From positions 53,948 to 117,947 of the IMG/VR virus record IMGVR_UViG_3300025423_000009: a DNA stretch of 64,000 nucleotides, one strand, 5' to 3'. The translations under genes and the position numbers were made by a program. The notes under the pieces are model-generated. The model was not told the origin of the DNA. It saw only the letters and a program-made list of their open reading frames with translations, and searched no databases. This stretch comes from a virus. Shown here piece after piece: positions 1 through 64,000 of this stretch; positions within the stretch are counted from its first letter, which is position 1, and each line of letters opens with the position of its first letter.

Positions 1-221
1 ATCTCGCCATGAACAATATACTTGTATTTGACTTCACGAACATTTAGACGATCTGGATTATCCTCAATTCCACTAGGAAAGCCATTGTAGCCAGTAGACA
101 AAATCTTTCGATCTCGAACAACAACCGCTCCAATACGAGTCGATGGATCTTTGGACCATGATGCGACTTGTCGAGCCATGTCCAAAAATCTTATGTCCCA
201 TTTGTCGACTTCAGTTTGCAT
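1..221 (-). CDS. cd: dCMP deaminase, N-terminal part (runs off the window)
   Basis: Deaminates dCMP (or its hydroxymethyl form) to dUMP, supplying the pyrimidine pool next to dCMP hydroxymethylase. The visible 73 residues contain SKDPSTRIGAVVV, the substrate loop STGYNGFPSG and the start of the zinc site, YIVHGE, where the family has H(A/G)E with the zinc-binding His and catalytic Glu. The rest lies beyond base 1. The ATG at 221 overlaps the end of the upstream hydroxymethylase gene by 11 bp, which implies translational coupling. Family assignment is firm; the C-terminal zinc cysteines cannot be seen. Confidence 0.9.
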   Translation of the reverse strand, partial: MQTEVDKWDIRFLDMARQVASWSKDPSTRIGAVVVRDRKILSTGYNGFPSGIEDNPDRLNVREVKYKYIVHGE

Positions 222-957
222 AGGGGCGTACTTTAGGATAGAACTTACGATATTCTTCCTTACTTATCGAGTGCTGTCCAGTCAGATCGAAATGATCGAT
301 CAGATAGAACTGACTCGAATAGACATGTAAATTTCCAACGTTCCAGACGATGTGACCCAGATCGACGTTGGATTCCGTCAAACGATTGTAGTCATTCAGA
401 AGCTTCTTCAATACATGAAGCTGCCAGGCGTAGTCGTTACGATATCCAGCCCAGGCATCGTTGCTTCGCATCGAGACGATGGCATGCATGGAATTCTCAC
501 GAATGAAGTACTGAACCGTGTTCGTGCAGATGAAATCCGACATGCCGTCCTTACAGAAGTCTTCATGCATGGAAGGACGCGTGTAGATCATGATCGCACG
601 ACGTGAATTCTTATTGCAGATGAGTTCTCTCAGGCATCCGTCATATTGACTACCATTCTCCTTCGACCAGATGCACCATCCATAGTTCGAGTTGATCAAT
701 CCATTGGGCGTCGCGATCTTCTTCCAGATCTCTGGAACCTTGGCGGGAATGTCATTCACGTTTAGTGACTTTGACTCATACCATTGAAGCTCACGCTTCA
801 CGTAGTCGTCATTCACGGAGCCAAAGATCGTCGGCTCATCGGCCATGAATTGAACTCCGATGATCTCGACGGTCAGAGCTCCGGTCTTGTCGATCGTGAA
901 GTTCTCGTTCCTCAAAAGATCCGAGAACTCTTTGCGAATGTCATTGATGTTCCGCAT
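211..957 (-). CDS. 42: dCMP hydroxymethylase (T4 gp42 homologue)
   Basis: Makes 5-hydroxymethyl-dCMP from dCMP and methylene-tetrahydrofolate so that modified cytosine enters phage DNA. The 248 residues follow T4 gp42 along the whole length: IIGVQFMADEP, FGSVNDDYVKRELQWYESKSL, INSNYGWCIWS, RRAIMIYTRPSMHEDF, the nucleophile region DFICTNTVQY, RSNDAWAGYRNDYAWQ and NVGNLHVYSSQF. The Asp in RNDYAWQ, where thymidylate synthases have Asn, marks dCMP rather than dUMP specificity. It overlaps the dCMP deaminase start and abuts the DUF1599 gene upstream (shared base 957). It predicts restriction-resistant, cytosine-modified genomic DNA. Confidence 0.95.
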   Translation of the reverse strand: MRNINDIRKEFSDLLRNENFTIDKTGALTVEIIGVQFMADEPTIFGSVNDDYVKRELQWYESKSLNVNDIPAKVPEIWKKIATPNGLINSNYGWCIWSKENGSQYDGCLRELICNKNSRRAIMIYTRPSMHEDFCKDGMSDFICTNTVQYFIRENSMHAIVSMRSNDAWAGYRNDYAWQLHVLKKLLNDYNRLTESNVDLGHIVWNVGNLHVYSSQFYLIDHFDLTGQHSISKEEYRKFYPKVRPYAN

Positions 958-1340
958 TATCCCTTGACCTCCTTCTTGGGACGATTAAAAATGTCATGAT
1001 TTGCTTTTTGACCATCCATCTTGCCTCGACAGTATGAGACGATGAACGAGCAATAGTTAGCCATGTCCTTGGCCGAGTCCTCGATCGATTCGAAGTTGGG
1101 TTGATAGTTTGGATCGTTTAGCATGGCTGAAACCACGGATTCCAAACGAAGCTTCTTGGCATGGACGATGTCCATCAGAGTCAAGATGCCATTTGGATAG
1201 TAATCGGCTTGCTTGATTCGAGACACGGCATTTTGATAGTCCACGCCTTTACGAGTCTGCAATTCAATGCATTCTTGTAAGACGCGAATCGATTCACGAG
1301 ATGTTGATAGAATAGGTGACATAAAATGAAGAGACATCAT
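957..1340 (-). CDS. DUF1599 / nucleotide modification associated domain 1 protein
   Basis: A 127-residue helical protein with the DUF1599 (Nmad1) pattern: ECIELQTRKGVDYQNA, a central DIVHAKKLRLESVV helix, then ESIEDSAKDMANYCSFIV with the conserved D..NY. The family is linked in the literature on DNA base modification to phage nucleotide-modification operons, but its reaction is not established. Its position directly before dCMP hydroxymethylase (adjacent, one-base overlap) supports a role in the same pathway. Start could be Met1 or Met7 (MSPILSTSRES); neither has a clear ribosome binding site. Confidence 0.75.
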   Translation of the reverse strand: MMSLHFMSPILSTSRESIRVLQECIELQTRKGVDYQNAVSRIKQADYYPNGILTLMDIVHAKKLRLESVVSAMLNDPNYQPNFESIEDSAKDMANYCSFIVSYCRGKMDGQKANHDIFNRPKKEVKG

Positions 1341-1401
1341 ACGGCATTGAGCCGCTGAAGTACAGTAAATTGTTTCTCAGAGATAGTCCGGCTTCAGATG
1401 T

Positions 1402-1698
1402 TCATTTGTAGTAGTTTGGGTTGGTGCAGCAGCCGCAGCAGCCGTGCGTCGAGTCTTTTTGGGCGCGTTGGCAGTCGGGGTCGGGGTGGCCGACTCCGCA
1501 GCGGCAGATTCGTTCGGTGATGCCTCGGTCGGTGCGGTAGTTCAGCGGCCAGTAGCGCATCGTGTGGTTGCTCGGGTTGTGGACGGGGCAGTGGTTACCA
1601 GCGCAGGCGTCTGGGTCGTGGGTGACGAATGCCGACCAGTATTCCCGTTCGTGCGGCAATAGTTCGCCTGATCGTCCAAGCTTTTCTTTATTTGTCAT
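1402..1698 (-). CDS. small Cys/His-rich protein, actinophage-like
   Basis: 98 residues with HDPDACAGNHCPVHNPSNH, then ITERICRCGVGHPDPD and a terminal GCCGCC cluster: about nine Cys and seven His, suggesting zinc binding. The phrases NHCPVHNPS and ERIC..GVGHPDPD are ones I associate with short hypothetical proteins of actinobacteriophages, so transfer from or to such phages is possible; this is recollection, not a search. Its stretch is visibly more GC-rich than the neighbours. The start overlaps the stop of the small membrane-protein gene upstream (ATGA). Function unknown. Confidence 0.7.
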   Translation of the reverse strand: MTNKEKLGRSGELLPHEREYWSAFVTHDPDACAGNHCPVHNPSNHTMRYWPLNYRTDRGITERICRCGVGHPDPDCQRAQKDSTHGCCGCCTNPNYYK

Positions 1699-1802
1699 GG
1701 GCGTTTTTGATGGTCGATGAAGTCCTTGATCAGGTATACGATCACGACTAAGTCGATGATGATTCCATTGATCGTGTAGATGTGTTGCATTGTATGTTGC
1801 AT
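1695..1802 (-). CDS. 35-residue single-pass membrane protein
   Basis: Short frame of 35 codons starting MQHTMQHIYT, with one hydrophobic segment (about residues 9-26, INGIIIDLVVIVYLI inside) followed by a basic tail (DHQKRP). The TGA stop overlaps the ATG of the Cys/His-rich gene as ATGA, an arrangement repeated at other small genes here, which argues that it is translated. It begins just after the tRNA-Glu gene in the direction of transcription. Function unknown; it could be a small membrane regulator. Confidence 0.5.
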   Translation of the reverse strand: MQHTMQHIYTINGIIIDLVVIVYLIKDFIDHQKRP

Positions 1803-1808
1803 TGTAAA

Positions 1809-1883
1809 TGGCGACCCTACCGGGAATCGAACCCGGGCTACCTCCGTGAAAGGGAGGTGTCCTAACCGCTAGACCATAGGGTC
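1809..1883 (-). tRNA. tRNA-Glu (TTC)
   Basis: Minus-strand cloverleaf: acceptor GACCCTA/TAGGGTC, D arm with GGTTAGGAC, anticodon stem-loop CCTCC-CTTTCAC-GGAGG with anticodon TTC, T loop GGTTCGATTCC, discriminator G and an encoded CCA (1809-1811). Reads GAA/GAG. Confidence 0.95.
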
Positions 1884-1889
1884 GATGGA

Positions 1890-2537
1890 TTAGTTATAGT
1901 TCTGAGTCTCGTCGTCTCGACACTCACGACAACGCAGAGCGATCCAGTGATTGGACCTCGACTTCACATCATGATTTGATCCACAGGCCTCGCATGTTCG
2001 TGCGGACCAGGACTCGGCCATGGAGATCAAGCCATCCACATATTCGTCCGAGACATTCTTGTAGATACGCAGAGTTCCGAACTTCTCCTTGACCTGTTCA
2101 AAGGTAACTTGAGGATGAACCTTTCGACCAGAGAGCTCTTGGTAAAATATCCATCTGGCGTCCCATCTGTCTTGAAAAGCCACCAGTTTCTTCCATTGAC
2201 CGTCATATCGAGCATATTCAGGAGAACCATCTACCGGAAAGCTTTGTGGAACTCCGGCCTTCGTGATGAAGTGCCGATAAGCCCAACGTTCGATGAATCG
2301 ATTGTAGAAGCGATGCCACTCACGAAATACCCAGTAAGTGATCGGACTATACTTAGGAACATATTCATCACGATCACAGTGATGTTGAATTTGTGCACAG
2401 AGTGTGTCGAGGATGTCATACCATCCGTCGTCACATTCGATTCCCCAGCACATACACGTCTCCGTCATTGGCTTCGACGCGGAGGCAAAGATCTTTGGAT
2501 ACTTGTCGTAAAGGGATTTTTGTTTTTTAGGTGTCAT
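1890..2537 (-). CDS. conserved phage protein with C-terminal zinc ribbon
   Basis: 215 residues. The N-terminal part has YPKIFASASKPMTETCMCWGIECDDGWYDILDTLC, the middle is aromatic and basic, and QVTFEQVKEKFGTLRIY leads into a C-terminal CxxC...CxxC element (CEACG...CREC). This layout (MCWGIECxDGWYxIxDxLC plus VKEKFGTLRIY) recurs in many phage hypothetical proteins as I recall them; the function is unknown. The ribbon suggests nucleic acid or protein binding. It sits between tRNA-Met and tRNA-Glu and is preceded by a strong structured RNA element (2541-2630). Confidence 0.7.
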   Translation of the reverse strand: MTPKKQKSLYDKYPKIFASASKPMTETCMCWGIECDDGWYDILDTLCAQIQHHCDRDEYVPKYSPITYWVFREWHRFYNRFIERWAYRHFITKAGVPQSFPVDGSPEYARYDGQWKKLVAFQDRWDARWIFYQELSGRKVHPQVTFEQVKEKFGTLRIYKNVSDEYVDGLISMAESWSARTCEACGSNHDVKSRSNHWIALRCRECRDDETQNYN

Positions 2538-2540
2538 AAT

Positions 2541-2630
2541 AAAAAAATCGAGCCGAATCGGAGTAAGCCGTTGTCGAGTGACTAGTATCTTACCGGACGG
2601 GGCATGGAGCCCCTTGTCCTCCGATTCGGC
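2541..2630 (-). ncRNA. structured RNA element between tRNA-Met and the next gene
   Basis: A perfect 12-bp inverted repeat (2619-2630 with 2552-2563, GCCGAATCGGAG/CTCCGATTCGGC) closes a 55-nt region holding a second hairpin, GGGGC-TCCAT-GCCCC (2599-2613). Downstream on the minus strand is a seven-T run (2541-2547). It could be a terminator for the upstream tRNA pair, a tRNA-processing structure or a small RNA. It is directly followed by the start of the 1890-2537 gene. Confidence 0.5.
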
Positions 2631-2634
2631 AAAT

Positions 2635-2709
2635 TGGGAGCAGGGGACGGAATCGAACCGCCGACCTGGTGGTTATGAGCCACCCGATCTACCACTGATC
2701 TACCCTGCA
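2635..2709 (-). tRNA. tRNA with CAT anticodon (Met; initiator or Ile-type possible)
   Basis: Anticodon stem-loop GGTGG-CTCATAA-CCACC, T arm GGCGG-TTCGATT-CCGTC, acceptor TGCAGGG against CCCTGCT, leaving a T-T mismatch at position 1:72, then a C and encoded CCA. A 1:72 mismatch is a hallmark of bacterial initiator tRNA (usually C1:A72), but the anticodon stem lacks the three G-C pairs typical of initiators. Isoleucine (CAT with lysidine) cannot be excluded. Confidence 0.85.
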
Positions 2710-2799
2710 GTTAAAATTTATTCTGAGATAATTCTATCATGAAAGGCCGCATCTCAGTCATTCGGCCACTTACTCACTTCCGCTACCGCTCTAAACATA

Positions 2800-2876
2800 T
2801 GGCGCGAGTGACGGGGCTCGAACCCGTAACCTCTGCCGTGACAGGGCAGCGCTCTAACCAATTGAGCTACACCCGC
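2800..2876 (-). tRNA. tRNA-Asp (GTC)
   Basis: Acceptor GCGGGTG/CACTCGC, D arm TAGCTCAATTGGTTAGAGC, anticodon stem-loop CTGCC-CTGTCAC-GGCAG with anticodon GTC, T arm ACGGGTTCGAGCCCCGT, discriminator G and encoded CCA. First of the three tRNAs in the direction of transcription. Confidence 0.95.
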
Positions 2877-2880
2877 TAAA

Positions 2881-3089
2881 TTAAATATCCCGCTGCAAGT
2901 GTCCACCGGAATTTTCAGCAGTATTTGCCCACTTGCACTTCGTTCGAGCTTTCCTCAGCGTATCGCCTAGTATATTCCCGAATCTCGTCCGGCAAAGGAA
3001 CGGGATAAATTGGAGCGTCGCGGGCGGTTTCCCTGATCGATCAGAGAGGACGTCCTGTCCAATCGACTTGACCCGCAACGCATTAAGAT
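2881..3089 (-). other. gap upstream of the tRNAs: inverted repeat and a possible gene remnant
   Basis: No convincing gene. An 8-bp inverted repeat TGCAAGTG/CACTTGCA (2894-2901 and 2930-2937) precedes tRNA-Asp and may be an operator or promoter element for the tRNA block. One frame stays open from a TTG at 3078 to 2881 (65 codons) but looks unconvincing. Another frame reads protein-like (APIYPVPLPDEIREYTRRYA) yet has a TGA before it and no start codon, so it may be a decayed gene end. Confidence 0.35.
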
Positions 3090-3260
3090 TTAGGCCGGAC
3101 GAGGACGATGGCCACAGATGTATGACTGCTCGAGCAAACTCGGACCCGGCTTGCCATATCGACTTGCCGACGCGGCCACCTTGGGCTTCTTGGACTTTCG
3201 CTTGGCACCGATGTCGACTTCGAGGATCGCAGGTTTATTACGTTTGGAGTTGTTGTTCAT
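3090..3260 (-). CDS. 56-residue basic small protein
   Basis: Starts MNNNSKRNKPAILEVDIGAK and has a Lys/Arg-rich segment KRKSKKPKVAASASRYGK. The ATG overlaps the TGA of the upstream 51-residue gene (ATGA), so the two are likely co-translated. No domain recognised; the basic stretch could bind nucleic acid. Confidence 0.5.
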   Translation of the reverse strand: MNNNSKRNKPAILEVDIGAKRKSKKPKVAASASRYGKPGPSLLEQSYICGHRPRPA

Positions 3261-3412
3261 GTATGTTGTGATTTATCTATGACGATGGATTCAGACATGC
3301 ATCGATCACAGTAGCAGTTGCCGTACTCATCTACACGCATCTGAAAGACGTCGTGTAGGTCGTGACAGCACTGGCACTCGATCAGTCCGTATGTCTGATC
3401 ATCTTCGTCCAT
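3257..3412 (-). CDS. 51-residue mini zinc-ribbon protein
   Basis: MDEDDQTYGLIECQCCHDLH... with CxCC then CYCDRC about 16 residues later, giving two cysteine knuckles as in a small zinc ribbon; acidic N-terminus. Its stop overlaps the next start as ATGA. A TATGAT hexamer lies 6 nt before the ATG, the same spacing as the -10 boxes at 22958 and 25311. Function unknown; a small transcription-modifying protein is one possibility. Confidence 0.55.
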   Translation of the reverse strand: MDEDDQTYGLIECQCCHDLHDVFQMRVDEYGNCYCDRCMSESIVIDKSQHT

Positions 3413-3457
3413 TGCCAGATCATATTACCATGAAAGGTTCAGAAGTACACGGCGAAA

Positions 3458-4450
3458 TTACGACAGAATTCGATCGACTCGAATCATCACTTGCTTGACG
3501 GCCATCCACATGTCGAGGTAAGTATAGGTTGCCAATCGTCCCAGGAAGATTGTCTTCCTCTCCGCATCAGCCAGCTTCTTGTATTCCATATAGACCTTCA
3601 GGCCTTCTCCGAATGGGATTGGATAGAACGGAACGTCTTCATTTCCGCAAGTCTGAGGATACTCCTCGGTGATGACAGTCAATCCTTCATGATTTGCAGT
3701 GAAGTAACCGTGATCGTACTTTCGAGTGTAGTCGTTCGTTCTATTGTTCTCGTTCTGAATGCAAAACGGCATGCGCTCACTCGTTACTTTATGAACGAAT
3801 CTGAGAGAACGATAAGGAAGGACACCGAATCGAAAGTTGAAGTACTCGTCGACCTTTCCAGTGTAGACGATCAGGTCTGTCGAGTGCTTCTTCCATTCGT
3901 CTGAGGCGCATCCGAGCTCTACAGGAATGCCTTCGAGCATGGCTTCGAACATTTTCGTGTATCCGTTTCGGGGAATGCACTGATACTTCTGGCCTTCGAA
4001 CCAGGTGGGATCGTCACAATCCTTGGTCTTCGGGATGCGATTCGTGATGCTTGCTGGGATTTGATCGAACGGAACTCCCCATTGCTTTTCGGAGTACTCG
4101 CGAAACATATACTCAATGATCTCTTCCTGAGACAGCTCGCGACCAATCTCGGCGACGGTCTTTCGAGAATATGGAAGCGATACTAGCCCAAGGCGAGTGT
4201 TTCCCTTCGGCTGAAGCTTAAATGGAGTCCACTCTGTGAAACGGGATAGGAATTCAAACACTCGCTCATCGTCCGTGTGAAAGACGTGAGGGCCATAGTT
4301 GTGAACCGTCACTCCACATACATTGGAATCATAGCAGTTACCGCCGATGTGCTTGCGCGAGTCGAAAATGCGGCACTCATGTCCAGCATCGGTCAGGAGT
4401 CGTGCGGCCGTGATACCAGAGAGGCCGCATCCGACGACGTTAACTTTCAT
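3458..4450 (-). CDS. glf: UDP-galactopyranose mutase
   Basis: FAD-dependent enzyme converting UDP-galactopyranose to UDP-galactofuranose. 330 residues, slightly short of bacterial Glf (about 370-390), with the FAD-binding GCGLSGITAARLL at the N-terminus, IGGNCYD, GPHVFHTDDERV, EYSEKQWGVP, PRNGYTKMFEAML, YTGKVDEYFNF, LPYRSLRF and C-terminal GRLATYTYLDM. It is the last gene of the overlapping glycan cluster (4-bp overlap with the methyltransferase upstream), so it probably supplies the donor for a galactofuranosyl step by one of the neighbouring transferases. A phage-borne glf is unusual. Confidence 0.95.
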   Translation of the reverse strand: MKVNVVGCGLSGITAARLLTDAGHECRIFDSRKHIGGNCYDSNVCGVTVHNYGPHVFHTDDERVFEFLSRFTEWTPFKLQPKGNTRLGLVSLPYSRKTVAEIGRELSQEEIIEYMFREYSEKQWGVPFDQIPASITNRIPKTKDCDDPTWFEGQKYQCIPRNGYTKMFEAMLEGIPVELGCASDEWKKHSTDLIVYTGKVDEYFNFRFGVLPYRSLRFVHKVTSERMPFCIQNENNRTNDYTRKYDHGYFTANHEGLTVITEEYPQTCGNEDVPFYPIPFGEGLKVYMEYKKLADAERKTIFLGRLATYTYLDMWMAVKQVMIRVDRILS

Positions 4451-5100
4451 AGCTTTTCAAATTCAGGCAGACGTATGGTCTTCGACAGGATGTCGAGGAG
4501 ATGGTTTCGTTTCTCAAATGTAGCCCGCCAATCTTTGAAGTTCTGCTGAGGAGAAAATTGCTTTTTCACTTGCACGAACGTCATTCCCCATGATTCCGGA
4601 TAATGTTTCGACTCGACAAATTCAGTCTTTTGATCCAGACTCGAGATGCCGAAGAACGCTTTGACCGCTTCTTCTGGCCTTTCCCAGACTATGCCTCCGT
4701 ACATATCGTGCTTGTCTTTCGGCCATGCGGTGTCATGGAATACGACATAGCCACCTTCCCTGATGTGAGGGAACCAGAAGAATAGCTCACAAAGAACCTG
4801 CTCTTTGATGTGGCACGTGTCAATGAAGAGCAGGTCGATGGATCCTTTGTTCCAGTGTTTGCCGATCGTAACTGAGTCTCCGAGTATGAATGCATATCGT
4901 TCATGATTCGTCAGATAAGATGGAACCTGAGCAGAGTCAATGTCGACTCCGTGCACTCTATTATTTCGAGCAGAAGCATCGCGAATCATCATCATCGACG
5001 ACTCTCCGCTTCTAACGCCTAGATCCACAAACATTCTGTCGGATCCAAGCGAATCGACGGTTTGTGCTAGAATCTCTTGATTTGGTCCTAGATCGTTCAT
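4447..5100 (-). CDS. class I SAM-dependent methyltransferase (Methyltransf_24 type)
   Basis: 217 residues with a Rossmann SAM fold: MFVDLGVRSGESSMMM (motif I), VHGVDID (acidic end of strand 2), FILGDSV, then DLLFIDTCHIKEQVLCEL and GGYVVFHDTAWPKD. This pattern is that of small-molecule or glycan methyltransferases found in O-antigen and rhamnosyl/cephalosporin hydroxylase-like clusters. In this operon the likely substrate is a sugar residue of the glycan. ATGA-type overlaps join it to both neighbours (4447-4450 and 5097-5100). Confidence 0.75.
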   Translation of the reverse strand: MNDLGPNQEILAQTVDSLGSDRMFVDLGVRSGESSMMMIRDASARNNRVHGVDIDSAQVPSYLTNHERYAFILGDSVTIGKHWNKGSIDLLFIDTCHIKEQVLCELFFWFPHIREGGYVVFHDTAWPKDKHDMYGGIVWERPEEAVKAFFGISSLDQKTEFVESKHYPESWGMTFVQVKKQFSPQQNFKDWRATFEKRNHLLDILSKTIRLPEFEKL

Positions 5101-5981
5101 AATAAGTATTCCTTGATTTGCATGTCCAAGTCAGAACATTGATGTTTAAGAATGTTTTTACTATTAGCAAATTCGTCTATAATCGTCTCATATGAAGTCA
5201 GACATCGTCGAATCACTTCACCTATCATTCGGTGATCGCCGAGTTTATACATGTCTGGAACCGTTACGTCTTCACTAAAAGCCGCTGAACCTTTACGATT
5301 TGTGATAACACAGTTACCGAAAAGCAAAGCTTCACGAGGGATTCGATCCTTTCCAGGATGATTCCCAAAGTCTATATAAATCTTGCTCTTGCACAGGAGA
5401 TCGATGACCTGTTCTCGATTCAGTCCTGAGATCGGTCTGAAGTCGATGTTCGGATTCTCCGTCATGATCTGCATCGTCACTTCGTACCCCTTGGCCGGAT
5501 TATAGCATACGAAGTCTTGCTTCTCTGATAGAGGAATGTCTTGAATCGTATTGGCACCAAAGATGTAATCGTTCAGCATGTGAACATTCTTAGCTCCATT
5601 GCGAGTGACGTAGTCGTAAGCGTACCGCGACTGACAGAAGTGAGTAATTGAGGTGTCGTGAAAGTCCTGAAACTTAGAATGATTGTTGTCAACGCTTAGC
5701 CACCAGATAGCCCGTGATATCGATTTGAATGAAGGAAGCATCGCGGTCCACACTTCAGGAACGATTAGTAGACTTTCAGCTTCGTCTGGAACAGAGAATC
5801 CATACTCTGAAAACTTGTAGTGAGCATAGATGTTTAGGACCGGATTCGAGCAATGACGATCAAAGATCGGTATAGCTTTACCTCCAAGTCGATTGATGCC
5901 GTCGATCAACTGATACAATGATTCGATCCCTCCGGCCTGATACTGAGCCGGAGTCATCACATAAATTGCTTTGAATCTCAT
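5097..5981 (-). CDS. glycosyltransferase, GT-B fold (family 4-like)
   Basis: 294 residues. The N-terminus has YVMTPAQYQAGGIESLYQLIDGINRLGG, like the acceptor-side G-G-x-E loop of GT-B enzymes. The C-terminal half has KGYEVTMQIM, LCKSKIYIDFGNHPGKDRIPREALLFG and NCVITNRKGSAAF, the nucleotide-sugar binding region with the Glu of the E-x7-E-type motif reduced to PREALLFG. Donor and acceptor cannot be read from sequence. Overlaps both neighbours by 4 bp; sits mid-cluster between a methyltransferase and a GT2. Confidence 0.75.
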   Translation of the reverse strand: MRFKAIYVMTPAQYQAGGIESLYQLIDGINRLGGKAIPIFDRHCSNPVLNIYAHYKFSEYGFSVPDEAESLLIVPEVWTAMLPSFKSISRAIWWLSVDNNHSKFQDFHDTSITHFCQSRYAYDYVTRNGAKNVHMLNDYIFGANTIQDIPLSEKQDFVCYNPAKGYEVTMQIMTENPNIDFRPISGLNREQVIDLLCKSKIYIDFGNHPGKDRIPREALLFGNCVITNRKGSAAFSEDVTVPDMYKLGDHRMIGEVIRRCLTSYETIIDEFANSKNILKHQCSDLDMQIKEYLL

Positions 5982-6679
5982 GTGCGCACGTACTTTCTTC
6001 TTACATATTCAAGTTCAGATTGCTTCTTCGCATCGCTAACCAAAGACGAGCTTATCTGATTCGAATGCTCGCGATTTGCCACCGTGATCTGATTGCAGAT
6101 CGCTGGAAGCCCATGCTTATCATACAGCTGCTTATAGTAGTCGACATCCATCAGCCATATCAAATTCTCATCGAATCGCAGGACGTTTTCATTCTTGAAC
6201 ATAATGACACTCGGCGAGCTGATAGTATTTGTGCCATATTGAATCTCATCATGATAGAATGGAAAGTTCGGTCGTTCCAGCCTGACACCGTCCGGAGACT
6301 GGCATGAAGCCGTTGCCAACCAGTAGTTTTGACTTCCCGCGAAATAGAACATCATTGCTTCAAGACTTCGATCGGAAGTTAGGAAGTCATCTTGAAAGAG
6401 TGGCTTTATCACCTTTCCACATGCGTGATGAATCGCATTGTTGGTATTGTGAGAAGAGTTACCTCGATTCATCGCTTTAACATATCGAATGAGTAAACGA
6501 TCATTCCATCGTTCGCATAGTCGATTGATCCCATCGTCGATGCTCTGATCGGACACGATCACTTCGAAAGACTTGAATGTCTGACGAGTTAGTATTGAAA
6601 ATGAATGTTCAAGGTAAGCGACGCCTTGACCGGCCATTTCATAAGTTGGAATGCATATCGATACGATCGGATCGTTCAT
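5978..6679 (-). CDS. glycosyltransferase family 2
   Basis: 233 residues with a GT-A fold: PIVSICIPTYEMAGQGVAYL, TFKSFEVIVSDQSIDDG, then VIKPLFQDDFLT, where QDD stands at the DXD metal-binding position, and LIWLMDVDYY as the catalytic Asp region. Short (families are commonly 250-330), so probably soluble and dependent on partner enzymes. ATGA overlaps with both neighbours indicate a single translationally coupled operon. Confidence 0.8.
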   Translation of the reverse strand: MNDPIVSICIPTYEMAGQGVAYLEHSFSILTRQTFKSFEVIVSDQSIDDGINRLCERWNDRLLIRYVKAMNRGNSSHNTNNAIHHACGKVIKPLFQDDFLTSDRSLEAMMFYFAGSQNYWLATASCQSPDGVRLERPNFPFYHDEIQYGTNTISSPSVIMFKNENVLRFDENLIWLMDVDYYKQLYDKHGLPAICNQITVANREHSNQISSSLVSDAKKQSELEYVRRKYVRT

Positions 6680-7506
6680 AGCTTGGGTAGATTTAGATTC
6701 TCAAGTATTTCACTCAGACGATAGAAATAGTCACCCCAGTAGAGAGCCCTCCGGCAGTTATCTTCGATTGCCTGACTCCTCTTATGATAGTCTTCTTCCG
6801 TTAGACCATTGACGATTTGAATGAGTTCGTTCTCGTCATTGAACGTGATGTACCCATCTGGATTGAAGAAGTCTGATAGATTTGGACATCCCCAGTATAT
6901 GGGAACGGTCTTGGTCAGGAAGCTGTCAATCACTTTCTCCGTAAAGTAGTTCTTATTCCTCGAGTTTTCGACCGCGATATGGAACATGCTTTTCCAGCAT
7001 ACTACTTTGTCTTGAGGTTCGCATTGAAAGATCCAGCTGTTTGGAGTTGTCACTGAAGATCGAGAGTTGAAGATGCTGTGTCTAAGCCGATGACCCTCGA
7101 TGGCATTCTTGACACCGCAAAGAAATGAAGTTTCAAACTTCTTTTCTTTGATGCTGATATTCTGATATGTCCGCTTGTTGTCCCAGATGAAAGACGTACC
7201 AAAGGGAAACATCATGGAGTTTGGACACTTTGACAGTATTGAATCTCCCCAAGTCAAAATCAAATTAAAAGCTCGATGATTTGTGATCGCCCAGTCGTGT
7301 AGACCAAACAATTGATTCGGTTCCTGTATGACGAGTATGTTACATGCGCTAAGTTTCAGCTGATCTGTATTCGGAATAAAGTCGGTGAATACGGTAACGT
7401 TCCTATCGGAGAAGTCGACTTTTTTGCTCGGAAGAATGAAGTCTTCTCCAGTCAGAAGAGTCTTCTCATAAAGAGAAGGTGGTATGAAGGTCGAGAAGAA
7501 TTTCAT
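6676..7506 (-). CDS. GT10-type (alpha-1,3/4-fucosyltransferase-like) glycosyltransferase
   Basis: The diagnostic C-terminal GT10 block is clear: FHIAVENSRNKNYFTEKV, SFLTKTVPIYWGCPNLSDFF, GYITF. In GT10 this region binds GDP-fucose. An upstream in-frame Met extends the frame to 7572, but the start at 7506 (MKFFSTFIPPSLYEK) is preferred because it overlaps the preceding stop as ATGA, like every junction in this cluster; it gives 276 residues. No GDP-fucose biosynthesis gene is visible, so the donor would come from the host or from elsewhere in the genome. Confidence 0.8.
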   Translation of the reverse strand: MKFFSTFIPPSLYEKTLLTGEDFILPSKKVDFSDRNVTVFTDFIPNTDQLKLSACNILVIQEPNQLFGLHDWAITNHRAFNLILTWGDSILSKCPNSMMFPFGTSFIWDNKRTYQNISIKEKKFETSFLCGVKNAIEGHRLRHSIFNSRSSVTTPNSWIFQCEPQDKVVCWKSMFHIAVENSRNKNYFTEKVIDSFLTKTVPIYWGCPNLSDFFNPDGYITFNDENELIQIVNGLTEEDYHKRSQAIEDNCRRALYWGDYFYRLSEILENLNLPKL

Positions 7507-8318
7507 ATAATGATCCAGTTTTTCTGATACAGGTCGCTGATATTTGCCTCCGCCAGGTGCTGACGAAACCACACAGACGGAGCTATAACTTTCTTATTTG
7601 GATTAGAGTTTAGCCAACTTCCCCACCATGAGAACGTTGAGTTTGCGATGATATTGTGCTGGCACAGGGACATCAGGCATAGCTCGACGAACTGATTGTT
7701 AGCCGTGCAAAGACGGACCGAATCGCTCGGACGAATCTTTTGCCCCAGGAATGCCGGATCGTCCGTGATGTAGATGAAGTCATATGGCTTATCCAAAAAG
7801 TTCTCTTCAATGGCCCTACGGTAATATGTTTCATCGCATAAGCCATGCCATGTATTTTGCACATAGTCACCTCGCCGAACATGAATCGATACCGTCTCAT
7901 GATCAGGACGAAGATATTTCTTGGCTTCTTCGATGATCTCGGGTTTGAAAGTGAATTCACGTCGTACCCGATCTTCAATGTGTTCAAAGTATCGATGAGT
8001 TTGAAAGTATCCACGTAGACATACATTATCACCTGTATGAAAGAATTTCTCTTGAAAATGAAATTCATTTGGACTATTCTCAATGGCAAACTTATACTCG
8101 CCAGGAACACAATCCTTACACGACAGATTAAATGCCTTATCAACCGTCATGGCGTGAAAGGTATTATCAATCGGAAATTCTTTCCACGTAAGAGAATTTC
8201 CATATCGTCGATCGATTCCCCAATCGAGATTCTGTTTAGTCGCGATGCCCATCAGAGCCGCATATTGAAACATTTGATTGCCCAACCTCCCATTAGGTCC
8301 TATGAGTGCCGTAATCAT
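7503..8318 (-). CDS. GT11-type alpha-1,2-fucosyltransferase
   Basis: 271 residues from Met at 8318 (MITALIGPNGRLGNQMFQYA; the longer frame to 8426 adds unrelated residues). GT11 motifs: GRLGNQMFQYA near the N-terminus, VSIHVRRGDYV (donor-binding HxRRxD), YDFIYITDDP and NSTFSWWGSWLN. The enzyme family transfers fucose from GDP-fucose to the 2-OH of galactose or related sugars. It lies next to a GT10-type gene, so the cluster could add two differently linked fucoses, a combination typical of host-surface or blood-group-like glycans. Confidence 0.9.
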   Translation of the reverse strand: MITALIGPNGRLGNQMFQYAALMGIATKQNLDWGIDRRYGNSLTWKEFPIDNTFHAMTVDKAFNLSCKDCVPGEYKFAIENSPNEFHFQEKFFHTGDNVCLRGYFQTHRYFEHIEDRVRREFTFKPEIIEEAKKYLRPDHETVSIHVRRGDYVQNTWHGLCDETYYRRAIEENFLDKPYDFIYITDDPAFLGQKIRPSDSVRLCTANNQFVELCLMSLCQHNIIANSTFSWWGSWLNSNPNKKVIAPSVWFRQHLAEANISDLYQKNWIII

Positions 8319-8322
8319 AATA

Positions 8323-9018
8323 TCATTTATAGTATTTTTCCGCACGAGGTAGTCCATCTGCTCCATTGACGAAGACGATGGCCTCAGGTGGAGGAACTTT
8401 GCCGTGACCGGTATAATGAACGGCAAACTTAGTCGTATAGTTTACCGTAGGCTTGAAAGATCTCGCCACATGTTGCTTAGGCAAATGATGCCAGAAGATA
8501 CGATCTCCGATAATACCGAGTTTCTTCTCCTTAAATGTCCAGAATCCGATGAGATTGAAAGCCGATCGAGCGATCAGATAGCAATTCGTATCACAAAAGT
8601 TAACGCCGTCGGATTCGAGGCACGTGGCAATGACTTCACCTTGCAGATCTCGCAAAGTCCTTCCAGTCGTAACGATCGGAGTCTGATCCGTAACTTTAGA
8701 TATAGCCTCGGCTACGTGATCGGATTCATACCAACAGTCCGCATCGAGGAAGCACACGGCGTCGAATCCTTGATTACAGGCAATGGCCGCACCAATCGCT
8801 CGTGGAGTGTCACCATAGTCTCCGCAGTTTGGAATCGAAAAATGACGATTCTTGCCGAATTTCACGCTCGGTAAATCATCGATCCAGGCTTGAGGATGAC
8901 CATCCGCAACAATGAAGTGAGACACATATGGGTGAGTCTGACTCGTCACGGAACGCATGCATCTGACCAGAGTATCGGGATCTTCCTTATAGTAGGGAGT
9001 AATGACGGCGACATTCAT
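8323..9018 (-). CDS. glycosyltransferase family 2 (GT-A, DAD motif)
   Basis: 231 residues from Met at 9018 (MNVAVITPYYKEDPDTLVRC; longer open frame to 9186 overlaps the upstream gene and is rejected). GT-A features: ITPYYKED, HFIVADGHPQ, DAVCFLDADCWY with the DXD metal motif DAD, and KKLGIIGDRIFWHHL as the acceptor-side region. First gene of the glycan cluster in the direction of transcription, separated by 4 bp from both neighbours. Donor unknown. Confidence 0.8.
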   Translation of the reverse strand: MNVAVITPYYKEDPDTLVRCMRSVTSQTHPYVSHFIVADGHPQAWIDDLPSVKFGKNRHFSIPNCGDYGDTPRAIGAAIACNQGFDAVCFLDADCWYESDHVAEAISKVTDQTPIVTTGRTLRDLQGEVIATCLESDGVNFCDTNCYLIARSAFNLIGFWTFKEKKLGIIGDRIFWHHLPKQHVARSFKPTVNYTTKFAVHYTGHGKVPPPEAIVFVNGADGLPRAEKYYK

Positions 9019-9022
9019 AAAA

Positions 9023-9973
9023 TTATCTAGACGCTCCACGAAGTGCAAAGGAAATGGCTCGCGCGGCCTCGGTCTCCATGCCTCGATTCTTATACCACGA
9101 TCCGGTATCTCGATCGAGCTCACGACATAGATCGGCGATCTCTCTTGCCGTGATTGGATATCCGCGACGAATCGCCGTGGCGGCAATCGAGGACATGACC
9201 TGATACATCTTCAAGTACCAGCCGGTCGACGAGATCGATCGATACTGATTGATGAGCTCGCGCTTTACGAACGGACAGTTACGGTATGATGTCCACGAAT
9301 ACTTATGACCATTGGTCAATTGACTTCTCTGATGCTTCTCGATGGCCTTCTGCACGTGTTCTGGCAGATTGTCGAGGATTCCAGTGGAATGCTTCTCGAC
9401 ATATGGCCATCGGCTCATGAGTTCATATGGATTCAAAGCCGGACCCTTATTCGAGAAGATGAAGTTGTACGCGTTTGGATACTGAGCCGGAACATAGTAC
9501 ATGCGACTGAGATCCTTGGTCTGCGGATCGGCCAGGGACTTAAACTCCTTGTTCAGCGCATACCAGAAGTGCCTGATCTTATCGGCCGAAATCGCACAAG
9601 TTAACTCGAGGACGACTCGAAACTTCGGATGCTCCTTCTTCGAAGAGGCCGACGAGTAGATCACGGAGCGATAGAGCGAAAACGCTTTCACGGCATCGTC
9701 ATAGCCACCGACTGGATACTCATCGACGTCGATGGCCGCCCATTTGGCCCAGCAGTCGACGTTGGCGTTAGATCTAGTGGTACCTGGCTTGAAGATCGCC
9801 GGAGTGATCAGAGGAGACGCATCCTTGCAGAATCTTTCTTCCTTCTTGGGCTTGTATCCGGGGACTCTGGACAGCTCATATAAAAGCGACTCAAGCTCGT
9901 CAAAGGAATCGAATTCCATTCGACGATGAGTCTTGTTATCGAAGATCGACTTGAATATAGTCAAAGCTATCAT
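9023..9973 (-). CDS. archaeo-eukaryotic primase-like (PrimPol/AEP) protein
   Basis: 316 residues. WAAIDVDEYP fits the catalytic hhDhD motif of AEP primases, HPKFRVVLELTCAI the following strand with basic residues, and DLSRMYYVPAQYPNAY the R-x-x-Y-x-P element seen in replication primases of plasmids and phages. The C-terminal helices (AATAIRRGYPITAREIADLCRELD...EAARAISFAL) resemble a PriCT accessory domain. Probably primes DNA synthesis or repairs gaps. A sigma70-like promoter (TTTACG-17-TATGAT) stands 14 nt before the start. AEP assignment is from motifs only. Confidence 0.6.
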   Translation of the reverse strand: MIALTIFKSIFDNKTHRRMEFDSFDELESLLYELSRVPGYKPKKEERFCKDASPLITPAIFKPGTTRSNANVDCWAKWAAIDVDEYPVGGYDDAVKAFSLYRSVIYSSASSKKEHPKFRVVLELTCAISADKIRHFWYALNKEFKSLADPQTKDLSRMYYVPAQYPNAYNFIFSNKGPALNPYELMSRWPYVEKHSTGILDNLPEHVQKAIEKHQRSQLTNGHKYSWTSYRNCPFVKRELINQYRSISSTGWYLKMYQVMSSIAATAIRRGYPITAREIADLCRELDRDTGSWYKNRGMETEAARAISFALRGASR

Positions 9974-9987
9974 GATGAAGTATGAGC

Positions 9988-10016
9988 ATCATACCATGAA
10001 GCTCGGCAAACGTAAA
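9988..10016 (-). promoter_or_regulatory. sigma70-type promoter for the primase-like gene
   Basis: Minus strand TTTACG (10011-10016), 17-nt spacer, extended -10 TGGTATGAT (TATGAT at 9988-9993), 14 nt before the ATG at 9973. The -35 TTTAC(A/G) matches the boxes of the promoters at 22958 and 25311. Confidence 0.55.
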
Positions 10017-10019
10017 CGT

Positions 10020-10433
10020 TTATTTTTCGTATGCCTTCGAAATGATTCCATGATTGTTGGAATGATCAGGCGCTTTCCATCCCGGCTCTTTTATCAAATC
10101 CGGAAGTCCCCAAGGATTCGGACGAGACGCCTTAATGCCAACCTTCTTGTTCATGTTGGCGCGCAGAACTTCTTCCCAAGCTTCCTGAGCGTCGACGTCG
10201 TATGCATCCAGAGTGCCGATGGCTACGACGCAGAGATCGATCAGCGCATCAACGATTTCTTCGGCATCACCGGCCTCAACGGCCTTCATTCCCTCATTGA
10301 GTTCCTCTTGCAAAAAGCGAAAGCGAAAGCTGAGGTACTCGCGCAGATGTTCCTTCGATAGCGTGAGAGTCTTGGTCTTCACGCCGTAATGCTTATGCAT
10401 ATCCTTGATGTCTTGATTCCAGTTTAAGCTCAT
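10020..10433 (-). CDS. all-alpha NTP pyrophosphohydrolase (MazG / PRA-PH-like)
   Basis: 137 residues. FLQEELNEGMKAVEAGDAEEIVDALIDLCVVAIGTLDAYDVD carries the EExxE and ExxD metal-binding pattern of MazG-type dNTP/NTP pyrophosphatases, followed by AWEEVLRANMNKK. Such phage enzymes clean up non-canonical nucleotides or alter (p)ppGpp and dNTP pools, which would suit a phage making hydroxymethyl-dCTP. It follows the small genes downstream of DNA polymerase. Confidence 0.8.
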   Translation of the reverse strand: MSLNWNQDIKDMHKHYGVKTKTLTLSKEHLREYLSFRFRFLQEELNEGMKAVEAGDAEEIVDALIDLCVVAIGTLDAYDVDAQEAWEEVLRANMNKKVGIKASRPNPWGLPDLIKEPGWKAPDHSNNHGIISKAYEK

Positions 10434-10438
10434 AATGA

Positions 10439-10654
10439 TTATTGATTGATGATTAAGTTTCGAGAATTTAGAATGTTGTGAAGTTCCGTGCGAATCGCAT
10501 TGACTTCATCATAGTTGGAAAGTTTCTCATACTTGAGTCGACGCCGTAGGTATTCATCAAGCTCCTGAATCGCGAACTTGTACTGTGTACCATTGATGGC
10601 ATCAGCGTGTTGTTCCTCTTCTTCGGGCAGATTGAATTCTAGTATTGCTTTCAT
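10439..10654 (-). CDS. 71-residue conserved small phage protein
   Basis: Starts MKAILEFNLPEEEEQHADAI (Met at 10654 chosen; the longer frame to 10708 overlaps the preceding gene). The MKAILEFNLPEE opening, a helical YKFAIQELDEYLRRRLKYE and a C-terminal EVNAIRTELHNIL recur in small replication-region proteins of many phages, as I remember them. Function unknown. Its start overlaps the stop of the upstream gene by 4 bp. Confidence 0.65.
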   Translation of the reverse strand: MKAILEFNLPEEEEQHADAINGTQYKFAIQELDEYLRRRLKYEKLSNYDEVNAIRTELHNILNSRNLIINQ

Positions 10655-10878
10655 GCTATGTCCTTGAAGATATGTTCGGCCCATTCGGAAATATGTCGGC
10701 ACGACCATCCTTGCTCGATGAGTACCTCGGAGATCGCCGCGCTCAGATTTGAAAACACTCCAATCGATCGATTGTTGAATGCCACGACGAATGTCTCATT
10801 TGCGGTCGTCGATGACCTGTGAATGGTGTATTGACCGATGTACCAGTATTGACCGTTGTTATCTGTTGCTTTCGTCAT
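10651..10878 (-). CDS. 75-residue hypothetical protein
   Basis: From Met at 10878 (MTKATDNNGQYWYIGQYTIH); a longer frame to 10911 runs into the polymerase gene. No known domain; predicted alpha/beta with AFNNRSIGVFSNLSAAISEVL and a Trp-rich C-terminus (GWSCRHISEWAEHIF). It lies 4 bp after the polymerase C-terminal gene and overlaps the next start (ATGA), so it belongs to the gp43 transcript. Confidence 0.6.
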   Translation of the reverse strand: MTKATDNNGQYWYIGQYTIHRSSTTANETFVVAFNNRSIGVFSNLSAAISEVLIEQGWSCRHISEWAEHIFKDIA

Positions 10879-10882
10879 AATC

Positions 10883-11956
10883 TTAAAAGAAGCTTTCAAG
10901 GCTACCGACATCTTCGGACGTCCAGTCGATCGACTTTAGAATCAGATCGAGAGGTTCCAAGAACGTCTTCTCGAATTGAGTGTCATAGTCGACAGAATTA
11001 TGTAGGCCGAGTTCCTTCGGCAGATCTCCTGCGGCCGGAAAGGCGATCACGTTCTCCTGAATCTCATTTGGAATCTTCAGATACACGAAGCGAATCTTGT
11101 CGCCAGACTGAATGCCTCGATAGGTGGATGTCAGGCCCTTGGCCTCGATCCAGTGATTGTACAGAAGTGCTCCACGAACGTGAATCGGTGTTCCCTTCTG
11201 ATAGATGGTTCCATTACTCTGCCAACCATCAACATCTGAAGTTCCTCGAGGAAAGGCGACTTCTCGAGGACTCATGGAAGAAAACTGCTTGCGAAATTCC
11301 GCGATGGCTTCCTGAGTAGCCGCCTTATTGCCAGTCATAATGATCTTGAACATGCGCTTCATGGCCGAACGACAGACGGCCGGAGTCGACGACTTGATCG
11401 CTTCAATCCCCATGATCTTTAGCTTAGGTTCCGTGTACCGCACTCCCTCATTGTCCAGAACGTTTAGAATGTAACGCTTCTTGGCCGTCCATACGGCACG
11501 ATCCGCGATGGCCTCACGCTTCATGATCATGCGATTCACATAAGCATTGGTAGCCTTGGCGAACTTATTGAATGCGACCTCGAGTTCCAGACCAATACCC
11601 TTCTCATAGAACTCATCGAGAAACTTGATAGGATCTTTTGGCTTGAACTTGTCGATCACGTCCTTCAGAGTCACATACACGGAGTCGGTATCGACGGCCA
11701 ACACTCGATCCTTCTCGATGCCAATCATCTTAGACACGTAACGATTCACGGTAGCTTCGGCCAAACGAATGGCCGTCTGACCGGACAGAGTCACGGCCTC
11801 GGCCACCTTAATGTTGAAGTAGCGGAAAAAACGATTTCCGAGTGCTCCGTACAAACTATTGAGAAGCACCTTCAGTGACTGTTGTTCGATTTCCAAGTTA
11901 GAAATCTGGGTATCGAGTTCTTTCAATTCCTTTTGCAATAATAAAAATTCACTCAT
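10883..11956 (-). CDS. 43B: DNA polymerase gp43, C-terminal half (palm motifs B and C, thumb)
   Basis: Family B polymerase from motif B onward: KVLLNSLYGALGN (residues 29-41), the catalytic AVDTDSVYV (Asp89, Asp91), KKRYILN, LKIMGIEAIKSSTP and a C-terminal SLESFF, matching the gp45-clamp binding tail of T4-like gp43. The first about 25 residues (MSEFLLLQKELKELDTQIS) are charged and helical and could pair with the helical tail of the N-terminal half. The upstream half ends 21 bp before, in the same frame, with two TGA codons between. Neither half alone has all palm carboxylates, so the two proteins must assemble. Confidence 0.9.
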   Translation of the reverse strand: MSEFLLLQKELKELDTQISNLEIEQQSLKVLLNSLYGALGNRFFRYFNIKVAEAVTLSGQTAIRLAEATVNRYVSKMIGIEKDRVLAVDTDSVYVTLKDVIDKFKPKDPIKFLDEFYEKGIGLELEVAFNKFAKATNAYVNRMIMKREAIADRAVWTAKKRYILNVLDNEGVRYTEPKLKIMGIEAIKSSTPAVCRSAMKRMFKIIMTGNKAATQEAIAEFRKQFSSMSPREVAFPRGTSDVDGWQSNGTIYQKGTPIHVRGALLYNHWIEAKGLTSTYRGIQSGDKIRFVYLKIPNEIQENVIAFPAAGDLPKELGLHNSVDYDTQFEKTFLEPLDLILKSIDWTSEDVGSLESFF

Positions 11957-11977
11957 AAATTCACATCATTTATACTC

Positions 11978-13510
11978 TCAAAGCACTCCATTTTGCTTCA
12001 ATTGTTCAATCTTTTTTACAATAATTTCACGTTTTCTTTTTAATGAAAGGGTTTCATTTTTTGCGAGTTTTCTTTTAGTATACAGCTCCTCAACCAGAGT
12101 CGGAATGATGCCCTTCACGTCCTTTCGAAAGCACGCTCCGTTGGCCGCAACACAGACTCCAGGATCCTCGTCGAAGAGCGGCTTACCGGTCAACACGGCA
12201 TCGATGATCTGATTCGGATCGACCTTCATCGTCACGTGCGAGATGTAGGTTTCCGGAGACATGTTGTACTGCACGATGAGATTGGGATACTCCGAGTTGA
12301 TGTCACATGAGAGCACCCACTCATGCATTCCTTGCTGAACGTCCTTGACGTATCCACCAGCAAACTGAGGCACATGAGATGGAGGCTCGGATTGAAAGGG
12401 AACGACGACATTCCTATTGGCCAGCTTTCGAAAGATGATGGAATCCCAGATCGCCGTGGTTCCCAAAGTGTCCGCGTAATTCACACCACCCATGTATGAC
12501 ATCATCATCACAAGTTGAATCAGACCGAGCTTCTCTTCGAGGCGATCTACGAGCTCCACGTCTTTTATGTTGTACTCCAAAAATTTTTGATGATCCGCAT
12601 GATAGAGGTCATCGAGAGTGCCTTCATATTCCAACTTGCTTTCGTCAAGAACAACCTTGGCGATGTGATCGAGCGTGTATTGTTCCTGAGCACCATACGT
12701 GTAGCCAAACTTCTGAAAGAGATCCATGTAGTCAAGCTGTTGAATGCCGACGAGCTCATACATCAGCTGCATGCGACCTTTGAGCTTTACTTCCTTGGAT
12801 TCAATGATGTTCCAGGGACTTAGCATCTTCGAAGCCTCTTCTCCACCAAGCTTGGAGATTCGAGTGGCCAGATACGGCACGTCGAATGCACGGGTGTTCC
12901 ATCCGGTGATGATGTCTGGCGAGTTATCCGGATGAATCCACCAGCGAAGAAAGTCCTCGAGCATCTGACCCTCGGTTTGAAACTGACGATAGTCGATCAT
13001 ATATCGAGACGTCTTGCAGAGTGAAGGATCAAAGGCCTTGAGTCCCCAAGTGTGGCACGTATTATCCGTCGAACACTTGACCGTGATCGCGACGATGGGA
13101 TTCTTGGCTTCCGATGCCTCCGAGTAACCCCAAGCTTCCTTACCAACCTCGATGTCCAACGTGCACGTACGAATCAGCGACTGCTGATAATGAATGCTCA
13201 GAGGAAACTGAGCTTGAATAAATGCCGGAACGTGACGATCATTGCCATAGATCTTGAAGGATGGCACGTGCTTATACGTCTCCACGAACTTACGGCATTC
13301 CGACATAGAGTCAAATTGCATAGGTTCGACTGGAGTTCCGTCGAGTCCTTTGAATTTCGTCTTTGATGGATCCTTGGCTTCAAGGTACATGGTCGGACGA
13401 AAACGAACCTTCTCCTGAACTCTCTGACCGTTACGATCATACCCACGAATCAGGAGCGAGTTTATAGAACGGGCGATCGATGTGTAGAATGCGAGGTCTA
13501 GTTTGGCCAT
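11978..13510 (-). CDS. 43A: DNA polymerase gp43, N-terminal half (3'-5' exonuclease and palm motif A)
   Basis: 510 residues covering the N-terminal, exonuclease and first palm segments: ExoI TLDIEVG (Asp119, Glu121), ExoII GWNTRAFDVPYL (Asn205, Asp210), ExoIII YNIKDVELVD (Asp317) and polymerase motif A SCDINSEYPNLI (Asp403), with Glu where most enzymes have Leu. It stops in the fingers after ELYTKRKLAKNETLSLK and an AT-coded helical tail. Split gp43 at the fingers is known from some Aeromonas T4-like phages; here there is no insert gene. A 12-bp hairpin lies 22 nt before the start. Confidence 0.92.
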   Translation of the reverse strand: MAKLDLAFYTSIARSINSLLIRGYDRNGQRVQEKVRFRPTMYLEAKDPSKTKFKGLDGTPVEPMQFDSMSECRKFVETYKHVPSFKIYGNDRHVPAFIQAQFPLSIHYQQSLIRTCTLDIEVGKEAWGYSEASEAKNPIVAITVKCSTDNTCHTWGLKAFDPSLCKTSRYMIDYRQFQTEGQMLEDFLRWWIHPDNSPDIITGWNTRAFDVPYLATRISKLGGEEASKMLSPWNIIESKEVKLKGRMQLMYELVGIQQLDYMDLFQKFGYTYGAQEQYTLDHIAKVVLDESKLEYEGTLDDLYHADHQKFLEYNIKDVELVDRLEEKLGLIQLVMMMSYMGGVNYADTLGTTAIWDSIIFRKLANRNVVVPFQSEPPSHVPQFAGGYVKDVQQGMHEWVLSCDINSEYPNLIVQYNMSPETYISHVTMKVDPNQIIDAVLTGKPLFDEDPGVCVAANGACFRKDVKGIIPTLVEELYTKRKLAKNETLSLKRKREIIVKKIEQLKQNGVL

Positions 13511-13532
13511 TGAACGGATATCTTAACGCAAG

Positions 13533-13572
13533 ACGGGGACGAAGTACACATAAAAGTTTCCTTCGTCCCCGT
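13533..13572 (-). promoter_or_regulatory. strong hairpin in the gp43 leader
   Basis: Perfect 12-bp stem (ACGGGGACGAAG at 13533-13544 with CTTCGTCCCCGT at 13561-13572), 16-nt loop, ending 22 nt before the gp43 ATG. No U-tract follows. T4 and RB69 gp43 repress their own mRNA through a leader hairpin, so an autoregulatory operator is a reasonable guess; an RNA-stability or attenuator role is also possible. Confidence 0.55.
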
Positions 13573-13598
13573 TTGATTTACGATTCAAGAAGCTTTCG

Positions 13599-13653
13599 TT
13601 TTAGGAAAACCGTTCGTTTTAATGGCTCACTAAAACATAGGCTTTTCCTAAAA
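13599..13653 (-). terminator. nested hairpin after hsp20
   Basis: 11-bp stem TTTTAGGAAAA/TTTTCCTAAAA (13643-13653 and 13599-13609) enclosing a second stem GTTTTA/TAAAAC (13616-13621 and 13631-13636), 13 bp after the hsp20 stop. The A/T-rich arms could act as a terminator or 3'-end processing signal. Confidence 0.45.
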
Positions 13654-13665
13654 TCAAGGTTTCCT

Positions 13666-14094
13666 TCAACCCTTCAGACACTGTTTATCAGCATTGATGG
13701 AGATCTTCTTGGGCTTGAGTTCATCCGGAATATTATGAATCAGCGTGATCGACAAGACACCGTCAATGAAGTCCGCGGACTTGACCTCCACGTGTTCGGC
13801 CAGCGTGAACTTCTTCGTAAAGTCTCGACGAGAGATTCCCTGATGAAGAGTCGCGGACTTGAGAGAGCTTTCGTTGAGGCCCTTGGTGCCGGAGATCGAT
13901 AGTTCTCCATTATGAACTTCAATTGAGATCTCTTTCTGCTTCCATCCGGCCAAAGCCAGATCAACACGATACTCATGATCCGAGATCTTCAGCACGTCGT
14001 GTGGAGGATAGGTTTGAATGTTGGACCAGTTTTCCGTCTCGAGGAGATCGAAGAGACGATTGAACCCGATGAAGTAATGACGAGGATACTGCAT
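13666..14094 (-). CDS. hsp20: small heat shock protein (Hsp20/alpha-crystallin)
   Basis: ATP-independent holdase chaperone. From Met at 14094 (MQYPRHYFIGFNRLFDLLE), preceded by a clear Shine-Dalgarno GGAAAGGAAAG, it is 142 residues. Alpha-crystallin domain: HEYRVDLALAGWKQKEISIEVHNGELSISG, GISRRDFTKKFTLAEHVEV, SADFIDGVLSITL; the C-terminal KPKKISI is the I-x-I-type anchoring segment. T4-like cyanophages carry an hsp20 near the replication module. A late-type TATAAATA lies at 14203, about 110 nt upstream, so it may be expressed late for virion folding. Confidence 0.93.
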   Translation of the reverse strand: MQYPRHYFIGFNRLFDLLETENWSNIQTYPPHDVLKISDHEYRVDLALAGWKQKEISIEVHNGELSISGTKGLNESSLKSATLHQGISRRDFTKKFTLAEHVEVKSADFIDGVLSITLIHNIPDELKPKKISINADKQCLKG

Positions 14095-14202
14095 AATGAC
14101 TTTCCTTTCCCGCTTCCAATTAAGCGAAGCGATTGTTGTTGTGTTTCTCGACCATCCGATAGGCATGATCGAAGATCGTCCAACCTTGGACCGATCAGAG
14201 TT

Positions 14203-14210
14203 TATTTATA
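14203..14210 (-). promoter_or_regulatory. late promoter upstream of hsp20
   Basis: TATAAATA on the minus strand, about 109 nt before the preferred hsp20 start; one of the few late boxes in this window with a long leader and a good ribosome binding site downstream. Confidence 0.6.
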
Positions 14211-14216
14211 TACGAA

Positions 14217-16721
14217 CTAGGCGGCCCGTGAAACTTTTGTCTGAGCGTACTGCTGCGCATAGGTCGAGAAGGCATCCGCATTGTCTTGCATGCGCTTCTT
14301 CACACCTGAAAGTCCGCTTCGAAAGTCCTTTGAATTCAGGTACTCATTGGCCACATGAGACCAGTTTCCAGAGGTGATCAGTGCCCAGGTCTTTGGCGTC
14401 GCCCTCGGTCCCAGATCTCCACGATACCAAGCCGAGAGGATCGCGTTCTTCACGTACTGAGGAAGCGTGTCATAACTCGGTAGATTCATGCGAATCGAGG
14501 CTTCACGAATCGCGATATCCTTCTTCAGAAGATTCAGCGCCTCAGAGTCCGTGAGTCCTGCTGAGAAGTCTTCATCGGGTTGAATCTTGTGACCGTAAGC
14601 GATCGTGTCGGATCCGCCTTCCAGACTTCGCGCGGGAAACCACTTTCCGGAAGCTTTGTCATATCCGCCGTTAGGATTGTCTTTGGAGTTCTCGTAGCCC
14701 ATCAGGAGCTGTTCTGGAGTGGTGGCCGTCAGAGGTGTCATCTTATTGGAAATCGTATGAGTGATGTGTGCCTTGTTATGAGGCACGGAATGATGCTTGG
14801 CCGATGCGCCATGAGCTCCGGTCAGAGAAGCCGCACCGATCAATCCAGCCGCGGCCAGCGATCTCCAGTCCTCTTCCAGCGCATCGGGATCATCGGACCA
14901 TGATAGCAAGTGGTCCTTGAGCTCCGCGATCGTCTGAGTGGCATTCCGATGAAGGATGCCGATGCCTCCTCGAGATCTCCAGGCGCGAATGTTTTCTTCC
15001 AGATCATCGATGAGAATGTGATTCGGCGCGGCCCAATACTTCTTATCCTTTCCATGATCGGCCACAATGACTTCAAAGGAATTACCTAATTCTCGTGCGC
15101 ACCAGATCTTCTTTCCTCTCTCAGCACGATCTCCAGTCATAGAAGTCGCACCGGCCGTAAGAATGATGGGATTCTTATCCTTGATGAAGTTCCAGAGCTG
15201 ATGGCCGTCCTGTGCCCAGGAAAGGTCGCTCCACCACTCCACACCGCCAGCATTGATTCGACGCCAGAGTTCCTCGAGACCATATTCCTTGACCGCGTCA
15301 TTCCACAGAAGGCCTCCGGTAAGCTTCTTTAGAGGCGTGTCGAAGTCGATCAGAACACCATCCATGTCGCAGTAGATCTGAAGCTTCTTGAAGTTCTTCT
15401 GATCGGTGCCTTCATCCATTCCGGGTTGCCACAGCACGCGATATTTCGAGTTGACATCGTCGATCAGTATAAGTTGATTCTCGATAGCCAAGTTCTTGAG
15501 CTCACGAATCTGAGACGGACTGGCCTTCCATGAAAACACCAGGCTTTCACCGTCACAGATCACTCGCACCCATCCAGCCTCGGCCAACTGAGCGCTCCAA
15601 CGATCCATCCATGAATCGTCCGAATCGTACTTACCACCAAGGATCTCGGCCGCAGCGGGTTCATGATCCTGCACGGAGATGAGTCGAAGATCCGGAGTCA
15701 TGAAGAACTTGCCTTCCTGAAACGGATCCTTCAGAGTGCCTTTATCAACTTTTCTAAAAAGCTTGCCAGAAGCGGAGACGGAAGAGGCATTCAGACTCTC
15801 ATACATCTTGAGAAGGGATCGATCCGAGATGATCTCGAAGAAAGTCTTGGCCTTCTCGCCGCCATTAAGCTTATGATAGTCGAATTCGATCGAGGAATGA
15901 ATCGGACGATAGTGAAGAGTACGATCTCCCGAGACGATCAGGATCTGTCCCGTAGTAACCATCTCACCCTTGGCCGGATCGCCTTTGCGAATCGGATTCA
16001 TGAACTGATCGTCCTTGTTCGGACACCGAGCCAGAGCCGTCATGAGATCTCGTGGATTCACGGCATCTGGAACGCTTTCCGCGGCGATGGCCAAGCGTGA
16101 CTCGGAAGACTTACGAGCGCGAATGAACTTCTCGTCCGTGGCCGTGGACGAGTAGCCTAGTGTAGGAACGTTGATGCCGTGATTGGTACGAGCCGACCAT
16201 CCAACCTCCTTGGAGATCTCCGTGACCGTGGAAGTGTATTTACGAGGATTGTCTTTGGTCTCCTCTTCTTTGGAAACGTTCCATCCGCCCTCGAGAAGGT
16301 AGCAGTGTTCCGTGTCGAAGGCATAGGTAGCACCGGCCAGTTCCTCTTCTTGAAGGAGCATGATGGCGTCCTTGGCCGTCGTCTGTAGAAGAGCCTTGCG
16401 AATCTTCTTGCCGTCTGGTGAGTAGTAGTCCGTAGACTTCTTGTACTTGTCGCCGGGTTTGGGCATCCCCTTACTTTTGCCTTTACTTGCCAGTTCTCCC
16501 TCTTTCTCATCTCGCTTGACGGAGAATGAGGCCGAGATGATTCCAACGCCGAACTCATTGACTCCCTCGGTCCATCGTGAAAGAGTGTCGTCGATGTAGA
16601 TGCGTTGAATGCCGTCTTTATTGGACTGAACGATCTCGATCTTGGTTGGATACCCACGATCGCGATTTTTTGCTCCTACCCACCCGTATTTTTCGAAGTA
16701 TTTGACAGCGCAAGTACACAT
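14217..16721 (-). CDS. three-domain fusion: Ntn hydrolase-like, HAD nucleotidase-like, lysozyme-like
   Basis: 834 residues. N-terminal part (1 to about 330): MCTCAV with a Cys directly after Met, AKNRDRG and SARTNHG, the pattern of Ntn hydrolases of the choloylglycine/acyltransferase type whose Cys2 becomes the nucleophile. A middle HAD domain (about 447-605) has YCDMDGVLIDF (Asp452, Asp454), ILTAGA and ILIDDLEENI. An Ala-rich hydrophobic stretch (about 620-640) precedes a C-terminal GH24-like region (665-825): GYENSKDNPNGGYD, SLEGGSDTIAYGHK with Glu677, Thr706 and His711. A late promoter box ends 7 nt before the ATG, suggesting a late lysis or virion enzyme. The combination is new to me. Confidence 0.7.
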   Translation of the reverse strand: MCTCAVKYFEKYGWVGAKNRDRGYPTKIEIVQSNKDGIQRIYIDDTLSRWTEGVNEFGVGIISASFSVKRDEKEGELASKGKSKGMPKPGDKYKKSTDYYSPDGKKIRKALLQTTAKDAIMLLQEEELAGATYAFDTEHCYLLEGGWNVSKEEETKDNPRKYTSTVTEISKEVGWSARTNHGINVPTLGYSSTATDEKFIRARKSSESRLAIAAESVPDAVNPRDLMTALARCPNKDDQFMNPIRKGDPAKGEMVTTGQILIVSGDRTLHYRPIHSSIEFDYHKLNGGEKAKTFFEIISDRSLLKMYESLNASSVSASGKLFRKVDKGTLKDPFQEGKFFMTPDLRLISVQDHEPAAAEILGGKYDSDDSWMDRWSAQLAEAGWVRVICDGESLVFSWKASPSQIRELKNLAIENQLILIDDVNSKYRVLWQPGMDEGTDQKNFKKLQIYCDMDGVLIDFDTPLKKLTGGLLWNDAVKEYGLEELWRRINAGGVEWWSDLSWAQDGHQLWNFIKDKNPIILTAGATSMTGDRAERGKKIWCARELGNSFEVIVADHGKDKKYWAAPNHILIDDLEENIRAWRSRGGIGILHRNATQTIAELKDHLLSWSDDPDALEEDWRSLAAAGLIGAASLTGAHGASAKHHSVPHNKAHITHTISNKMTPLTATTPEQLLMGYENSKDNPNGGYDKASGKWFPARSLEGGSDTIAYGHKIQPDEDFSAGLTDSEALNLLKKDIAIREASIRMNLPSYDTLPQYVKNAILSAWYRGDLGPRATPKTWALITSGNWSHVANEYLNSKDFRSGLSGVKKRMQDNADAFSTYAQQYAQTKVSRAA

Positions 16722-16728
16722 TTGTTCC

Positions 16729-16736
16729 TATTTATA
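16729..16736 (-). promoter_or_regulatory. late promoter, 7 nt before the fusion protein start
   Basis: TATAAATA followed by GGAACAA and the ATG at 16721. The predicted start of transcription falls at or next to the start codon. Confidence 0.75.
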
Positions 16737-16743
16737 TCGAAAT

Positions 16744-17187
16744 CTACTTCGTTTTCTTAACGTTGCCGATCTGATACTTGGCTACCAGATTCCAAGTTGG
16801 CTTGTCTTTGAACGGAATGATCTTGATCTGCTTGAGATCCAACTTCTGTGGCTGTGCTTTTTCGGAGTGTCGAATCTTCACCAGACCCCAGTCGTCCAGA
16901 AGCTGAGCGATCGTGTTTCGACGAGATAGATCATCGATTGAGAAGTCCGATGGCTTTCCGTCTAGCATGAAGAGCTCCTTGAAGTGAACTATGAAGTAGT
17001 ATCCGCGCTTATGGAGCAGATGACAAGACTGATAGAGCGTGTTGACTTCCTTCTTGGAAGCGATGCCGATTCGAGTCAGCGTTTCACGTACCTTGAGAAA
17101 GTCGTCGGGCTCGTTGAGAGTTACCTCGAGCATCTCCTGAGGAGACCAAGGAGCAAGTGTGTCTTGAGATTCTTGTTGTGGAGTCAT
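16744..17187 (-). CDS. regA: RegA translational repressor
   Basis: RNA-binding protein that represses translation of early phage mRNAs at their start sites. Closely T4-like: LEVTLNEPDDFLKVRETLTRIGIASKK, LYQSCHLLHKRGYYFIVHFKELFMLDGK, RRNTIAQLLDDWGLVKI, IIPFKDKPTWNLVAKYQIGN. 147 residues versus about 122 in T4; the first 18 residues are extra and the T4-like start would be Met19 (MLEVTLNEP). It follows gp62 as in T4. An AATAAATA box at 17212 lies 24 nt upstream of the first Met. Confidence 0.95.
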   Translation of the reverse strand: MTPQQESQDTLAPWSPQEMLEVTLNEPDDFLKVRETLTRIGIASKKEVNTLYQSCHLLHKRGYYFIVHFKELFMLDGKPSDFSIDDLSRRNTIAQLLDDWGLVKIRHSEKAQPQKLDLKQIKIIPFKDKPTWNLVAKYQIGNVKKTK

Positions 17188-17225
17188 AGCAAAATTCGAT
17201 CACTATGACTCTATTTATTCGAAAG

Positions 17226-17639
17226 CTACTTTCCACCTGTATCGAGTGAACGAGCGATAGCTTTGAGCTGATCATCGGAGAGAAGATCAGCGACCTGACG
17301 AGCCTTCTCAGAAGAGTATCCATAAGCTTTCTTGATTAGATCTATGGAATCGGACGGCTCGTTCTTGAGCCACTTGGAGAAGCGTTTACGAGGACGAATC
17401 GAGTTGCGTAGGAATTCATACTGAGCTCGAGTCGGAATCGTTGGTCGTTGATTCATCTCATTGGCAAGCAGAATCGTATCAGAGAACCATGAGAGGCTGC
17501 GATTACACATGAAGGGAACATATGCCTTCTCCTCCGTCGTCGGATCGGCAAAGAGATCCTTTCCGCGGCTTCCTTCATTGATCGAGTTGAGGAAGTCGAA
17601 GAATGATAGTTTTTTGGATTTGGATTCAGTCACATTCAT
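17226..17639 (-). CDS. 62: clamp loader small subunit gp62
   Basis: 137 residues, T4 position between gp44 and RegA. LSFFDFLNSINEGSRG, then YVPFMCNRSLSWFSDTILLANEMNQRP, QYEFLRNSIRPRKRFSKWLKNEP: the pattern shared by gp62 of T4-like phages. It forms the 4:1 gp44/62 complex that loads the gp45 clamp on primed DNA. Start overlaps the stop of the 50-residue gene upstream as ATGA, so three genes (gp44, small protein, gp62) are coupled. Confidence 0.88.
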   Translation of the reverse strand: MNVTESKSKKLSFFDFLNSINEGSRGKDLFADPTTEEKAYVPFMCNRSLSWFSDTILLANEMNQRPTIPTRAQYEFLRNSIRPRKRFSKWLKNEPSDSIDLIKKAYGYSSEKARQVADLLSDDQLKAIARSLDTGGK

Positions 17640-17788
17640 CCGATCAACATTTGATCATTATTCCAGTATTTCATCATGTTTCGAATCAGAAGGTAAAGGG
17701 TATCACCCGTATACATGTAGCAACCATGAAAGCATATCCAAATTGCCTTCTCGGATATTACTCCGGCTTTTTCTCGATATATTTTCAT
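17636..17788 (-). CDS. 50-residue protein wedged between gp44 and gp62
   Basis: Starts MKIYREKAGVISEKAIWICF at 17788 and ends at 17636; the start overlaps the gp44 stop as ATGA and its own stop overlaps the gp62 start as ATGA. Contains ICFHGCYMYTGDTLYLLIRNMM, aromatic and mildly hydrophobic with two Cys. The double ATGA coupling makes it very likely translated. T4 has no gene at this place. It may modulate the clamp loader, or be a small independent protein. Confidence 0.65.
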   Translation of the reverse strand: MKIYREKAGVISEKAIWICFHGCYMYTGDTLYLLIRNMMKYWNNDQMLIG

Positions 17789-18738
17789 TTCCATTGAACG
17801 TTGGCCATGAGTTCGGTCAGGCACGCGACCGTGTTTAGCTCTTTATCGGCCACAAAGACGTTTTTATATTGATAGTCTGCCAAGATGATGACGGCCTGTG
17901 GAACCGCCGTGGGTTCCGCCGTGTCCGTGATGGAGTCGTAGATCGAACGATACACCTGTGCTGAATCGACGTCGTTGTTGGCGACGACCCAGGCTCGCAT
18001 GGTACGAAAGTCTTTTTCCTTCAGAGACTTGATGAGTTCCTGAATGCTCGAGTTCGAGAGTCCAACGATCGCATTAGCCGCAATCTCACCAGAGGCCGCA
18101 TGGCGCTGGCACTCATTGAGAACTCGACGCCAGTCCGGAGCGTGCTTGATGATGAGCTCGGCCAGCACGGCATCCGTAGCCTTGATTTTCTCGAGCTCGA
18201 GGATCTTCTTCAATCGCGTCATGAACTGACCGGCCAGACCGGCCAACTCCTTCTTGGTCGTGTTGAATTCAATGACGGCCAATCGTGAATGGAGAGGCTC
18301 AATGATACGATTCTTGAAGTTACAGGTCAGAATGAATCGACAGTTGGCCGAGAATTCCTCGATGAAGGCACGAAGTGCTGGCTGTGTCGACTGAGCATTC
18401 AGATAGTCCGCTTCGTCGAGAATGACGACCTTGGGCCGATTCGAGCCGCCCAGAGAAAAGGTGGAAGCAAAATGCTTGATCTTGTTACGAAGCACATCGA
18501 TGCCTGACTCTTCGGATCCGTTGATGAGAATGTAGTCACAGCCAAGTGCGTTACAGAGAGCTCGAGCCACCGTGGTCTTACCTAGGCCGGCCGTGCCGGT
18601 CAGCAGCATATTCTGAAGTTGACCGCTCTTGACGATCTCATTGAACGTCTTTTTCAGTGAGGTCGGCAGGATGCATTCGTCGATCGTGCGTGGTCGATAC
18701 TTTTCGACGAAGAGGAATTCATTTGAATTAGATGTCAT
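17785..18738 (-). CDS. 44: clamp loader large subunit gp44 (AAA+ ATPase)
   Basis: 317 residues from MTSNSNEFLFVEKYRPRTID (the longer frame to 18792 adds an unrelated N-terminus). Walker A GTAGLGKTT (about 48-56), Walker B VVILDEADYL (DEAD at 107-110), sensor FILTCNF and arginine finger region SRLAVIEF. Four copies plus gp62 hydrolyse ATP to open and load the gp45 ring. A folded RNA element (18748-18799) immediately precedes the start codon. Confidence 0.95.
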   Translation of the reverse strand: MTSNSNEFLFVEKYRPRTIDECILPTSLKKTFNEIVKSGQLQNMLLTGTAGLGKTTVARALCNALGCDYILINGSEESGIDVLRNKIKHFASTFSLGGSNRPKVVILDEADYLNAQSTQPALRAFIEEFSANCRFILTCNFKNRIIEPLHSRLAVIEFNTTKKELAGLAGQFMTRLKKILELEKIKATDAVLAELIIKHAPDWRRVLNECQRHAASGEIAANAIVGLSNSSIQELIKSLKEKDFRTMRAWVVANNDVDSAQVYRSIYDSITDTAEPTAVPQAVIILADYQYKNVFVADKELNTVACLTELMANVQWK

Positions 18739-18747
18739 ATAAAATTG

Positions 18748-18799
18748 GTCGAGATGGCCGGCTTCACACCGGCGTTGAATCGAATTCGTCAAACTCGAC
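18748..18799 (-). promoter_or_regulatory. three-way-junction RNA fold in front of gp44
   Basis: Minus-strand GTCGAG (18794-18799) pairs with CTCGAC (18748-18753); inside are a GCCGG/CCGGC hairpin (18769-18773 with 18757-18761) and a weaker TTGA/TCAA stem. It ends 9 nt before the gp44 ATG, where it could hide or present the start; candidate site for RegA or clamp-loader feedback. Confidence 0.45.
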
Positions 18800-18841
18800 G
18801 TTCCTAAGAATTCTCATCATCAGGCGTTCCTTCCCGCAGTC

Positions 18842-18873
18842 GCTTTCTACGACGATGCATCTCGATAGAAAGC
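18842..18873 (-). promoter_or_regulatory. 8-bp hairpin in the GroES-gp44 gap
   Basis: Perfect GCTTTCTA/TAGAAAGC stem (18866-18873 with 18842-18849) with a 16-nt loop containing an ATG. The whole gap 18739-18971 has no convincing gene: frames of 13 and 18 codons open here, but neither has support. Confidence 0.4.
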
Positions 18874-18971
18874 AAGGGTTTATTGATTCTACTTTAGGAG
18901 TTCTGCGCGCCTTGCAATCACGCTTTCCATAGGTACGCTCTTGATACGGTGGCAACCTACACCGTCGATTG

Positions 18972-19214
18972 TTATGCCGTATACACGGCCAAGATGGACT
19001 CGATTGGAACACGATAGGTGTCTTTGGAGACCTCAATCTGCTTGCCTCCGGCCACCTGCACACGATCACCAACCTTGATCGGCTCTTCGACTTTTGAACC
19101 TACTGACTGAACGATCCACTTCCATTCAGGCTCGATCGTCACGAGTAAGTTACTCTGCTGTGAAGCATAAGACGCCTCACGCTTGACGATGACATTCTTT
19201 CCGATAGCTTTCAT
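18972..19214 (-). CDS. GroES-like co-chaperonin
   Basis: 80 residues from MKAIGKNVIVKREASYAS (a longer frame to 19289 overlaps gp45 and is rejected). Follows the GroES core: IGKNVIVKRE, then VQSVGSKVEEPIKVGDRVQVAGGKQIEVSKDTYRVPIESILAVY, equivalent to the VVAVG...VKVGDxV...V...Y.....DILAV signature. The region for the mobile loop (ASYASQQSNLLV) is short. T4 carries gp31, a GroES substitute needed to fold the capsid protein; this gene could do the same. It lies between gp45 and gp44. Confidence 0.65.
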   Translation of the reverse strand: MKAIGKNVIVKREASYASQQSNLLVTIEPEWKWIVQSVGSKVEEPIKVGDRVQVAGGKQIEVSKDTYRVPIESILAVYTA

Positions 19215-19225
19215 GATATTATGTA

Positions 19226-19897
19226 TCAGATCGTTGAGGTCTTCTCGAGTGCCACGAAGTATTCGAGCTTGAAGTCCTGATGAGTCCACTTGGAGATCAA
19301 TTTGGACGAGACTTCAACGGAGTAGTCGCCACTCATCACCTTGAGATTGTCGATCAGGAACTCCAGAGAGAACTCCTTGCCCAGCTGATGTTTCTCGATC
19401 AGCTCGATCGAGAACGTGTTGGCCGATGTGTCCTTGGGATCCAGAACGACCAGGCTCAACGAGCCGGATACTGTACCCTTCAGAGCGACGATGGAATGCC
19501 CAAGGACCGATGCGGCGCGGCGAATCTTGGAGAGCAGAGCATTCGTGACTTTCACTTGAATGTCGGCCACTGGCATCTTGATCTCCTTCTGAGGAGTCGT
19601 GAGGACCGATGGATTGGCAAATCGATACTTCAAAGTCGTCACGTCTTTGGAAAGGATCGCGGAGTCTTCTTGCAGATCGATTGTCGGATCATCGATCAGA
19701 TTTAATGCGGAGATGAACTCATTTAGATCGTAGACTCCAAAGGAACGATCGAACGTTTCCGGAACCGTGACCGTGGCCATGATGTTCTTGGCCTCCGCGA
19801 TCGTCGAGAAGGTATTGCCCTCCTTGATTACGAGATTGGGATTGATGGATGCGAAGTTCTTTAGAACGTCGAGTGTGAACTTGGATAGTTTAAGCAT
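19226..19897 (-). CDS. 45: sliding clamp gp45
   Basis: 223 residues from MLKLSKFTLDVLKNFASINPN, the T4 gp45 start pattern (longer frame to 19999 rejected). Contains FGVYDLNEFISALNLI, ADIQVKVTNALLSKIRRAASVLG, FSLEFLIDNLKVMSGDYSVEV and YFVALEK. The trimer encircles DNA, tethers gp43 and also acts as a mobile activator of late transcription with gp55. Its start overlaps the end of the upstream gene by 8 bp. Confidence 0.93.
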   Translation of the reverse strand: MLKLSKFTLDVLKNFASINPNLVIKEGNTFSTIAEAKNIMATVTVPETFDRSFGVYDLNEFISALNLIDDPTIDLQEDSAILSKDVTTLKYRFANPSVLTTPQKEIKMPVADIQVKVTNALLSKIRRAASVLGHSIVALKGTVSGSLSLVVLDPKDTSANTFSIELIEKHQLGKEFSLEFLIDNLKVMSGDYSVEVSSKLISKWTHQDFKLEYFVALEKTSTI

Positions 19898-20234
19898 GTG
19901 ATTTATTATTATTTGATTGCGGTTGTTGATCTTTTTCGGCAAATTGAAGATAAGCTCGTGCGTCGACGTAGTTGTCGGCATGAAACACACGTGCGGCACG
20001 TTGAACCTTGAAGGACACCATCATGAGCTCGACGAGCCATGATGGCATCGCATGATCCAGGCGAATCTGATAGTGCTGCTGAATCAGAGCGGTCCATGCC
20101 AGACCGATGTTCTCGTGGGACAGAGTCGCGTCGCCATATACCTTGCCGCGTTCGGCAATGGTCGCTTGAACGACGTCATTCGTGGATTGGGTGTCTTTCA
20201 TCGCTGAGTATGGGATCTTGGACATAAAATTCAT
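19890..20234 (-). CDS. phage protein with ERGKVYGDATLSHENIG motif (DUF6378-like)
   Basis: About 114 residues from MNFMSKIPYSAMKDTQSTND (20234; Met at 20225 also possible). The stretch VQATIAERGKVYGDATLSHENIGLAWTALIQQHY followed by MPSWLVELMMVSFKVQRAAR resembles a family of small helical phage proteins (DUF6378 as I recall); the function is not known. A strong hairpin ends 18 nt before the start. It is co-transcribed with gp45. Confidence 0.6.
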   Translation of the reverse strand: MNFMSKIPYSAMKDTQSTNDVVQATIAERGKVYGDATLSHENIGLAWTALIQQHYQIRLDHAMPSWLVELMMVSFKVQRAARVFHADNYVDARAYLQFAEKDQQPQSNNNKSHA

Positions 20235-20252
20235 TGATCGATCTGAAGATAA

Positions 20253-20288
20253 GCGGCCGACCTGGGATCGAACATCCAGATCGGCCGC
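20253..20288 (-). promoter_or_regulatory. strong hairpin before the gp45 operon
   Basis: GCGGCCGA/TCGGCCGC (8 bp) plus CTGG/CCAG separated by a 1x1 mismatch, 10-nt loop; lies between the stop at 20307 and the start at 20234 without a U-tract. Similar in placement to the hairpin before gp43, so it may be an RNA-level control or stability element. Confidence 0.45.
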
Positions 20289-20306
20289 CATTGATCATTC
20301 GAGCGA

Positions 20307-20606
20307 TTAGTTGCTCAAACGATAACGATTCTCGATGCCGGCCGGAGTGCGACCATAGTTGCACGCGTGTGGACGACGCCCGGTGGCGGACTTGCCAGTC
20401 TTCGCGTTGTGGGGATTCGAGTAGATGATGAAGCCATCATCGCGAAGCTTGGTCACGACGGAAGTCGGATTGGTGATGCCGGCCGCACGAGCTTCAGCGT
20501 TCGTGAACGGCATACCTTGAGAGAGGGTTTCGAGGATCGCACCCTTCTGTGTGCCGGTGGCTTTGTAGTTCTTGATGAGCTGTTTGATTGCAGTCTTATT
20601 GTTCAT
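20307..20606 (-). CDS. small winged-helix-like protein
   Basis: 99 residues. The middle, QKGAILETLSQGMPFTNAEARAAGITNPTSVVTKLRDDGFIIYSNP, reads as a helix-turn-helix followed by a wing: a helix, TNAEARAAGI as the turn, the recognition helix TSVVTKLRDDG and a beta wing. The C-terminus is basic (TGKSATGRRPHACNYGRT). Likely a DNA-binding regulator of phage genes. No close family named. Confidence 0.55.
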   Translation of the reverse strand: MNNKTAIKQLIKNYKATGTQKGAILETLSQGMPFTNAEARAAGITNPTSVVTKLRDDGFIIYSNPHNAKTGKSATGRRPHACNYGRTPAGIENRYRLSN

Positions 20607-20723
20607 GTTATGTTGTTTTCAATTGCCGATTTATTGTTTTCTCAGTGGTACTCGGCTAACATACCGTTGAGAGATCATAATAAACTGAGTGAGTCGACTT
20701 GTACAGCCAATTGTTTCCCAGCG

Positions 20724-21689
20724 TCACGCCTCAATGAGCTTATACTTCTTGCCATCAATCTCGATAAGCTTGCCAACACATGAGGATTCAGGCTTCGATT
20801 CTTTCTTTGGAGCGGGAACGATGACAAGCTTACCGTAACCCACATCACCAATAAATGTAGCGCATTGAATCTCATACTTGTCGATCGCGCATTTTTCATA
20901 TACGTTAATTCCAGCGAAAACCGTCAGGCCAGCATTGATGCCCTCGCCAGCCTTGATGCCCTCGCCAGCATTGATGCCACAGCCAGCCTCGATGCCCGTG
21001 CCAGCCTTGATGCCCCAGCCAGCCTTGATGCCACAGCCAGCCTCGATGCCACAGCCAACATCGATGCCCCAGCCAGCCTCGATGCCACAGCCAACATCGA
21101 TGCCCCAGCCAGCATTGATGCCCGTGCCAGCCTTGATGCCCCAGCCAGCATTGATGCCACAGCCAGCCTTGATGCCATAGCCAGCCTTGATGCCCCCGCC
21201 AGCATTGATGCCCCAGCCAGCATTGATGCCCTCGCCAGCCTCGATGCCCCAGCCAGCCGTGATGCCCTCGCCGGCATTGATGCCATGGCCAGCATTGATG
21301 CCCTCGCCAGCCTTGATGCCCCCGCCAGCATTGATGCCCTCGCCAGCCTTGATGCCCTCGCCAGCATTGATGCCATGGCCAGCATTGATGCCCTCGCCAG
21401 CCTTGATGCCCCCGCCAGCATTGATGCCCCAGCCAGCATTGATGCCCTCGCCAGCCTCGATGCCACAGCCAGCCTTGATGCCACAGCCAGCATTGATGCC
21501 CCAGCCAGCATTGATGCCACAGCCAGCGCCAAAAACTATGCTTCCGGTACAGCTTATGCCTTTATGGAAACGAATGACTCCTAGATCATCATCAGACGTA
21601 ATATGCCCATCGAAGTTTTCAAGATTCTGAGCACCGACATAGAAGTTGTTCTCGTCAAGGTGACTTTTAGCAATAGCGAATGTTTTCAT
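20724..21689 (-). CDS. G-x-G-I-x-A hexapeptide repeat protein
   Basis: 321 residues. An N-terminal domain (1 to about 50, KTFAIAKSHLDENNFYVGAQNLENFDGH) leads into some 34 uninterrupted copies of a six-residue unit, G-I-(N/K/E)-A-G-x, where x is mostly W, C, E, G, T or H, then a C-terminal part (VYEKCAIDKYEIQCATFIGDVGYGKL) with ESSCVGKLIEIDGKKYKLIEA at the end. The regular period suggests a solenoid or beta-helix. The repeat has open frames on several strands, which are by-products. Function unknown; a surface, adhesion or ice-binding-like role is possible. Confidence 0.75.
   Translation of the reverse strand: MKTFAIAKSHLDENNFYVGAQNLENFDGHITSDDDLGVIRFHKGISCTGSIVFGAGCGINAGWGINAGCGIKAGCGIEAGEGINAGWGINAGGGIKAGEGINAGHGINAGEGIKAGEGINAGGGIKAGEGINAGHGINAGEGITAGWGIEAGEGINAGWGINAGGGIKAGYGIKAGCGINAGWGIKAGTGINAGWGIDVGCGIEAGWGIDVGCGIEAGCGIKAGWGIKAGTGIEAGCGINAGEGIKAGEGINAGLTVFAGINVYEKCAIDKYEIQCATFIGDVGYGKLVIVPAPKKESKPESSCVGKLIEIDGKKYKLIEA
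20930..21541 (-). repeat. 18-bp tandem repeat array inside the hexapeptide gene
   Basis: About 34 tandem 18-bp units on the plus strand, CCAGC(A/C)TTGATGCC(C/A)xxG-like. Third-position and x-codon changes differ between units, so the array is diversified rather than freshly expanded, except for near-identical longer blocks (for example around 21265-21320 and 21340-21395). Confidence 0.85.
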
Positions 21690-21739
21690 AATTAGTTGGT
21701 GATTGAATTGGTTGTGATTAGAATGACACGTTTGCTAAA

Positions 21740-22951
21740 TCACCGCTCAGCGTTCGATTCAGTGACTGGTGGTGGAACGGGCGTGGACGAAGGAATGATC
21801 GACGGATCGATCTTCGTGTAGAGATCCATGAAAGCCGCCTTGGTGTCAGAGTCGAATCGTGAGATGCACAGCTGAATCGATTCCATGCGCTCACCAAAGA
21901 TCGCAAACGACTTGACGATGTGACAAAGACGGCGAGTCGAAATGACTTCTTCGATGGCGTCCTGCTCGAAAGTCTTGCGAATGACTTCCGACCAGTCACA
22001 GAGCTTGGTGGCGAAATCCTCGTCGATGCGACCGAACTTCTCCATGTGCTTGAGAACGATCTTCTTCTCCGTATACTTCGGAGCGTATGGCTGCTCGATT
22101 GTGGCCACGAAGCGTTCGAGGAAAGCCTCATCGATGATCGTTGCGGCCGCGAATCGGCCGTCGTCGGAGCCGCGACCCTTGGTGTTGGCCGTCGCGATGA
22201 CGTTGAAACCTTTGGCCGGATGAATCACCTGACCGGTCTTCTTGATGAGCACCGGATTGCCTTCGAGGACGCCTTGCAGGCACATAATTTTGTTCGAACC
22301 ACGATCGATCTCGTCGATGAGCAGAAGGCATCCACGTTCCATGGCCTTGATGACCGGACCTTTGCAGAAGACGGTCTCACCGTTGAGAAGACGAAAACCG
22401 CCGATCAGATCGTCCTCGTCCGTCTCAGGCGAGATCTGCACGCGAATATATTCGCGCTTGAGCTTGGCACAGCATTGCTCGACCATCTTGGTCTTGCCAT
22501 TGCCGGACAGGCCGGAGATGAAGAGCGGAAAGAAGAGCTCCGAAGCGACCGCACGAAGCACCGTGTCGTAAGCGCCCCAGCGCACGTAGGTTGGATCGAT
22601 CTCGGGCACATATGCGTCCGCGGACATAATTGATTGAACTCCGGCCGACATTTGAAAGGCGAGTGACGGCACCGTGGGAGCCATCGGAGCGGGCGACGAA
22701 GTGGCCGCTGCCGGAGCCGGTGAGTGAGTTGGAGGGATCACGGTGCCGTCAAGACGAGCGAAGAGCTGAGCAAGATCATACTTGCCACGGCCGATGTTGA
22801 ACTCGGACCGCATGAGCACTTCGTAAATTTGATTCCAAGTGAAGCCGTTGGCTCGCGCCACCTGCTTGATGTGTTCGGAGGTGTGAATTGTGCCGGCGCT
22901 CGAGCCCTTGAGCTGAGCCAGCGTTTGATTGATTTTAGCTTGTTCGATCAT
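21740..22951 (-). CDS. cobS: MoxR/CobS-type AAA+ ATPase
   Basis: 403 residues. After an N-terminal helical domain and a Pro/Ala linker (about 73-93) comes the AAA+ core: Walker A SGLSGNGKTKM, TDEDDLIGGFRLLNGETVF, Walker B CLLLIDEIDRG, sensor FNVIATANTKGRG and FLERFVATIEQPY. CobS-like genes are common in T4-like cyanophages. The neighbour upstream encodes a VWA protein, the usual MoxR partner, so the two probably act as a remodelling machine on an unknown target rather than in cobalamin synthesis. It has its own promoter (22958-22985). Confidence 0.88.
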   Translation of the reverse strand: MIEQAKINQTLAQLKGSSAGTIHTSEHIKQVARANGFTWNQIYEVLMRSEFNIGRGKYDLAQLFARLDGTVIPPTHSPAPAAATSSPAPMAPTVPSLAFQMSAGVQSIMSADAYVPEIDPTYVRWGAYDTVLRAVASELFFPLFISGLSGNGKTKMVEQCCAKLKREYIRVQISPETDEDDLIGGFRLLNGETVFCKGPVIKAMERGCLLLIDEIDRGSNKIMCLQGVLEGNPVLIKKTGQVIHPAKGFNVIATANTKGRGSDDGRFAAATIIDEAFLERFVATIEQPYAPKYTEKKIVLKHMEKFGRIDEDFATKLCDWSEVIRKTFEQDAIEEVISTRRLCHIVKSFAIFGERMESIQLCISRFDSDTKAAFMDLYTKIDPSIIPSSTPVPPPVTESNAER

Positions 22952-22957
22952 GATATA

Positions 22958-23029
22958 ATTCTATCAAGTATTGTCGGTTTGTAAATAAAAAAGTGATGGA
23001 GTATTTGATTGCAAATCAGCTACTTGCAC
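22958..23029 (-). promoter_or_regulatory. promoter plus upstream palindromic box for the MoxR gene
   Basis: -35 TTTACA (22980-22985), 16-nt spacer, -10 TAGAAT (22958-22963), then 6 nt and the ATG at 22951. 23 nt upstream of the -35 is a 21-nt box (23009-23029) with arms TGCAA/TTGCA separated by 9 nt. The same elements at the same distances precede the VWA gene. Confidence 0.7.
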
Positions 23030-23033
23030 AAGC

Positions 23034-25304
23034 TTAGGCAATTTGAGCCGCGAACTTGTTGAGGAGAATGCGAGAATTGCGCTTGTCGGAATTGAATTTC
23101 GTGAAGGCTCGTGACATTTTGGACGTCGTCATCTTGGCATCAGAATCGGATTCCGGATCGAATGATTCATCGTCCGTGATGACGAGGTCGCTCGGAGTGC
23201 CGAGGACGTAGTAGGCATCGAAGCCAAAGCCACCACGAATCTCGACGAAATGTTGCTTGCGATAGGCTTTCTTGAGATTCTCCAGAAGTTCCTGTGTCTC
23301 GGAGCTCGAGTTGCGTTTGAGACCACGCAAAGCACCATTCACTTTCGTCATGGCCAGTTTCTCACTTCCAGGAACGAAGAAGCAAGTGACCGTGCAGTTG
23401 CAGGTCTCACGAAGAGATTCGATGAGCTTATCGTAGTTGCCGGAAAAGCCATAAGTCAGATCGATTCGACGGCCATTGATGATTCCGGTATATTTGCTAT
23501 TGATGGACGGCTTCTGACCAAGCTTTTCGGCAACATCGGAGTTGTAAACGTAATTGAGGCCACTGCCGTCACCGTCCGTAAGAAAGAGCACACTGACCTT
23601 CTGAACCGGATTGACCTGACGAAACTGACGAACCAGAACGTGAGCCGCAACGATCGCCTCGAGGAGAGGAGTGCCACTAAGCTCTTCAAGCTTACTCGTA
23701 ACCGGACAATTGTAGTTGCTCAATGGATTGTATACAATCGCGTCGACGCGGTAGCCTTTACGCCAGGCCACATGTGTCAGAGTCTCGGAGACGGCCAATT
23801 CGAACTCGGCCTTGCTCATCTTGCTCGAGAAGATCTCGATCATTTGAAGGTCTTCGATTCGAATCTCATCGTGAGCCTGAGCGGCGAGAATGGCCGGCTT
23901 GGAGACACTTGGATTCGTGAAGCCAAGGACTCGAAAGGGAATGTTTAGAGAGCGGCAGAACATCACCAGATTGACCGTGTGTTCGAGGACCGTGCCGAGC
24001 ACAGTATTCATTGAAGATGAGTAGTCGACAAAGAACACCATGCCATGATTCTTGGCATCGGCCAAGCGTGTCGCGGACTTGAATATATCGTCCGCATACT
24101 TGTAGCTGTGCAAACGATTGACATTGATGATGCCGGTCGAGGACACCGTAGCACGAGAATATTGATAAGCCGCCTTGCGCATGTTGAACTCGGTGGCCAG
24201 AGTGGCCACGTACTTCTTGGCCTTGGCACGGAGTTTAGTCACCTCGGTCTGCACACCAGCATCGGCCATGTAGCACGCATAGCCCGGGCACTTGGCACGT
24301 TCGGCCATCACTTCGGAGAATGGAATGATCAGGCTCTCGATCGTCTTTGTCGAAGGCATCGAGAAGTGACGATTGCCGTCGTTAACCGCCATGTCTTTGA
24401 CGGCCTGCTGAAGCGCTTGCTCGGTCTGAGAAGTGAGCTCGGAGATGAGATCACTATAGTCCTGCTGATCGTCACTTTGACTGGACGTTGAATTGTTGCC
24501 GTCGACTTCTTCGGATTGATCGCTTTCGGTCTGAGCGGATGAGGTGGTGCGTTTTGCCTCGGCTTCGTCACCAGAATCGGCTTCGTCGGCCTTGTCGTCG
24601 GATGAATCGGCTTCGTCACCAGAATCGGCTTCGTCACCAGAATCGGCTTCGGAAGGCTGATCGGCCGTAGGATGCTGAGGAGCATCGGCATCCGGCTTAC
24701 TGGAAGGTGTCGGCTGCTTGGATTGTTGAGATTGCTTGCCGACGAGTTCGGCCAGTTCCTTGCAGACGGACAGGACGTCGTCAAAAGTCTGAGCGGCCAT
24801 TGCCTTGTCGTAAATCACCAACTCCGAAGCCGTCAGAGGAACCTGAACGGCGCCGCGAGTCTTGGCATGGATGTTGAGGCGATCGGCCACGTTGAGGGAC
24901 GCCAGATCTTTGCCTTTGATGCCAAAGAAGTCATCGGCCACGAACTGAGCGTATGCGGCACGAAAGGTGGAAGACAAGCCAGGATATGTGTCTTGAATCA
25001 TTCGCTCGATGCGAATGTCCTCGACGATGTTGCAGATCGAGAACGGAACGCCGGGAAGGGCATCATGAAAGCGAGTGTGACCATTGGCCGGCGTATAGAG
25101 AGCATGGCCGACTTCGTGGCCACAAAGCAAATCATATACGTTCTTGCCTTTATTCTGCCAGAGGGGAAGGCCAAGCACACGATGCTTGACATCGAAATAT
25201 GCCGTCGTGTAGTTGCCGTGCTGAATCCGGACGTTTTCCTTGGCCAGCAGCTTGGCGAGCATGCCTTGCTGTTCCAGATTTACGGCTTGATGTTGTTCGA
25301 TCAT
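23034..25304 (-). CDS. cobT: zincin-VWA protein (CobT-like), partner of the MoxR ATPase
   Basis: 756 residues. The N-terminal metallopeptidase-like region has CGHEVGHALYTP (HExxH) and NIVEDIRIERMIQ (possible third ligand). A long acidic linker (about 205-275) carries repeats of EADSGD. The C-terminal VWA domain has FFVDYSSSMN (MIDAS DxSxS) and VLFLTDGDGSG. The plan matches CobT/VWA proteins that pair with MoxR ATPases, as seen in T4-like cyanophages. The intact HExxH suggests it may be a real protease driven by the ATPase. Both genes begin ATG-ATC-GAA-CA. Confidence 0.82.
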   Translation of the reverse strand: MIEQHQAVNLEQQGMLAKLLAKENVRIQHGNYTTAYFDVKHRVLGLPLWQNKGKNVYDLLCGHEVGHALYTPANGHTRFHDALPGVPFSICNIVEDIRIERMIQDTYPGLSSTFRAAYAQFVADDFFGIKGKDLASLNVADRLNIHAKTRGAVQVPLTASELVIYDKAMAAQTFDDVLSVCKELAELVGKQSQQSKQPTPSSKPDADAPQHPTADQPSEADSGDEADSGDEADSSDDKADEADSGDEAEAKRTTSSAQTESDQSEEVDGNNSTSSQSDDQQDYSDLISELTSQTEQALQQAVKDMAVNDGNRHFSMPSTKTIESLIIPFSEVMAERAKCPGYACYMADAGVQTEVTKLRAKAKKYVATLATEFNMRKAAYQYSRATVSSTGIINVNRLHSYKYADDIFKSATRLADAKNHGMVFFVDYSSSMNTVLGTVLEHTVNLVMFCRSLNIPFRVLGFTNPSVSKPAILAAQAHDEIRIEDLQMIEIFSSKMSKAEFELAVSETLTHVAWRKGYRVDAIVYNPLSNYNCPVTSKLEELSGTPLLEAIVAAHVLVRQFRQVNPVQKVSVLFLTDGDGSGLNYVYNSDVAEKLGQKPSINSKYTGIINGRRIDLTYGFSGNYDKLIESLRETCNCTVTCFFVPGSEKLAMTKVNGALRGLKRNSSSETQELLENLKKAYRKQHFVEIRGGFGFDAYYVLGTPSDLVITDDESFDPESDSDAKMTTSKMSRAFTKFNSDKRNSRILLNKFAAQIA

Positions 25305-25310
25305 GTATAC

Positions 25311-25382
25311 ATTCTACAGCAGAATGCCGGAATGTAAACAAAAAAGTGCTAAAATATCTCGTTGCAAATCAGCTACTTGCAC
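25311..25382 (-). promoter_or_regulatory. promoter plus upstream palindromic box for the zincin-VWA gene
   Basis: -35 TTTACA (25333-25338), 16-nt spacer, -10 TAGAAT (25311-25316), 6 nt to the ATG at 25304. The 21-nt box at 25362-25382 is identical to that at 23009-23029 and lies the same 23 nt from the -35. Six bases after the -10 leave almost no leader. Confidence 0.7.
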
Positions 25383-25390
25383 ACGGACCG

Positions 25391-27103
25391 TCACTTGAGC
25401 TGAGAAAACAGCCCATTCTTCTCAAATTCGAGCTTTCCAACCATTCGATCGGCCATCGCATCCGGTTTATGAGTGATGACGAAAACGTTGGTGGCCGTCA
25501 TCGTATTCAGGATCTTCAGAAGGCAATCCACACCATCGGAGTCCAGAGATGAATCGAAAGTCTCATCAAGGATCAGCAGATTGGTCGAATTGTGATTCTT
25601 GAGCTTGGCGATCTGACGCCACGTGAAAAGAATCGCCAAATTGATTCGGGACTTTTCTCCTTCCGAGAATGAAGCATACGAAAAGTCGTCTCGATGCCGA
25701 GAGCGAATCGTTTCCTCAAACGATTCATTGAGAGTGAACGAAACAAAGAAGTCGAGGATCTGCAGGTACTGATTGATGCACTTGTTCATCAGAGGCACGT
25801 ATTGCTTAATGACTTTGGTCTTGATTCCGGTGTCACGGAGCATCTCCTGCGCAACGTCTTGATACGTCCTCTCTTCATTCAGATCTCCCTTTCGAACGAT
25901 CAGAGCTTCCCGTTCCGAGCGAGAAGCCTCAAGCTCCTGAACGATCGGCGTCGTATCGGCCTTAATTGCCGATGATTTGATTTTGTTTCGAAGATCCTCG
26001 AGACGGCGTTCGAGTCCGCGAAGTGAAGCCAGTGTCGTCATCGAGGCGATGTGAACCTTTTTGAGACGCGACCATTCTTCCTGAGTGGTCATCAGAATCA
26101 GATGATGATTCTCACGATGCTCGTCAAGGTGCTTCAGGCCATCGATCAGTTCCTGCAGTTTCTTCTTTCCAGCCTGAAGCTTCTCTTGACGAAACTCCTC
26201 GGCGATGTACTGATCACAGGTCTGGCAGTGACGATTCTTCTCGTAGTAGTCGACTTCCTTTTGCTGACGATCTTGATTGTTGGAGATCTGAGAGCGAAAG
26301 CCGTCAAAGCGGCTCATCTTGATTCGAGCATTCTCGACTTCTTCGTCGACTCGCTTCTGATTAGCCTCATATTCATCATCGAGTTTTTTTAGTTCGGCCT
26401 TCTTCTCATTGATCTGAGATTCCAGTGTCTGGCATTCGGATGCAAGCTCGAGCTTACTCTGAGCGTTCAGATCGTGGAGTTCATGAAGGTGCTTCTCCTG
26501 AAGCTTGATTCGCTCATTGATCATCGTGATCTTCTCGGTCACGTCACGAATCTCTTCCTTCAATTTGGCCATTCGTTCCTTCAGGCCGTCGTTCATCTGC
26601 GAGAAGATCGCAATGTCCAAAAGATCCTCGATCATATCTCGACGATCCCAGATCGGCATCTGCATGAACGGAACAAAGTTGCCAGCACCAAGGACAACGA
26701 TCTGATCAAATGAACGTTTGTTCATCTTCAGAATGTTGTTCTCGAGAAGTTTCTGATAGTCGCGAGAGTGTGACTCCTGATTCAACATCTGACCATTCTT
26801 CCAGATCTCGAAGATCGAGGGCTTGTATCCACGAATGACACGATAGGTATCGGATCCGATCGAAAACTCAATCTGAACCTCGCAGTTCTTTCCATTCACG
26901 GAGTTGATCAGCTGTGGATTCTTGATGTCGCGATGTGGCTTGCCAAACAGAGCGAAAGACAAAGCATCGATCATCGTCGACTTTCCAGCACCGTTGGTTC
27001 CCACGACCAGAGTCGTTGAATGTCGATTCAGCTGAATTCGAACCGGATTGTCTCCAGACGAAAGGAAGTTCTTGTACTGTAGTGATTGAAACGTGATGGC
27101 CAT
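25391..27103 (-). CDS. 46: recombination nuclease ATPase gp46 (SbcC/Rad50-like)
   Basis: 570 residues. Walker A GTNGAGKS (35-42), Q-loop region, two long coiled-coil arms joined by a zinc hook with CQTC (Cys293, Cys296), signature SEGEKSRINLAILF and Walker B NLLILDETFDSSLDSDG. With gp47 it resects DNA ends to start recombination-dependent replication and host DNA breakdown. The stop of gp47 context: gp47 begins upstream and ends 4 bp before this gene, as in T4. Confidence 0.95.
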   Translation of the reverse strand: MAITFQSLQYKNFLSSGDNPVRIQLNRHSTTLVVGTNGAGKSTMIDALSFALFGKPHRDIKNPQLINSVNGKNCEVQIEFSIGSDTYRVIRGYKPSIFEIWKNGQMLNQESHSRDYQKLLENNILKMNKRSFDQIVVLGAGNFVPFMQMPIWDRRDMIEDLLDIAIFSQMNDGLKERMAKLKEEIRDVTEKITMINERIKLQEKHLHELHDLNAQSKLELASECQTLESQINEKKAELKKLDDEYEANQKRVDEEVENARIKMSRFDGFRSQISNNQDRQQKEVDYYEKNRHCQTCDQYIAEEFRQEKLQAGKKKLQELIDGLKHLDEHRENHHLILMTTQEEWSRLKKVHIASMTTLASLRGLERRLEDLRNKIKSSAIKADTTPIVQELEASRSEREALIVRKGDLNEERTYQDVAQEMLRDTGIKTKVIKQYVPLMNKCINQYLQILDFFVSFTLNESFEETIRSRHRDDFSYASFSEGEKSRINLAILFTWRQIAKLKNHNSTNLLILDETFDSSLDSDGVDCLLKILNTMTATNVFVITHKPDAMADRMVGKLEFEKNGLFSQLK

Positions 27104-27106
27104 GAT

Positions 27107-28177
27107 CTATTGAGTTTCTCCGGACTGTGCCTCAACGTAGAGCTCGCGAATCATGGACTTCATGCGTTCCTTGTCCAGATCGGTCTCCACGGAATCTATG
27201 TAGGTGTTCAGGAGCTTGGATGTATCCTCCAAGTCAATCGCATCATCTTCGACCTGAGTTCCAGCAAACTCATCGAAGGATTCAACGATCTTGGGTTGCT
27301 CCAGTGGTCCCATGTCCTGAATTCGCTGAATGAACTTCTCGAACTGTTTGATGTTGGATCGCTTGACGACCACGACCTTGACGAACTTGTCACGAACCAT
27401 TTCCGTGTCCAGTGTTTCATTTGGATCAGACTTCGAGTCATCATAGATCAATCGACTGTACAAAGTCAGAGGATTTCTGATCTGTGAAAGCTCGCGAGTG
27501 GCCGTGTCGAGGACATGAAAATACTTAGGATCATTGCAGTCGGCCCAGGTTTGTTCCACCTGTGTACCCAAGTAGTAGATGTTGCCACGAGTCGACTTGG
27601 TGTGATAGTGACCAGAGAGGACCATCTCAAATCGCTTAAAAAGATCCGGATTCATGCCATGTGAGGCACCAGATTGACCTTTGGCCATCTCGAATCCAGC
27701 AAGCTCCAGATGTGACATTAGAATCGGAGCCGTGCACTTGGAAAGGAATTCGAGAAACTCATCACAATTGGATTCGGAGATCCATGGAAGGAAAGCAATG
27801 GGAAGGCCGTCAAATTCTTGAATTGTCGGCTTCTCGATGATCTTCACGTTCTCGATGTAATAGCCAAACATCTCACGAAGGGAGGATACGGCATTCGAGT
27901 TCTTGTAGTAAACATCATGATTGCCTGGAATGATCGTCATCGTCATTCCTCGCTCGGTCAATGGTTCAAGAAAACTCTTACGTGCATTATGCAAAGCCCG
28001 TATATTGATGCCACGGCGATTGTCGAAGTAGTCACCCAGATGAATCACGTGCTTGATTCCATGCCGATCACAGAATGGAAAGAATACTTTCGAAAAGAAT
28101 TGATTCAGATGATCCATGTACGGCTCAGAGCCGTTACGCAGATCGACGTGAGTGTCATTGATGATGGCGATTCGCAT
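27107..28177 (-). CDS. 47: recombination nuclease gp47 (SbcD/Mre11-like)
   Basis: 356 residues from MRIAIINDTHVDLRNG (an in-frame Met at 28201 is less likely). Calcineurin-like phosphoesterase motifs: INDTHVD, HLGDYFDNRRG, IPGNHDVYYKN, MSHLELAG and LSGHYHTKS, giving the two-metal site. Forms the nuclease complex with gp46. Starts 11 bp after gp55 ends. Confidence 0.95.
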   Translation of the reverse strand: MRIAIINDTHVDLRNGSEPYMDHLNQFFSKVFFPFCDRHGIKHVIHLGDYFDNRRGINIRALHNARKSFLEPLTERGMTMTIIPGNHDVYYKNSNAVSSLREMFGYYIENVKIIEKPTIQEFDGLPIAFLPWISESNCDEFLEFLSKCTAPILMSHLELAGFEMAKGQSGASHGMNPDLFKRFEMVLSGHYHTKSTRGNIYYLGTQVEQTWADCNDPKYFHVLDTATRELSQIRNPLTLYSRLIYDDSKSDPNETLDTEMVRDKFVKVVVVKRSNIKQFEKFIQRIQDMGPLEQPKIVESFDEFAGTQVEDDAIDLEDTSKLLNTYIDSVETDLDKERMKSMIRELYVEAQSGETQ

Positions 28178-28187
28178 GATCTCAAAC

Positions 28188-28808
28188 TTAATGTTTTGCA
28201 AGAAACATTTCGAGGGAGGACTTATCTTTCACGGCTTTCTTCTTGGCATTCTTCACCTTCTTGCTAAAGTCCTTGATTACCTTGTCACGAACATGTATCT
28301 GTTCGGCTCTATTGCGAATCCTTTCCACGATGCCTTCGCCGACCGCAGGACTTCCAGAGTCTCCATCACCCCAGTCGGCAAAGTTCTCGATTCCTGCATG
28401 TTCCATGTAGAGAGCCTTGATGTCCTGAACTCGCTTCTCCTTCTGAATGCGACGAATGAAAGCAAAGTAGCAGATCTGTGTGAAGTAGGCAAAAGCGTTG
28501 GGTAAGCCGGTACGAGTTCCGATGCTGACGTCGAAGTTGTTGATCGCACGAATACAGTTCTCGACCGCATCCATGACCATGTCTTCACGGTACGTGTATC
28601 GAATGAAATTGGGTTTATGTGAGAGCCCCTCGGAGATCTTCAGTAAGCACGATCCGATGTATTCCGTGATCGTAGGTTCCGGCTTACCGGCCTTCTTGGC
28701 TTTTGTGACCGACACGACGTAATCGACCACGGCCTTGGAAAACTCCGCGTTGTTGACGTAATGTGGTTTCTCTGAAGGCTTAAGCTTTCGAGGTGCGATA
28801 TCGTTCAT
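28188..28808 (-). CDS. 55: late-promoter sigma factor gp55
   Basis: 206 residues, sigma70-region-2-like: PHYVNNAEFSKAVVDYV, PTITEYIGSCLLKISEGLSHKPNFIRYTYREDMVMDAVENCIRAINNFD, NAFAYFTQICYFAFIRRIQKEKR. T4 gp55 directs host core polymerase to TATAAATA boxes and is activated by the gp45 clamp; the many such boxes here agree. The C-terminus is Lys-rich and ends SSLEMFLAKH, comparable to the hydrophobic clamp-binding tail of gp55. Confidence 0.93.
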   Translation of the reverse strand: MNDIAPRKLKPSEKPHYVNNAEFSKAVVDYVVSVTKAKKAGKPEPTITEYIGSCLLKISEGLSHKPNFIRYTYREDMVMDAVENCIRAINNFDVSIGTRTGLPNAFAYFTQICYFAFIRRIQKEKRVQDIKALYMEHAGIENFADWGDGDSGSPAVGEGIVERIRNRAEQIHVRDKVIKDFSKKVKNAKKKAVKDKSSLEMFLAKH

Positions 28809-28988
28809 GTGAGATAATGTATCATACCACTTTCATAAGTACACAAAACTTTTACAATCAGCCATTGTAACTTAGAGTGACTCCGTCGTAACTATGTTGT
28901 GTACACACCAGTGTGGTACATGTACAATTGATCCAGACCTCAGCAGCAGTCAGGGAATAATCAAGGCAAGCTGGAACAGACTAAGGCT
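28809..28988 (-). promoter_or_regulatory. regulatory gap upstream of gp55
   Basis: 180 bp without a gene. An extended -10 TGGTATGAT (TATGAT at 28821-28826) lies 12 nt before the gp55 ATG; no good -35 is seen. Further upstream are short inverted repeats (GTACATGTAC, GTGTACAC, CCACACTGGTGTG), candidate operator sites for control of the late switch. Confidence 0.45.
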
Positions 28989-29426
28989 TCAGTTGAGATC
29001 AAATCTCTTCTGCTTGTTTAACTGATGCTTGAGCGAGGGACTGAGCGAAGGCATCTGTTGATTATTCGTGGAAGAGGAATCCTTGATGGCCTCCTGAAGC
29101 TCAGAGGGACTCAGATACTTCTGCAGATGAGTAAGAAGAAAGTACCGTGAGTAAGCGAACTTCTGATCAAATGTAGAATCAGACTCCGCAATGATGGAAT
29201 CCAGATTGACCTTAATCTGAGTTTGACTTCCAGGAATCCAGGGAACATACACGGTCTTCAGGCTCGATTCTACGACCATCTGACAGATCTGCAATGGTCT
29301 ATGGAGTATCACGTACGACTCAACCGAGTCTCGATGATTCTCCTCGGCCAGAATGACGGATCCATCGATCATGCGATAGACCTGAACGTTCAGGGAATCG
29401 ATGTACTGCTTAAGGTCCGCGGTCAT
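28989..29426 (-). CDS. Sm/Lsm-like conserved protein next to gp55
   Basis: 145 residues. VYRMIDGSVILAEENHRDSVESYVILHRPLQICQMV and KTVYVPWIPGSQTQIKVNLDSIIAE read as a small Sm-like beta-barrel. T4-like cyanophages have a gene of this pattern at the same place between uvsW and gp55; the function is unknown. Disordered Ser/Gln-rich C-terminus. A CATAAATA box ends 5 nt before the ATG. Confidence 0.6.
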   Translation of the reverse strand: MTADLKQYIDSLNVQVYRMIDGSVILAEENHRDSVESYVILHRPLQICQMVVESSLKTVYVPWIPGSQTQIKVNLDSIIAESDSTFDQKFAYSRYFLLTHLQKYLSPSELQEAIKDSSSTNNQQMPSLSPSLKHQLNKQKRFDLN

Positions 29427-29431
29427 GAAAG

Positions 29432-29439
29432 TATTTATG
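29432..29439 (-). promoter_or_regulatory. late promoter box, 5 nt before the Sm-like gene
   Basis: CATAAATA, then CTTTC and the ATG at 29426; the box overlaps the 3' end of the uvsW C-terminal gene. Confidence 0.6.
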
Positions 29440-30355
29440 AGATCGGCACTTCATGCACCTCAAAGTCAAATTTCTCTTTCGTATAGATCTTGGCGCGCTC
29501 GATGCCGTGAGTCAGCGTGTAGTTCTTCTGGCCCTTTCTCGAGAGATCGTCGGCGATGTCGTATACGGTCGTTGAACGTTCATCCTTGGTCTTTCTGAGA
29601 CCACGGCCGATCGACTGAAGGACTCGCACCTGTGACTTGGTCGGAGAAGCAAAGACGATGTTGTGCAAATTCTTGATGTTGATTCCGGTCGAGAATGTAC
29701 CAAACGAGGCGATGATGACGGAGCCTTCCTCCTTCTCCACCAGGCCGCGGATCCGTTCACGCTCGTCGGCATCTACCTCTCCGGAGACGAAGTAGACTTT
29801 TCGCTTGGTGTCCTTCAGCTTCTTCTTGACGGCCTCGAAGAGAGGCTCTCCATGCTTCTCGACAAACTGATACAGAATCAGACTATTGCCCTTGAGATCC
29901 GCGACCAGGTTCGTGATGAAGCGATTGCGTGGCTCATATGACGTCAGAAAGTCGAGCTCGTCCTGATAATCGAGGGAATCGTGCTCCTTGCGAATTGCCT
30001 CGGGATACTTCAGCACGAGCATGTGAATCTTCAACTGAGCCAGAACATCCGCGTCGATGAGCTCATGTGTTGTCGTCACCTGATAGGTCGGACCGAAGCA
30101 TCCTTCGAGCACCAGCTTATTGACCTTGGCATCCTCACCTCCCGGAAGCGTACCGGTCGTTCCGATGCGGAACCAAGCGTTCTTGAGCCAGCTCATGATC
30201 TTGGTCAGTGAAACGGCCTTGAACAGATGTGCCTCATCGCCAAAGACACCACCGAACTGCTCGAACCACTTGGGCCCCATGGTAACGGCCGACTGCCAGG
30301 TCGTGATGATCACCGGTGGATCTACTTCTACTTTTTCAATCTTTCGAATTTTCAT
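29435..30355 (-). CDS. uvsW-C: UvsW helicase, C-terminal half (motifs II-VI)
   Basis: 306 residues: PPVIITTWQSAVTMGPKWFEQFGGVFGDEAHLF (motif II DEAH), GTTGTLPGGED (motif III), then helicase domain 2 with KVYFVSGEVDADERERI, IASFGTFSTGINIKNLHNIVFA and QSIGRGLRKTKDE (motif VI). UvsW unwinds branched DNA and R-loops and promotes the switch from origin- to recombination-driven replication. The ATP-binding half is a separate gene ending 63 bp upstream, in the same frame. The first 10 residues (MKIRKIEKVE) resemble the start of a split-intein C fragment. SD-like AGGTAGAG precedes the start. Confidence 0.9.
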   Translation of the reverse strand: MKIRKIEKVEVDPPVIITTWQSAVTMGPKWFEQFGGVFGDEAHLFKAVSLTKIMSWLKNAWFRIGTTGTLPGGEDAKVNKLVLEGCFGPTYQVTTTHELIDADVLAQLKIHMLVLKYPEAIRKEHDSLDYQDELDFLTSYEPRNRFITNLVADLKGNSLILYQFVEKHGEPLFEAVKKKLKDTKRKVYFVSGEVDADERERIRGLVEKEEGSVIIASFGTFSTGINIKNLHNIVFASPTKSQVRVLQSIGRGLRKTKDERSTTVYDIADDLSRKGQKNYTLTHGIERAKIYTKEKFDFEVHEVPIS

Positions 30356-30418
30356 AGAATACTCTACCTAATTTCCAGATCGAAACATCAATTGTTTCAG
30401 GTTTCATAAGTTTTGAAA

Positions 30419-31177
30419 TTATATCAAATCATCTTTTAACGTAAGGTCTTTCGCTTTCTTCTCACCAAAACGTGTTGATACTATATCATTCGGTGATAGT
30501 ATTCTAATTGAACCATCTTCCAAAAAAACCTTTACTTTTTCTTTTTTAGGATCTTTATCTTCTCCACCCATCAAAATGCTTATTGAAGAGTCAGCGTCGA
30601 AAGATGCATCTTCAGATGAATAATTTGAAAAATCATTTTGCATTTGAAGAACTAAACTTCGGGTAGGAACGATGACGATTGCCTTCTTCGAAGAACCTTT
30701 GAGATGATTCAGATACCATCGTAGAAGCTGATAGATGATCAGAGACTTACCAGAACCGGTCGGGGAAACCAGAAGGATCTTCTGAAGCTTGATCGCACGA
30801 TCTATGGCATCTTTCTGGTAATCCCTTAGCTCGAGCGGCTTATCGTCCGCCCCGGTGGCCGCATAAAGGCCTTCAGACGCTTCGGATTCAGCTTCTGAGA
30901 GGTCGGGAAGCCACAGCCCTGGTGCCAGTTCAAGTTCGTGTTTCCGTGAGTCCGCGTACTTCTGAAGGTGATGGAGCAGACCGGCCGGAAGAGTCTGATT
31001 ACGAAGATTGAACAAATGTATACGCCCATCCCATTGCCGACGCTTGAAGGCCGGAGAGAACTGATATCCGGCCGCAAAGAACGAGAAGAACTCAGATAGC
31101 TCCTGAAGGACTCCGGAATCCTCACAGGTCACGCGAAGGTGTGCCTGATCGATCGAATTGACGTGTATGATGGCCAT
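30419..31177 (-). CDS. uvsW-N: UvsW helicase, N-terminal half (motifs I, Ia) with an extra tail
   Basis: 252 residues. N-terminal UvsW accessory domain (HVNSIDQAHLRVTCEDSGVLQELSEFFSFFAAGYQFSP...KRRQWDGRIHLFN), Q motif LRDYQKDAIDRA, Walker A SPTGSGKS (138-145) and VIVPTRSL. The match to T4 UvsW ends near MGGEDKDPKKEK (about 214). The last 38 residues (VFLEDGSIRILSPNDIVSTR...KDLTLKDDLI) are not UvsW; they resemble the end of a split-intein N fragment. The tail is AT-rich. Both halves are needed for an active helicase. Confidence 0.88.
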   Translation of the reverse strand: MAIIHVNSIDQAHLRVTCEDSGVLQELSEFFSFFAAGYQFSPAFKRRQWDGRIHLFNLRNQTLPAGLLHHLQKYADSRKHELELAPGLWLPDLSEAESEASEGLYAATGADDKPLELRDYQKDAIDRAIKLQKILLVSPTGSGKSLIIYQLLRWYLNHLKGSSKKAIVIVPTRSLVLQMQNDFSNYSSEDASFDADSSISILMGGEDKDPKKEKVKVFLEDGSIRILSPNDIVSTRFGEKKAKDLTLKDDLI

Positions 31178-31181
31178 GTAG

Positions 31182-31190
31182 TATTTATTA
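31182..31190 (-). promoter_or_regulatory. late-type promoter 4 nt before uvsW-N
   Basis: TAATAAATA, then CTAC and the ATG at 31177. It overlaps the end of uvsY. Confidence 0.55.
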
Positions 31191-31637
31191 GCACCCGGCC
31201 GTAAACTTTCGAAAGTCCAGAACGTTCTTGATGTGCTGATGCCTCCAGCGAAGTGTATCGAGAATCTCCGTCAGAACGTCCACGCCGGTCTGAAAGTATG
31301 TTTTCTTGTCGAGCGCCACACGTAAATCCGAATCCGCGTCGACGTAGGTTTCCAGATCCGAGCGAAGAGGCTTCGAGGCACCTTTGAATGGATCGTACGG
31401 CCACTTGCGCTCGTCCATCTCCTCCTGTGTCATCTTGCCGGTGTAGTATAGCCACTTGGCATGACGAAGCTCGGACAGCTTGGATTCTGTGGTACGAAGC
31501 TTGAGCTTAAACTCCGTGAGGTATGCCAGGTACTTGGCATGAATCTTGGCGAACTTGAGGGTCGAGTCGTCCAATGCCAGAGAGTCAAGTTGACAATCGG
31601 ATTCCCATTCCTTGATGATGTCTTCAACGGTAATCAT
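31188..31637 (-). CDS. uvsY: recombination mediator UvsY
   Basis: 149 residues. Loads the UvsX recombinase on gp32-coated single-stranded DNA. Shows the UvsY plan: ITVEDIIKEWESDCQLDSLALDDSTLKFAKIHAKYL, a long basic helix KLKLRTTESKLSELRHAKWLYYTGKMTQEE, and the C-terminal oligomerisation helix with the T4-like ending HIKNVLDFRKFTAG (T4: AIKHIQDMRAFEAG). Gene order gp23, tube-like, uvsY, uvsW is as in T4-like cyanophages. Confidence 0.9.
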   Translation of the reverse strand: MITVEDIIKEWESDCQLDSLALDDSTLKFAKIHAKYLAYLTEFKLKLRTTESKLSELRHAKWLYYTGKMTQEEMDERKWPYDPFKGASKPLRSDLETYVDADSDLRVALDKKTYFQTGVDVLTEILDTLRWRHQHIKNVLDFRKFTAGC

Positions 31638-31652
31638 AATGTAATCTGAAAT

Positions 31653-31660
31653 TATTTATA
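31653..31660 (-). promoter_or_regulatory. late promoter for uvsY
   Basis: TATAAATA, 15 nt before the ATG at 31637. Confidence 0.7.
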
Positions 31661-31673
31661 CCTGTACAGGGTG

Positions 31674-32144
31674 CTACACGAGCACATTGAAGTAGTTGAA
31701 TCGCAGAGTCAGATCACAGGGCAGATATTGAATCGTCTGTGCCTGTGTGTCAAACTGAAGCTCACCGATCGTGGTCGGAAAGGCGTCATGAAACTGAAAC
31801 TGGCGATTTATCGTATTCTTCGAAGAAAGAACCGACAGAATCACATCCGTACGAAGAGGCTGACCAGATGTGGTCGCATTTGTTTGAAGCCAATTGAGCG
31901 CTTCCACATAATTGCTCATGTTCTCATCGACCATGAACTTTACACGAAGAGTCTCATATGTGATTGTTTCTCCAGGAAAATAAGCCGATTGATTGTGATA
32001 GTTTTCCTTGACTTCTCCCATGCTCAATGAAGGAATATTCACGGATGTGCAAAAATACTCAATGTTTGTAAATTTGGGATTCTGAATTGTCAGCTTAAAG
32101 TTAACCTGCTGCAGGAAATTCAGATTGGTCGTCAGCGAATTCAT
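31674..32144 (-). CDS. 3: gp19/gp3-type tail tube-like protein
   Basis: 156 residues: TTNLNFLQQVNFKLTIQNPKFTNIEYFCTSVNIPSLSMGE, YFPGETITYETLRVKFMVDENMSNYVEALNWLQ, FPTTIGELQFDTQAQTIQYLPCDLTLRFNYF. This is the T4 gp19-type tube fold, and in cyanophage-type genomes the gene between gp23 and uvsY is usually annotated gp3 (tail completion). Probably caps the tail tube or joins tube and neck. Distinct from the main tube gene at 38322. Confidence 0.75.
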   Translation of the reverse strand: MNSLTTNLNFLQQVNFKLTIQNPKFTNIEYFCTSVNIPSLSMGEVKENYHNQSAYFPGETITYETLRVKFMVDENMSNYVEALNWLQTNATTSGQPLRTDVILSVLSSKNTINRQFQFHDAFPTTIGELQFDTQAQTIQYLPCDLTLRFNYFNVLV

Positions 32145-32151
32145 TGATGTT

Positions 32152-32159
32152 TATTTATG
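32152..32159 (-). promoter_or_regulatory. late promoter, 7 nt before the tube-like gene
   Basis: CATAAATA, then AACATCA and the ATG at 32144. Confidence 0.6.
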
Positions 32160-32165
32160 GACAAG

Positions 32166-32197
32166 AAAAAACCGCAGTCCCCTTTCGAGGACTGCGG
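32166..32197 (-). terminator. rho-independent terminator after gp23
   Basis: CCGCAGTCC-TCGAAAGG-GGACTGCGG followed by six T on the minus strand: a textbook intrinsic terminator closing the capsid transcript. Confidence 0.9.
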
Positions 32198-32220
32198 TCA
32201 TGATAGCGAAGCTAATCAGC

Positions 32221-33816
32221 TTAGCTTGTAGCAGCCTGAACGCCGCGGAGACTGATATTACGCACATTAAATGTTCTGTAATAAAAGTTGCCACGATCGT
32301 TGCCGTTCTGAGCACCAGCCGCCGCCGGATTGATCTGCTGAACGAACGGATTCGCGACCACGCCGTAACGCGTTTTGAAGGCGATACGAGGTTGGAAGGA
32401 AGCCGGATCGATCGCGCGGACCATGGTGAGCGGAACGTAAGGCGCATAGAAGATACCAGCGTCGTACGGATTCGTGCCACGATAGCCGACCGTGATGTAG
32501 TCCGTGAAGGTATACGGATCGATGTACACCTTGATGCGACCATTCAACACACCAGCAAAGGTGTTACCCGTGTCGTCGACTTCGAGCTTCGAGCTCAGAG
32601 CCGGCGCGTAGTCCAGAGAGCCAGCCGCGGCCAGAGCCGAGGCTACGTTGGACGAGCAGAGGATGAAGTTACCCTTGCCACGGCGAGTTTCCTTGGCGAT
32701 CTGATTCGCTTCGAGCTCAATCGCCATGTGAAGGCTCTTGTACCGTTCCGCGGCCCAGCGACCATCCGCGTCCGTGCGGACGTCGTAAACACCAGGCGTG
32801 GTGTAGTTGAAGCGAGCGCCGAGGACGGCTTTCGCATTGATCGTTTCAATGATTTCACGATTGATTTCGAACAGGATCTCCGAGGAGAGGATGTTCGCCA
32901 GCTCGGATTCCGCATCGAGACCATGAACGGCCTTGAGATCCTGAGCGAGTTCCATCGTGTAGCTCGCCTTGAGCGCGCGAGTATTCGCGGTCACGACGGT
33001 CTTTTCGATGTCAAAGCCCATCGTAGCGAAGTCTTGATTACCGCTGGTACCAAGCAATTCGCCGGTCGCCGTAGGCAAAGCCTGACCGACCTGATACGGA
33101 GCCGTACCAGCATAGGCTTGATTACCCGAGAACGCCGAGGTGATCGGAGCCAGGTTCGCAAACAACACGGTTGAAGCCGAACTCAAGGTCGAGACCAATG
33201 CCGTGTCAATCGTAACCACACCAGAGTTAGTGGTAACGGATGCAACACGAGTGCCAGGAACGACGCCCTGAGCGATCACCAAATCGCCGACCGCAAGGCC
33301 CGCGAGAGGAGTCGCCGTCAACGTGATGGTCGTAGAACCGGCCGTTGAGGTCGCATTGCTGATCGTACCATTGTAGTACGAGGACTGAGAGGCCGTCGAA
33401 GAGCCAGCCACGGAAGGCTGATTCGAAGTCGTGCCTTGAACGCCGCCATAGAGCGAGTCGTCACCGGCCGCAACGGTCTGACCGGAGGTCGTGCTCAACG
33501 CGGAGGTGTATTTCGGCTTGAGCGCGAAGATCAGACCGGTAGGTCCGCTCATCGGCTGAACGCCGGCGATATCGTAGGCGATCAAGTTCGGCATCGCGCG
33601 GCGCACGAGGGAGATCAAGATCGGATCGAAGTTTTGAATCGCACCGGTGCCCATGTCGGCTTCGGCGAGCATCGAGCGCTCTTCTTTGAGAGCCTTCTGC
33701 TGGTTTTCGAGCAATGCGGCCGTGACGGACCGGCGATAGTTATCCTTAAATGCAGGAGCTTCCGCGTGATCCAACACCGCTGCCCATTTTTGTTCGGACT
33801 GTTCGGTATTAAACAT
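32221..33816 (-). CDS. 23: major capsid protein gp23
   Basis: 531 residues, HK97-fold T4-type capsid protein. Starts MFNTEQSEQKWAAVLDHAEAPAF and has MGTGAIQNFDPILISLVRRAMPNLIAYDIAGVQPM, GNQDFATMGFDIEKTVVTANTRALKASYTMELAQDLKAVHGLDAE and NYTTPGVYDVRTDADGRW... in broken form along the chain. Residues about 150-220 form a Ser/Thr-rich inserted module (VGDLVIAQGVVPGTRVASVT) also found in the sheath and baseplate proteins. The N-terminal about 60 residues may be cleaved by gp21. The start has an A-rich, SD-like AAAAAGAAAG. Confidence 0.96.
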   Translation of the reverse strand: MFNTEQSEQKWAAVLDHAEAPAFKDNYRRSVTAALLENQQKALKEERSMLAEADMGTGAIQNFDPILISLVRRAMPNLIAYDIAGVQPMSGPTGLIFALKPKYTSALSTTSGQTVAAGDDSLYGGVQGTTSNQPSVAGSSTASQSSYYNGTISNATSTAGSTTITLTATPLAGLAVGDLVIAQGVVPGTRVASVTTNSGVVTIDTALVSTLSSASTVLFANLAPITSAFSGNQAYAGTAPYQVGQALPTATGELLGTSGNQDFATMGFDIEKTVVTANTRALKASYTMELAQDLKAVHGLDAESELANILSSEILFEINREIIETINAKAVLGARFNYTTPGVYDVRTDADGRWAAERYKSLHMAIELEANQIAKETRRGKGNFILCSSNVASALAAAGSLDYAPALSSKLEVDDTGNTFAGVLNGRIKVYIDPYTFTDYITVGYRGTNPYDAGIFYAPYVPLTMVRAIDPASFQPRIAFKTRYGVVANPFVQQINPAAAGAQNGNDRGNFYYRTFNVRNISLRGVQAATS

Positions 33817-33849
33817 ACTTTCTTTTTGTTATGGTTGGGGGTTATTCTC

Positions 33850-34965
33850 TCACCGACGATTCGGATTATTGCGTTCAGCACGAGAGATAGCACTGACGTA
33901 ACGTTTCATGTCATCTGGCAATGTAGCCATGGAATCTTCTTGACCCTCGATGATTATCGTACCCGAATTAACTACTTTCTGTGGTTTCACGTTCGCCTTC
34001 ACGATGGAAGACGGCGCTGACTGAGGAGCCTTGCCAGAGAAGTACGACTCCTTGATCGTGGTCACCTTCTTCGAGAAGGCTTCCGCGGATTCAAAGATGA
34101 CGTCCTTGGTGAGCTCCGTTAAACGAGAGGCCTGAGTGGTCGCCAATCCCTTCGACGCTTCCGCGAGAATGGACTTGCGCATCAACTTCTCGTTCTGAAC
34201 TTTCACGGATTCAACGAGCTGATCATTCTGCTTCACTTGCTCCTGAAGCTCGACAATGCGAGAGTTCAATGATTCCACCAAGTCCTTGTCGGCCTTGGGA
34301 ACCTCGATGTAGCTCTCGGCAAACACGTTCTTCAGAGAGGTGATGAAGCCTTCGGCGATCTCCGTGCGAAGGGTCGAGTCGACGGCGACTTGATTCTCCT
34401 TCATCCAGGATTCGACGACGTACATGAGGTACGAGTCGACCTGTTCGGTGACCGTGTTCATGATCTGCTCGGCTTTCTCGGACAACTTGATCTGATATCC
34501 TTCATGGAGCTGCTTACGAGCCAAGCGAACTTTGCTCTTAACGGCCGCTTCGAAGATCGTCTTGGCCTTGGACTTGAAACCTTCCGTGAGGTTGGCTTCA
34601 CCGTTCATCAGTGCCGTGACGTCCTCTTCCATGTCGACTTGATCCACGTCGACTTCAGCTTCTTCAGCTTCGTCTCCCTCTTCATGCTCTTCCGTGCTTC
34701 CACAGGTGCATTCGCCGTCACAGGTACAGGTACATTCTTTGTCCTCTTCTCCGTGAGTTTCCGAGTTGGAATCACCGTTCTCGTCATCGAGCTTCTCAGC
34801 TTCGTCTTTCGAGACGGGTTCCTCTTCCGTGATTGGACCAGGAGCGTGTGCGATCGGAGCTTTAGCATGCGGCGCGGCCGCAATTGCCTTCTCCATATCT
34901 TTAACGCTCTGATCCATGCTCTCGATCGATTCCTCGATCTTCTTTTGGTTTTTCTTCGTGGCCAT
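33850..34965 (-). CDS. 22: prohead scaffold core protein gp22
   Basis: About 371 residues from MATKKNQKKIEESIESMDQS. Acidic, helical scaffold: GEANLTEGFKSKAKTIFEAAVKSKVRLARKQLHEGY, VDSYLMYVVESWMKENQVAVDSTLRTEIAEGFITSLKNVFAESY, typical of gp22 in T4 relatives. Within the acidic N-terminal quarter is a dense cysteine cluster (ECTCTCDGECTCG) that looks metal-binding and is unusual in a scaffold destined for proteolysis. Lies between gp21 and gp23 as in T4. Confidence 0.88.
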   Translation of the reverse strand: MATKKNQKKIEESIESMDQSVKDMEKAIAAAPHAKAPIAHAPGPITEEEPVSKDEAEKLDDENGDSNSETHGEEDKECTCTCDGECTCGSTEEHEEGDEAEEAEVDVDQVDMEEDVTALMNGEANLTEGFKSKAKTIFEAAVKSKVRLARKQLHEGYQIKLSEKAEQIMNTVTEQVDSYLMYVVESWMKENQVAVDSTLRTEIAEGFITSLKNVFAESYIEVPKADKDLVESLNSRIVELQEQVKQNDQLVESVKVQNEKLMRKSILAEASKGLATTQASRLTELTKDVIFESAEAFSKKVTTIKESYFSGKAPQSAPSSIVKANVKPQKVVNSGTIIIEGQEDSMATLPDDMKRYVSAISRAERNNPNRR

Positions 34966-35096
34966 CTTCTTCAATGTTTGTTGGAGAGGAAGCCCCGAAG
35001 GGACCTCAGTCTCATACTATTCAATCTCGATCGAGCAAACAGGCTCGCTTCGAGTACCCATACCAATAACTCCCTGACGTATCAGGAGAGATTCTG

Positions 35097-35759
35097 TTAG
35101 CTGATATCCCGAAGGAATTGCTCAAATGATTTGATCTGAGCTTCAGCGTAAAATTCTTTGCTTCGTGTCTGACGGATTTTCTTCAACGACTCGTTCATTC
35201 GATCGACTTTGTTGGCAACGTACTGTTTTCCATCAAACACCCAGTCAACCGATTCCATGATTCCCTCGACGAAGGCCGAGGGAGCCGAGGGATCCTGAAC
35301 AATGTCGACCGTGGCCAGACTATAATCTGGCTTCACGTAGGTCTTACCTGCGCGGGATTCAACTGAACCCATGCCGCGAGAGGACACTCCAAGTTTCACT
35401 CCACCATCCAATAGGCCCTTGACGATCTGTCCCATCGGAGTGTTGAGAATCAGTGCCTTGCCATACACATCATCTCCGTTCCAGTTCAATTCCGTGATGC
35501 GATGTGACACTTTATCCAGATTGATCGTGGGACCGTCCGGGTGATTTAGTTCACCTACCGCACGGCCAGTCGACACCTGCTCGGCGACGAAACGACTGAC
35601 GGCCTCACGGAGTACGGAACGAGGATAGATTCGATTATTTCGATTCTGCTTCTCGGCCTGCATGAAAACGCCTTCCAAGAAGTACTTCTTCTCGGTGCCG
35701 GCACTTTCAATGAGAGGCTTGATGCCGTTCTCGTTATACTCCGTGATGAGTAAAGCCAT
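35097..35759 (-). CDS. 21: prohead maturation protease gp21
   Basis: 220 residues, S77 serine protease. YFLEGVFMQAEKQNRNNRIYPRSVLREAV, catalytic His in GELNHPDGPTINLDKVSHRI, VYGKALILNTPMGQIVKGLLDGGVKLGVSSRGMGS with the catalytic Ser, then VDIVQDPSAPSAFVEGIMES. Cleaves scaffold and capsid subunits during head maturation. Complete, and immediately downstream of a homing endonuclease gene (6 bp gap). Confidence 0.95.
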   Translation of the reverse strand: MALLITEYNENGIKPLIESAGTEKKYFLEGVFMQAEKQNRNNRIYPRSVLREAVSRFVAEQVSTGRAVGELNHPDGPTINLDKVSHRITELNWNGDDVYGKALILNTPMGQIVKGLLDGGVKLGVSSRGMGSVESRAGKTYVKPDYSLATVDIVQDPSAPSAFVEGIMESVDWVFDGKQYVANKVDRMNESLKKIRQTRSKEFYAEAQIKSFEQFLRDIS

Positions 35760-35765
35760 AATTTC

Positions 35766-36275
35766 TTATTCCAATTTCCGCTGTTTTCTCTTTTCCCAGG
35801 CCAATCGCATTTTTGCTCTAGACTCTTCTGATCTTTTAGATCCAATATGTGCGACTCTCGTTTTCTCTATAGACTCAGGAGAAAGTTTATAACGTTGTCG
35901 AGCCATGCTCATTTTAGCTCTAGTTTCTCGTGAATGCTTTCTTCCAATTGCTTTAGCCCTAATTTTTTCTTTAGTTTTAGCAGAATGAGTATAATTCCAT
36001 CCTCGGGCTCCTGCATTATTATTATGCTGATTATAAAAATCCATACTGCCAGCAGCATCAACTGCTAATAAAATTTTAGTCTCAAGAGCAGCCATTTTTT
36101 CTTTACTGCCTGTGGCAATTATGTATCTTTCGAAATTATCAGGATTATTATAATAATCTTTCAAAAAAACTTTGCTTGAACAAATATATCCATCATTTAA
36201 TGCCCCAGTATGATACCCCACGTATAGTCTATTATCTATTTTATTCCTCCAAGAATAGACGAAAGATTGGTTCAT
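35766..36275 (-). CDS. GIY-YIG-like homing endonuclease (between portal and protease genes)
   Basis: 169 residues, markedly AT-rich compared with neighbours. The N-terminus FVYSWRNKIDNRLYVGYHTG fits GIY-(x10)-YIG, followed by DGYICSSK and a Glu in ALETKILLAVDAAG. The C-terminal half has NUMOD3-like DNA-binding repeats (HSAKTKEKIRAKAIGRKHS, RAKMSMARQRYKLS, GSKRSEESRAKMRLAWEKR). Free-standing mobile gene of the seg type, inserted between the prohead core and gp21 genes without disturbing them. Confidence 0.8.
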   Translation of the reverse strand: MNQSFVYSWRNKIDNRLYVGYHTGALNDGYICSSKVFLKDYYNNPDNFERYIIATGSKEKMAALETKILLAVDAAGSMDFYNQHNNNAGARGWNYTHSAKTKEKIRAKAIGRKHSRETRAKMSMARQRYKLSPESIEKTRVAHIGSKRSEESRAKMRLAWEKRKQRKLE

Positions 36276-36277
36276 TG

Positions 36278-36448
36278 TTACTTAGATTCGACCGTAGGGT
36301 TATTGAAAACCTGATCGACCAGAGCCAGCTTGCGAACTTCCAACGCCGCGATTGCCTTCTCGGCCAATCCACGTTGAAAAGCTTGCTCGGCCTGTTCGGT
36401 ATTGCCGGCAATGACCGCATGAACAAAAGTTTCGGCGTGTTTATTCAT
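36278..36448 (-). CDS. small prohead core protein (gp67/68 position)
   Basis: 56 residues: MNKHAETFVHAVIAGNTEQA followed by a helical charged tail and the ending NNPTVESK. It occupies the place of T4 genes 67/68 between portal and protease, and cyanophages have a short helical protein of this kind there. Probably part of the scaffold core. TATAAATA ends 10 nt before its ATG. The homing endonuclease starts 2 bp after its stop. Confidence 0.7.
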   Translation of the reverse strand: MNKHAETFVHAVIAGNTEQAEQAFQRGLAEKAIAALEVRKLALVDQVFNNPTVESK

Positions 36449-36458
36449 CTTAAAGGTT

Positions 36459-36466
36459 TATTTATA
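36459..36466 (-). promoter_or_regulatory. late promoter for the prohead core gene
   Basis: TATAAATA, 10 nt before the ATG at 36448. Confidence 0.75.
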
Positions 36467-36479
36467 CGATTTGTGATTT

Positions 36480-38240
36480 TCAAGCCACCGGAGTCTCTTC
36501 GGGTGCAGGTATCTCTTCAGTAGGAACTTCTTCAGCAGGAGCTTCAGCTTCGATTGGGGCTTCCGGAGCGCCTAATCCTTCAGCACCGGCTGGCATACCA
36601 CCCATGGCTTCTTCTCCGCCTGGAATTCCTTCTGCTGGAGTTCCACCCTGTGGAACGTTCTCTCCGGCGTCCGGAGCGATATCTCCCTTGGCTTTTTCCT
36701 CGGCAATCTCGAGATCCATCTTCTCGATGTCATCATCGGACTGACGAAGAACATTACGCCGCACCCACTTCTCGGAGTAGTATCGACCAATGAATTCGCC
36801 AACCTTACCAAGCATATCCATGCGAGCCGAAAGGACTTCGAAGTCCTTGAGTTCCGCGAAGTAGTTGTCTCGCTTGAAATCGATCGAGATCTTCTCCTTG
36901 ATCAGTCTCCAGTCATCCTCGACGATGATACCTTTGAGAAGGAGCTGAGTCTTCAGAAGATTGAGGAACAGAGAAGAGAAGCGTCTCCGCAGACGATCCA
37001 CGAAGCGTTGAAAGGCTACTTCCTCGCGATTGATCTCCGTGGACTTTCCGGCCGTCCAGAGTGATTCCTTGGCCTCGAAGCGAGACAAAGGAACATTCAT
37101 GCAACGGTACAGATTCTTCTTGAAGAAGACGATGTCGTCGATCTGTCCCAGATTCTGTCCACCAGCCAAAGTCGAGATCTCGGTTCCGCGACCACCTTCA
37201 CGACGAGGAAGCCAGTAGTCCTCGAGCATCGACATGTGTCGACGATCATCTCGCATGGCACCTGTATTGGCGTCATACACCATCTTATTGCGATACTTCG
37301 ACATCAACTCCTGCATGTACTGTTCGGCCTTGGCCTTGGGCAGATTGCCAACGTCGACATAGAAGATGCGTCGTTCCGGAGCACGAGAGATGCGATAGAT
37401 GACCAGAGAGTCCTCCATCATACGCAGCTGATTCACCGGCTTCAGAGCCTTATGAATGTGAGAGACGATGCGCTTATGAGTTGAGTCAAGAAGACCAGAG
37501 GGAATGTAGCAGATTGCCGAGGGATCGATTCGAAGGCCCGTAACGGAGTCACCGGTATTGACCGTCTGAACCAGCTGACCAGCGATCTGATTCTCGTTGT
37601 ATACGAAATACTCAGCCTTGGTCGTGATGAGCTTGACACCGGTCTCCGCATCGATTCGTGTGTCGACCTCACGGATCTTACGAATCTTGATGGAGTCGAT
37701 GAATCGAAGTTCCTGAATGCCCTTCGATGGATCGTGATCATCGACGATGATGTGATAGTATAGGCGGCCGTCGACGTACCAACGACGAAAGATGTCCGAG
37801 CATTGGCGAGAGAAGTCGAGCAGGCGAAGCACCTCATCAAATTCTTTTTGAATCGCGTCCTTCACGTCGTCACCATATTCAAGGTCATTCATGACCAGCG
37901 AGACCGGTGCACCGTCTTCGCCAGAGACAATGGCCTCGTCCATGATGTAGTTCACGGCCATGTCACACTCGGGCTGCTCGGCCGCGTTGCGATACTTGAG
38001 AATCAGATCCTGATCTGAAGCTACGGTCGTACCGTCGATGTCGATATATTGACCAAAGTATCCACCAGCCGAGATGACGGTCGAACCATCCTCGCCTTCT
38101 TTGGGAACAAAAGATTTTTTCTCCGCAGGTTGTTCGGACGCAATAGGCAAAAGGCCGCGATCGAATTCAGGAGCCGTTGGTTGCAGAAGCTCCTGATTCT
38201 TTTTAATCTCACGAGTGATATTCAGACCGAACAATTTCAT
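36480..38240 (-). CDS. 20: portal vertex protein gp20
   Basis: 586 residues. YFGQYIDIDGTTVASDQDLILKYRNAAEQPECDMAVNYIMDEAIV, YYHIIVDDHDPSKGIQELRFIDSIKIRKIREV, KALKPVNQLRMMEDSLVIYRISRAPERRIFYVDVGNLPKAKAEQYM and FKKNLYRCMNVPLSRFEA are the conserved T4-type portal blocks in order. Forms the dodecameric DNA gate. The C-terminal about 65 residues are a Pro/Ala/Glu/Gly-rich disordered tail not present in T4. TATAAATA lies 8 nt before the start. Confidence 0.95.
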   Translation of the reverse strand: MKLFGLNITREIKKNQELLQPTAPEFDRGLLPIASEQPAEKKSFVPKEGEDGSTVISAGGYFGQYIDIDGTTVASDQDLILKYRNAAEQPECDMAVNYIMDEAIVSGEDGAPVSLVMNDLEYGDDVKDAIQKEFDEVLRLLDFSRQCSDIFRRWYVDGRLYYHIIVDDHDPSKGIQELRFIDSIKIRKIREVDTRIDAETGVKLITTKAEYFVYNENQIAGQLVQTVNTGDSVTGLRIDPSAICYIPSGLLDSTHKRIVSHIHKALKPVNQLRMMEDSLVIYRISRAPERRIFYVDVGNLPKAKAEQYMQELMSKYRNKMVYDANTGAMRDDRRHMSMLEDYWLPRREGGRGTEISTLAGGQNLGQIDDIVFFKKNLYRCMNVPLSRFEAKESLWTAGKSTEINREEVAFQRFVDRLRRRFSSLFLNLLKTQLLLKGIIVEDDWRLIKEKISIDFKRDNYFAELKDFEVLSARMDMLGKVGEFIGRYYSEKWVRRNVLRQSDDDIEKMDLEIAEEKAKGDIAPDAGENVPQGGTPAEGIPGGEEAMGGMPAGAEGLGAPEAPIEAEAPAEEVPTEEIPAPEETPVA

Positions 38241-38248
38241 GGTGAATC

Positions 38249-38256
38249 TATTTATA
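38249..38256 (-). promoter_or_regulatory. late promoter, 8 nt before gp20
   Basis: TATAAATA, then GATTCACC and the ATG at 38240; no Shine-Dalgarno sequence fits in between. Confidence 0.75.
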
Positions 38257-38270
38257 CCGTTTCAAAAGCT

Positions 38271-38303
38271 AAAAAGGGCGGCTCGATGTTACTCGAACCG
38301 CCC
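38271..38303 (-). terminator. rho-independent terminator after gp19
   Basis: 11-bp stem GGGCGGTTCGA/TCGAGCCGCCC (one G-T pair), 6-nt loop, then TTTTT on the minus strand; separates the tail tube transcript from gp20. Confidence 0.88.
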
Positions 38304-38321
38304 ATGAGTTGCTTCTGAAGA

Positions 38322-38945
38322 TTAGGTTCCGATACCACCGCTAATGGTTACACCGCCCACGTTGACGGAAGCGGAGACACCGGCCGAGATACCAAAGCTT
38401 CCGCCAGATCCACCCGAGCTCGGAGTCGAGCTGGCTTCCCAGTATTGATACTGAACCGTCACGTCGAATTCCTCGATAGTATCATTGGAGTCATAGGCCA
38501 GATCGATAGCACCGACCGTCGAAGGAAATACACCGCGAAAGATGTAAGTCTTCACAACGGCTCCAGACTTATCGAGCTGAGCAACGGACCAGTCGGTCAT
38601 GTAGTCCTTGGGATTCGTGCGACCGATATTGGATTGATGCTGATTGATTCCGTTCATCCAACGCTCGAACGCGTCACGAAGCTTCATCGGCACGTCATTG
38701 ATGACCTTAATGGTCCATTCGGGGAACGTGCGATCACCGGCGATCTTGAGCTTACGACCACGGAATGGAACCTCGATGAGGCCCTGAGTTGAGGTTGGAA
38801 GACTCGCGCCCTTGATCATGAAGGAAGCGAGTTCCGAACTACCACCGGCAAAGCCGGGGAAGTTACACGTGACCTGAAACAGATTAGCGCGAGCACCTCC
38901 GCCGGTCAGCTTGGACTTGAATTGATCTACACCTAGAGTTGGCAT
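38322..38945 (-). CDS. 19: tail tube protein gp19
   Basis: 207 residues. TLGVDQFKSKLTGGGARANLFQVTCNFPGF, MIKGASLPTSTQGLIEVPFRGRKLKIAGDRTFPEWTIKVIND, AFERWMNGINQH, YIFRGVFPSTVGAIDLAYDSNDTIEEFDVTVQYQYWE: a full T4-type tube subunit. The last about 35 residues are a Gly/Ser-rich extension. An A-rich stretch replaces a normal ribosome binding site; TATAAATA is 16 nt upstream. Confidence 0.95.
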   Translation of the reverse strand: MPTLGVDQFKSKLTGGGARANLFQVTCNFPGFAGGSSELASFMIKGASLPTSTQGLIEVPFRGRKLKIAGDRTFPEWTIKVINDVPMKLRDAFERWMNGINQHQSNIGRTNPKDYMTDWSVAQLDKSGAVVKTYIFRGVFPSTVGAIDLAYDSNDTIEEFDVTVQYQYWEASSTPSSGGSGGSFGISAGVSASVNVGGVTISGGIGT

Positions 38946-38961
38946 AAGTTTTTCTTTCTTT

Positions 38962-38969
38962 TATTTATA
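38962..38969 (-). promoter_or_regulatory. late promoter for gp19
   Basis: TATAAATA, 16 nt before the ATG at 38945, followed by AAAGAAAGAAAAA. Confidence 0.75.
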
Positions 38970-38984
38970 TGTCGGTTTCCAGGT

Positions 38985-41012
38985 TTACGCGTTCGAGGCG
39001 CCAGCGATCTCCGAGAAGGAGACACCTGTACGAGTGGCAATGAAGTTCAGAGTGATGAAGTTAATCGATCGCGCAGGCTTGATGTAGATGTCCGCCACGA
39101 ACTGATTGGCATCTACCACTCCCGGAGTGTTATTGGTCGAGTCGCACACCACAAGGAAGTCCGTGATGCCACGACGACCTTGAATGTCCCGCAAGAACGG
39201 TTCCGTCATGTTACGGAACATTGCCTGTGTGAACTGATCGTTGAGCTCGAAAAGCTGATACTTAGCGGCCGTCGAGATCGCTTTCTCGAGGATGATGAAG
39301 AGGCGACGAACGTTGATGCGATCGAAGGCACTCGGCTTGGACTGAGCGGTCTTGTCACCAAAGAGCAGAATGCCCTGACCGGGGAACGAGACGATCGGAT
39401 TGATCGAGGCCTGATAGAGAGCGTCACGACCGGCCTGATCGGCGTTGTAGGCCAGCTTGGTCACACCCTTCAGATTGCCGCGATTGTAACCGGCCGGAGA
39501 GAACCAGGCATCAGCAACCGTATCGGTATTGGCACAGAGACCAGCCATGTGACCACACGCCGGAATCCAGACGTAGTTGTCTTGATACTTATTATAGACG
39601 TACAGCGGAGTCGAGTCGAACACGGAGTATGAATCGTGCGTGGCCGTCTGATCATTGAACTTGGCCAGAATGGCCGCTTGCTTGGCCGAATTGGAGGTCT
39701 GCTGCCAAATGTTCAATGGAGCCGAGATGAAACCAACGACATCCTTACGAGTGTTTGCGATCAATTGAACGGTTTGCTCCGCAAAACTGAGACCGGTCAA
39801 ACCAGTAGTGTCGCCACTGAAGAGCAGATTGATGTCGATCGTTGCCGCGTCGAGGAACACGGTATTCAATGCATTACCGATGTCACCAGAAGCACCGATC
39901 ACGGAACCGTCCGAACCATTACCACCAAGAGTACCAGTGATTCCCAATGTGTTGAGGTTGCCAAGCACGTGCGCCAGTGCCGTCGTGGTGATCGGCAGAT
40001 TGATGAATGCCGTGTTGTTCAAAGATATGTCCGCATTGGGAATCTCGGCGACGAGAGTGTTGCCATAGATCCACGAGGAATTACGATTGATGTAATCACG
40101 ATAGTAATTGTTCGTGCCATCCGGACGCTTACCATCCGTGTAGAGTGACAAATTCTGCCACTTCTCGATCAAAGTGCCAGGAGTACCGGAGATACCACCA
40201 TCAATATCAACCACGGCCACGTGAACTTCATCGGGTTCGAAGAACGTCAACTTGGCCGACGTCGTTGAGGTGATGAAGGAACTCGACAGCGTGATGAGAT
40301 AGTTTGAACCGGTCGTGGAGATCGATTGCACACGAGCCGCGGAACCAGTGGAGATTCCGGTGCCGATGACGTACATTGAGGTAGAGATGCCGGTGTTCAC
40401 AAAGGAAGCACTGGAAACCAGAACCGTGCTCTGAGAAGCCGTGATAGTATTGCTAGACACAGTGACGACCGTCGTATTGTTCGAGTTGTAGGTCGGCACG
40501 TAGTCGAACAGCTTGCCATATGAGTCCGTCGGGCTCGTAGCCGCCGTGACGACGTAGACGCCCAGAGAGTTGCCCGTAGTGCCAGGATATCGAGCGATGA
40601 AAGTGTACGATGAGGATCCAACCGGAGAAGCCGCGGAGCTCGAGAGGTTGTTGAACTGATCGATGTTACCGATCAAAACGCTCGTCGAAGCAGAAACATA
40701 CGATCCGGAACCGGAGTTCGTGATGTAGGTCGCGATCGCATTTGCCGCGGAAGAATTGATCGAGCGGGAAACCTTGAGTGTGTTGCCGTACTTAAGAAAG
40801 CTTGCGGCGGTCAAGAACGGAACCGCATGAGCCGCATCGGGCTTACCGAAGTTGGTGACGAGGTCTACTTCCGAGGAGACCGTGACGGGAATGCCGATTG
40901 GACCCCACTTAAACGGACCGGCATAAGCGCCGATCGAAGTGGCGACGGCTGGTACGACGTTTGACAGGTCTTTTTCTTGAACCTGAACGCCTGGAGAGAC
41001 GAGGAATGCCAT
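38985..41012 (-). CDS. 18: tail sheath protein gp18
   Basis: 675 residues. Conserved N-terminus SPGVQVQEKDLSNVVPAVATSIGAYAGPFKWGPIG and C-terminal LFIILEKAISTAAKYQLFELNDQFTQAMFRNMTEPFLRDIQGRRGITDFLVVCD. Contractile sheath around the tube. Residues about 193-257 are a Ser/Thr-rich module (TSMYVIGTGISTGSAARVQSI) like the one inserted in gp23 and three baseplate proteins. Has a proper leader of about 60 nt with an AAAGGT ribosome binding site. Confidence 0.95.
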   Translation of the reverse strand: MAFLVSPGVQVQEKDLSNVVPAVATSIGAYAGPFKWGPIGIPVTVSSEVDLVTNFGKPDAAHAVPFLTAASFLKYGNTLKVSRSINSSAANAIATYITNSGSGSYVSASTSVLIGNIDQFNNLSSSAASPVGSSSYTFIARYPGTTGNSLGVYVVTAATSPTDSYGKLFDYVPTYNSNNTTVVTVSSNTITASQSTVLVSSASFVNTGISTSMYVIGTGISTGSAARVQSISTTGSNYLITLSSSFITSTTSAKLTFFEPDEVHVAVVDIDGGISGTPGTLIEKWQNLSLYTDGKRPDGTNNYYRDYINRNSSWIYGNTLVAEIPNADISLNNTAFINLPITTTALAHVLGNLNTLGITGTLGGNGSDGSVIGASGDIGNALNTVFLDAATIDINLLFSGDTTGLTGLSFAEQTVQLIANTRKDVVGFISAPLNIWQQTSNSAKQAAILAKFNDQTATHDSYSVFDSTPLYVYNKYQDNYVWIPACGHMAGLCANTDTVADAWFSPAGYNRGNLKGVTKLAYNADQAGRDALYQASINPIVSFPGQGILLFGDKTAQSKPSAFDRINVRRLFIILEKAISTAAKYQLFELNDQFTQAMFRNMTEPFLRDIQGRRGITDFLVVCDSTNNTPGVVDANQFVADIYIKPARSINFITLNFIATRTGVSFSEIAGASNA

Positions 41013-41079
41013 ATTAGTTGTTACCTTTCAGTTATTGGTTTGATAAGTTGAATGACAAGAGGATTAACTCACTTAACCG

Positions 41080-41087
41080 TATTTATT
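41080..41087 (-). promoter_or_regulatory. late promoter for gp18
   Basis: AATAAATA about 67 nt before the gp18 ATG. It faces a plus-strand CATAAATA at 41116-41123, only 28 bp away: a divergent late promoter pair. Confidence 0.6.
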
Positions 41088-41115
41088 ATATTTCACTTTT
41101 CAACTATTCATGATG

Positions 41116-41123
41116 CATAAATA
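41116..41123 (+). promoter_or_regulatory. plus-strand late promoter of the divergent pair
   Basis: CATAAATA on the plus strand, 3 nt before an ATG that opens a 16-codon frame (41127-41177). Drives the only well-supported plus-strand unit in the window. Confidence 0.55.
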
Positions 41124-41126
41124 GAA

Positions 41127-41177
41127 ATGCTGGTCGCGATACGCCAATATCCACCAGCTCTACAACAACCCGATTAA
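41127..41177 (+). ncRNA. hairpin leader RNA, plus copy (16-codon leader frame possible)
   Basis: Stem GCTGG/CCAGC (41129-41133 with 41154-41158) around a second stem GATA/TATC (41138-41141 with 41148-41151). A closely similar sequence in opposite orientation (43716-43748) has GATG/CATC at the inner stem, a compensatory change, while a 1-nt loop difference breaks the reading frame. This points to conserved RNA structure rather than a conserved peptide. Confidence 0.5.
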
Positions 41178-41184
41178 AGGAATT

Positions 41185-41313
41185 ATGCAGCACAATCATA
41201 TCTATCGCCCCTACAGGGATGGCCATCAGGTCGATCCTTCACGCTCTATTGCTATACGTAAAGCAAAAGCGGAATTCAAAAATGAGAATCTTTTACAATA
41301 TATTCAACTGTAG
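41185..41313 (+). CDS. 42-residue plus-strand protein
   Basis: Starts MQHNHIYRPYRDGHQVDPSR, continues with a basic helix (IAIRKAKAEFKNENLL), stops at 41313, 9 bp before the convergent terminase stop. Shine-Dalgarno AAAGGA 5 nt before the ATG and a late-type promoter upstream. Its first residues resemble the start of the homing endonuclease at 42919-43680 (MHIYRHPSHE), whose leader is also similar, so the two share an ancestry. Function unknown. Confidence 0.5.
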   Translation: MQHNHIYRPYRDGHQVDPSRSIAIRKAKAEFKNENLLQYIQL

Positions 41314-41321
41314 TTCGAGTT

Positions 41322-42947
41322 TCACAGAGAATCCCATGCGCGCTGCTGCTCGAGCATCTCGCTGTACACTTCCATTGATCGAGTCGCCTCTCCTTGAGTT
41401 GCTCCTCCCAGGAAACCAGCTGGCACCAGCTCGTCCTCCATCGCCTTCACGGATTCCGCAAAGAGCATCTCCTTGAGCTCTCCGTCCTTTAGCTCCGCAA
41501 ATGGAGTGGTCAGAAACCAAGCCAACATCACGAGGTTCATCACGAGGTCATCATGATTGTTTCCCTCGGCCTGATAGCTGTCTCCATGAGCAGCAAACGT
41601 AGATAGTTCGAGTATCGCGTCGGAGTCATGAATCGTCAGCTTCTTTCCCTCGATCAGATCTTTCAGGAACGAGCATCCAACCTTCTTGACTCTCTTGGTC
41701 ATCGTAACGCCGATGCCTCCCTTGACTCCAGATCGTTCCACGAAGGTGTTCTCGTATTCCATGTCATAATATACTCCGTTGCAGACCACCTGTCCGACGT
41801 CATTGTTCTCAATGACGATCAGAGCCTCGTTGAATCGCTTGGCCACGCCAACAATGAGATCCGGAAAGATTAGCGGAGAGATCAGATTGTCTCGAAAGGT
41901 AGCCACCTGCTCGAACGGACGAACCGAGAGATCCGTGACCGTCAGAGTGGAATAGTCCTGTCCTCGTCCCTTACATACGTCGACCGTGACGACATATCGA
42001 TGCCCTTCAATCGGCTTCTGATAGATCTTCACGTTGCGAATCGTCTCGATTGGTATCGAAGCCTTCAGAGCCAGCAGATGTTCGGCCGCAATAAGAGTGT
42101 CCGTAGATCCAATCGCGTGATTGTTATACTCTTGATCAAATTGTGCCTGAGACGTATTGGCGATAGTTTCCTGCTTCCACTTCTCGTCTCGTCCTGGAAC
42201 ATCCCACCAGTCCACACGAAAGGGTTTATACTCATTGGCTCCTTGAACCGCTCCTTGCCAGAGCCGATAGAAGAGATTACCAACTCCGTTCATGGTCGAT
42301 GTGATGATGACCTGCGACTTCTTGCCAGAAGAGATCACCGGATAAGTTGACGTGTAGAAGGTATCCGCATCGTTTACGAATGAAAACTCGTCAATGTAAA
42401 GCAATGAAATCGATTGACCGCGAATGGAGTTGCCCGATGTGGCGGCCGCGATGATTCGCGAGTTATTGGAGAATGAGATCGATCCTTTATTCAGAGCACG
42501 ACATCCCGGTTGCAGAAAGAACGGCAGATTTTCCAGAGCCAGAGTAATGCGCGCCAGCATCTCGCGAGCCGTCATGCCCTTATTGGCCAGGATAGCTATA
42601 GTCTTATCGGCGTGAAAAAGAGCATACCATAGAAGATATATCGATACGGACACAGACTTTCCCGATTGACGGCATGCCAATACAATGTTGAATCGATTCT
42701 CATTGAACTGCTTGAACATCTTCTCCTGATATGGATAGAGATTGAAAGGAACCAATCCCTTGTCGATGTTGATGATCTTGCAATATGTTCGAGCGAAGTA
42801 GGCCGGATCGACCATGCACTTCTTATACTCCTCAATCTCCTTAGCCGTGAAATTCTGCTGAATGCCATCACGCTTGACATTAGCATTGCCAAGATATGAA
42901 AGGCCGATCTTCGACTTGTCAATTACACGTTGCATATTTTGGAGCAT
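41322..42947 (-). CDS. 17: terminase large subunit gp17
   Basis: 541 residues. ATPase with ACRQSGKSVS (Walker A, about 91-100) and SLLYIDEFSF (Walker B, Asp186, Glu187), then the RNase H-like nuclease VVTVDVCKGRGQDYSTLTV (first metal Asp), IVIENNDVGQVVCNGV and NHDDLVMNLVMLAWFL (last Asp pair). Packages DNA through the gp20 portal. The start codon region is overlapped for 29 bp by the end of the homing endonuclease gene, so gp17 translation is likely coupled to it. Confidence 0.96.
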   Translation of the reverse strand: MLQNMQRVIDKSKIGLSYLGNANVKRDGIQQNFTAKEIEEYKKCMVDPAYFARTYCKIINIDKGLVPFNLYPYQEKMFKQFNENRFNIVLACRQSGKSVSVSIYLLWYALFHADKTIAILANKGMTAREMLARITLALENLPFFLQPGCRALNKGSISFSNNSRIIAAATSGNSIRGQSISLLYIDEFSFVNDADTFYTSTYPVISSGKKSQVIITSTMNGVGNLFYRLWQGAVQGANEYKPFRVDWWDVPGRDEKWKQETIANTSQAQFDQEYNNHAIGSTDTLIAAEHLLALKASIPIETIRNVKIYQKPIEGHRYVVTVDVCKGRGQDYSTLTVTDLSVRPFEQVATFRDNLISPLIFPDLIVGVAKRFNEALIVIENNDVGQVVCNGVYYDMEYENTFVERSGVKGGIGVTMTKRVKKVGCSFLKDLIEGKKLTIHDSDAILELSTFAAHGDSYQAEGNNHDDLVMNLVMLAWFLTTPFAELKDGELKEMLFAESVKAMEDELVPAGFLGGATQGEATRSMEVYSEMLEQQRAWDSL

Positions 42948-43680
42948 ATACTATTAGCATAGAATATATGTATCCTAGCGATTGAATCGTCGCATTATAT
43001 GCAAGGCGTCTATTCTGTTTTACCGTATCTAATCCTTTCAATACCGATTCTCGTGATCTTTTTTTACCTAACAAAGATTGTGCTATTTTTAATCTTTTTT
43101 CAATCGTCATATTCGCAGCACACGTGTTAGACATTTTTTTGCAATATTCTATAGATCTTGGTTTTTTAAGTTTTTTACCTTTATTGAGTTTAGACAATTT
43201 ATCTTTATGTTCCCGAGATAGCGGTTTAAGTTTTCTACCGATAGCTTTTTCTGATATTCTACGTTTAGTTTCTTCAGTATGCGGTTTTCCTTTTATGCCT
43301 TTTTTTCGAATATAAGAGCCATTGCCTCCACTGTTACTTTTATTCAACCATGATTTATTTGCGGCCGCATTTACTCTTTGCAAAAATTTAGCTTCATATG
43401 CTCTAGTTTGTTCAATAGAATTAAACAAGATAATTTTCTTAATCATAAAACTATCATGTCCTTCATGTTTTATGATTTGCTGCACTAATTTTGAAGATGT
43501 GATATAGCCATCATTTGTCATAAATGTAGCAGGATTTGTTTCTCTCTTAAATGATTGGGCTCTTGCATATTTAGAACCAGCATAATATAGTTTACTAGTT
43601 TTATGTTGAATAATATAGAAAAATGGAAGTTTAGGAAGTGAACACAATAGTTCATGCGAAGGATGTCGATAAATATGCAT
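42919..43680 (-). CDS. GIY-YIG-like homing endonuclease (upstream of terminase)
   Basis: 253 residues, strongly AT-rich. LPFFYIIQHKTSKLYYAGSKYARAQS fits the GIY-YIG core, DGYITSSKLVQQIIKHEG and RAYEAKFLQRVNAA supply the Arg/Glu region, followed by NUMOD3 repeats (GKPHTEETKRRISEKAIGRK, SREHKDKLSKLNKGKKLKKP) and a helix-turn-helix-like end. The first 12 residues (MHIYRHPSHELL) seem to come from another gene, the relative of the plus-strand protein at 41185. Free-standing mobile gene overlapping the gp17 start. Confidence 0.8.
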   Translation of the reverse strand: MHIYRHPSHELLCSLPKLPFFYIIQHKTSKLYYAGSKYARAQSFKRETNPATFMTNDGYITSSKLVQQIIKHEGHDSFMIKKIILFNSIEQTRAYEAKFLQRVNAAANKSWLNKSNSGGNGSYIRKKGIKGKPHTEETKRRISEKAIGRKLKPLSREHKDKLSKLNKGKKLKKPRSIEYCKKMSNTCAANMTIEKRLKIAQSLLGKKRSRESVLKGLDTVKQNRRLAYNATIQSLGYIYSMLIVYAPKYATCN

Positions 43681-43715
43681 AGCTGCGGTTCTCTCGTTAA
43701 TTGTTGAACTGTAGA

Positions 43716-43748
43716 GCTGGCGGATGTTGATAGCATCGTGGCCAGCAT
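43716..43748 (-). ncRNA. hairpin leader RNA, minus copy
   Basis: Stem GCTGG/CCAGC (43742-43746 with 43716-43720) around GATG/CATC (43734-43737 with 43723-43726), 7-nt loop. Starts 3 nt after a perfect TATAAATA and has the same layout as the plus-strand copy at 41127. Lies upstream of the homing endonuclease and gp17. Confidence 0.5.
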
Positions 43749-43751
43749 TCC

Positions 43752-43759
43752 TATTTATA
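43752..43759 (-). promoter_or_regulatory. late promoter for the endonuclease-gp17 transcript
   Basis: TATAAATA followed by GGA-ATG; the transcript would begin at the hairpin leader RNA. Confidence 0.75.
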
Positions 43760-43761
43760 CT

Positions 43762-44220
43762 TTAGGATGTTTCAACAATAATATCAGAACCACTGGCTAA
43801 TTTTTGCTGCAGATCCGCCGTTGTGCCGACGAACACGGCGACATTCGTCGCAGGTTGCTGAGATGTAGGTGCATCCTCGGCTTTCTTGCCAATGATGAGC
43901 TCCTTGCGTTTCTTCTGCAGATCCATGAGTTTGTCCGTCATGTCGGACGTGGCCTGAAGCATTCCGGTCAAGACTTCAAACGCTCGTGGATGCTCGGCCT
44001 CGTCGGCCACGACGATGAGTCTGTCCAAAGACTCCTCGGCCTTCTGAATCAGAGTCTTTAGCTTCTTACGTGCAAACTTATAGTCTTCCTCGGAATCTGA
44101 AACGAGTTCTTCCTTCTCGGGAGCTGGAGTCATGACTGCCGGTGCAGATGGCAAAGCCGGCTTCACTGGAAGATTATTCTCCAGCGCCGTCAGAATGCTC
44201 AGATGTTTATCATGACTCAT
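43762..44220 (-). CDS. 16: terminase small subunit gp16
   Basis: 152 residues. The conserved helical pair DYKFARKKLKTLIQKAEESLDRLIVVADEAEHPRAFEVLTGMLQATSDMTDKLMDLQKKRKEL aligns with T4 gp16 (central coiled coil), flanked by Pro/Ala-rich N-terminal and disordered C-terminal regions. Recognises phage DNA ends and regulates gp17. Separated from gp17 by the endonuclease gene. Confidence 0.88.
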   Translation of the reverse strand: MSHDKHLSILTALENNLPVKPALPSAPAVMTPAPEKEELVSDSEEDYKFARKKLKTLIQKAEESLDRLIVVADEAEHPRAFEVLTGMLQATSDMTDKLMDLQKKRKELIIGKKAEDAPTSQQPATNVAVFVGTTADLQQKLASGSDIIVETS

Positions 44221-44439
44221 AATATATCAGTAATTAACTATAATGCGATTGACCGTCGAGTATTCGGCCGTTGCCACTTGCTCGCAATCTTATTTGAAGC
44301 CGGTATTATTGACATCACCGACGATGTGGATTCTGAATTCTTGTTCGGCCATAAATTGAGGTGCCGCCAGTTATTTCGCCAAGCCCAGCCGATAACGATT
44401 CGTGTCGCCCGCAATTTGCACCGAAATCCACACCACTAA
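44212..44439 (+). CDS. possible plus-strand 75-codon gene
   Basis: Open frame MTHNISVINYNAIDRRVFGR...LFEAGIIDITDDVDSEFLFGHKL...NLHRNPHH. The composition looks protein-like and the antisense strand has no long frame here, but there is no promoter, no ribosome binding site and no recognised family; the first bases overlap the gp16 start. Could be a relic. The gap 44221-44646 contains otherwise only the candidate below. Confidence 0.25.
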   Translation: MTHNISVINYNAIDRRVFGRCHLLAILFEAGIIDITDDVDSEFLFGHKLRCRQLFRQAQPITIRVARNLHRNPHH

Positions 44440-44552
44440 ATTCGTGCTGACTGGTGGCGTGTTTGTGCCGTTAGACTATTGTTCCCTTTAAGCATTTTTT
44501 CCATGTTACCTCCTAATACTTTTTCGAAGATTAGAGCAATGAATGGCAGCAT
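44436..44552 (-). CDS. possible 38-codon gene with a perfect internal Shine-Dalgarno
   Basis: MLPFIALIFEKVLGGNMEKM onwards, ending in a basic, polar tail. Inside it, AGGAGGTAAC directly precedes an in-frame ATG at 44504, the best ribosome binding site of the whole window, so a 22-codon product may be made instead. Two further tiny frames precede it. Unusual for this phage, whose genes mostly lack such sites; may be imported DNA. Confidence 0.35.
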   Translation of the reverse strand: MLPFIALIFEKVLGGNMEKMLKGNNSLTAQTRHQSARI

Positions 44553-44646
44553 AAATTCACGTTGGCACGGTTATTGTTGCTTTTGCTAACATCATTTCGT
44601 GCATTTTGTTTTCCCTTCTCCCTTGCTCATAAAACTTAAAGAGCTT

Positions 44647-45084
44647 TCACTGACTAACCGATGGCGAGTTTGTGACAGCGTTGTCCGCATTGGATTCCAC
44701 GTTTGTGGTCGGTGCTGAATCAGAAGCTACCGACCTCACCAACTTGGCGCGAACCACCACCCCATTGCTTGTCGTGGAAAAGGTTGCTGACGCAAGATTT
44801 GTGATGTCATAACCAGCAGGCAAATTTGTCACCAACTGGCCGAGCGTCGTCAGCGGCACGATGATAACTGCCTTTCCACCGATGATGGCGTTCGTCCCTT
44901 TGATGGAAATAAATCCATTCGGAACTGCCGCTTGAGACATTAGGCTCTCGCCAACTCCAACTGGCAAAGTGGTGGATATAGTCACAGCTTCCGTCTGGAC
45001 ATTCACCGAGCTTTGAGCGCGAACAGCTTGAGAAGTTATTCCCGCTAGAATAGCGAGGCCGATAGTAATTAGAGTTTTTTTCAT
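44647..45084 (-). CDS. secreted protein with Sec signal peptide
   Basis: 145 residues: MKKTLITIGLAILAGITSQAVRAQ is a typical signal peptide with an AxA-type cleavage site (VRA-QS), followed by a beta-rich chain (AVTISTTLPVGVGESLMSQAAVPNGFISIKGTNAIIGGKAVIIVPL...) with TNLPAGYDITNLASA. No enzyme motif. 4 bp downstream of the fibre-like gene and likely co-transcribed with it. The Asn/Thr-rich wording is like Verrucomicrobia exported proteins in my experience. Role unknown. Confidence 0.6.
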   Translation of the reverse strand: MKKTLITIGLAILAGITSQAVRAQSSVNVQTEAVTISTTLPVGVGESLMSQAAVPNGFISIKGTNAIIGGKAVIIVPLTTLGQLVTNLPAGYDITNLASATFSTTSNGVVVRAKLVRSVASDSAPTTNVESNADNAVTNSPSVSQ

Positions 45085-45088
45085 GGTT

Positions 45089-46507
45089 TTATTGGATGCG
45101 GATGTATGCGCCAGACGTGCTTTGCGCCTGATACGCGATTGTTTGCCCTGCGGTTAAAGCGACTACTGCTGTGTCAGCAAAAGAGCCGCCTGTCACGCTC
45201 AAGGTAGTCACGATTGACTTGGTGTGAATGCGATAAATCTGGCCTACCAGCGTGCCGGTGGAAGGCAGGGCAATGGTAATACTGGCGATGGTTGAGCCAC
45301 TGGAAAGATAAACAGTCTCATTCCAGTATGACGTGGAAGCCGTCACTGTCCCGCTGGTCGCCGCCGAGGTCGTTAAGTGTGGCGCAAGGTCTTTGCCTGC
45401 CTCGTTGACAGAGCCAGCTACATAGATATTTGAAGCATTCGTGTAGTAGCCTGATTGCGTCATAGTTCCGGTAATGTCTACTTTAGCTTGTGGTGCGTTG
45501 TTTCCAACGCCTATGCTGCCTTGAACTATGAGGCCGTTATCGGGCATCTGGAATGTTCCAGACGTATAGCTTTCACCAATAGCCATGCCTGACGTGTATG
45601 AGCCGTTTATTTTGCCGCCACCTGTATCGCCGTTAGAACCGATAGCAACCATTGGGCGGAGTGCAGCACTTCCAGAGCCACCAGAGCATACAGAAAAAAT
45701 TGACTGACCAGTATAGCCAAGACGGTCGCCAAACGTCCACTGCGCGGCTGCGGGCTCTCCCGAAATGCCAAAAGTATAAAAACCTAAAGAGCAAACACCA
45801 CCACCACTATTGCTCCTGAGCCTTAAGGAAGGAGAGCCGCCGTTAATGTAAAAGTTATTAGTGCCAGACTGGAAAATAATGTCGCCAGAGCTATTACCTA
45901 TGCTGCCGTTTACATCGAGCTTGTAGATGGGGTTATTTAAACCAACTCCTACATTTCCATAAAAGGTCGCATAGCCGGAATCAGCGTCCATAGAGATTGT
46001 TTGATAGCCTGCTTGTGCGTTCATCATCAACCCATTGTTCGGCGAACCTTCGTCGTCTATGTTGCCGATGGCGACGCTGCCGGCGCTGCCATCGCCATAG
46101 TCGTGACTTGCTATCTCCAACGTTGCCGAATCGCTATAAAACTGTTGCGCAGTCATGTAATTATTCCAATAAACGCCGCTGTAGCCGGGCTCGCCGCCGG
46201 TGGAGCAGAGGACAGCTCCTTGAATTCCAGTAGATTGACTTCCATCATAAAGTCCGGCAGGGACATAAAGATTGCTGGCTGTTACGTTAGTGCCGCTCGC
46301 GTTGTTGATGTTGGTGGCCGTCCCGATATTATTCATTGAATATTGTACATTCAAAAAATTCGTATTGATCTTCTGAAATGCAACTCGAAGAGGATCACCG
46401 GTGTGATCATTGGCATTCGTTCCAACATTGACAAGATTGATATTCTGAGCATGACTACAGAACATCAACAAAAACATGGCAATGAATGATAGTAGTATTT
46501 TTTTCAT
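45089..46507 (-). CDS. fibre-like protein with Sec signal peptide
   Basis: 472 residues. Signal peptide MKKILLSFIAMFLLMFCSHA, then the phage virion attachment motif GTNANDHTGDPLRVAFQKINTNF, which in other phages occurs near the N-terminus of fibre and structural proteins, then beta-rich segments with YKLDVNGSIGNSSGD and VGVGLNNP repeats typical of fibres and of bacterial surface proteins. C-terminal IYRIHTKSIVTTLSVTGGSF domain. A signal peptide on a presumed tail fibre is not expected, since tails assemble in the cytoplasm. Confidence 0.65.
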   Translation of the reverse strand: MKKILLSFIAMFLLMFCSHAQNINLVNVGTNANDHTGDPLRVAFQKINTNFLNVQYSMNNIGTATNINNASGTNVTASNLYVPAGLYDGSQSTGIQGAVLCSTGGEPGYSGVYWNNYMTAQQFYSDSATLEIASHDYGDGSAGSVAIGNIDDEGSPNNGLMMNAQAGYQTISMDADSGYATFYGNVGVGLNNPIYKLDVNGSIGNSSGDIIFQSGTNNFYINGGSPSLRLRSNSGGGVCSLGFYTFGISGEPAAAQWTFGDRLGYTGQSIFSVCSGGSGSAALRPMVAIGSNGDTGGGKINGSYTSGMAIGESYTSGTFQMPDNGLIVQGSIGVGNNAPQAKVDITGTMTQSGYYTNASNIYVAGSVNEAGKDLAPHLTTSAATSGTVTASTSYWNETVYLSSGSTIASITIALPSTGTLVGQIYRIHTKSIVTTLSVTGGSFADTAVVALTAGQTIAYQAQSTSGAYIRIQ

Positions 46508-46516
46508 TTCTAATCT

Positions 46517-46524
46517 TATTTATC
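46517..46524 (-). promoter_or_regulatory. late-type promoter for the fibre-like gene
   Basis: GATAAATA, 9 nt before the ATG at 46507. Confidence 0.5.
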
Positions 46525-47381
46525 TATTTCATGTCCGCCGTGACGTCTATGGAATCTGCCGTCACACTGGTATTGCTCGCATCCGCATTGGTGACACCTG
46601 GCGGAACGAATCCCTCATTGAATCCAAAGGTATCAATTGATGTTATGATGACGTAGCTGTTTGGAGTATCTTGCATCGATGATACTCCGGTATGAACATA
46701 TTCTCCAGCCGTGACGGAAGTGTCAAGCTTAGGAATCAGACCGACCTCGACGAAGCGAATCATACCCTTAGATGACTGAGGACCACCAAAGCGTACGCGA
46801 ATCGTGAAGTCGAGTGAGTACACGATCACACGGCGACGATCGATCGCTCCATCATAGTCATCCGTCATATTCACGGAATTCAGAATGATCGGAACATCCG
46901 TGATCGATCCAGGATACTCCATATCCTTGACGCGAACCGTATACTCTGGTTGAAACTCCGGAAGGATCTGCTCAACGATCTGTAACACGTCGTCCTGATT
47001 ACGTCCATACACATTGAGCTGCATTCCCAGAAGATATGGAACTGACTGCCAGGTTGAGCTGTAGTTATTGGTATCTCCTGCAATCGGTTGTAGACTGCGA
47101 TTCAGACGATTGAGCTTGATCTCGGGATCGTACTGAATCGACGTGATCTCGAAAGACATGCGTGGAACCTTGACGGCCACCTTGTCGGTCGCCAGATCCG
47201 GTTGCTGAGTGATGCGATCCAGGAACTTCTGCTTAGGACCATATGAGATTGGACAACGCTCGACGTTCGATACCACTCCATTCTCGGCAACACGTCCGAC
47301 CGTGATCGAGTTGAAGAGCGAACCAAAGATAGTCACGATCTTCTTGATCGTTGCGTTGTAATGGTAGGTCTGAGTAAGCAT
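46524..47381 (-). CDS. 15: tail sheath stabiliser / tail terminator gp15
   Basis: 285 residues. TYHYNATIKKIVTIFGSLFNSITVGRVAENG, RCPISYGPKQKFLDRI, VPRMSFEITSIQYDPEIKLNRLNR, PYLLGMQLNVYGRNQDDVLQIVEQILPEFQPEYTV and RRRVIVYSLDFTIRVRF match T4 gp15 in order. Hexamer that ends the tail and binds the neck. The C-terminal about 40 residues are Thr/Ser/Asp-rich and not conserved. Confidence 0.92.
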   Translation of the reverse strand: MLTQTYHYNATIKKIVTIFGSLFNSITVGRVAENGVVSNVERCPISYGPKQKFLDRITQQPDLATDKVAVKVPRMSFEITSIQYDPEIKLNRLNRSLQPIAGDTNNYSSTWQSVPYLLGMQLNVYGRNQDDVLQIVEQILPEFQPEYTVRVKDMEYPGSITDVPIILNSVNMTDDYDGAIDRRRVIVYSLDFTIRVRFGGPQSSKGMIRFVEVGLIPKLDTSVTAGEYVHTGVSSMQDTPNSYVIITSIDTFGFNEGFVPPGVTNADASNTSVTADSIDVTADMK

Positions 47382-47383
47382 GA

Positions 47384-48322
47384 TCAGGAGTCGTTCGATT
47401 CCCCAAAGGGATTTACTTCCGTGAAGTCAATGATGGAGTTGGCACGTGTCTCGAGTGCGTTGTTCTGAATCGAGATGTCTCCATCATTCAGAGCCTCATC
47501 TCCATCCGTCAAAGTCACGACGTGTGTGATCGTCGCCACGGCACCGGTGATCATACCGGTAGCGATCACTCCGGATGCCAGGGGATGAATGGTTGAATCC
47601 ATGAATCGCAGCGCCGAGAAAGTGATCGTCGTCGTCGAATTGGAGTTCAATGGATCAGACAATTGAATGTTCGTTACCTTGGCCGTGCCAATAGCACCGG
47701 AGGCGTAGGCTAGAGTGATCGGCTCTTCGATGTTGAACTTGACCGTCTGATTCGAATACGTTACAACGGCACGGTATGAGGAGTCCAGGGACTTCTCGGC
47801 CTGCAGGGCATCTACTTGATCGATTCCGGTGTTCATGTCTTCTCCGCGGTATTCGAAGAGTTCCAGAGTCATTCGATATACCGGCAGATTGTTGAGCTGA
47901 TGAAAGGGAGTTTCCAGATCCACATACTTAATCTCGAAGAGACCCTTGATCCCTGGAATGTAGATCAGATCGCCTTCGGACGGGCGATAGTTGTTGTAGC
48001 CCGAATTCCAAGTTCCGACCGTACTATTCCAGCGTCGACGCGAAACGATGACCTTGAGCTGATTGCGAAGCTCGAGGCCAAACTTAGACATGAGCACTCC
48101 GTCGCCTTCATATCCCTCAACCGTCTCAATGTACATCTCGATCTCATAGGCGGAATTGAACTGAGTCTCCGTATCTTCATTCAGAACCTTATCCTGAGAC
48201 ACAATCGTGCGAGGCAGATAGAACATATCAAATCCATACACCTTTATGGATTCGATGATCAGATCTTCATACAGATTCTTTTCACTCTGTACATTTTGAC
48301 CGAAGTAGACGCTACGTGCCAT
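47384..48322 (-). CDS. 14: neck protein gp14
   Basis: 312 residues. SEKNLYEDLIIESIKVYGFDMFYLPRTIVSQDKVLNED and YEIEMYIETVEGYEGDGVLMSKFGLELRNQLKVIVSRRRW, GDLIYIPGIKGLFEIKYVDLETPFHQLNNLPVYRMTLELFEY are the T4 gp14 blocks. Forms the neck with gp13. The C-terminal third carries a beta-rich extension. CATAAATA ends 5 nt before the start. Confidence 0.92.
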   Translation of the reverse strand: MARSVYFGQNVQSEKNLYEDLIIESIKVYGFDMFYLPRTIVSQDKVLNEDTETQFNSAYEIEMYIETVEGYEGDGVLMSKFGLELRNQLKVIVSRRRWNSTVGTWNSGYNNYRPSEGDLIYIPGIKGLFEIKYVDLETPFHQLNNLPVYRMTLELFEYRGEDMNTGIDQVDALQAEKSLDSSYRAVVTYSNQTVKFNIEEPITLAYASGAIGTAKVTNIQLSDPLNSNSTTTITFSALRFMDSTIHPLASGVIATGMITGAVATITHVVTLTDGDEALNDGDISIQNNALETRANSIIDFTEVNPFGESNDS

Positions 48323-48327
48323 GATTC

Positions 48328-48335
48328 TATTTATG
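48328..48335 (-). promoter_or_regulatory. late promoter, 5 nt before gp14
   Basis: CATAAATA, then GAATC and the ATG at 48322. Confidence 0.6.
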
Positions 48336-48384
48336 GAGAGATCTCAATGACGTATATCATGTAGATTACCCTACATAGACGTCT

Positions 48385-49134
48385 TCAGCCTACGTACATG
48401 TCGACGGGGGCTTCCCACACACTGCGTACCTCAGCCTCGAGCTCCTTGATCTCTTCCTTGGCCTGAGACATGATTTCCGCGCCGTCGATCTGAACTCCAC
48501 CCGGAAGAGTCATGTTCTTGAACTTCGAAAGGTTCTGTGCCCATTGAAGCTTGATCAATGCCGTGGCATACCTCTTCAGGTACTGATCATTGTACACGGT
48601 CGGATAATCATCTGGATTCAAAGTCTGATAGCACTCGACGACGATCCAGGTTCCTACCGGAATTCGTTGATCCCAGTCGGTCTCGATATGAAGCTTCTGC
48701 TCATGACGCGAGAAGATGATTCCTTGATCCATGCCATTGAGTACCATGTCGATCAGCGACATATACTGACGCGTCATCTCATAGTTGATCAGATTGCCCG
48801 GTCGACGAAGATCATATAGATCATTCAGATGAAGCTGATAGTCAACCGAGAAGATGCCCTGAGTCGAGTTGGCCACGCCTATGGGAAGAACGCGAAGCAC
48901 ATAGATCAGCTGTTCAGGAAGTGGAATGTACTGATTGTTGAAATCAGTTTGTGTGACCTGATACTTGTAGAAGTTACGAACGACTCCATCCGTATGATAG
49001 TTTTGATACAGCTGTATGGCTTCGTCGATGCGATCGTCGATCTGATCATCATCGACGTTGATCTCGAGTACCGGTGCGCCGAGGCGACGTAGGCAGTAGT
49101 CAATCAGTCCCTGACGTGAGGATGGTTTGGCCAT
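48385..49134 (-). CDS. 13: neck protein gp13
   Basis: 249 residues. QGLIDYCLRRLGAPVLEINVDDDQIDDRIDEAIQLYQNYHTDG, LPEQLIYVLRVLPIG, SVDYQLHLNDLYDL, GMDQGIIFSRHEQKLHIETDWDQRI and LIKLQWAQNLSKFKNMTLPGGVQIDG: full T4-type gp13 pattern. Head completion/neck protein on the portal. AATAAATA ends 6 nt before the start. Confidence 0.93.
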   Translation of the reverse strand: MAKPSSRQGLIDYCLRRLGAPVLEINVDDDQIDDRIDEAIQLYQNYHTDGVVRNFYKYQVTQTDFNNQYIPLPEQLIYVLRVLPIGVANSTQGIFSVDYQLHLNDLYDLRRPGNLINYEMTRQYMSLIDMVLNGMDQGIIFSRHEQKLHIETDWDQRIPVGTWIVVECYQTLNPDDYPTVYNDQYLKRYATALIKLQWAQNLSKFKNMTLPGGVQIDGAEIMSQAKEEIKELEAEVRSVWEAPVDMYVG

Positions 49135-49140
49135 AAGCTT

Positions 49141-49148
49141 TATTTATT
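49141..49148 (-). promoter_or_regulatory. late-type promoter, 6 nt before gp13
   Basis: AATAAATA, then AAGCTT and the ATG at 49134. Confidence 0.55.
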
Positions 49149-49620
49149 CGCCATTCAATGTCAAGCGCGGAGAGAGCCGCAGATCGCGCGGAGACGCGTA
49201 GTCTTCATAGGGCAGACGAGCCAGAGGTTGCTTACGATGGCCGACGTTTAGCCGAATTCCTTTCAAAACGAACATCGAGCAGAAGCAGCGATTACCTTTC
49301 AGAGGAGGCCAATTTAAGGCATATCGAAATAGATCACGAATCGAGTAGGCTTCTGGATGTGCAATCTGCTCGTCGAGCCAGGATTCCAGACGCTTGGACT
49401 CCTGAGCCGTGAGGCCATCAATCGTGTAGATCTCAACCTGCTCGAGCTCTCCTGGCTTGAAGTCACGTTCACGCACATGTGGATAGAAGTTCTCGACGAT
49501 GCGCCCATTCGAACGTACGAAGGCCGCGTGCGTACCGGTTCCATGTGTAAGGAATCGAATGGCACGACCCATGATGTCATGATTGCTGATCCAGATCGCG
49601 ACTCTGACTTGATTCTTCAT
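49144..49620 (-). CDS. permuted NlpC/P60-like hydrolase
   Basis: 158 residues. HGTGTHAAFVRSNGRIVENFYPHV (His31 and following strand) and, near the C-terminus, KGNRCFCSMFVLKG (Cys112/Cys114) give the His-then-Cys order of circularly permuted NlpC/P60 (YiiX/LRAT-like) enzymes, which cut peptidoglycan peptides or lipids. In a late operon of structural genes it could be a cell-wall amidase or lysis accessory. TATAAATA lies 6 nt before the start. Family level only. Confidence 0.6.
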   Translation of the reverse strand: MKNQVRVAIWISNHDIMGRAIRFLTHGTGTHAAFVRSNGRIVENFYPHVRERDFKPGELEQVEIYTIDGLTAQESKRLESWLDEQIAHPEAYSIRDLFRYALNWPPLKGNRCFCSMFVLKGIRLNVGHRKQPLARLPYEDYASPRDLRLSPRLTLNGE

Positions 49621-49626
49621 GGAATC

Positions 49627-49634
49627 TATTTATA
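49627..49634 (-). promoter_or_regulatory. late promoter, 6 nt before the NlpC/P60-like gene
   Basis: TATAAATA, then GATTCC and the ATG at 49620; overlaps the T-rich end of the terminator of the upstream gene. Confidence 0.75.
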
Positions 49635-49672
49635 TGGAAAAGAAAAGGGGCTTCTCCTTTCGAAGAAGCCCC
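49633..49672 (-). terminator. rho-independent terminator
   Basis: GGGGCTTCT/AGAAGCCCC stem (49664-49672 with 49647-49655), 8-nt loop TCGAAAGG, then TTTTCTTTTCC. It has the same loop as the terminator after gp23. Ends the transcript of the 49695 gene. Confidence 0.88.
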
Positions 49673-49694
49673 TGATGATCGATGTGATTAAGGA

Positions 49695-50330
49695 TTAAAA
49701 TCCGTGAGACCAGCCAAAGAATACGTGATAGCGCTTACCCGAGTAGTCGCCGGCATTGTTCCATTGACCATAGCAGATACCTGTATTCAGCTTTCCACCC
49801 CAGAAGTTGCCGTACTGAATGTAACCACCAACGTCTTCGATCGTCGAGACCGTGGTCGATGAGCCGGAGCAGGGAGTACCGATGCCACCCAGAGCGAACG
49901 GAACCACCGTGATTTGATTGAGCGTAGGCTTCAGACCGGCCAACGGTCCAAGAAGGAATGAATCCACCTTGGAGCCGACGTTGATCGGATATCGAATGGT
50001 AACGTTACCAGACACGAGTGAGAACTGACCAAGGTAGTCGACGCCTAGGCCACCAGCACAGTACTGATTGAAGTTATACACGGCCAACACACCACCGCCA
50101 GTAGTATGTCCGGCTTTGAGATGAGGTGCGTAAGTCAGATAGGGTTCAATGGCATAGTTTGTAGCCGTAAGAAGACCACCGGACTGAGCCTGTGCGTACA
50201 ACTTGTTGGCCGCATCGCCAAGATTGAGTGTGCCAAGTAGATTCGAGACCGTCGTCGACTGCGCTTGAGCCGAGACGGACGCGATGATTGCTAGAGTGAT
50301 CGTGAGGAATAATGCTTTGATGTTTTTCAT
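49695..50330 (-). CDS. exported protein, possibly an outer-membrane beta-barrel
   Basis: 211 residues from MKNIKALFLTITLAIIASVSAQAQ, a signal peptide cleaved after AQA. The mature part is Gly/Tyr-rich with alternating strands (GGVLAVYNFNQYCAGGLGVDYLGQF, NVTIRYPINVGS, GGYIQYGNFWGGKLNTGICYGQW) and ends YHVFFGWSHGF with a terminal Phe, as outer-membrane barrels do. Could change the host envelope, for example to exclude other phages. An earlier in-frame Met at 50384 would place the signal internally and is rejected. Confidence 0.55.
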   Translation of the reverse strand: MKNIKALFLTITLAIIASVSAQAQSTTVSNLLGTLNLGDAANKLYAQAQSGGLLTATNYAIEPYLTYAPHLKAGHTTGGGVLAVYNFNQYCAGGLGVDYLGQFSLVSGNVTIRYPINVGSKVDSFLLGPLAGLKPTLNQITVVPFALGGIGTPCSGSSTTVSTIEDVGGYIQYGNFWGGKLNTGICYGQWNNAGDYSGKRYHVFFGWSHGF

Positions 50331-50390
50331 GTTGGTGTTGTTAATGTTGAGGTAACGGTTTAATTTATCATCGTGACGAGCCAAAGTAAA

Positions 50391-50645
50391 TCACTTATTT
50401 TCGACGACTGGTGTTTTAGGTTTTGAATCACCGATGATTGCGGACTTGAAGATGCCCCAGAGGGCGCCCTCATGTTTATACCAAGTCCAGGCGGCCAGAA
50501 CGTTGTTCCAGTTGGCATGAGTTACCCAGCCGGCAATCACCACAAGCAAAGCATGGATTGCCGTGAGGCCGTGCCAAGTGGATTGAGAGACGAGGCCTGA
50601 GGCCTGAAGCTGTTGAACTATCTGAATGAGGTTCGTGTCGTTCAT
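50391..50645 (-). CDS. small membrane protein, holin candidate
   Basis: 84 residues: polar N-terminus NDTNLIQIVQQLQASGLVSQ, one clear hydrophobic helix (WHGLTAIHALLVVIAGWV), an amphipathic Trp-rich segment (NVLAAWTWYKHEGALWGIFKSAII) and a charged C-terminus. Size, topology and place beside secreted and NlpC-like genes fit a holin or spanin-like lysis protein, but no family is recognised. Confidence 0.5.
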   Translation of the reverse strand: MNDTNLIQIVQQLQASGLVSQSTWHGLTAIHALLVVIAGWVTHANWNNVLAAWTWYKHEGALWGIFKSAIIGDSKPKTPVVENK

Positions 50646-50648
50646 AGA

Positions 50649-50942
50649 TTATTTAAGACGAATGTTGACCACAAAGCCGTCGCGAATTTTAGCCACGCTT
50701 AAATCCGCAAGGTTTGTGGATGTGATTGGCACATTGGCCGAAATACCGGACGCCTGAATCATTTGAATGATTCCATCCAATTGAGCCGCAGTGAGTTTCA
50801 ACGGAGCGATTCGAACCGTCGTGATCGTATTGGTCACGAACACCAGACCAGTCGAGGGAGTGGAGTTGGTGTTGTTATCCTGGGATAGAGCAGAGCTCAG
50901 AGTGACCAGGCCGATAGCAGCGATGAGGATTAGTTTCTTCAT
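50649..50942 (-). CDS. small exported protein
   Basis: 97 residues. Signal peptide MKKLILIAAIGLVTLSSALSQ, an Asn/Thr/Ser linker, then LKLTAAQLDGIIQMIQASGISANVPITSTNLADLSVAKIRDG. The mature part is short and partly helical. Could be a spanin-like or lysis-inhibition protein, given the adjacent holin candidate. TAATAAATA ends 7 nt before the start. Confidence 0.5.
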   Translation of the reverse strand: MKKLILIAAIGLVTLSSALSQDNNTNSTPSTGLVFVTNTITTVRIAPLKLTAAQLDGIIQMIQASGISANVPITSTNLADLSVAKIRDGFVVNIRLK

Positions 50943-50949
50943 GGTGGTT

Positions 50950-50958
50950 TATTTATTA
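50950..50958 (-). promoter_or_regulatory. late-type promoter, 7 nt before the small exported protein
   Basis: TAATAAATA, then AACCACC and the ATG at 50942. Confidence 0.55.
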
Positions 50959-50980
50959 TGAGTTGGAGTTAGAAGCAAAG

Positions 50981-51738
50981 TTAATAAGACCACAAAACGG
51001 TGTTGGTCATATATCCAACTAAGGCAGTGCAGTTGAATGTTGCATTTGGCGAAAGTGGAACAGAAAATGGTATATTCACAGCAGCACTTGCCGCCACAGC
51101 TATTGGAAGTCGATATCCAATCCCACCGTTAGTGTAATTGATAATCAATGATGCGCTAGCTCCAGTTTGCACAAATGAACCAATCAACAATGCTTTTTTG
51201 CCAGTAAGATTGGTATAAAGAGTTCCTGCGACATAGGCATTAGTAGGATTGCTCGTGGTTGCAAAATTAGTGCTTACACCCGTGATATTTGTAAGTCCAA
51301 CACCATTGCCATAATACGTCGTATTTGTAATTAGATTGAAATGTGCAGTGCCGTTTACATCCAACATGTAAGCTGGAGTAATGGTACCAATGCCAATCTT
51401 GCCAGTCTTATCCAATGTCAATGAACCTGTAAGACCGCCAGAGAAATCTTTGGCAGAACTATATCCCGCTTGATCGATTGAAGGCATTTGAGAGAAGCGA
51501 AAGTTACCATTGTCATCTGTGCCTAGGTAGTATCCATAATCAGAGGTGTTTGCTTGGTCCCAAGCAGCGAGTACCAATGACGCAGCATTTCCAACTCCTG
51601 CTGTTGCATCAATGAACACATTTGCTGCCGAGGTTGTGGCCGGTGCCATCCACATAATACCAGGTAGGCGTAACCGTTTAAACGGTGGAACACAAGGTAA
51701 CTAGCAGTTTTAGGAAGAAACATCGCATCATCAACCAT
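50981..51738 (-). pseudogene. fibre-like gene, probably frameshifted near its 5' end
   Basis: The main frame (50981-51655, 224 codons from an internal ATG) has fibre-like content: SLTLDKTGKIGIGTITPAYMLDVNGTAHF, YYGNGVGLTNITG. A second frame (51523-51738) opens with MVDDAMFLPKTASYLVFHRLNGY and its start is sensible, but it does not join the first. The reading is best explained by a single frame change around 51650-51680, near a perfect palindrome CCGTTTAAACGG. The 224-residue product may still be made. No promoter seen. Confidence 0.5.
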
Positions 51739-51754
51739 CGAAAGTCAAATGCGG

Positions 51755-54733
51755 CTAATTGGTATTCACATTCGGCGGACGCGGACGAATTGTGCCAAAA
51801 CCGTTGGGGCGATTGGTGCACGGGGTGAAAGCGCGGGAAATAATGTTGGTGGCGATGACTTCGCCGTTTAGGTCGTAAAACGCATCTTCGCTGGCAACGT
51901 AAATCTCTAGCCGGTGCGTGGCGGCATTAAAAAATACTGCCGCGCCAGTCTGCTTGTTGGTCGGCACTTCAAACAAAACCTCACCTTTAATGGCGGCGCG
52001 GGTTTGCGCGTCAAGCAGCATATATGGCGGGTCAATGCCGCCGTTGGCGGTAAGTTTGCCGCCGACAGTAACATTGCCGGAGGTATCCAGAACAAAATTC
52101 CAATCACCGCCAAAGAAAAAACCGGCGTGAGAGTCATCTTTCATTCCAAAAAACGCAGCGGGTGCAAGGGTGGAATCCGACAGAAAAATTCCTGCCGATT
52201 GCGAAGTATTGGCGTCGTAATAACTTTCCGCGCGGCCGATGATTTGAAAATTTGCGCCGCTTGATCCGTCATAACTAAAATCAGCGCGGATGGCCCCACT
52301 GATGTCGTAAAACGCGGCGTTAGTGAGGTTCACGAAACCGCTATCGTTGCCGATGTTGGTGAGGCTGAATGTCGCGGCATTCACATAATTGGTTGTCGCC
52401 AATCCATTCGTAATGCTCGATGTTACAAAACCATTTGTAGCGGCTTTTACATAGTTCGTAGTGGCTAAACCGTTTGTAATGCTCGATGTTACAAAACCAT
52501 TTGTAGCGGCTTTTACATAGTTCGTAGTGGCTAAACCGTTTGTAATCGAGTTGACGTAATTCGTGGTAGCTAAACCATTTGTCAATCCTTGAGTCGCCGA
52601 GTTGACATAATTAGTCGTAGCCAGACCATTCGTGACGGATGCCGTGACAAAGCCATTGGTCAGGCCAGGCAGAGCATTCGTATAGAGGATCGTAGAAGGA
52701 TTCGTGTAGACCAACGTAGTGAATCCGTTGGTTGCAGTAATGTTTGTCAATCCCGAACCGTCGCCAATATATGTGCCGGTAAACGTGCCAGAGTAGTTGG
52801 CATTGAGCGTGACCGGTGTATTGAAAGTCAGCGATGTCGGATAGTTTGTTCCGCCAAACACATTCAGCACATAGGTTCCGCTTGAAGTGACGGCATCGCA
52901 AAACACACGACGAACCACATAGAATCCCGCCACGTTGGTCGAGGTGTATTGCTGACCGCCTGAAATCCACGAATAGGCGTTGGTGGTTCCCGGCGTGATG
53001 GTTTGTGCTGCGCCGTAACCAATCTGCAACAGATTGGTCTTATCATAGGTGATGTAGATGTCAGGGTCAATCTGAATGCTTGGATTTGGCCCATTGCCTG
53101 TGAAGTTCAGATAAAATGTTGAAACGAATGGACCAGACACGGACTGATAGGTATTGGTCGTTATGATGGTCGCAAAGATTTGACCAGCCGTAAGATTGGT
53201 AAATGACTTGATGTAGTTGGTCGGAGCCGTTGAGCCGAACAAAAGAGCAACCGTGTTGGTGGTCGTTCCCACGCGATTCGTGATTCCGACGTTGGTGGTG
53301 TTCAAAGAGCCGTAAAGGATTTGACCGGATTTGAGAATCGAGGCGACGTAGTTTGCCGTGACTAGTTGATTGGCCGATGGACTGGCCGTATTGGTCGAGA
53401 TGTCAAACGCACTATTGGTGATGTAGAGTGGACCTTGAACGTAGCCTTGCACTTGCAGTGTGTTCGTGACGTAGATGGAGGGGAAGTTGGTATTGTTTGC
53501 GATGGATGTGTTGACGAAATTCGTGGAAGCTAATCCATTCGTGACGGATGCCGTGACAAAGCCATTGGTCAGAGTCGGCAACGAGTTCGTATAGAGGACG
53601 GCCGATGGATTCGTGTAGACCAAAGTGGTAAATCCATTAGTCGAATTCTTCGAGTAGAAAGCAGCGGCTCCATTCGTGTCAGAATATGATTGAACGTAAT
53701 TAGTCGTAGCCAGACCATTTGTGATTGCGGATGTTACTAGTCCATTGGTCACAGAATTGACATAGTTGGTCGTAGCCAGACCATTTGTTACGGATGCCGT
53801 GACAAAGCCATTGGTCAGAGTCGGCAACGAGTTCGTGTAGAGGAATACGACCGGATTAGAATACACTACGGTCGTAAAGTTATTCGTTGCCGCCACTACG
53901 AGGTTAGTCGTGGTCGTGAGGTTAGCTGAGTTGGTAGCCGAGATCTGCGTCAGTACGAAGTTAGTAGTGGCTAATCCGTTAGTGATGGAACTCGTCACGA
54001 AGCCATTAGTTAATCCGGGCAACGAGTTCGTGTAGAGGAATACGACCGGATTAGAGTACACGACGGTCGTAAAGTTATTCGTTGCCGCGACCACCAAGTT
54101 AGTCGTAGTAGTTAGATTAGCGCTATTGGTAGCCGAGATCTGCGTCAGTACGAAGTTCGTCGTAGCCAAGCCATTGGTGATCGAAGATGTGACCAATCCA
54201 TTCGTAGCATTGTTGACGTAGTTCGTAGTGGCTAAACCATTGGTGATCGAAGATGTGACCAATCCATTCGTAGCATTATTGACGTAGTTCGTAGTGGCTA
54301 ATCCATTCGTGATCGAAGACGTAACGAAGCCATTAGTAGCGGCATTTACATAGTTCGTAGTAGCCAAGCCGTTCGTAATGCTTGAGGTAACGAAGCCATT
54401 CGTAGCATTATTGACGTAGTTCGTAGTGGCTAAGCCGTTAGTCACGGAAGCCGTTACATAGTTCGAAGGATTCGAATTTGGATAGAAAGCCGTCGCGTTC
54501 GAGTAAGCGGCCGTACCAAGGCCAAGAAGATTCGCCGCCGAGATGTTTGTTAGTCCTGCGCCGTTTCCATAGAACGTACCATTCGTGTACACGGACGAGT
54601 AGTTCGTCGTATTGTAGATTGCCGAGTTGGTGATGGTCACTCCATCGAAGTATGTCTGTATGCCGAGTGCCGTAAAGCACATCAGAAATGAGAGAAAAAC
54701 CGCCGCGATGATTGAATGCTTTTTCATGATCAT
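51755..54733 (-). CDS. large Asn/Thr-rich repeat fibre or adhesin with signal peptide
   Basis: 992 residues (or start at Met3, 54727). Signal peptide KKHSIIAAVFLSFLMCFTALG, then many copies of a 22-residue unit built on TNGLATTNYVNAATNGFVTS, interrupted by longer beta segments (GAGLTNISAAN, TGTYIGDGSGLTN). The end has GNVTVGGKLTANGGIDPPYML and a Pro-rich tail. The repeat style is that of Verrucomicrobia exported proteins; in phages such repeats occur in long fibres. The 3' part (51755-52400) differs in composition, suggesting mosaic origin. TATAAATA lies 4 nt before the first Met. Confidence 0.65.
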   Translation of the reverse strand: MIMKKHSIIAAVFLSFLMCFTALGIQTYFDGVTITNSAIYNTTNYSSVYTNGTFYGNGAGLTNISAANLLGLGTAAYSNATAFYPNSNPSNYVTASVTNGLATTNYVNNATNGFVTSSITNGLATTNYVNAATNGFVTSSITNGLATTNYVNNATNGLVTSSITNGLATTNYVNNATNGLVTSSITNGLATTNFVLTQISATNSANLTTTTNLVVAATNNFTTVVYSNPVVFLYTNSLPGLTNGFVTSSITNGLATTNFVLTQISATNSANLTTTTNLVVAATNNFTTVVYSNPVVFLYTNSLPTLTNGFVTASVTNGLATTNYVNSVTNGLVTSAITNGLATTNYVQSYSDTNGAAAFYSKNSTNGFTTLVYTNPSAVLYTNSLPTLTNGFVTASVTNGLASTNFVNTSIANNTNFPSIYVTNTLQVQGYVQGPLYITNSAFDISTNTASPSANQLVTANYVASILKSGQILYGSLNTTNVGITNRVGTTTNTVALLFGSTAPTNYIKSFTNLTAGQIFATIITTNTYQSVSGPFVSTFYLNFTGNGPNPSIQIDPDIYITYDKTNLLQIGYGAAQTITPGTTNAYSWISGGQQYTSTNVAGFYVVRRVFCDAVTSSGTYVLNVFGGTNYPTSLTFNTPVTLNANYSGTFTGTYIGDGSGLTNITATNGFTTLVYTNPSTILYTNALPGLTNGFVTASVTNGLATTNYVNSATQGLTNGLATTNYVNSITNGLATTNYVKAATNGFVTSSITNGLATTNYVKAATNGFVTSSITNGLATTNYVNAATFSLTNIGNDSGFVNLTNAAFYDISGAIRADFSYDGSSGANFQIIGRAESYYDANTSQSAGIFLSDSTLAPAAFFGMKDDSHAGFFFGGDWNFVLDTSGNVTVGGKLTANGGIDPPYMLLDAQTRAAIKGEVLFEVPTNKQTGAAVFFNAATHRLEIYVASEDAFYDLNGEVIATNIISRAFTPCTNRPNGFGTIRPRPPNVNTN
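52430..52555 (-). repeat. exact 66-bp direct repeat in the fibre gene
   Basis: Two adjacent copies encoding the same 22 residues (VKAATNGFVTSSITNGLATTN type) are identical at DNA level, unlike most other units, which have diverged. Recent duplication; the copy number is probably variable. Confidence 0.75.
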
Positions 54734-54737
54734 GAAC

Positions 54738-54745
54738 TATTTATA
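54738..54745 (-). promoter_or_regulatory. late promoter for the large fibre gene
   Basis: TATAAATA, 4 nt before the ATG at 54733 and 10 nt before the one at 54727. Confidence 0.7.
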
Positions 54746-54751
54746 GCGAAC

Positions 54752-55342
54752 TTACATGACGTTCCAGAACGAACCATCACAAGTCAGAATGTAACCTTCA
54801 CCCGGTCGAATCAGATAGCTTGAAATTGGAGACGTGTAGTATAGAAAATCAGATCCTGAAGGAGTCAGAGTGGCGTTTCCAGATCCACGATTCTTGACGA
54901 AATACATGGCTCCAAGTGAAGATGCCACGGATGGAAGAGTCCACGTGACGTTTCCTCCGGTATTGACGTAGAAAGCCTTTCCGCTCAGAGTGACGGATCC
55001 GGAGGTAATCGACGGAGAAGCGTTGAGCGAGCCGTTGACGTTCAGAGTGCCATTTACGGACTCTGGACCATTGATCGTGATTCCGGCAAAGGTCGGAGAC
55101 GAAGACGACGAGATGGACTGAGGATAGTTGATCGTGACGACGCCGGTGTTCGTGATGGTCGCTCCACCACTCAGAATCCGATTCTCCCACTTCGACGCGG
55201 CCGAGTTGTATACGAGGAGTGAAGCGTCCTGAAGAGGATTCGCCAGAAGCACGTCCGAGAGACTCGCGATGGATACTCCACCGATCTGAACCGTGGAAAC
55301 TCGAACCGTGCTGTTGTTCTTGACTCGTGCGGAGATACTCAT
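54752..55342 (-). CDS. tail fibre / virion structural protein
   Basis: 196 residues: VKNNSTVRVSTVQIGGVSIASLSDVLLANPLQDASLLVYNSAASKWENR is the common phage structural opening (LVYNSTTSKWEN), then repeated beta units (SPTFAGITINGPESVNGTLNVNGSL) and a C-terminal domain GAMYFVKNRGSGNATLTPSGSDFLYY...SYLIRPGEGYILTCDGSFW that occurs in receptor-binding or fibre proteins of T4-like cyanophages. No signal peptide, in contrast to its neighbour. Confidence 0.7.
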   Translation of the reverse strand: MSISARVKNNSTVRVSTVQIGGVSIASLSDVLLANPLQDASLLVYNSAASKWENRILSGGATITNTGVVTINYPQSISSSSSPTFAGITINGPESVNGTLNVNGSLNASPSITSGSVTLSGKAFYVNTGGNVTWTLPSVASSLGAMYFVKNRGSGNATLTPSGSDFLYYTSPISSYLIRPGEGYILTCDGSFWNVM

Positions 55343-55364
55343 CTTTCTTATCTATGGAAAAGGA

Positions 55365-55703
55365 TTACGAGAGAAGCGTGACGGCCGGAGTCAATTCGAC
55401 TTGTCCCTCGAGCACTCGAGACTGAGAAGTTGAACTTGTAACCGTGATGACGTCGAAGACATACCGACCAGGCTTGATAGTCAAAGAAGTAGAGGCTGGC
55501 ATCGAGATCGTGATGACACCAGAAGACGAATTGACGACACCGGTCATAAACGAGTACGATGTGGTTGAGACGTAGCTCTTTCGCATCTGAGAATACACGG
55601 CCTGATTGCCGATATTCAGAGGCAGGCCGTTAGCATCCGTCAAACTGATGGTTGCCGTGAAGTCCGAACCCTGATCGATCGTGAGTGTCGTATAGATGGC
55701 CAT
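55365..55703 (-). CDS. small virion beta-sandwich protein
   Basis: 112 residues: TTLTIDQGSDFTATISLTDANGLPLNIGNQAVYSQMRKSY, GVITISMPASTSLTIKPGRYVFDVITV, RVLEGQVELTPAVT. This wording is shared by short virion proteins in the fibre region of cyanophage-type T4 relatives. Probably a baseplate- or fibre-associated Ig-like domain. Confidence 0.7.
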   Translation of the reverse strand: MAIYTTLTIDQGSDFTATISLTDANGLPLNIGNQAVYSQMRKSYVSTTSYSFMTGVVNSSSGVITISMPASTSLTIKPGRYVFDVITVTSSTSQSRVLEGQVELTPAVTLLS

Positions 55704-55709
55704 AAACGA

Positions 55710-55856
55710 TTAGTAGTAATAGCCAACTATTTTAACTATGCAGCCTTGCATAGGCCCGGCACCAGTCGTAGAAGTGAGGCTCATCCAGAAAGAGCTGCTC
55801 GTTGAATCGATCGGTATAGTCGCCTGAACGGTCGTTAAGTTAGCTACGATTGCCAT
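55710..55856 (-). CDS. 48-residue small protein in the fibre operon
   Basis: MAIVANLTTVQATIPIDSTS, then SSFWMSLTSTTGAGPMQGC and a hydrophobic end IVKIVGYYY. Fits tightly between its neighbours (6-bp gaps on both sides), so it is likely expressed. The MAIVANLT opening resembles short tail proteins. Function unknown. Confidence 0.55.
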   Translation of the reverse strand: MAIVANLTTVQATIPIDSTSSSFWMSLTSTTGAGPMQGCIVKIVGYYY

Positions 55857-55862
55857 AAGAGG

Positions 55863-56411
55863 TTAAGCAATTTTAGTTAGAATTGCACTTGCACCCATAA
55901 AATAAAATCCTGCATTCGCAAGAGCGCCGGTAGTGGTAACAGGAGCATTTAGTGTCAATGTTGTGGAAGTTGCTCCAGTGACTGTTATAGTGGCTACACC
56001 ATAAGCAGTATTAGCACAATCACGACCATATCCAGAGCCACCACCACGATGAAGTTGTATTCCGCAATACGCTGTAGTTGCAGGACTTGCGACTGTTGCT
56101 TTTTGATATACATAATATGAAAAATTTCCGCCCGCATCATTATTTCCAGCGCGAGTTTCAACAACTAGTTGCCATGTACCAGAAGCAAGATATACGCTCA
56201 TTGATATTGGAGAACTAGGAATCGTATACGATGTTGCCTGCCCATATGTAGGACTACCAACTATTCCAGACGAATCGATTATCAAATTGGCATTATAGCC
56301 TTGGGGCATGTATAACCTATATTGAGTTTGATATGAAAATGCATTGTTAATCTTCTGCCTTTGAATTTCAAAGGTGTCTGATTGTAATACTGGTGGAATA
56401 ATATCTGCCAT
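55863..56411 (-). CDS. tail fibre-associated structural protein
   Basis: 182 residues. MADIIPPVLQSDTFEIQRQKINNAF is the N-terminal helix-like attachment motif (DTFExQRQKIN) of phage fibre/structural proteins; the remainder is beta-rich, with SMSVYLASGTWQLVVETRAG and ATITVTGATSTTLTLNAPVTTTGAL. AT-rich relative to gp8. Ordered in one run with the small virion genes after gp8. Confidence 0.65.
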   Translation of the reverse strand: MADIIPPVLQSDTFEIQRQKINNAFSYQTQYRLYMPQGYNANLIIDSSGIVGSPTYGQATSYTIPSSPISMSVYLASGTWQLVVETRAGNNDAGGNFSYYVYQKATVASPATTAYCGIQLHRGGGSGYGRDCANTAYGVATITVTGATSTTLTLNAPVTTTGALANAGFYFMGASAILTKIA

Positions 56412-56453
56412 AAAATTAGAATTGTGTTACGATGGTGAGTGACATATATTAAA

Positions 56454-58265
56454 TTAGAATTGAGTGATGACCGTGACGTTGACGTTTTGACCGGAAGCTT
56501 GATAGATCGGCGTGCGGTTTTGAATGTAGATGACTTCACCGGTTCCGGCCGAGTACTCATCTGAACCAGCCGTACCAATCGGACATGCCGACACCGAAGT
56601 GATCGTATATGCCATCGTACTGACCATGTAATTCGGAGACTTATAGACTTTGTAAGTGCTTCCGGAGGTGAATGGGATCGGCGTGATGTTCAAAGGAGAA
56701 CCAGACGCTTGAAATGTTGACGTGTTCTGATGATAGTACACGGTCGTGGTCGATCCGGTCGAAACCACGTAATCCACGTAGCCACGAGAGTTGCCTGACT
56801 CGATGATATCACCGGCCGCAACATTTGATGATCCAGTATTGAGAGTCAGATACTTCAGGCACCGATAAGTGTACGTTGAGCCGGTCGATGAAGTGAAGAC
56901 CACTGGATTACGAAGTAAAGTGACCTGACGGATATTGTCCGTAAATGGAACATCCGAGTTGCCAGGATATACGGACGAGTAGTTGAATGAGCCAAAGAAT
57001 CCGGCAAACCATGACGGAAGGTCCGTGACCACGTTGTAGCCAAAGCCGTTCCTCGGCGCGATACGAGGAATCAAAACAGCTCCCGATCCGGTATTGGCCG
57101 TGAATCGAACCGCTCCGATCGTGTAGCCTAGGCCAGAGGAGGTGATCGACACTGACGTGATGCCTCCGGCCGCATTTACGGCCGTTACGATTCCCGATGC
57201 GGTCGATGTTCCATCTCCGTCTATGACGAAGGTTGAAGCCGTTGTATAGTTTGTTCCGGCCGTAACGATACGCATCGAGTACACGGCGCCGGCCGAGGAA
57301 GTTGCCGTGGTGATGGCCGAAGCCGTTCCGACCGTCGTAGCGTTACGATAGATTTGAACGAACTGATTCGAATCCAGAGATCCAGGAGTGCAAATCCCCG
57401 TGGAAGACAACGAAGTCGTCGTGCCGACCGCGTATGTGGCCGCGGAAGTTGAAGCCGTATCTAGACCGAGGTCAGACACATACACCCATTGATATCCAGT
57501 GATTCCCTTGTTGCCAACCGTACCCATCGATCCGGTCGTAAGCGATGAGGGTTCCGACGTGGAAGGAAGCTGAGTGGCCGAATCGTATCCTGAGGCAACA
57601 CAGACATAGACTCGCGCCGGATTTCCAGATACTACGAAGCATGGAAACACGGTCTGTTGAGTCGATCCGATCGTGACGGTGGTCGGATAGAAGCACGTCG
57701 GATCGGATGGATCCCATGCTTTATAGTAGTTTCCATTACCCCACTGATATCGTGGAAGCAGATAACCAGCATTGCCAAAGATGGCCGGAACTCCGGAAAG
57801 GGATCCGACGATTACCTTCTGCATCGCGATCAGATTGGCTCGTGCATCGATCGAGGTCTTATCGGCCGGAACCGGAACTCCAGGATAGAGATCAGTTCCT
57901 TCCAAGCCACCAGAATAGGTATCGGACTTTCCGATGCCGATGTAATACTGCGTATAGAACGACAGAAGAGCGCCAGACAGAGAAGTTACCGGTGCTGGAG
58001 AGATCGTAAAGGAGTTGCTTCCCGTGGAGATTCCCGTGACGATCGTGGTCGTCGAGGATGTCAGCGATCCGGAACCGGTAGTGATTAGGACCATCATTCC
58101 GGTCTGCAGATTCGATGGAATAGCGCCGATCGTCGTGATCGACGCGGTCGTTGTGTTGATCGTCGAACATGAGCAGTTCGCGATCATGACTCGAGGATAC
58201 AGCATCTCGTCAAAGATGCTCTGTAAATTGTTGCGCCGAAAGCGTTGTGTGATGATAGCTGACAT
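56454..58265 (-). CDS. 8: baseplate wedge protein gp8-like
   Basis: 603 residues. AIITQRFRRNNLQSIFD opens the chain; YYIGIGKSDTYSGG, YLLPRYQWGNGNYYKAWDPSDPTCFYPTTVTIGSTQQTVFPCF and PARVYVCVASGYDSATQLPSTSEPSS, TDNIRQVTLLRNPV and GEVIYIQNRTPIYQASGQNVNVTVITQF match gp8-type wedge proteins of T4-like cyanophages. Residues about 35-104 are the Ser/Thr-rich shared module (LQTGMMVLITTGSGSLTSST). TATAAATA is 15 nt upstream. Confidence 0.85.
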   Translation of the reverse strand: MSAIITQRFRRNNLQSIFDEMLYPRVMIANCSCSTINTTTASITTIGAIPSNLQTGMMVLITTGSGSLTSSTTTIVTGISTGSNSFTISPAPVTSLSGALLSFYTQYYIGIGKSDTYSGGLEGTDLYPGVPVPADKTSIDARANLIAMQKVIVGSLSGVPAIFGNAGYLLPRYQWGNGNYYKAWDPSDPTCFYPTTVTIGSTQQTVFPCFVVSGNPARVYVCVASGYDSATQLPSTSEPSSLTTGSMGTVGNKGITGYQWVYVSDLGLDTASTSAATYAVGTTTSLSSTGICTPGSLDSNQFVQIYRNATTVGTASAITTATSSAGAVYSMRIVTAGTNYTTASTFVIDGDGTSTASGIVTAVNAAGGITSVSITSSGLGYTIGAVRFTANTGSGAVLIPRIAPRNGFGYNVVTDLPSWFAGFFGSFNYSSVYPGNSDVPFTDNIRQVTLLRNPVVFTSSTGSTYTYRCLKYLTLNTGSSNVAAGDIIESGNSRGYVDYVVSTGSTTTVYYHQNTSTFQASGSPLNITPIPFTSGSTYKVYKSPNYMVSTMAYTITSVSACPIGTAGSDEYSAGTGEVIYIQNRTPIYQASGQNVNVTVITQF

Positions 58266-58280
58266 GTGCTCGTGTTGAAT

Positions 58281-58288
58281 TATTTATA
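58281..58288 (-). promoter_or_regulatory. late promoter for the gp8-like gene
   Basis: TATAAATA, 15 nt before the ATG at 58265. Confidence 0.75.
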
Positions 58289-59759
58289 CCAGCGATCTGG
58301 GCGGAGGAGTGATTGTGATCGCGGTTCCGATCGAGGCCGTCGAAGACAGAGAAGTCAGCAGAGTGACGGCTCCGGATGTCGTACTACAAGCCGTCACGAT
58401 CGCTCCTGAAGTCGAAGAGAACGTGCTGGATGTGGTAACATTGATGCCATACACGCTCATTCCGCTCGTGACATTCAGAGCCGAGATAGTGGAGATTGAG
58501 ATCGTATATGAACCAATCGAGGCCGTAGAAGATAAAGTCGTCGAGAAGACGACACTCGAGCCTACATTTGACCATTCCGCATATGAGTAACCAGACGCGG
58601 TTGCCGTTGATCCAGATCCAATAACGGTGATCGAAGTATTGGGAATCGTTGGATTATAGCCTCCAATCGCGTCGGCGATGACCATCGTACCATACTCTCC
58701 AATCGTTGTCGTATCCAGATCCCAGGCAAAGGATTGATAGTCGAGTTTCGCATCGTCCATTCGACTGTCCGAGATCTCCAAGATTCCAGTCAGAACGCCC
58801 GAGAACAGAGCGTAATACTTGAATCCGACCGGATGAACCATGGCTCGATACGATGCGTCGAATTGAGACTGAAGGATATTGACCGTGACCGTGTATGTGT
58901 ATGGAATCCAGGACGTCACGGCCGCGGAAGCTGATCCGATCGTGATTGGCTGACTGGACGTGGTGGTTAGTTCATTGAGCCAAGTCTGAACGTATCCAGC
59001 AATCGTGGATGATGGAGTATTGCTCAAATCACCGGTCAGAGCCGCGACGGTATTGAAGAACAGCTGAAAGAACGTATAGACCGAATCGCGTGAGCCTCGA
59101 GAATTATAGTAGTATTTGACGATCTTCTTGTAGAGCTGCGCACGAGTGTTGACCGACTGAGGAGAGGTATCACCGGACTGAATCGTCGTCGGGATCGGAG
59201 CATATGGAGCGATTAGCTTCTGCAGATGAGTCAGATATCCATAAGAGCTAATCTGATCCAGATCAAACTCACTCGTCAGCGTATTCAGGACGTTGGTCGG
59301 CATCTGATATGACTGAATCGCGTATGGCTGCTCATTATATGTTGGAGGAATGATGACGATGTAAGCCGAGGTTGAATCCGGAGTGACATTCAGCGTTCCA
59401 CTCGAGACGATGAATGTCGAGCCGACATCATTGTGAACGATCGTCGCGTATTGACCGGCTCCGGTACCGGATGAGATGTAGAACGTTGCATTGACGAGCT
59501 GATTGTATTGCAGGCTTAATGTGGTGTCCGTAATCGTATATTGACTTCCAGTACTATACGAGCTCGTTGAGGCGTAAGTGGCCGACGTAACGGTTGAGTT
59601 CTGAAAGAGGTATCCCGTGTTCAGGAACTTGTAATACTCCTCGAGGAAGGCGACGAAGGTCTGAGCCGTCGAAGCTACCTGTTCAGGAAGTAGATTCTGA
59701 ACGCGCGGCGATTCCAGGTTTCTGGGCTGCAGATCATTGATGCCAAGTGTGGACGTCAT
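58284..59759 (-). CDS. 7: baseplate wedge protein gp7-like
   Basis: 491 residues. LLPEQVASTAQTFVAFLEEYYKFLNT, LTSEFDLDQISSYGYLTHLQKLIAPYAP and LYKKIVKYYYNSRGSRDSVYTFFQLFFNT are the helical blocks used by gp7-type wedge proteins of cyanophage-type T4 relatives; much shorter than T4 gp7 (1032). The C-terminal about 95 residues (from about 397) are two copies of the Ser/Thr-rich module (VTSGMSVYGINVTTSSTFSS). Between gp8 and gp6 as expected. Confidence 0.75.
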   Translation of the reverse strand: MTSTLGINDLQPRNLESPRVQNLLPEQVASTAQTFVAFLEEYYKFLNTGYLFQNSTVTSATYASTSSYSTGSQYTITDTTLSLQYNQLVNATFYISSGTGAGQYATIVHNDVGSTFIVSSGTLNVTPDSTSAYIVIIPPTYNEQPYAIQSYQMPTNVLNTLTSEFDLDQISSYGYLTHLQKLIAPYAPIPTTIQSGDTSPQSVNTRAQLYKKIVKYYYNSRGSRDSVYTFFQLFFNTVAALTGDLSNTPSSTIAGYVQTWLNELTTTSSQPITIGSASAAVTSWIPYTYTVTVNILQSQFDASYRAMVHPVGFKYYALFSGVLTGILEISDSRMDDAKLDYQSFAWDLDTTTIGEYGTMVIADAIGGYNPTIPNTSITVIGSGSTATASGYSYAEWSNVGSSVVFSTTLSSTASIGSYTISISTISALNVTSGMSVYGINVTTSSTFSSTSGAIVTACSTTSGAVTLLTSLSSTASIGTAITITPPPRSLV

Positions 59760-59768
59760 GGAGTATCG

Positions 59769-62249
59769 TTATTGAATCGAGAATGTTTGGTATCCATTCG
59801 TTCCCGTGATTCCCGAGATGGCGATTGAATCAATTGATGCGGATACGGTCGAGGTAGGATCGATCTGCAGGATCTGATGACGACTCGGAGCGATGTCGAG
59901 TGACGCTGGACGAGAATAGATGTTTATGCTCGACGTTGTGTTTGCATCGATCACGGACGTGATCAGGACATACTGAGACGAAGCGTCAAGAGTGGTGTTT
60001 AAGGCCTGACTGATCGGCAATCCGGAAGACGAGACATAGATCACGTTCGAGCTGTTCGAGGACACGACGGCGGCCTGATACTGACCGGTGCCGGTCGCGA
60101 CGTAAAAGATCGATCCAACAAGCTGATTGGTATTGTACGACGCCGAGGAAACACTGATCGTCTGAATCGTTGTTCCGTTCGAAGATACTACGTTACCACG
60201 AGTGTACGTGTAGAGTTCCACACGCCCACTTGATGGATATACCGTTCCGATGTAGATGTCCGTACCTGAAGTCACGTACTTGGGATCCGATGCGGCCACT
60301 TGGCTCGAAGAGTTCGTAGACAGGAATAGACGTCGTGAGATACTCGAACTCGGATCATCACCGTCCTTGAGGTAGTAAGTTCCAGTCGGAGGCCGAATCG
60401 TGATCGTTGATCCGGACTGAGTCGACGTGGATACCGTGTTCATCGTTATGATCGTGTATGTTCCAGCATTGTTGATCGAGGAGATCGACACGGTCGTCGA
60501 ACTCGATATGCCGGTTCCGGAAAGAGTTGCACCGACAATCAGGTATGGATTCGGATTTGAGCCCGGGCTCGACGTGACGATCATGGAAGTCGAGTTGGTT
60601 GAGAACGAACCAATCACGATCATGCTACTACTTTGATTCGGAGCCGTCGGAGTGAGTGTGAATCCAGACGAAGAGATCATCGGAAGCGTTTGATTGATGG
60701 TGCCTGCCAAAGCGTTACCGTAAGTCGTCACCAGACCATTCGGAATCGAAGAGTACGCCGTGATTACGTCCGAAGAGATCGTGAAATTCGAGAGTGAGTA
60801 TACCTTGTAGAAAGTCACTTTGGCATCCGTATTGATGATTGATGGATCCGTCTGATCGATCAGCGTGGTCAGATTCGAGTAGCGAAAGACTCCAGTAAAG
60901 CTTTGTAGAGACGAGCCGTTATAGGACATCATCGTGTTATAGACGTTGGTATTCAGCGTCGCGCCCGGAAGGCTCGTCAAGTTTGGATTGTACTTGAATC
61001 CAACATTCAGAACGATCCACACGTAGTCCGGATCATAGAAATTGGTCTGCACGGTCATCACACGCTTAGTATCGAGGAATTGCTGAATTGCCAACTTATT
61101 GGAAGAAGAAAGAGTCGACGATCCTCCGATCGGCATAATGCAGATGTAGACCTGACCGGCATACTTGGAGGCATTTTGAGGATCGTAAGCCGCCTCGTCC
61201 TCTCCACCCCATACGTTGATCGCATTGATCAGAGGACCGTAAGTATTTGAGTTCAGCAGCAAGGCCACGTAGTCATTGGCCGTCACGGCGCGATTTTGCG
61301 TGGTCAGTGAGTTCGGAGCGTTGAAGCGAATCGAGTCGATCGATTCGGCTTCTGAGCCTCCGATCGAGGTCATCGCTCCGGTAACGGTCACGCTCGTGGC
61401 GGCGGACGGCGTCGAGTCCGCAAATGAGAATGACGAGCATCCATTGCCTTGAGATCCCTGAGTTGAGATGAATGACAACTGAACAACCTGCAAGTTATTC
61501 AGTTTGGCACCGATGTTTCCATCACCGAATGACACTTCGTAGTAGCCCTGAGTGTTCTGAGAGATGAAGTAGACGTTGCCATTATTCGTGCCATTAACCC
61601 CACTGATGCCAAGTGAGCTGCTCGGAGTGGATCCGAACTGAAAATATGGAGTCGATGTGGTCGTGTTCTGATGATCGAGCACATTGACGGTCAGAGTTGT
61701 GATGTCTACGCTCGAATCATCGATCGTGAACTTTTGATTCGGCACCGAAGAGTCAACCAGATAGCTGATGGTCTTCAGAGTGCCCTGCACGACATTGACA
61801 TTCGAAAAAGTGAAAGTTCCGTCGACGACCTGTGTTGTCACGTCGTTCAGAGTCACGAACGTAAATGAACCATAGCCGTTTGTCGAGACGAATTTAGTTC
61901 CTTGAGGAATCGTCAGGGACTGAGCCGTGCCGGTGGCCGGACATGAAAGAGATAGCGTAGCCTGAGCGCCATGAGCCGAACCCGGTAGATAGCCGATCAA
62001 CTTGGCCTGTGAGACTACGGATGAGCGAAGTTGAGCCGTATCAATGAACGACTCATTGACGTTCATGTGTGCCAAAATGGCATTATAGTGAGTGTTGTAA
62101 GCCAGGACGTCAAGCAGCATCGAGAGGCCAGATCCCTGATAGTTCCAGTCACGGAAAGGTGATGCTGACTGTGTCTTAAAGTAGGCGATTAGATTCTGTT
62201 TAATCTGATCGAAGTCGAGGTCCGTGACATTGAGTAGGTTCTGTGCCAT
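59769..62249 (-). CDS. 6: baseplate wedge protein gp6
   Basis: 826 residues. N-terminus LDFDQIKQNLIAYFKTQSASPFRDWNYQGSGLSMLLDVLAYNTHYNAILAHMNVNESFIDTAQLRSSVVSQAKLIGYLP is the gp6/gpJ-like signature, with TQNRAVTANDYVALL, INVWGGEDEAAYDPQNASKYAGQVYICIMP in the middle. Forms the iris of the baseplate. An extra module lies at about residues 545-620 (LIVGATLSGTGISSSTTVSI), the same type as in gp23, gp18, gp8 and gp7. Confidence 0.92.
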   Translation of the reverse strand: MAQNLLNVTDLDFDQIKQNLIAYFKTQSASPFRDWNYQGSGLSMLLDVLAYNTHYNAILAHMNVNESFIDTAQLRSSVVSQAKLIGYLPGSAHGAQATLSLSCPATGTAQSLTIPQGTKFVSTNGYGSFTFVTLNDVTTQVVDGTFTFSNVNVVQGTLKTISYLVDSSVPNQKFTIDDSSVDITTLTVNVLDHQNTTTSTPYFQFGSTPSSSLGISGVNGTNNGNVYFISQNTQGYYEVSFGDGNIGAKLNNLQVVQLSFISTQGSQGNGCSSFSFADSTPSAATSVTVTGAMTSIGGSEAESIDSIRFNAPNSLTTQNRAVTANDYVALLLNSNTYGPLINAINVWGGEDEAAYDPQNASKYAGQVYICIMPIGGSSTLSSSNKLAIQQFLDTKRVMTVQTNFYDPDYVWIVLNVGFKYNPNLTSLPGATLNTNVYNTMMSYNGSSLQSFTGVFRYSNLTTLIDQTDPSIINTDAKVTFYKVYSLSNFTISSDVITAYSSIPNGLVTTYGNALAGTINQTLPMISSSGFTLTPTAPNQSSSMIVIGSFSTNSTSMIVTSSPGSNPNPYLIVGATLSGTGISSSTTVSISSINNAGTYTIITMNTVSTSTQSGSTITIRPPTGTYYLKDGDDPSSSISRRLFLSTNSSSQVAASDPKYVTSGTDIYIGTVYPSSGRVELYTYTRGNVVSSNGTTIQTISVSSASYNTNQLVGSIFYVATGTGQYQAAVVSSNSSNVIYVSSSGLPISQALNTTLDASSQYVLITSVIDANTTSSINIYSRPASLDIAPSRHQILQIDPTSTVSASIDSIAISGITGTNGYQTFSIQ

Positions 62250-62252
62250 AGC

Positions 62253-62723
62253 TTATCTTAAGCGTTCTAGGTAAAAGTTGACTGCCGTAGTGGTATTTAG
62301 CACCACGATGTTGAAGTTGATGGTGATTGAGTACGAGTTGATGTCCGACTGATCGATGACGGCTACGGCGACGCGATTGACTCGAGGTTCATATTCCGTG
62401 ATGACTCGAGTGATCTCTCGCTGTAAAGCCATGGCCGTGTAGGTATCCGCGTTCTCGAAGAGGAGTGCTCGAGCGTTTGAGCCACGAAATGGTTGAAACG
62501 GCGCCTCATAGAAATTCGTCAGAACCAGATTTCGAACCGCGTTCTTGACCGCGTCAATGTCCGTTAAGGGGACCACGTCATTCTGCCTCGGATGAACAAA
62601 AGAGGTGGAAGATCCTGAGCTCGTGATGACCGTAATGTCACGAATATCGATGTCAGCATAGATCTGGCTCGACGCCACTTTGAATGGTGCCGACGAGTTG
62701 TAGTCAGAGGTTGCCGAGCTCAT
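62253..62723 (-). CDS. 25: baseplate wedge protein gp25
   Basis: 156 residues. IYADIDIRDITVITSSGSS, NDVVPLTDIDAVKNAVRNLVLTNFYEAPFQPFRGSNARALLFENAD and ALQREITRVITEYEPRVNRVAVAVID are the GPW/gp25 family pattern including the EPR core. Connects hub and wedge. GATAAATA is 6 nt before the start. Confidence 0.92.
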   Translation of the reverse strand: MSSATSDYNSSAPFKVASSQIYADIDIRDITVITSSGSSTSFVHPRQNDVVPLTDIDAVKNAVRNLVLTNFYEAPFQPFRGSNARALLFENADTYTAMALQREITRVITEYEPRVNRVAVAVIDQSDINSYSITINFNIVVLNTTTAVNFYLERLR

Positions 62724-62729
62724 TGCTTC

Positions 62730-62737
62730 TATTTATC
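62730..62737 (-). promoter_or_regulatory. late-type promoter, 6 nt before gp25
   Basis: GATAAATA, then GAAGCA and the ATG at 62723. Confidence 0.55.
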
Positions 62738-62741
62738 GTGC

Positions 62742-63653
62742 TTACGTGATTTGTATAGCGGCCCAATAGAAAGTTCCATTTTGTCCGCTACCGTTAATAT
62801 TGGCATTGAAGCCATTCGGAGATAAGTCTACAAAGCGTGGAAGGGTCGCATCGACTTGAGTTAAAGATCCGGCCACGACAACATAGTTAGCAGATGGCAT
62901 CGGAGTTGTAAATACCACGGTTCCGGCGATTCCACTCGTTGAACCAGGATAGGTCAATACAACGGTTCCAGATCGAATGTTTTGATTGATCGTCGTAGCC
63001 GCCAGATTGATCTTAGATCCGGCTATATTGATGACTCCATTTGGTGCCAATTCAACGAATCCACCATCCTTATGAAACAATGAGATTCGTTCATGGTTTT
63101 TAGTGTCATCATATTCGATCACATGGCCCGAGCGAGTCTTGATGACCTGATTGTTCGGATACGATGGAGCAATATATGAAAGATCGATGAATGATCCGGC
63201 GAAGGCGCTCTTGGCCGCAACGGTCAGAGAGCTTGAAGTCGCCTCGCTCGGAATGTCGAATCCTAGAGCTTGAGGATTGACTCCAGAAGGATCCGAGAAT
63301 CCTTTGGTCGAATCAGCCTTGCTGCTTGACTTGGAAGCGATGGTTCCTAGAACGATCGGATCCTGAGCCGATGGCCCATCACGAAAAAAGCCAATAACCC
63401 AAGATCCTTGTTGAATTCCGGTGGCCGACTGTCCGATTCCAGCCATGGAAGGAGACGTGATCGGAAGTAGGCATAGGGCCCAGGGAAGTCCAGAAGTCGG
63501 AAGCGCCGCAAGGTTATCGGTATGATATCCTACACAGCGAACTCGTACGCGTCCCATCTGAAGAGGATCGCTGACGTCCTCGACGACTCCGTGAAACCAG
63601 TAGAAGTTTCCTCCATACGACGCGAAGTCGTCTTTATGATGAATCGAGAGCAT
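62742..63653 (-). CDS. 5: baseplate hub protein gp5-like (OB-fold and beta-helix, no lysozyme)
   Basis: 303 residues. N-terminal OB domain FYWFHGVVEDVSDPLQMGRVRVRCVGYHTDNLAALPTSGLPWALCLLPIT, GSWVIGFFRDGPSAQDPIVLGTI, as in gp5/VgrG; then TRSGHVIEYDDTKNHERISLFHKDGGFVELAPNGVINIAGSKINL begins the spike beta-helix. The lysozyme domain of T4 gp5 is missing. The C-terminal TVVFTTPMPSANYVVVAGSL domain is also seen in tail spikes. Wall-degrading function may instead come from the 14217 or 49144 proteins. Confidence 0.88.
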   Translation of the reverse strand: MLSIHHKDDFASYGGNFYWFHGVVEDVSDPLQMGRVRVRCVGYHTDNLAALPTSGLPWALCLLPITSPSMAGIGQSATGIQQGSWVIGFFRDGPSAQDPIVLGTIASKSSSKADSTKGFSDPSGVNPQALGFDIPSEATSSSLTVAAKSAFAGSFIDLSYIAPSYPNNQVIKTRSGHVIEYDDTKNHERISLFHKDGGFVELAPNGVINIAGSKINLAATTINQNIRSGTVVLTYPGSTSGIAGTVVFTTPMPSANYVVVAGSLTQVDATLPRFVDLSPNGFNANINGSGQNGTFYWAAIQIT

Positions 63654-63654
63654 G

Positions 63655-64000
63655 TCAGGATTTATTTAAGTCGTAGGTCAGGGAGTCGCGCTTGACTCGC
63701 ATCTTACAATGATACTGATCGGAGAAGTGATGAACCAGTGAAGTGATCAGATAGGTGCCAGACACGGTTCGATCGTATAGATCATCGAACTTACCCTTCA
63801 TGGTACTCTGATCGAACTGTCGAGGATCGATCGACTTAGGAATCTGCACGATCACTTTCTTGCCAACCGACAGATTGAAGTCTCCGGCCACCATCAGATC
63901 ATGAACGATTGTGTCCATTGTTTCGATGCGTGAGTTGATCTTTCCGGCACGATTCGTGAGGAGAGTGTGATAATTGAATACGGATCCGTCAGTCGAATAG
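63655..64000 (-). CDS. baseplate hub protein, C-terminal part (runs off the window)
   Basis: The frame is open to base 64000. The visible 114 residues include GSVFNYHTLLTNRAGKINSRIETMD, MVAGDFNLSVGKKVIVQIPK and VSGTYLITSLVHHFSDQYHCKMRVKRDSL, the GxYLIxxxxHxF...KDS pattern at the end of gp27-like hub proteins in T4 relatives. Ends 1 bp before the gp5-like start. Identification rests on position and the terminal motif. Confidence 0.7.
   Translation of the reverse strand, partial: YSTDGSVFNYHTLLTNRAGKINSRIETMDTIVHDLMVAGDFNLSVGKKVIVQIPKSIDPRQFDQSTMKGKFDDLYDRTVSGTYLITSLVHHFSDQYHCKMRVKRDSLTYDLNKS

Follow-up and report, generated by a model that had tools for sequence, protein, structure and literature searches.

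What does a T4-like phage do with three unrelated catalytic folds in a single late polypeptide? The window analyzed here, a 64,000-nucleotide stretch of a 118-kb virus record, encodes an 834-residue protein that begins MCTCAV, with Cys as codon 2, and is surrounded by T4-like replication and head genes (Table 1). The first-pass annotation had proposed that this ORF follows a late promoter by 7 nt and joins three catalytic domains in one chain. Both proposals held: the box TATAAATA lies at that distance from the ATG, and the three parts were assigned to an N-terminal nucleophile (Ntn) hydrolase by fold, to a HAD phosphatase by phrog_2643 and to a lysozyme by the Phage_lysozyme HMM. Besides these three domains, the protein contains a fourth segment, residues 306–445.

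Table 1. Features of the fusion gene and of its surroundings in the window.
Feature	Position	Strand	Basis or remark
Fusion ORF, Ntn hydrolase / orphan segment / HAD / lysozyme	14217..16721	-	834 aa
Ntn hydrolase domain, C45/C59-like, PB clan, residues 1-305	15807..16721	-	AF2, Foldseek, VIA, 24-member alignment A2
Cys2 codon, predicted nucleophile after Met removal	16716..16718	-	invariant in A2 and in 110 distinct family members
Orphan segment, residues 306-445, from Met306 (MYESLNAS...) exactly at the Ntn domain end	15387..15806	-	
HAD phosphatase, 5'(3')-deoxyribonucleotidase type, residues 446-612	14886..15386	-	phrog_2643, E 2.7e-23
Linker (LEE followed by DWRSLAAAGLIG) and phage-lysozyme domain, residues 613-834	14220..14885	-	Pfam Phage_lysozyme, phrog_7
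T4-type late promoter box TATAAATA	16729..16736	-	7 nt to fusion ATG
Upstream neighbor, conserved left border of the variable slot	16744..17187	-	synteny in relatives
Downstream neighbor, hsp20-like, conserved right border	13666..14166	-	own late box 14203-14210
Prohead (head maturation) protease gp21, same phage	35100..35759	-	PF03420, E 1.0e-41; phrog_207, E 1.4e-75

Late expression appears common to the relatives, as ATAAATA occurs at most 80 nt upstream of 40 of the 54 distinct family-cluster genes, including the HAD-lysozyme genes of L004–L006. At four loci (L042, L044, L053 and L081) this late box starts just 12–13 nt before the Ntn ATG, so late transcripts there may be nearly leaderless. 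The upstream neighbor, which we take from its position to be regA-like, and the hsp20-like gene downstream delimit a slot whose content varies between relatives. Beyond it, the gp43-like DNA polymerase of the window is split into two ORFs of 510 and 357 aa (10883–11956 and 11978–13510, minus strand), with the same split in L002; the relatives L004–L006 have a single ORF of ~855–865 aa. Elsewhere in the window, a 321-aa protein (20724–21689, minus strand) is mostly a short repeat of the GI(K/N)AG(C/W/E) type, and both strands have long open frames there; an ORF adjoining the terminase gene gp17 (42919–43680, minus strand) resembles GIY-YIG/NUMOD3 homing endonucleases.

The window Ntn domain had no usable match in Pfam, NCBIfam or PHROG; it was recognized only through its relatives and its fold. 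The sole relative among deposited phages was found in the Chryseobacterium phages MA9V-1/2, with 27% identity to the window domain. This homologue scored just below the cut-off of the Pfam AAT profile PF03417 (E 1.5e-4, 22.0 bits, cut-off 23.2); the window domain did not match that profile, and 4 of 24 relatives did (best E 6.9e-6). A two-sequence alignment of the window and Chryseobacterium phage domains reached 245 viral stretches, of which 80 were kept as loci. Scanning bacterial and archaeal genomes with this alignment and two narrow patterns returned zero relatives. Titles and abstracts of papers contained nothing relevant on choloylglycine hydrolase or Ntn hydrolases carried by phages, or on a fusion of deoxyribonucleotidase and lysozyme.

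Seven residues (C2, K18, R20, D21, N55, N180 and R209) are invariant across 24 aligned members. From this alignment, AF2 modeled residues 1–305 with a pLDDT of 85.7 and a pTM of 0.87. The significant Foldseek matches in the PDB were Ntn hydrolases, namely isopenicillin N acyltransferase (IAT), choloylglycine/bile-salt hydrolases (BSH), penicillin V acylase (PVA) and NAAA, with a probability of 1.00 to IAT, BSH and NAAA. VIA aligned 199 residues at an rmsd of 2.7, with Z scores of 15–20 (up to 19.9), and placed Cys2 of the model on Cys126 of NAAA, Cys103 of IAT, Cys2 of BSH and Cys1 of PVA. This superposition, together with the fold and the invariance of the Cys, supports the first-pass proposal that Cys2 is the predicted nucleophile. 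The model and alignment thus provide a solid assignment of residues 1–305 to an Ntn hydrolase domain. We claim no closest subfamily, because NAAA, CV2077, ceramidase and IAT differ by only a few Z units in the VIA ranking. The domain shares its fold with the C45/C59 enzymes (isopenicillin N acyltransferase, NAAA, acid ceramidase, bile-salt hydrolase and penicillin V acylase), and the phage family has in common with them a Cys at the mature N-terminus (predicted in the phage proteins) and a conserved Arg/Asp/Asn set, which we equate with the corresponding BSH residues. It differs in having only about 8–17% identity to them and in lying below Pfam AAT detection. The same fold was found in BFVD for A0A8S5L6I8, an uncharacterized protein of Myoviridae sp. 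ctA4D8 (TM 0.79, E 9e-28); that protein has 355 aa, with no function given in the table returned, as opposed to 834 aa for the window protein.

The position of the Cys follows a rule across the family. After a second scan had added a sister clade, the family comprised 110 distinct members, with the Cys at residue 2 in 54 and directly behind a leader in 56. All 56 leaders end in [LIV]xE, a motif found at 1.1% of the positions when the mature domains serve as background. Position P3 is Leu in 29, Ile in 22 and Val in 5 (51 with Leu or Ile), ten different residues occur at P2, and P1 is Glu throughout, encoded by either codon. Leaders start at a length of 4 and mostly span 4–32 residues; in L089 the domain is internal, at residue 335. 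The 56 leader-type members would have been retrieved with any leader, since each contains TDWSEGM, which was one of the two patterns searched for. On the Ntn tree, three changes are needed between the Met-Cys and leader states, and the Met-Cys members are nested inside the leader clade; the leader can therefore be lost, with the Cys still ending up first. In these sequences, then, the Cys would be either at the protein start or one predicted cut away from it, and such a rule across 110 members appears to be new.

The residues before the Cys of the leader-bearing relatives suit a viral protease and not the known autoprocessing sites of C45/C59 enzymes. In T4, the prohead protease gp21 cleaves after L/I-X-E (PMC9026906) and removes a six-residue leader ending in ITE from Alt (PMC5694885). 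The [LIV]xE that precedes the Cys thus looks like the T4 prohead-protease motif, and the short leaders of the Ntn relatives resemble those of the gp21-processed internal head proteins of T4 (Alt and IPI–III), as in the six-residue ITE leader of Alt. A gp21-family protease is encoded by the window phage itself and in 16 of 21 further records tested (12/17 and 4/4, including MA9V-2), several of the negatives being fragments. The Ntn homologue of MA9V-2 (WNN12488.1) has a leader ending FINE directly before CVIAA. In many relatives, the predicted leader cutter would be the virus's own capsid-maturation protease.

Gene neighborhoods point the same way. Of the 56 leader-type Ntn genes, 20 have a terminase, portal, protease or capsid gene no more than about 4 kb away, as against 0 of the 54 Met-Cys genes; the gene order is gp21-x-x-x-Ntn-x-x-MCP in L141 and Ntn-x-TerL-portal in L172. 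The nearest stand-alone lysozymes (L194 and L195) have a leader ending LLHEQKLIE directly before APV and their genes adjoin that of the major capsid protein; an N4-like virion RNA polymerase also begins with a related lysozyme stretch. Most simply, the leader-clade enzyme would be packaged into the prohead, where gp21 would free its nucleophile. Virion cargo is likely for the Ntn family, given the [LIV]xE leaders, the 20 genes near head genes and the stand-alone lysozyme relative beside capsid genes. The window protein differs from the T4 internal head proteins, and from the many leader-type relatives that adjoin head genes, in that it starts Met-Cys without an [LIV]xE leader, and its gene sits among replication genes. 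With Cys2 predicted to be exposed by Met removal, it may also be virion cargo, with less certainty than for the family. The first-pass suggestion of a virion-borne enzyme is thus borne out for the Ntn and lysozyme families by gp21-type leaders and head-gene neighborhoods, and extends to the window protein by inference.

A further gene was observed directly upstream of stand-alone Ntn genes (cluster c6; L037:3275–3958 and relatives, about 228 aa). Its product has an N-terminus of the form MKSF/YxEY/F...QEE, like T4 capsid-targeting sequences, a hydrophobic C-terminal part and no PHROG match, and may be an internal head protein.

Following the Ntn domain, the orphan segment had relatives only in near-identical contigs and in L004 among the viral contigs, phages and loci in hand. 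A likeness to the N-terminus of L098, seen by eye, was not significant when the two were compared. The HAD part retains intact motifs (DxD at D452/D454, T522 and DD at D572/D573) and has about 30–40% identity to phage 5' nucleotidases by tblastn. In the lysozyme part, the GYEN and SDTIAYGHK motifs noted earlier are both present. All five members scanned matched Pfam Phage_lysozyme (PF00959; best 3e-10), although the window copy, scored by itself, fell just under the cut-off (E 2.1e-4, 22.0 bits, cut-off 22.3); this part also matched the phrog_7 endolysin profile (E 5.1e-8) and, as its best PDB match, T4 lysozyme (E 1.5e-3). It shares the Phage_lysozyme profile, a candidate catalytic Glu (E677) and a candidate Thr (T706) with T4 lysozyme/GH24 endolysins and the Schitoviridae virion RNA polymerase stretch. 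The role of E677 is assigned by position only, because the HMM match does not reach this residue. The Glu-to-Thr spacing is 29 residues in the window protein, as opposed to 15 in T4 lysozyme, whose catalytic pair we take to be E11/T26. Per-domain structure prediction, which had been proposed as a check, was successful for the Ntn domain and not for residues 302–834 (orphan, HAD and lysozyme parts), which were modeled at a pLDDT of 39. A membrane anchor considered at the hydrophobic stretch 622–635 was dropped, the best 19-residue mean hydropathy being 1.13. At the HAD/lysozyme junction, LEE617/D618, Glu is present in all eight distinct relatives compared, within [LV]xE in seven and as VQE in L190. 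A gp21 cut here is possible; we do not claim one, because such motifs arise about nine times by chance at this protein length.

The first-pass annotation had also used the absence of a lysozyme domain from gp5 to argue for a wall-cutting role. The window gp5 indeed lacks this domain (62742–63653, 303 aa, Gp5_OB), but the argument carries little weight, because the gp5 frame is also short (255 aa) in L021, which has a stand-alone Ntn gene, lacks HAD-lysozyme and shows no phrog_7 match in its record of 174 kb.

The slot between regA and hsp20 preserves a history of the fusion. In many aquatic T4-like contigs, a stand-alone Ntn gene of ~304 aa lies at the same place, between regA and hsp20-gp43 and under a late box, and the window Ntn part ends at residue 305, about where these stand-alone proteins end. 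At four other loci (L005, L006, L191 and L193, the last cut by the contig end), the slot holds a HAD-lysozyme gene of about 393–413 aa without Ntn. The L006 gene starts MCAV downstream of Ntn-like sequence, which may be what is left of an Ntn gene lost by deletion. In L190, from another lineage, the same slot encodes an 863-aa protein with Ntn (62%) and lysozyme (68%) parts at its ends and, in its middle, a Pfam InPase domain (5.1e-41) and a HAD-like stretch differing from the window HAD. Independent genes in relatives had been named beforehand as an observation that would count against a three-domain protein. The Ntn and HAD-lysozyme parts are indeed separate genes in relatives, indicating a gene fusion, not one ancient enzyme, yet the full fusion recurs in L190. 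The two full fusions agree at their ends and differ in the middle, so that the fusion is recurrent and probably selected.

Two further rearrangements were seen among the relatives. L004 carries an orphan-HAD segment with 96–99% protein identity to the window protein (L004:5547–6500). The rest of the locus is ~93% like L005, so that the HAD is present twice in a protein of 736 aa; this is a recent transfer or an assembly chimera, and because of the latter possibility we did not use it as functional evidence. In L082, a separate downstream gene of 87 aa (6083–6343) corresponds to the C-terminal tail that the Ntn protein has in L079 (L079:4001–5059), another fusion or split in the Ntn family.

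Proteins of phages and plasmids that combine several unrelated enzymatic domains, and are predicted to enter the host with DNA, have been described as polyvalent proteins (Iyer et al., 2017; PMC5512222). Lysozyme and InPase are among their phage-type domains, InPase being listed as phage-type only, and the terms NTN, N-terminal nucleophile, acylase and amidase are absent from the main text (PMC5512222). The window protein resembles them in joining unrelated enzymatic domains, including a lysozyme, in one polypeptide and in late expression (predicted from the promoter for the window protein), and L190 does so in carrying InPase. It differs in that no zincin peptidase was recognized in it. Polyvalent protein appears to be the best label for the fusion, and an Ntn hydrolase as the leading domain would be new relative to the defining paper (PMC5512222).

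Our preferred explanation, to which we assign a probability of roughly 0.55, is that the gene encodes a polyvalent protein, made late by a T4-like phage, that is carried in the virion and delivered to the host together with the DNA, its lysozyme opening the wall for a two-enzyme cargo. In the mechanism we infer, the gene would have been born by fusing genes that share the regA-hsp20 slot in relatives. Host methionine aminopeptidase would take off Met1, leaving Cys2 as the N-terminal nucleophile; the Ntn domain, an amidohydrolase/acyltransferase of the NAAA/IAT/bile-salt-hydrolase type, would cleave a small or peptide amide; the middle HAD would remove phosphate from nucleotides or a related phosphoester; and peptidoglycan would be cut by the lysozyme at the C-terminus. 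Carried in the virion and into the host with the DNA, the protein would thereby open the wall for two metabolic or signaling enzymes.

A multi-domain endolysin would instead stay in the cytoplasm until holin opens the membrane, whereupon the lysozyme lyses the cell, with the Ntn and HAD domains acting late in the cell, for example on nucleotide pools. We regard this as unlikely, although several observations are in its favor. The gene has a late promoter, phrog_7 is annotated as endolysin, relatives have HAD-lysozyme alone under a late box, and the fusion is the only phrog_7-type match in the 118-kb record, which may hold endolysins of other classes. However, two additional catalytic domains make this a large enzyme for that role, and a tail lysozyme is also among the PHROG matches. 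The lysozyme relatives argue against it as well, the closest stand-alone ones carrying virion-type leaders beside capsid genes and a related domain starting the N4-like virion RNA polymerase.

Packaging would be unnecessary if the fusion were an accident at a recombination hot spot, with an amidase for a host metabolite, a nucleotidase and a lysozyme acting separately as a late intracellular set. The highly variable regA-hsp20 slot, the window-like orphan-HAD insert in the otherwise L005-like locus of L004 and the absence of Met-Cys-type genes near head genes would all fit, but the recurrence of the full fusion in L190 with a different HAD and InPase points to selection for the combination, and we find this explanation decidedly doubtful. 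An artefact, whether a chimeric assembly or a missed stop codon, is hardly credible. L004 could be a chimera, but nothing suggests one for the window protein: its 834-aa ORF recurs at 100% protein identity in two further IMG/VR contigs (L002 and L003) and a second full fusion lies at the same locus of another lineage (L190), so the ORF is not an assembly accident, and GC is even across domains whose active sites are conserved.

Returning to a polyvalent virion protein as the preferred explanation, we give even odds to a broader picture in which the widespread phage Ntn family consists of head-carried zymogens, with a short leader over a Cys that is freed when the prohead protease matures the capsid, active in the virion and ejected into the host. 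The window branch would rely on Met removal instead and be fused to a phosphatase and a wall cutter as self-delivering cargo. If so, capsid maturation would double as an enzyme-activation switch, and an amidohydrolase family of antibiotic, bile-salt and lipid-amide chemistry would be tied to virion cargo. The analysis offers an annotation for several hundred unannotated viral genes, and a single locus displays a polyvalent protein evolving through domain fusion and swapping.

Follow-up and report, generated by a model that had tools for sequence, protein, structure and literature searches.

The window analyzed here is a 64,000-nucleotide stretch, bases 53948 to 117947, of the 117,947-base IMG/VR record IMGVR_UViG_3300025423_000009, which is a fragment and whose source is an uncultured T4-like phage. 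Two minus-strand genes lie at the locus. One encodes a MoxR/CobS-like AAA+ ATPase of 403 amino acids (positions 21740 to 22951; PHROG 249, E value = 3.6e-105; Pfam AAA_5), equivalent to the CobS-like protein of T4-like cyanophages, and the other encodes a CobT-like zincin-VWA protein of 756 amino acids (positions 23034 to 25304; PHROG 459, E value = 1.8e-165; tblastn matches to 463 phage records). The latter is named "peptidase" in cyanophages, and its translation contains the zincin motif HEVGH and the VWA motif DYSSS. The nearest relatives of these proteins are found in cyanophages, a Pelagibacter phage, and phage C48C1, with identities ranging from about 30% (VWA protein) to 57% (MoxR), and the gene order gp55-gp47-gp46-peptidase-CobS-gp45 is common to this phage and cyanophage S-H38. 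On the minus strand, the end of gp46 is followed by an upstream box, a promoter, and the zincin-VWA gene, the end of which is followed in turn by a second box, a promoter, and the MoxR gene, such that each promoter stands directly after the stop codon of the preceding gene. Elsewhere in the window, the UvsW helicase is present as two open reading frames (29435 to 31177, minus strand), an N-terminal one at 30419 to 31177 (UvsW_N, ResIII) and a C-terminal one at 29435 to 30355 (Helicase_C), a state that represents a split gene, an insertion, or a frameshift.

Re-reading of the sequence bore out the earlier note's description of both promoters as an identical upstream box followed by TTTACA, 16 nt, TAGAAT, 6 nt, and ATG-ATC-GAA-CA. 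The two boxes are identical over 22 nt (TGTGCAAGTAGCTGATTTGCAA), located 23 nt from the -35 hexamer, and the two genes share the start ATGATCGAACA. At the MoxR promoter, the box TGCAAGTAGCTGATTTGCA, with the conserved core CAAGTAGCTGATT, occupies positions 23010 to 23028 (identity from 23030 to 23009, minus strand); after 23 nt it is followed by the -35 hexamer TTTACA at 22980 to 22985, itself preceded by the T-rich, UP-like stretch CACTTTTTTA, and after a further 16 nt by the -10 hexamer TAGAAT at 22958 to 22963, which carries TGA just upstream (an extended -10) and is separated by 6 nt from the ATG at 22951. The zincin-VWA promoter, also on the minus strand, has the same 19-mer at 25363 to 25381 (identity from 25383 to 25362) and, at the same spacings of 23, 16, and 6 nt, TTTACA at 25333 to 25338 with the T-rich, UP-like GCACTTTTTTG before it, TAGAAT at 25311 to 25316, and the ATG at 25304. 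The spacers between -35 and -10 and most of the 23-nt interval are unlike between the two promoters, and the repeat pair as a whole (22940 to 23030 and 25293 to 25383) is 75% identical. No further exact match to TTTACA-N15 to N18-TAGAAT was found on either strand of the 64-kb window. Inspection of the box by hand gave no fit in any register to the 15-bp G...C pattern of a Fis site, and its 5-bp stem, without a GC-rich hairpin, is not that of a transcription terminator.

Across the 118-kb record, the 19-mer box occurs in four exact copies, all on the coding strand and with the same interval to a promoter in each case. No additional site was found in the record at up to three mismatches, and a reversed-pattern control gave 0 matches; the four copies are therefore not attributable to chance. 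Those outside the window, at record positions 13783 and 17314 (minus strand), show the same -35/-10 arrangement and precede TGTACA-16-TAGAAT and TTTACA-17-TATTAT, respectively, with the ATG 9 nt past the -10 hexamer. The genes that they serve encode a 249-amino-acid repeat protein, related to the product of window positions 20724 to 21689, and a 133-amino-acid protein without a family. The earlier note had proposed a whole-genome search for the box and had taken the box to be a site dedicated to the MoxR and zincin-VWA proteins; in the record each copy stands before a promoter, but the box is not confined to these two genes, and since two exact copies precede unrelated, distant genes, it is not a private switch of the pair. 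The related repeat proteins (window 20724 to 21689 and record 12954 to 13703, minus strand) both begin with MKT and contain many six-residue repeats (GINAGW/GIKAGE) with an 18-nt period in the DNA, and one of the two is under a boxed promoter.

At record position 41233, a position weight matrix scan recovered a fifth promoter, which shares the T-rich stretch and the -35 and -10 hexamers of the others but lacks the box. This promoter is nearly identical to one on the related contig L458, in which the box is intact, except for a 13-bp deletion that removes the box core; moreover, its ATG is now ATA, and the homology with L458 stops at the start codon, after which a different gene follows. This indicated that the promoters move as cassettes and mark gene borders. 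An extended -10 (TGn) is present in three of the five copies (MoxR and record positions 13783 and 41233) and not in the zincin-VWA copy or the copy at 17314.

The seventh base after the -10 hexamer, where transcription is predicted from the spacing to begin, is the A of the ATG in both window genes and lies 3 nt before the ATG at record position 13783 and in the VWA gene of the related contig L009. The promoter anatomy thus agrees with the earlier view that there is no room for a leader, although this is a genome-wide habit: no excess of Shine-Dalgarno sequences was found in this phage (5 of 136 genes versus 7 in shuffles), and in its 19 T4-type late promoters on the coding strand (TATAAATA) the ATG is mostly 12 to 24 nt from the promoter start, which together make the missing leader a general style and not a property of the pair. 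The late-promoter sequence was found separately from the box, so that the box is not itself a late promoter. Short-leader or leaderless mRNAs are predicted throughout this T4-like phage, with late promoters at, for example, window positions 16736, 31660, 38256, and 54745; two others at record positions 28171 and 28272 (minus strand, outside the window), about 100 bp apart and followed by the same sequence TATAAATAAGATCAAATGAAATCTCTCAATGAATCGATCA, represent a recent local duplication. Other phages with the box often carry Shine-Dalgarno-like sequences.

The MoxR and VWA genes of related contigs retain boxed promoters, with box variants such as TGTAAGTAGCTGATTATCA, TGCAAGTAGTTGATTTTCA, CGCAAGTAGCTGATATTCA, and TGCAAGTCGTTGATACACA. 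The gap, measured between the last base of TGAT and the -35 hexamer, was exactly 29 in all four record copies and in most relatives, while the intervening DNA diverged. The element YAAGTNGYTGATW was kept at gap 29 in L009 (two genes), L011, L015, L120, L449, L456, and L458 and at gap 30 in L118; part of these gap-29 relatives were selected by a fixed-gap pattern, and the contigs fetched as MoxR relatives give support that is independent of this selection. The arms TGCAA/TTGCA, which the earlier note had considered a recognized palindrome, are present in all four record copies, but in relatives the right arm varies (TATCA, TTTCA, ATTCA, ACACA, TGACA, or TTCCA) while YAAGTNGYTGATW is retained, and the palindrome as a recognized feature was not sustained. 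The claim of selection on the box, the spacing, and the hexamers held up, both from the constancy of the gap despite divergent DNA and from the phased version of the element in other phages (below). We regard it as very well founded that these promoters form a family whose upstream element is under selection. A separate group of contigs (L443, L444, L446, L447, and L454) carries TAAGTCGTTGATA boxes at gap 29 with the ATG about 6 nt past the -10, likewise leaderless in form.

A first scan of IMG/VR in which the gap was allowed to vary gave gap peaks at 19 and 29; further peaks at 36 and 40 were discounted as mostly related coding sequences or repeats. With a stricter box, the scan yielded at least 65 nonredundant promoters, with gaps of 19 to 20 (at least 22 promoters), 29 to 31 (at least 14), and 39 to 40 (at least 16). 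The phasing among these promoters was strong near 10.5 bp (R = 0.71), and none of 5,000 uniform simulations was as strong. Among the matches listed, 53 of 65 promoters had, within 60 nt, a sequence resembling a Shine-Dalgarno site, in keeping with real gene starts. The box was in forward orientation 71 times and in reverse orientation twice, among loci partly selected by the forward motif. Contigs retrieved solely as relatives by MoxR (our own record included) supplied 132 promoters; in 12 of these, the integration host factor (IHF) consensus, with at most one mismatch, occurred at gap 19, 29, or 39 (expected, 0.33; maximum, 2 in 100 shuffles), and in none did it occur in reverse orientation at these gaps. 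These uncultured phages thus provide a natural spacing experiment, in which about 19, 29, or 39 bp separate the element from the -35 hexamer and intermediate distances are rare, and such whole-turn spacing is the signature of a factor bound to one face of the DNA. That the box is helically phased with the -35 hexamer is, in our judgment, hardly in doubt.

The published IHF consensus is TAAnnnnTTGATW (PMC10380432), and the box motif equals it in sequence and orientation. Against WATCAANNNNTTR (reverse complement, YAANNNNTTGATW), the window boxes agree at eight of nine specified positions, with C for T (CTGAT), and the core of the MoxR-promoter box has one mismatch to YAAnnnnTTGATW; in other phages, many copies agree at all specified positions. 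We found no IHF or HU gene in the record, and a host factor is therefore expected; the record is, however, a fragment that may lack a phage regulator gene. On this resemblance, IHF is the probable binder of the box. The four central bases, which are free in an IHF site, are not free in the phage boxes: the first is G in 76 of 101, the second T or C in 87 of 101, and the fourth A or G in 79 of 101, a bias to GTNR/GCCA. Because this is tighter than the IHF consensus, another protein could be the binder; as the bias characterizes the set of phage sites and is compatible with IHF binding, we limit the claim to an IHF-type site.

Such a protein might be a sequence-specific activator, encoded by the phage or of other host origin, that acts from about -60, -70, or -80 on the same helix face, like CRP at class I promoters, with the resemblance to IHF sites partly a coincidence. 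The whole-turn spacings found here are those of a class I activator site, and the constraint on the central bases (GTNG, GYNR) goes beyond the IHF consensus. The module also appears to be phage specific, since 257 Gb of bacterial genomes gave only 23 matches, flat in spacing and mostly apparent chance or coding, which likewise sets aside an operator of host chromosomes; a blastn search of 50,697 phage records for the module in cultured phages returned chance matches only. However, many phages are involved and no shared regulator is known, a box can match the IHF consensus at each of its nine specified positions, orientation included, and IHF sites at host promoters need not have the central bases of the phage sites. 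We consider such an activator unlikely, though a serious alternative to an IHF-type site.

The identity of the copies could also be neutral, the result of recent duplication of a promoter cassette by recombination. The copies at window position 25381 and record position 17314 are identical over 49 nt from the box to the -35, and cassettes do move, as the end of homology between L458 and record position 41233 indicates. Copying accounts for the spread of the promoters but not for the constraint on them: core and gap are kept in divergent relatives while the DNA between changes, and the 10.5-bp phasing extends over at least 65 nonredundant promoters, which makes a purely neutral origin improbable. 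The idea that a dedicated operator, the palindrome TGCAA-N9-TTGCA, keeps the MoxR and VWA proteins in step fits its presence at both adjacent partner genes but is contradicted by the extra copies that drive unrelated genes and by the unconserved arms, and it can be given almost no weight.

T4 early promoters are used by the host sigma70 RNA polymerase and comprise UP, -35, TGn, and -10 elements (PMC2988021). The boxed promoters resemble them in belonging to a T4-like phage, in their sigma70 hexamers at 16 to 17 bp, in the TTTAC of the -35, in the TGn of three of the five copies, and in the A/T-rich upstream stretch, and they serve genes of the replication module, their early timing being assumed; they differ in the box at a fixed phase and in mRNAs predicted to be leaderless or nearly so. 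No enrichment of an IHF-type box was found at promoters of T4, JS98, and a cyanophage, indicating that the element is not a general trait of T4-like phages, and in cyanophage S-H38 a sigma70-like promoter was seen by eye before both the peptidase and CobS genes, without the box. Phage promoters assisted by IHF include lambda pL and Mu Pe, single promoters with an IHF-type site upstream, at which bending delivers upstream DNA or the alpha C-terminal domains to the polymerase. Like them, the promoters described here are strong phage promoters preceded by a (putative) IHF-type site; unlike them, they repeat a single module before several genes and across many phages, at spacings that differ by whole turns. 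Arbiol et al. (2010) reportedly described mobile regulatory cassettes of T4-type phages that carry a terminator stem-loop. The boxed cassettes similarly mark recombination boundaries at gene borders, but they have an IHF-type box and no terminator stem-loop.

We propose that the phage carries copied sigma70-type promoters with a phased IHF-type site through which DNA bending activates transcription, a model that we consider probable as a whole from the sequence comparisons. Each would be a strong, probably prereplicative host sigma70-type promoter (-35 TTTACA/TGTACA, -10 TAGAAT). Besides a T-rich, UP-like stretch, it would carry an IHF-type site that lies some 70 bp before the transcription start and whose orientation and helical phase are fixed. 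The core would be bound by host IHF, or by a bending protein like it, and the DNA would be bent sharply; only with the bend on the right helix face would upstream DNA be wrapped back onto RNA polymerase and promoter use be raised. That the effect is activation and not repression is likely, judged solely by promoter position and strength. Transcription would begin at the ATG or within a few bases of it, and by copying or exchange the module would have come, as a cassette, to stand before at least five of the phage's genes, including those for MoxR and the zincin-VWA protein.

These results correct the pair-specific reading of the box. More tentatively, they may point to a promoter class that is widespread among uncultured aquatic phages and has yet to be described, with an upstream YAAGYNRYTGATW, spaced from the -35 hexamer in helical-turn steps that vary among phages, coupling transcription to a DNA-bending factor. 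If so, the strict extra bases would reflect either a conserved phage-specific activator or a specialized IHF readout not known from E. coli. Where expression data are absent, the element gives a tag by which one class of phage promoters can be searched for, and it leads to the testable claim that takeover by these phages depends on a host architectural protein.

What the first reader, a model, noticed from the sequence alone, without database searches (positions are those of the whole stretch)
29435..31177. UvsW helicase split in two with remnants that look like a decayed split intein
The N-terminal half ends with 38 residues foreign to UvsW (VFLEDGSIRILSPNDIVSTR then ending KDLTLKDDLI), and the C-terminal half opens MKIRKIEKVE. 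These match in style and position the end of an intein N fragment (x-LEDGxxI...G...L..x-D-x-L) and the start of an intein C fragment (M-x-x-K-I-x-K-I-E), as in the gp41-1 type split inteins of fractured phage genes. The splicing residues (Cys1, the block B His, terminal HN) are missing. The halves are in the same frame, 63 bp apart with three stops between, in an AT-rich tract (about 30340-30660). This may be a fractured gene that lost splicing yet kept a two-piece helicase, with the tails perhaps serving as docking parts.
Basis: partly seen in the sequence, partly recalled or inferred. Interest (0 to 1): 0.85.

Follow-up and report, generated by a model that had tools for sequence, protein, structure and literature searches.

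The report
Phage helicase gene split, intein-like remnants
In one lineage of a T4-like phage the gene for the repair helicase UvsW has been broken in two by a small imported DNA patch, whose extra ends look like leftovers of a split intein that can no longer splice; it may be an enzyme that now works in two pieces, but it could also simply be broken.

Summary
uvsW is two same-frame ORFs (30419-31177 and 29435-30355, minus strand), and together they hold all of UvsW. Near-identical phages (L005, L006) carry an intact uvsW. The only large difference is a 339-bp AT-rich tract (30323-30661) in place of 114 bp. The tract begins as diverged UvsW sequence, then adds a 39-residue tail (stop), a 63-bp gap and a 12-residue head.

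Standard profile libraries find no Hint domain. Targeted tests do point to one. The tail aligns to the last part of N-inteins (hhalign P 72%, E 3.5e-5; about 1 in 1000 shuffles). The head is the best of 785 ORF starts against a C-intein profile. Neither matches UvsW. All splicing residues are gone, so splicing is not expected.

The best reading is that an allele swap brought in a decayed "fractured gene", leaving a two-chain helicase. Aeromonas phage Aeh1 NrdA-a/NrdA-b is the working precedent. Function is unproven: the split contigs are clones, so selection cannot be measured, and a dead gene remains a serious rival. No phage with a live uvsW intein was found.

The parts
30419..31177 (-). uvsW N-terminal half, 252 aa (UvsW_N domain, Walker A, motif Ia, then tail)
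29435..30355 (-). uvsW C-terminal half, 306 aa (head, motif Ib TTWQS, DEAH, Helicase_C)
30323..30661 (-). 339-nt AT-rich replacement tract; 114 nt in intact relatives L005/L006
30539..30661 (-). diverged UvsW-homologous part of the tract (RSLVLQMQNDF...GGEDKDPKKE)
   Evidence: UvsW HMM alignment runs to KKE; 1 of 5000 shuffles of its last 20 residues does as well
30422..30538 (-). 39-residue C-terminal tail (KVKVFLEDG...KDDLI), N-intein (Hint) like
   Evidence: hhalign E 3.5e-5, P 72%; HMM and shuffles; 2nd of 833 ORF ends
30320..30355 (-). 12-residue head MKIRKIEKVEVD of the C half, C-intein-start like
   Evidence: best of 785 ORF starts, 4 of 10000 shuffles; 12 of 5000 with C-extein attached
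30336..30407 (-). 23-codon ORF in another frame between the halves (MKPETIDVSIWKLGRVFYENSKD), overlapping the C-half start by 20 nt; origin unknown
   Evidence: sequence and coordinates; no PHROG match
30362..30369 (-). possible ribosome-binding site AGGTAGAG before the C half
   Evidence: read from sequence; inference

Best explanation
A recombination event in a T4-like phage swapped 114 bp of an intact uvsW for 339 bp from an AT-rich relative. The imported piece is the middle of a 'fractured' uvsW: a stretch of donor UvsW, the split-site end of an N-intein, a short gap, and the start of a C-intein. The first and last parts of the intein, with every splicing residue, are absent. Two polypeptides are therefore made and not spliced. 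Because the break lies in a variable loop between two strands of the first RecA-like domain, and no UvsW residues are lost, the two chains could fold together into a non-covalent helicase, with the retained intein strands as possible docking pieces. Shown: the split, the replacement, the completeness of UvsW, the absence of splicing residues. Supported statistically: intein origin of tail and head. Inferred: the donor's architecture, the deletions, two-chain assembly and docking.
For: Intact sister alleles with about 98-99% identical flanks and one in-frame replacement. UvsW homology runs to the residue before the tail and resumes just after the head. The tail aligns to the last half of N-inteins (E 3.5e-5, P 72%; about 1 in 1000 shuffles, stable to leaving out any seed). 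The head is the best of 785 ORF starts against a C-intein profile. Codon-position composition of the tail (purines at position 1, 10% G at position 2, A/T 79% at position 3) looks like AT-rich coding DNA. AlphaFold2 of the read-through chain folds most of UvsW on both sides with block pLDDT mostly 80-95 and places the insert outside as low-confidence strands at 212-234 and 270-276; the closest solved structure is T4 UvsW 2oca. Precedents of split phage enzymes that work: Aeh1 NrdA and split gene 43 (PMC2988022; PMC3267527).
Against: Pfam, NCBIfam and PHROGs do not report a Hint domain. The block B histidine is aspartate. No phage with a live intein at this place was found, so the donor is hypothetical. 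The split site is a variable loop, not the conserved motif where inteins usually sit, which requires extra deletions. The split contigs are clones, so there is no evidence of selection to keep the halves. A nearly invariant His (53 of 54 relatives) is Ser in the imported segment.
Confidence: 0.5

Rival explanations
1. The split uvsW is a dead gene: a recent recombination accident broke it and the phage lives without UvsW, or shares the product of co-infecting intact relatives. The intein-like ends are debris with no role.
For: Intact sisters exist; the split allele is known only from contigs at least 99.98% identical to each other; a nearly invariant His is lost in the tract. From general knowledge, T4 uvsW mutants are viable.
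Against: Both reading frames are open over their whole length, all UvsW motifs are present, the replacement kept frame, the C half has its own start and a possible ribosome site, and the allele is present in several datasets.
Confidence: 0.35
2. The gene was split by a different mobile element, such as a free-standing homing endonuclease as in Aeh1 nrdA, and the tail and head are ordinary read-through sequence created at its insertion and later loss; the intein likeness is chance.
For: Aeh1 nrdA-A/mobE/nrdA-B has the same layout with unrelated tails. The contig carries several homing-endonuclease-like genes, including one of the SegE family, and T4 SegE targets uvsW (PMC2988022). A 23-codon ORF lies in the gap and overlaps the C-half start.
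Against: Tail and head each match the expected part of a split intein at the expected end, about 1 in 1000 each; Aeh1 tails do not score.
Confidence: 0.25
3. The break is healed at RNA or protein level: an intron, recoding, or a still active split intein with a missing piece elsewhere.
For: Gene integrity on either side.
Against: No Rfam intron match even at E 10; three stops between the halves; no intein pieces elsewhere in the contig at meaningful scores; no Cys1, block B His or terminal His-Asn.
Confidence: 0.03
4. Assembly chimera.
For: Sharp composition change.
Against: Five other contigs from five IMG dataset numbers carry the same junctions.
Confidence: 0.01

Closest known systems
Aeromonas phage Aeh1 NrdA-a/NrdA-b (gene in pieces made by mobE)
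   Same: A T4-type core enzyme split into two ORFs with extra tails at the break; the second half starts by overlapping the preceding ORF; the working enzyme is (alpha-a + alpha-b)2 beta2 (PMC3267527).
   Different: Aeh1 still has the endonuclease between the halves and its tails do not score as intein; here no endonuclease remains, the enzyme is UvsW, and activity is unknown.
Fractured genes with split inteins (Dassa et al. 2009, cited in PMC3653736); comparators here: Shigella phage ESh36 gp41 and Campylobacter phage F379 NrdA
   Same: Gene broken inside, N half ending in N-intein sequence, C half beginning with C-intein sequence.
   Different: Those carry Cys1, the block B His and an Asn before a Cys/Ser, and an ORF between the halves; here the catalytic parts are gone and only 63 bp remain.
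Split DNA polymerase 43A/43B of Aeromonas phages 25 and 44RR, and T4 topoisomerase 39/60
   Same: T4-type replication enzymes made from two chains after a gene break (PMC2988022).
   Different: No intein remnants are described for them.
T4 UvsW (PDB 2oca, 1rif)
   Same: Fold and sequence of the helicase.
   Different: Single chain.

Membership tests
UvsW helicase | UvsW_N domain and SF2 helicase core with motifs I, Ia, Ib, II-VI | tested here: met
   split over two ORFs
Active split intein | Cys/Ser at intein position 1 with block A | tested here: not met
   UvsW homology runs directly into the middle of the Hint-like stretch
Active split intein | Block B TxxH histidine | tested here: not met
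   SPND: Asp in place of His
Active split intein | Block F/G ending in His-Asn followed by Cys/Ser/Thr | tested here: not met
   Head runs straight into PPVIITTWQS
Hint-domain ancestry of tail and head | Profile similarity to intein N and C fragments | tested here: inconclusive
   Positive in targeted tests, negative in Pfam, NCBIfam and PHROGs
Fractured gene (split intein plus endonuclease ORF) | Endonuclease ORF between the halves | tested here: not met
   63-bp gap with only a 23-codon ORF of unknown origin
Gene in pieces of the Aeh1 NrdA kind | Both halves together contain the complete enzyme, with extra tails at the break | tested here: met
Gene in pieces of the Aeh1 NrdA kind | The two chains assemble into an active enzyme and need the tails | not testable with these tools
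   needs protein work

The most novel reading that the evidence does not exclude
A split-intein gene that gave up splicing: the parts of the intein that hold its two halves together were kept as a clasp while the catalytic parts were deleted, turning a trans-spliced phage helicase into a stable two-chain enzyme.
Probability: 0.22. Interest if true: 0.75.

Novelty: new variant of a known kind. Interest (0 to 1): 0.5.

Why it matters
Split inteins hold their fragments together tightly before they splice. If a phage kept the holding part and lost the splicing part, it would show how an enzyme can pass from a spliced to a permanently two-chain form, and would give a second, different example beside Aeh1 NrdA of mobile-element debris used for assembly. 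It also gives a natural pair of nearly identical phages, one with whole and one with split UvsW, for a direct test.

Tried and rejected
Group I intron or other structured RNA in the tract: no Rfam match of that kind at E 10. Tail or head as ordinary UvsW: head 867 of 5000 and tail 2289 of 5000 shuffles score as well. An N-intein starting further upstream at SFDADSSISIL (looks like block A): rejected because that stretch is UvsW. Searching for a live uvsW intein before (S/T)TWQ or TWQ in IMG/VR: only unrelated matches. Tail in GTDB genomes, phages, plasmids: none; the short Erwinia AH04 match lies at the start of a hypothetical CDS and is taken as chance. Structure of the 87-residue junction alone: pLDDT 48, meaningless matches. 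Promoter and RNA fold scans of the gap: nothing beyond chance.

Full report
What is there. On the minus strand uvsW is two open frames, 31177-30419 (252 aa) and 30355-29435 (306 aa), between uvsY (31637-31188) and a small ORF at 29426-28989. The N half carries UvsW_N and the start of the helicase core, the C half the rest. The window is part of a 117,947-bp IMG/VR virus record.

Comparison with near-identical phages. IMG/VR contigs L005 and L006 are 98-99% identical over the flanks and encode an intact UvsW (505 aa in L006). Alignment shows one replacement: 114 nt in the intact genes, 339 nt at window 30323-30661. Both lengths are a multiple of three. Five further contigs have the split form and are clones of the window (one mismatch in one of them), so the arrangement is real but gives no information on selection. 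Outside the tract the N half has no codon difference from L006 and the C half has four synonymous and one non-synonymous.

Anatomy of the tract. It begins with a diverged UvsW stretch (RSLVLQMQNDFSNYSSEDASFDADSSISILMGGEDKDPKKE) that a UvsW profile aligns to its last residues; shuffling its final 20 residues reaches the score once in 5000. Then comes KVKVFLEDGSIRILSPNDIVSTRFGEKKAKDLTLKDDLI and a stop, a 63-bp gap with three in-frame stops counting the TAA of the N half, and MKIRKIEKVEVD, after which the resident UvsW resumes at PPVIITTWQS. So no UvsW residue is missing; the tail and head are additions in a loop that varies in length and sequence among relatives. The tract is about 30% GC against about 50% around it, and the tail's codon positions look like AT-rich coding DNA. 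In the gap another frame holds a 23-codon ORF that overlaps the C-half start, a layout also seen for the endonuclease ORF in Aeh1 and for the ORF inside ESh36 gp41.

Is it intein? The curated libraries say nothing. The tail scores 6.8 bits over model positions 45-84 of 89; 23 of 20000 shuffles do as well, the result is stable to leaving out any seed, and it ranks second among 833 real ORF ends. hhalign gives P 71.7%, E 3.5e-5 over columns 45-84. The head scores 10.4 bits, the best among 785 ORF starts, with the next at 5.1; 4 of 10000 shuffles do as well. Against UvsW profiles the tail and head are at chance. The two tests are separate and both fit the expected end of the expected half. I put the intein origin at about 70%.

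Can it splice? Not by any known route. Cys1 and block A are absent, the block B His is Asp, and there is no terminal His-Asn. No other intein piece in the record scores meaningfully. An intron is not supported.

Structure. AlphaFold2 on the chain read through its stops, with 54 UvsW relatives, folds the UvsW parts with block pLDDT mostly 80-95 and leaves the insert as weak strands (212-220, 223-228, 231-234, 270-276; pLDDT about 30-54) outside it. The best solved structure is T4 UvsW. The insert alone gives no usable model. This says that a break here is compatible with the fold; it says nothing on docking.

How it arose and what it does. The simplest course is a double-strand break or ordinary exchange in uvsW repaired from an AT-rich phage whose uvsW was fractured by a split intein and already partly deleted, or deleted in the exchange. 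Homing activity on uvsW is known: T4 SegE targets it (PMC2988022), and this record carries a SegE-family gene far from uvsW. No donor was found. Function could be kept by assembly of two chains, as for Aeh1 NrdA and split gene 43 (PMC2988022, PMC3267527; that the Aeh1 tails are needed for assembly is from my knowledge of Crona et al. 2011, which is not held), or lost. I give the combined reading 0.5, the dead-gene rival 0.35.

Verdict. The docking idea is untested.

Noticed in passing
L149:2479-2976 (contig G000:C1:22479-22976, - strand): SegE-family GIY-YIG endonuclease (PF19835, E 1e-35); T4 SegE targets uvsW, yet here the gene is far from uvsW.
   Followed up: partly
L149:5056-5658 (- strand): NUMOD3 (probable HNH) endonuclease between the large (3400-5052) and a probable small (5738-6727) ribonucleotide reductase gene, the place mobE has in T4.
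   Followed up: no
L150:1439-2113, L148:7225-7941, L149:1869-2501: Further homing-endonuclease-like ORFs (NUMOD3; no Pfam match but similar by eye to the first; weak GIY-YIG), so the phage is rich in such elements.
   Followed up: no
window 30336-30407: 23-codon ORF MKPETIDVSIWKLGRVFYENSKD in the gap, possibly the end of a lost ORF that lay between the halves; no family match.
   Followed up: partly
PHROGs phrog_9690 (306 aa), phrog_16259 (330 aa), phrog_17901 (109 aa): UvsW families the size of gene pieces, suggesting other phage records with uvsW split at this and other places.
   Followed up: no
L151 (Shigella phage ESh36), L154 (Campylobacter phage F379): Apparently complete fractured gp41 and nrdA with split inteins and an ORF in between; in a Tequatrovirus for ESh36.
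   Followed up: partly
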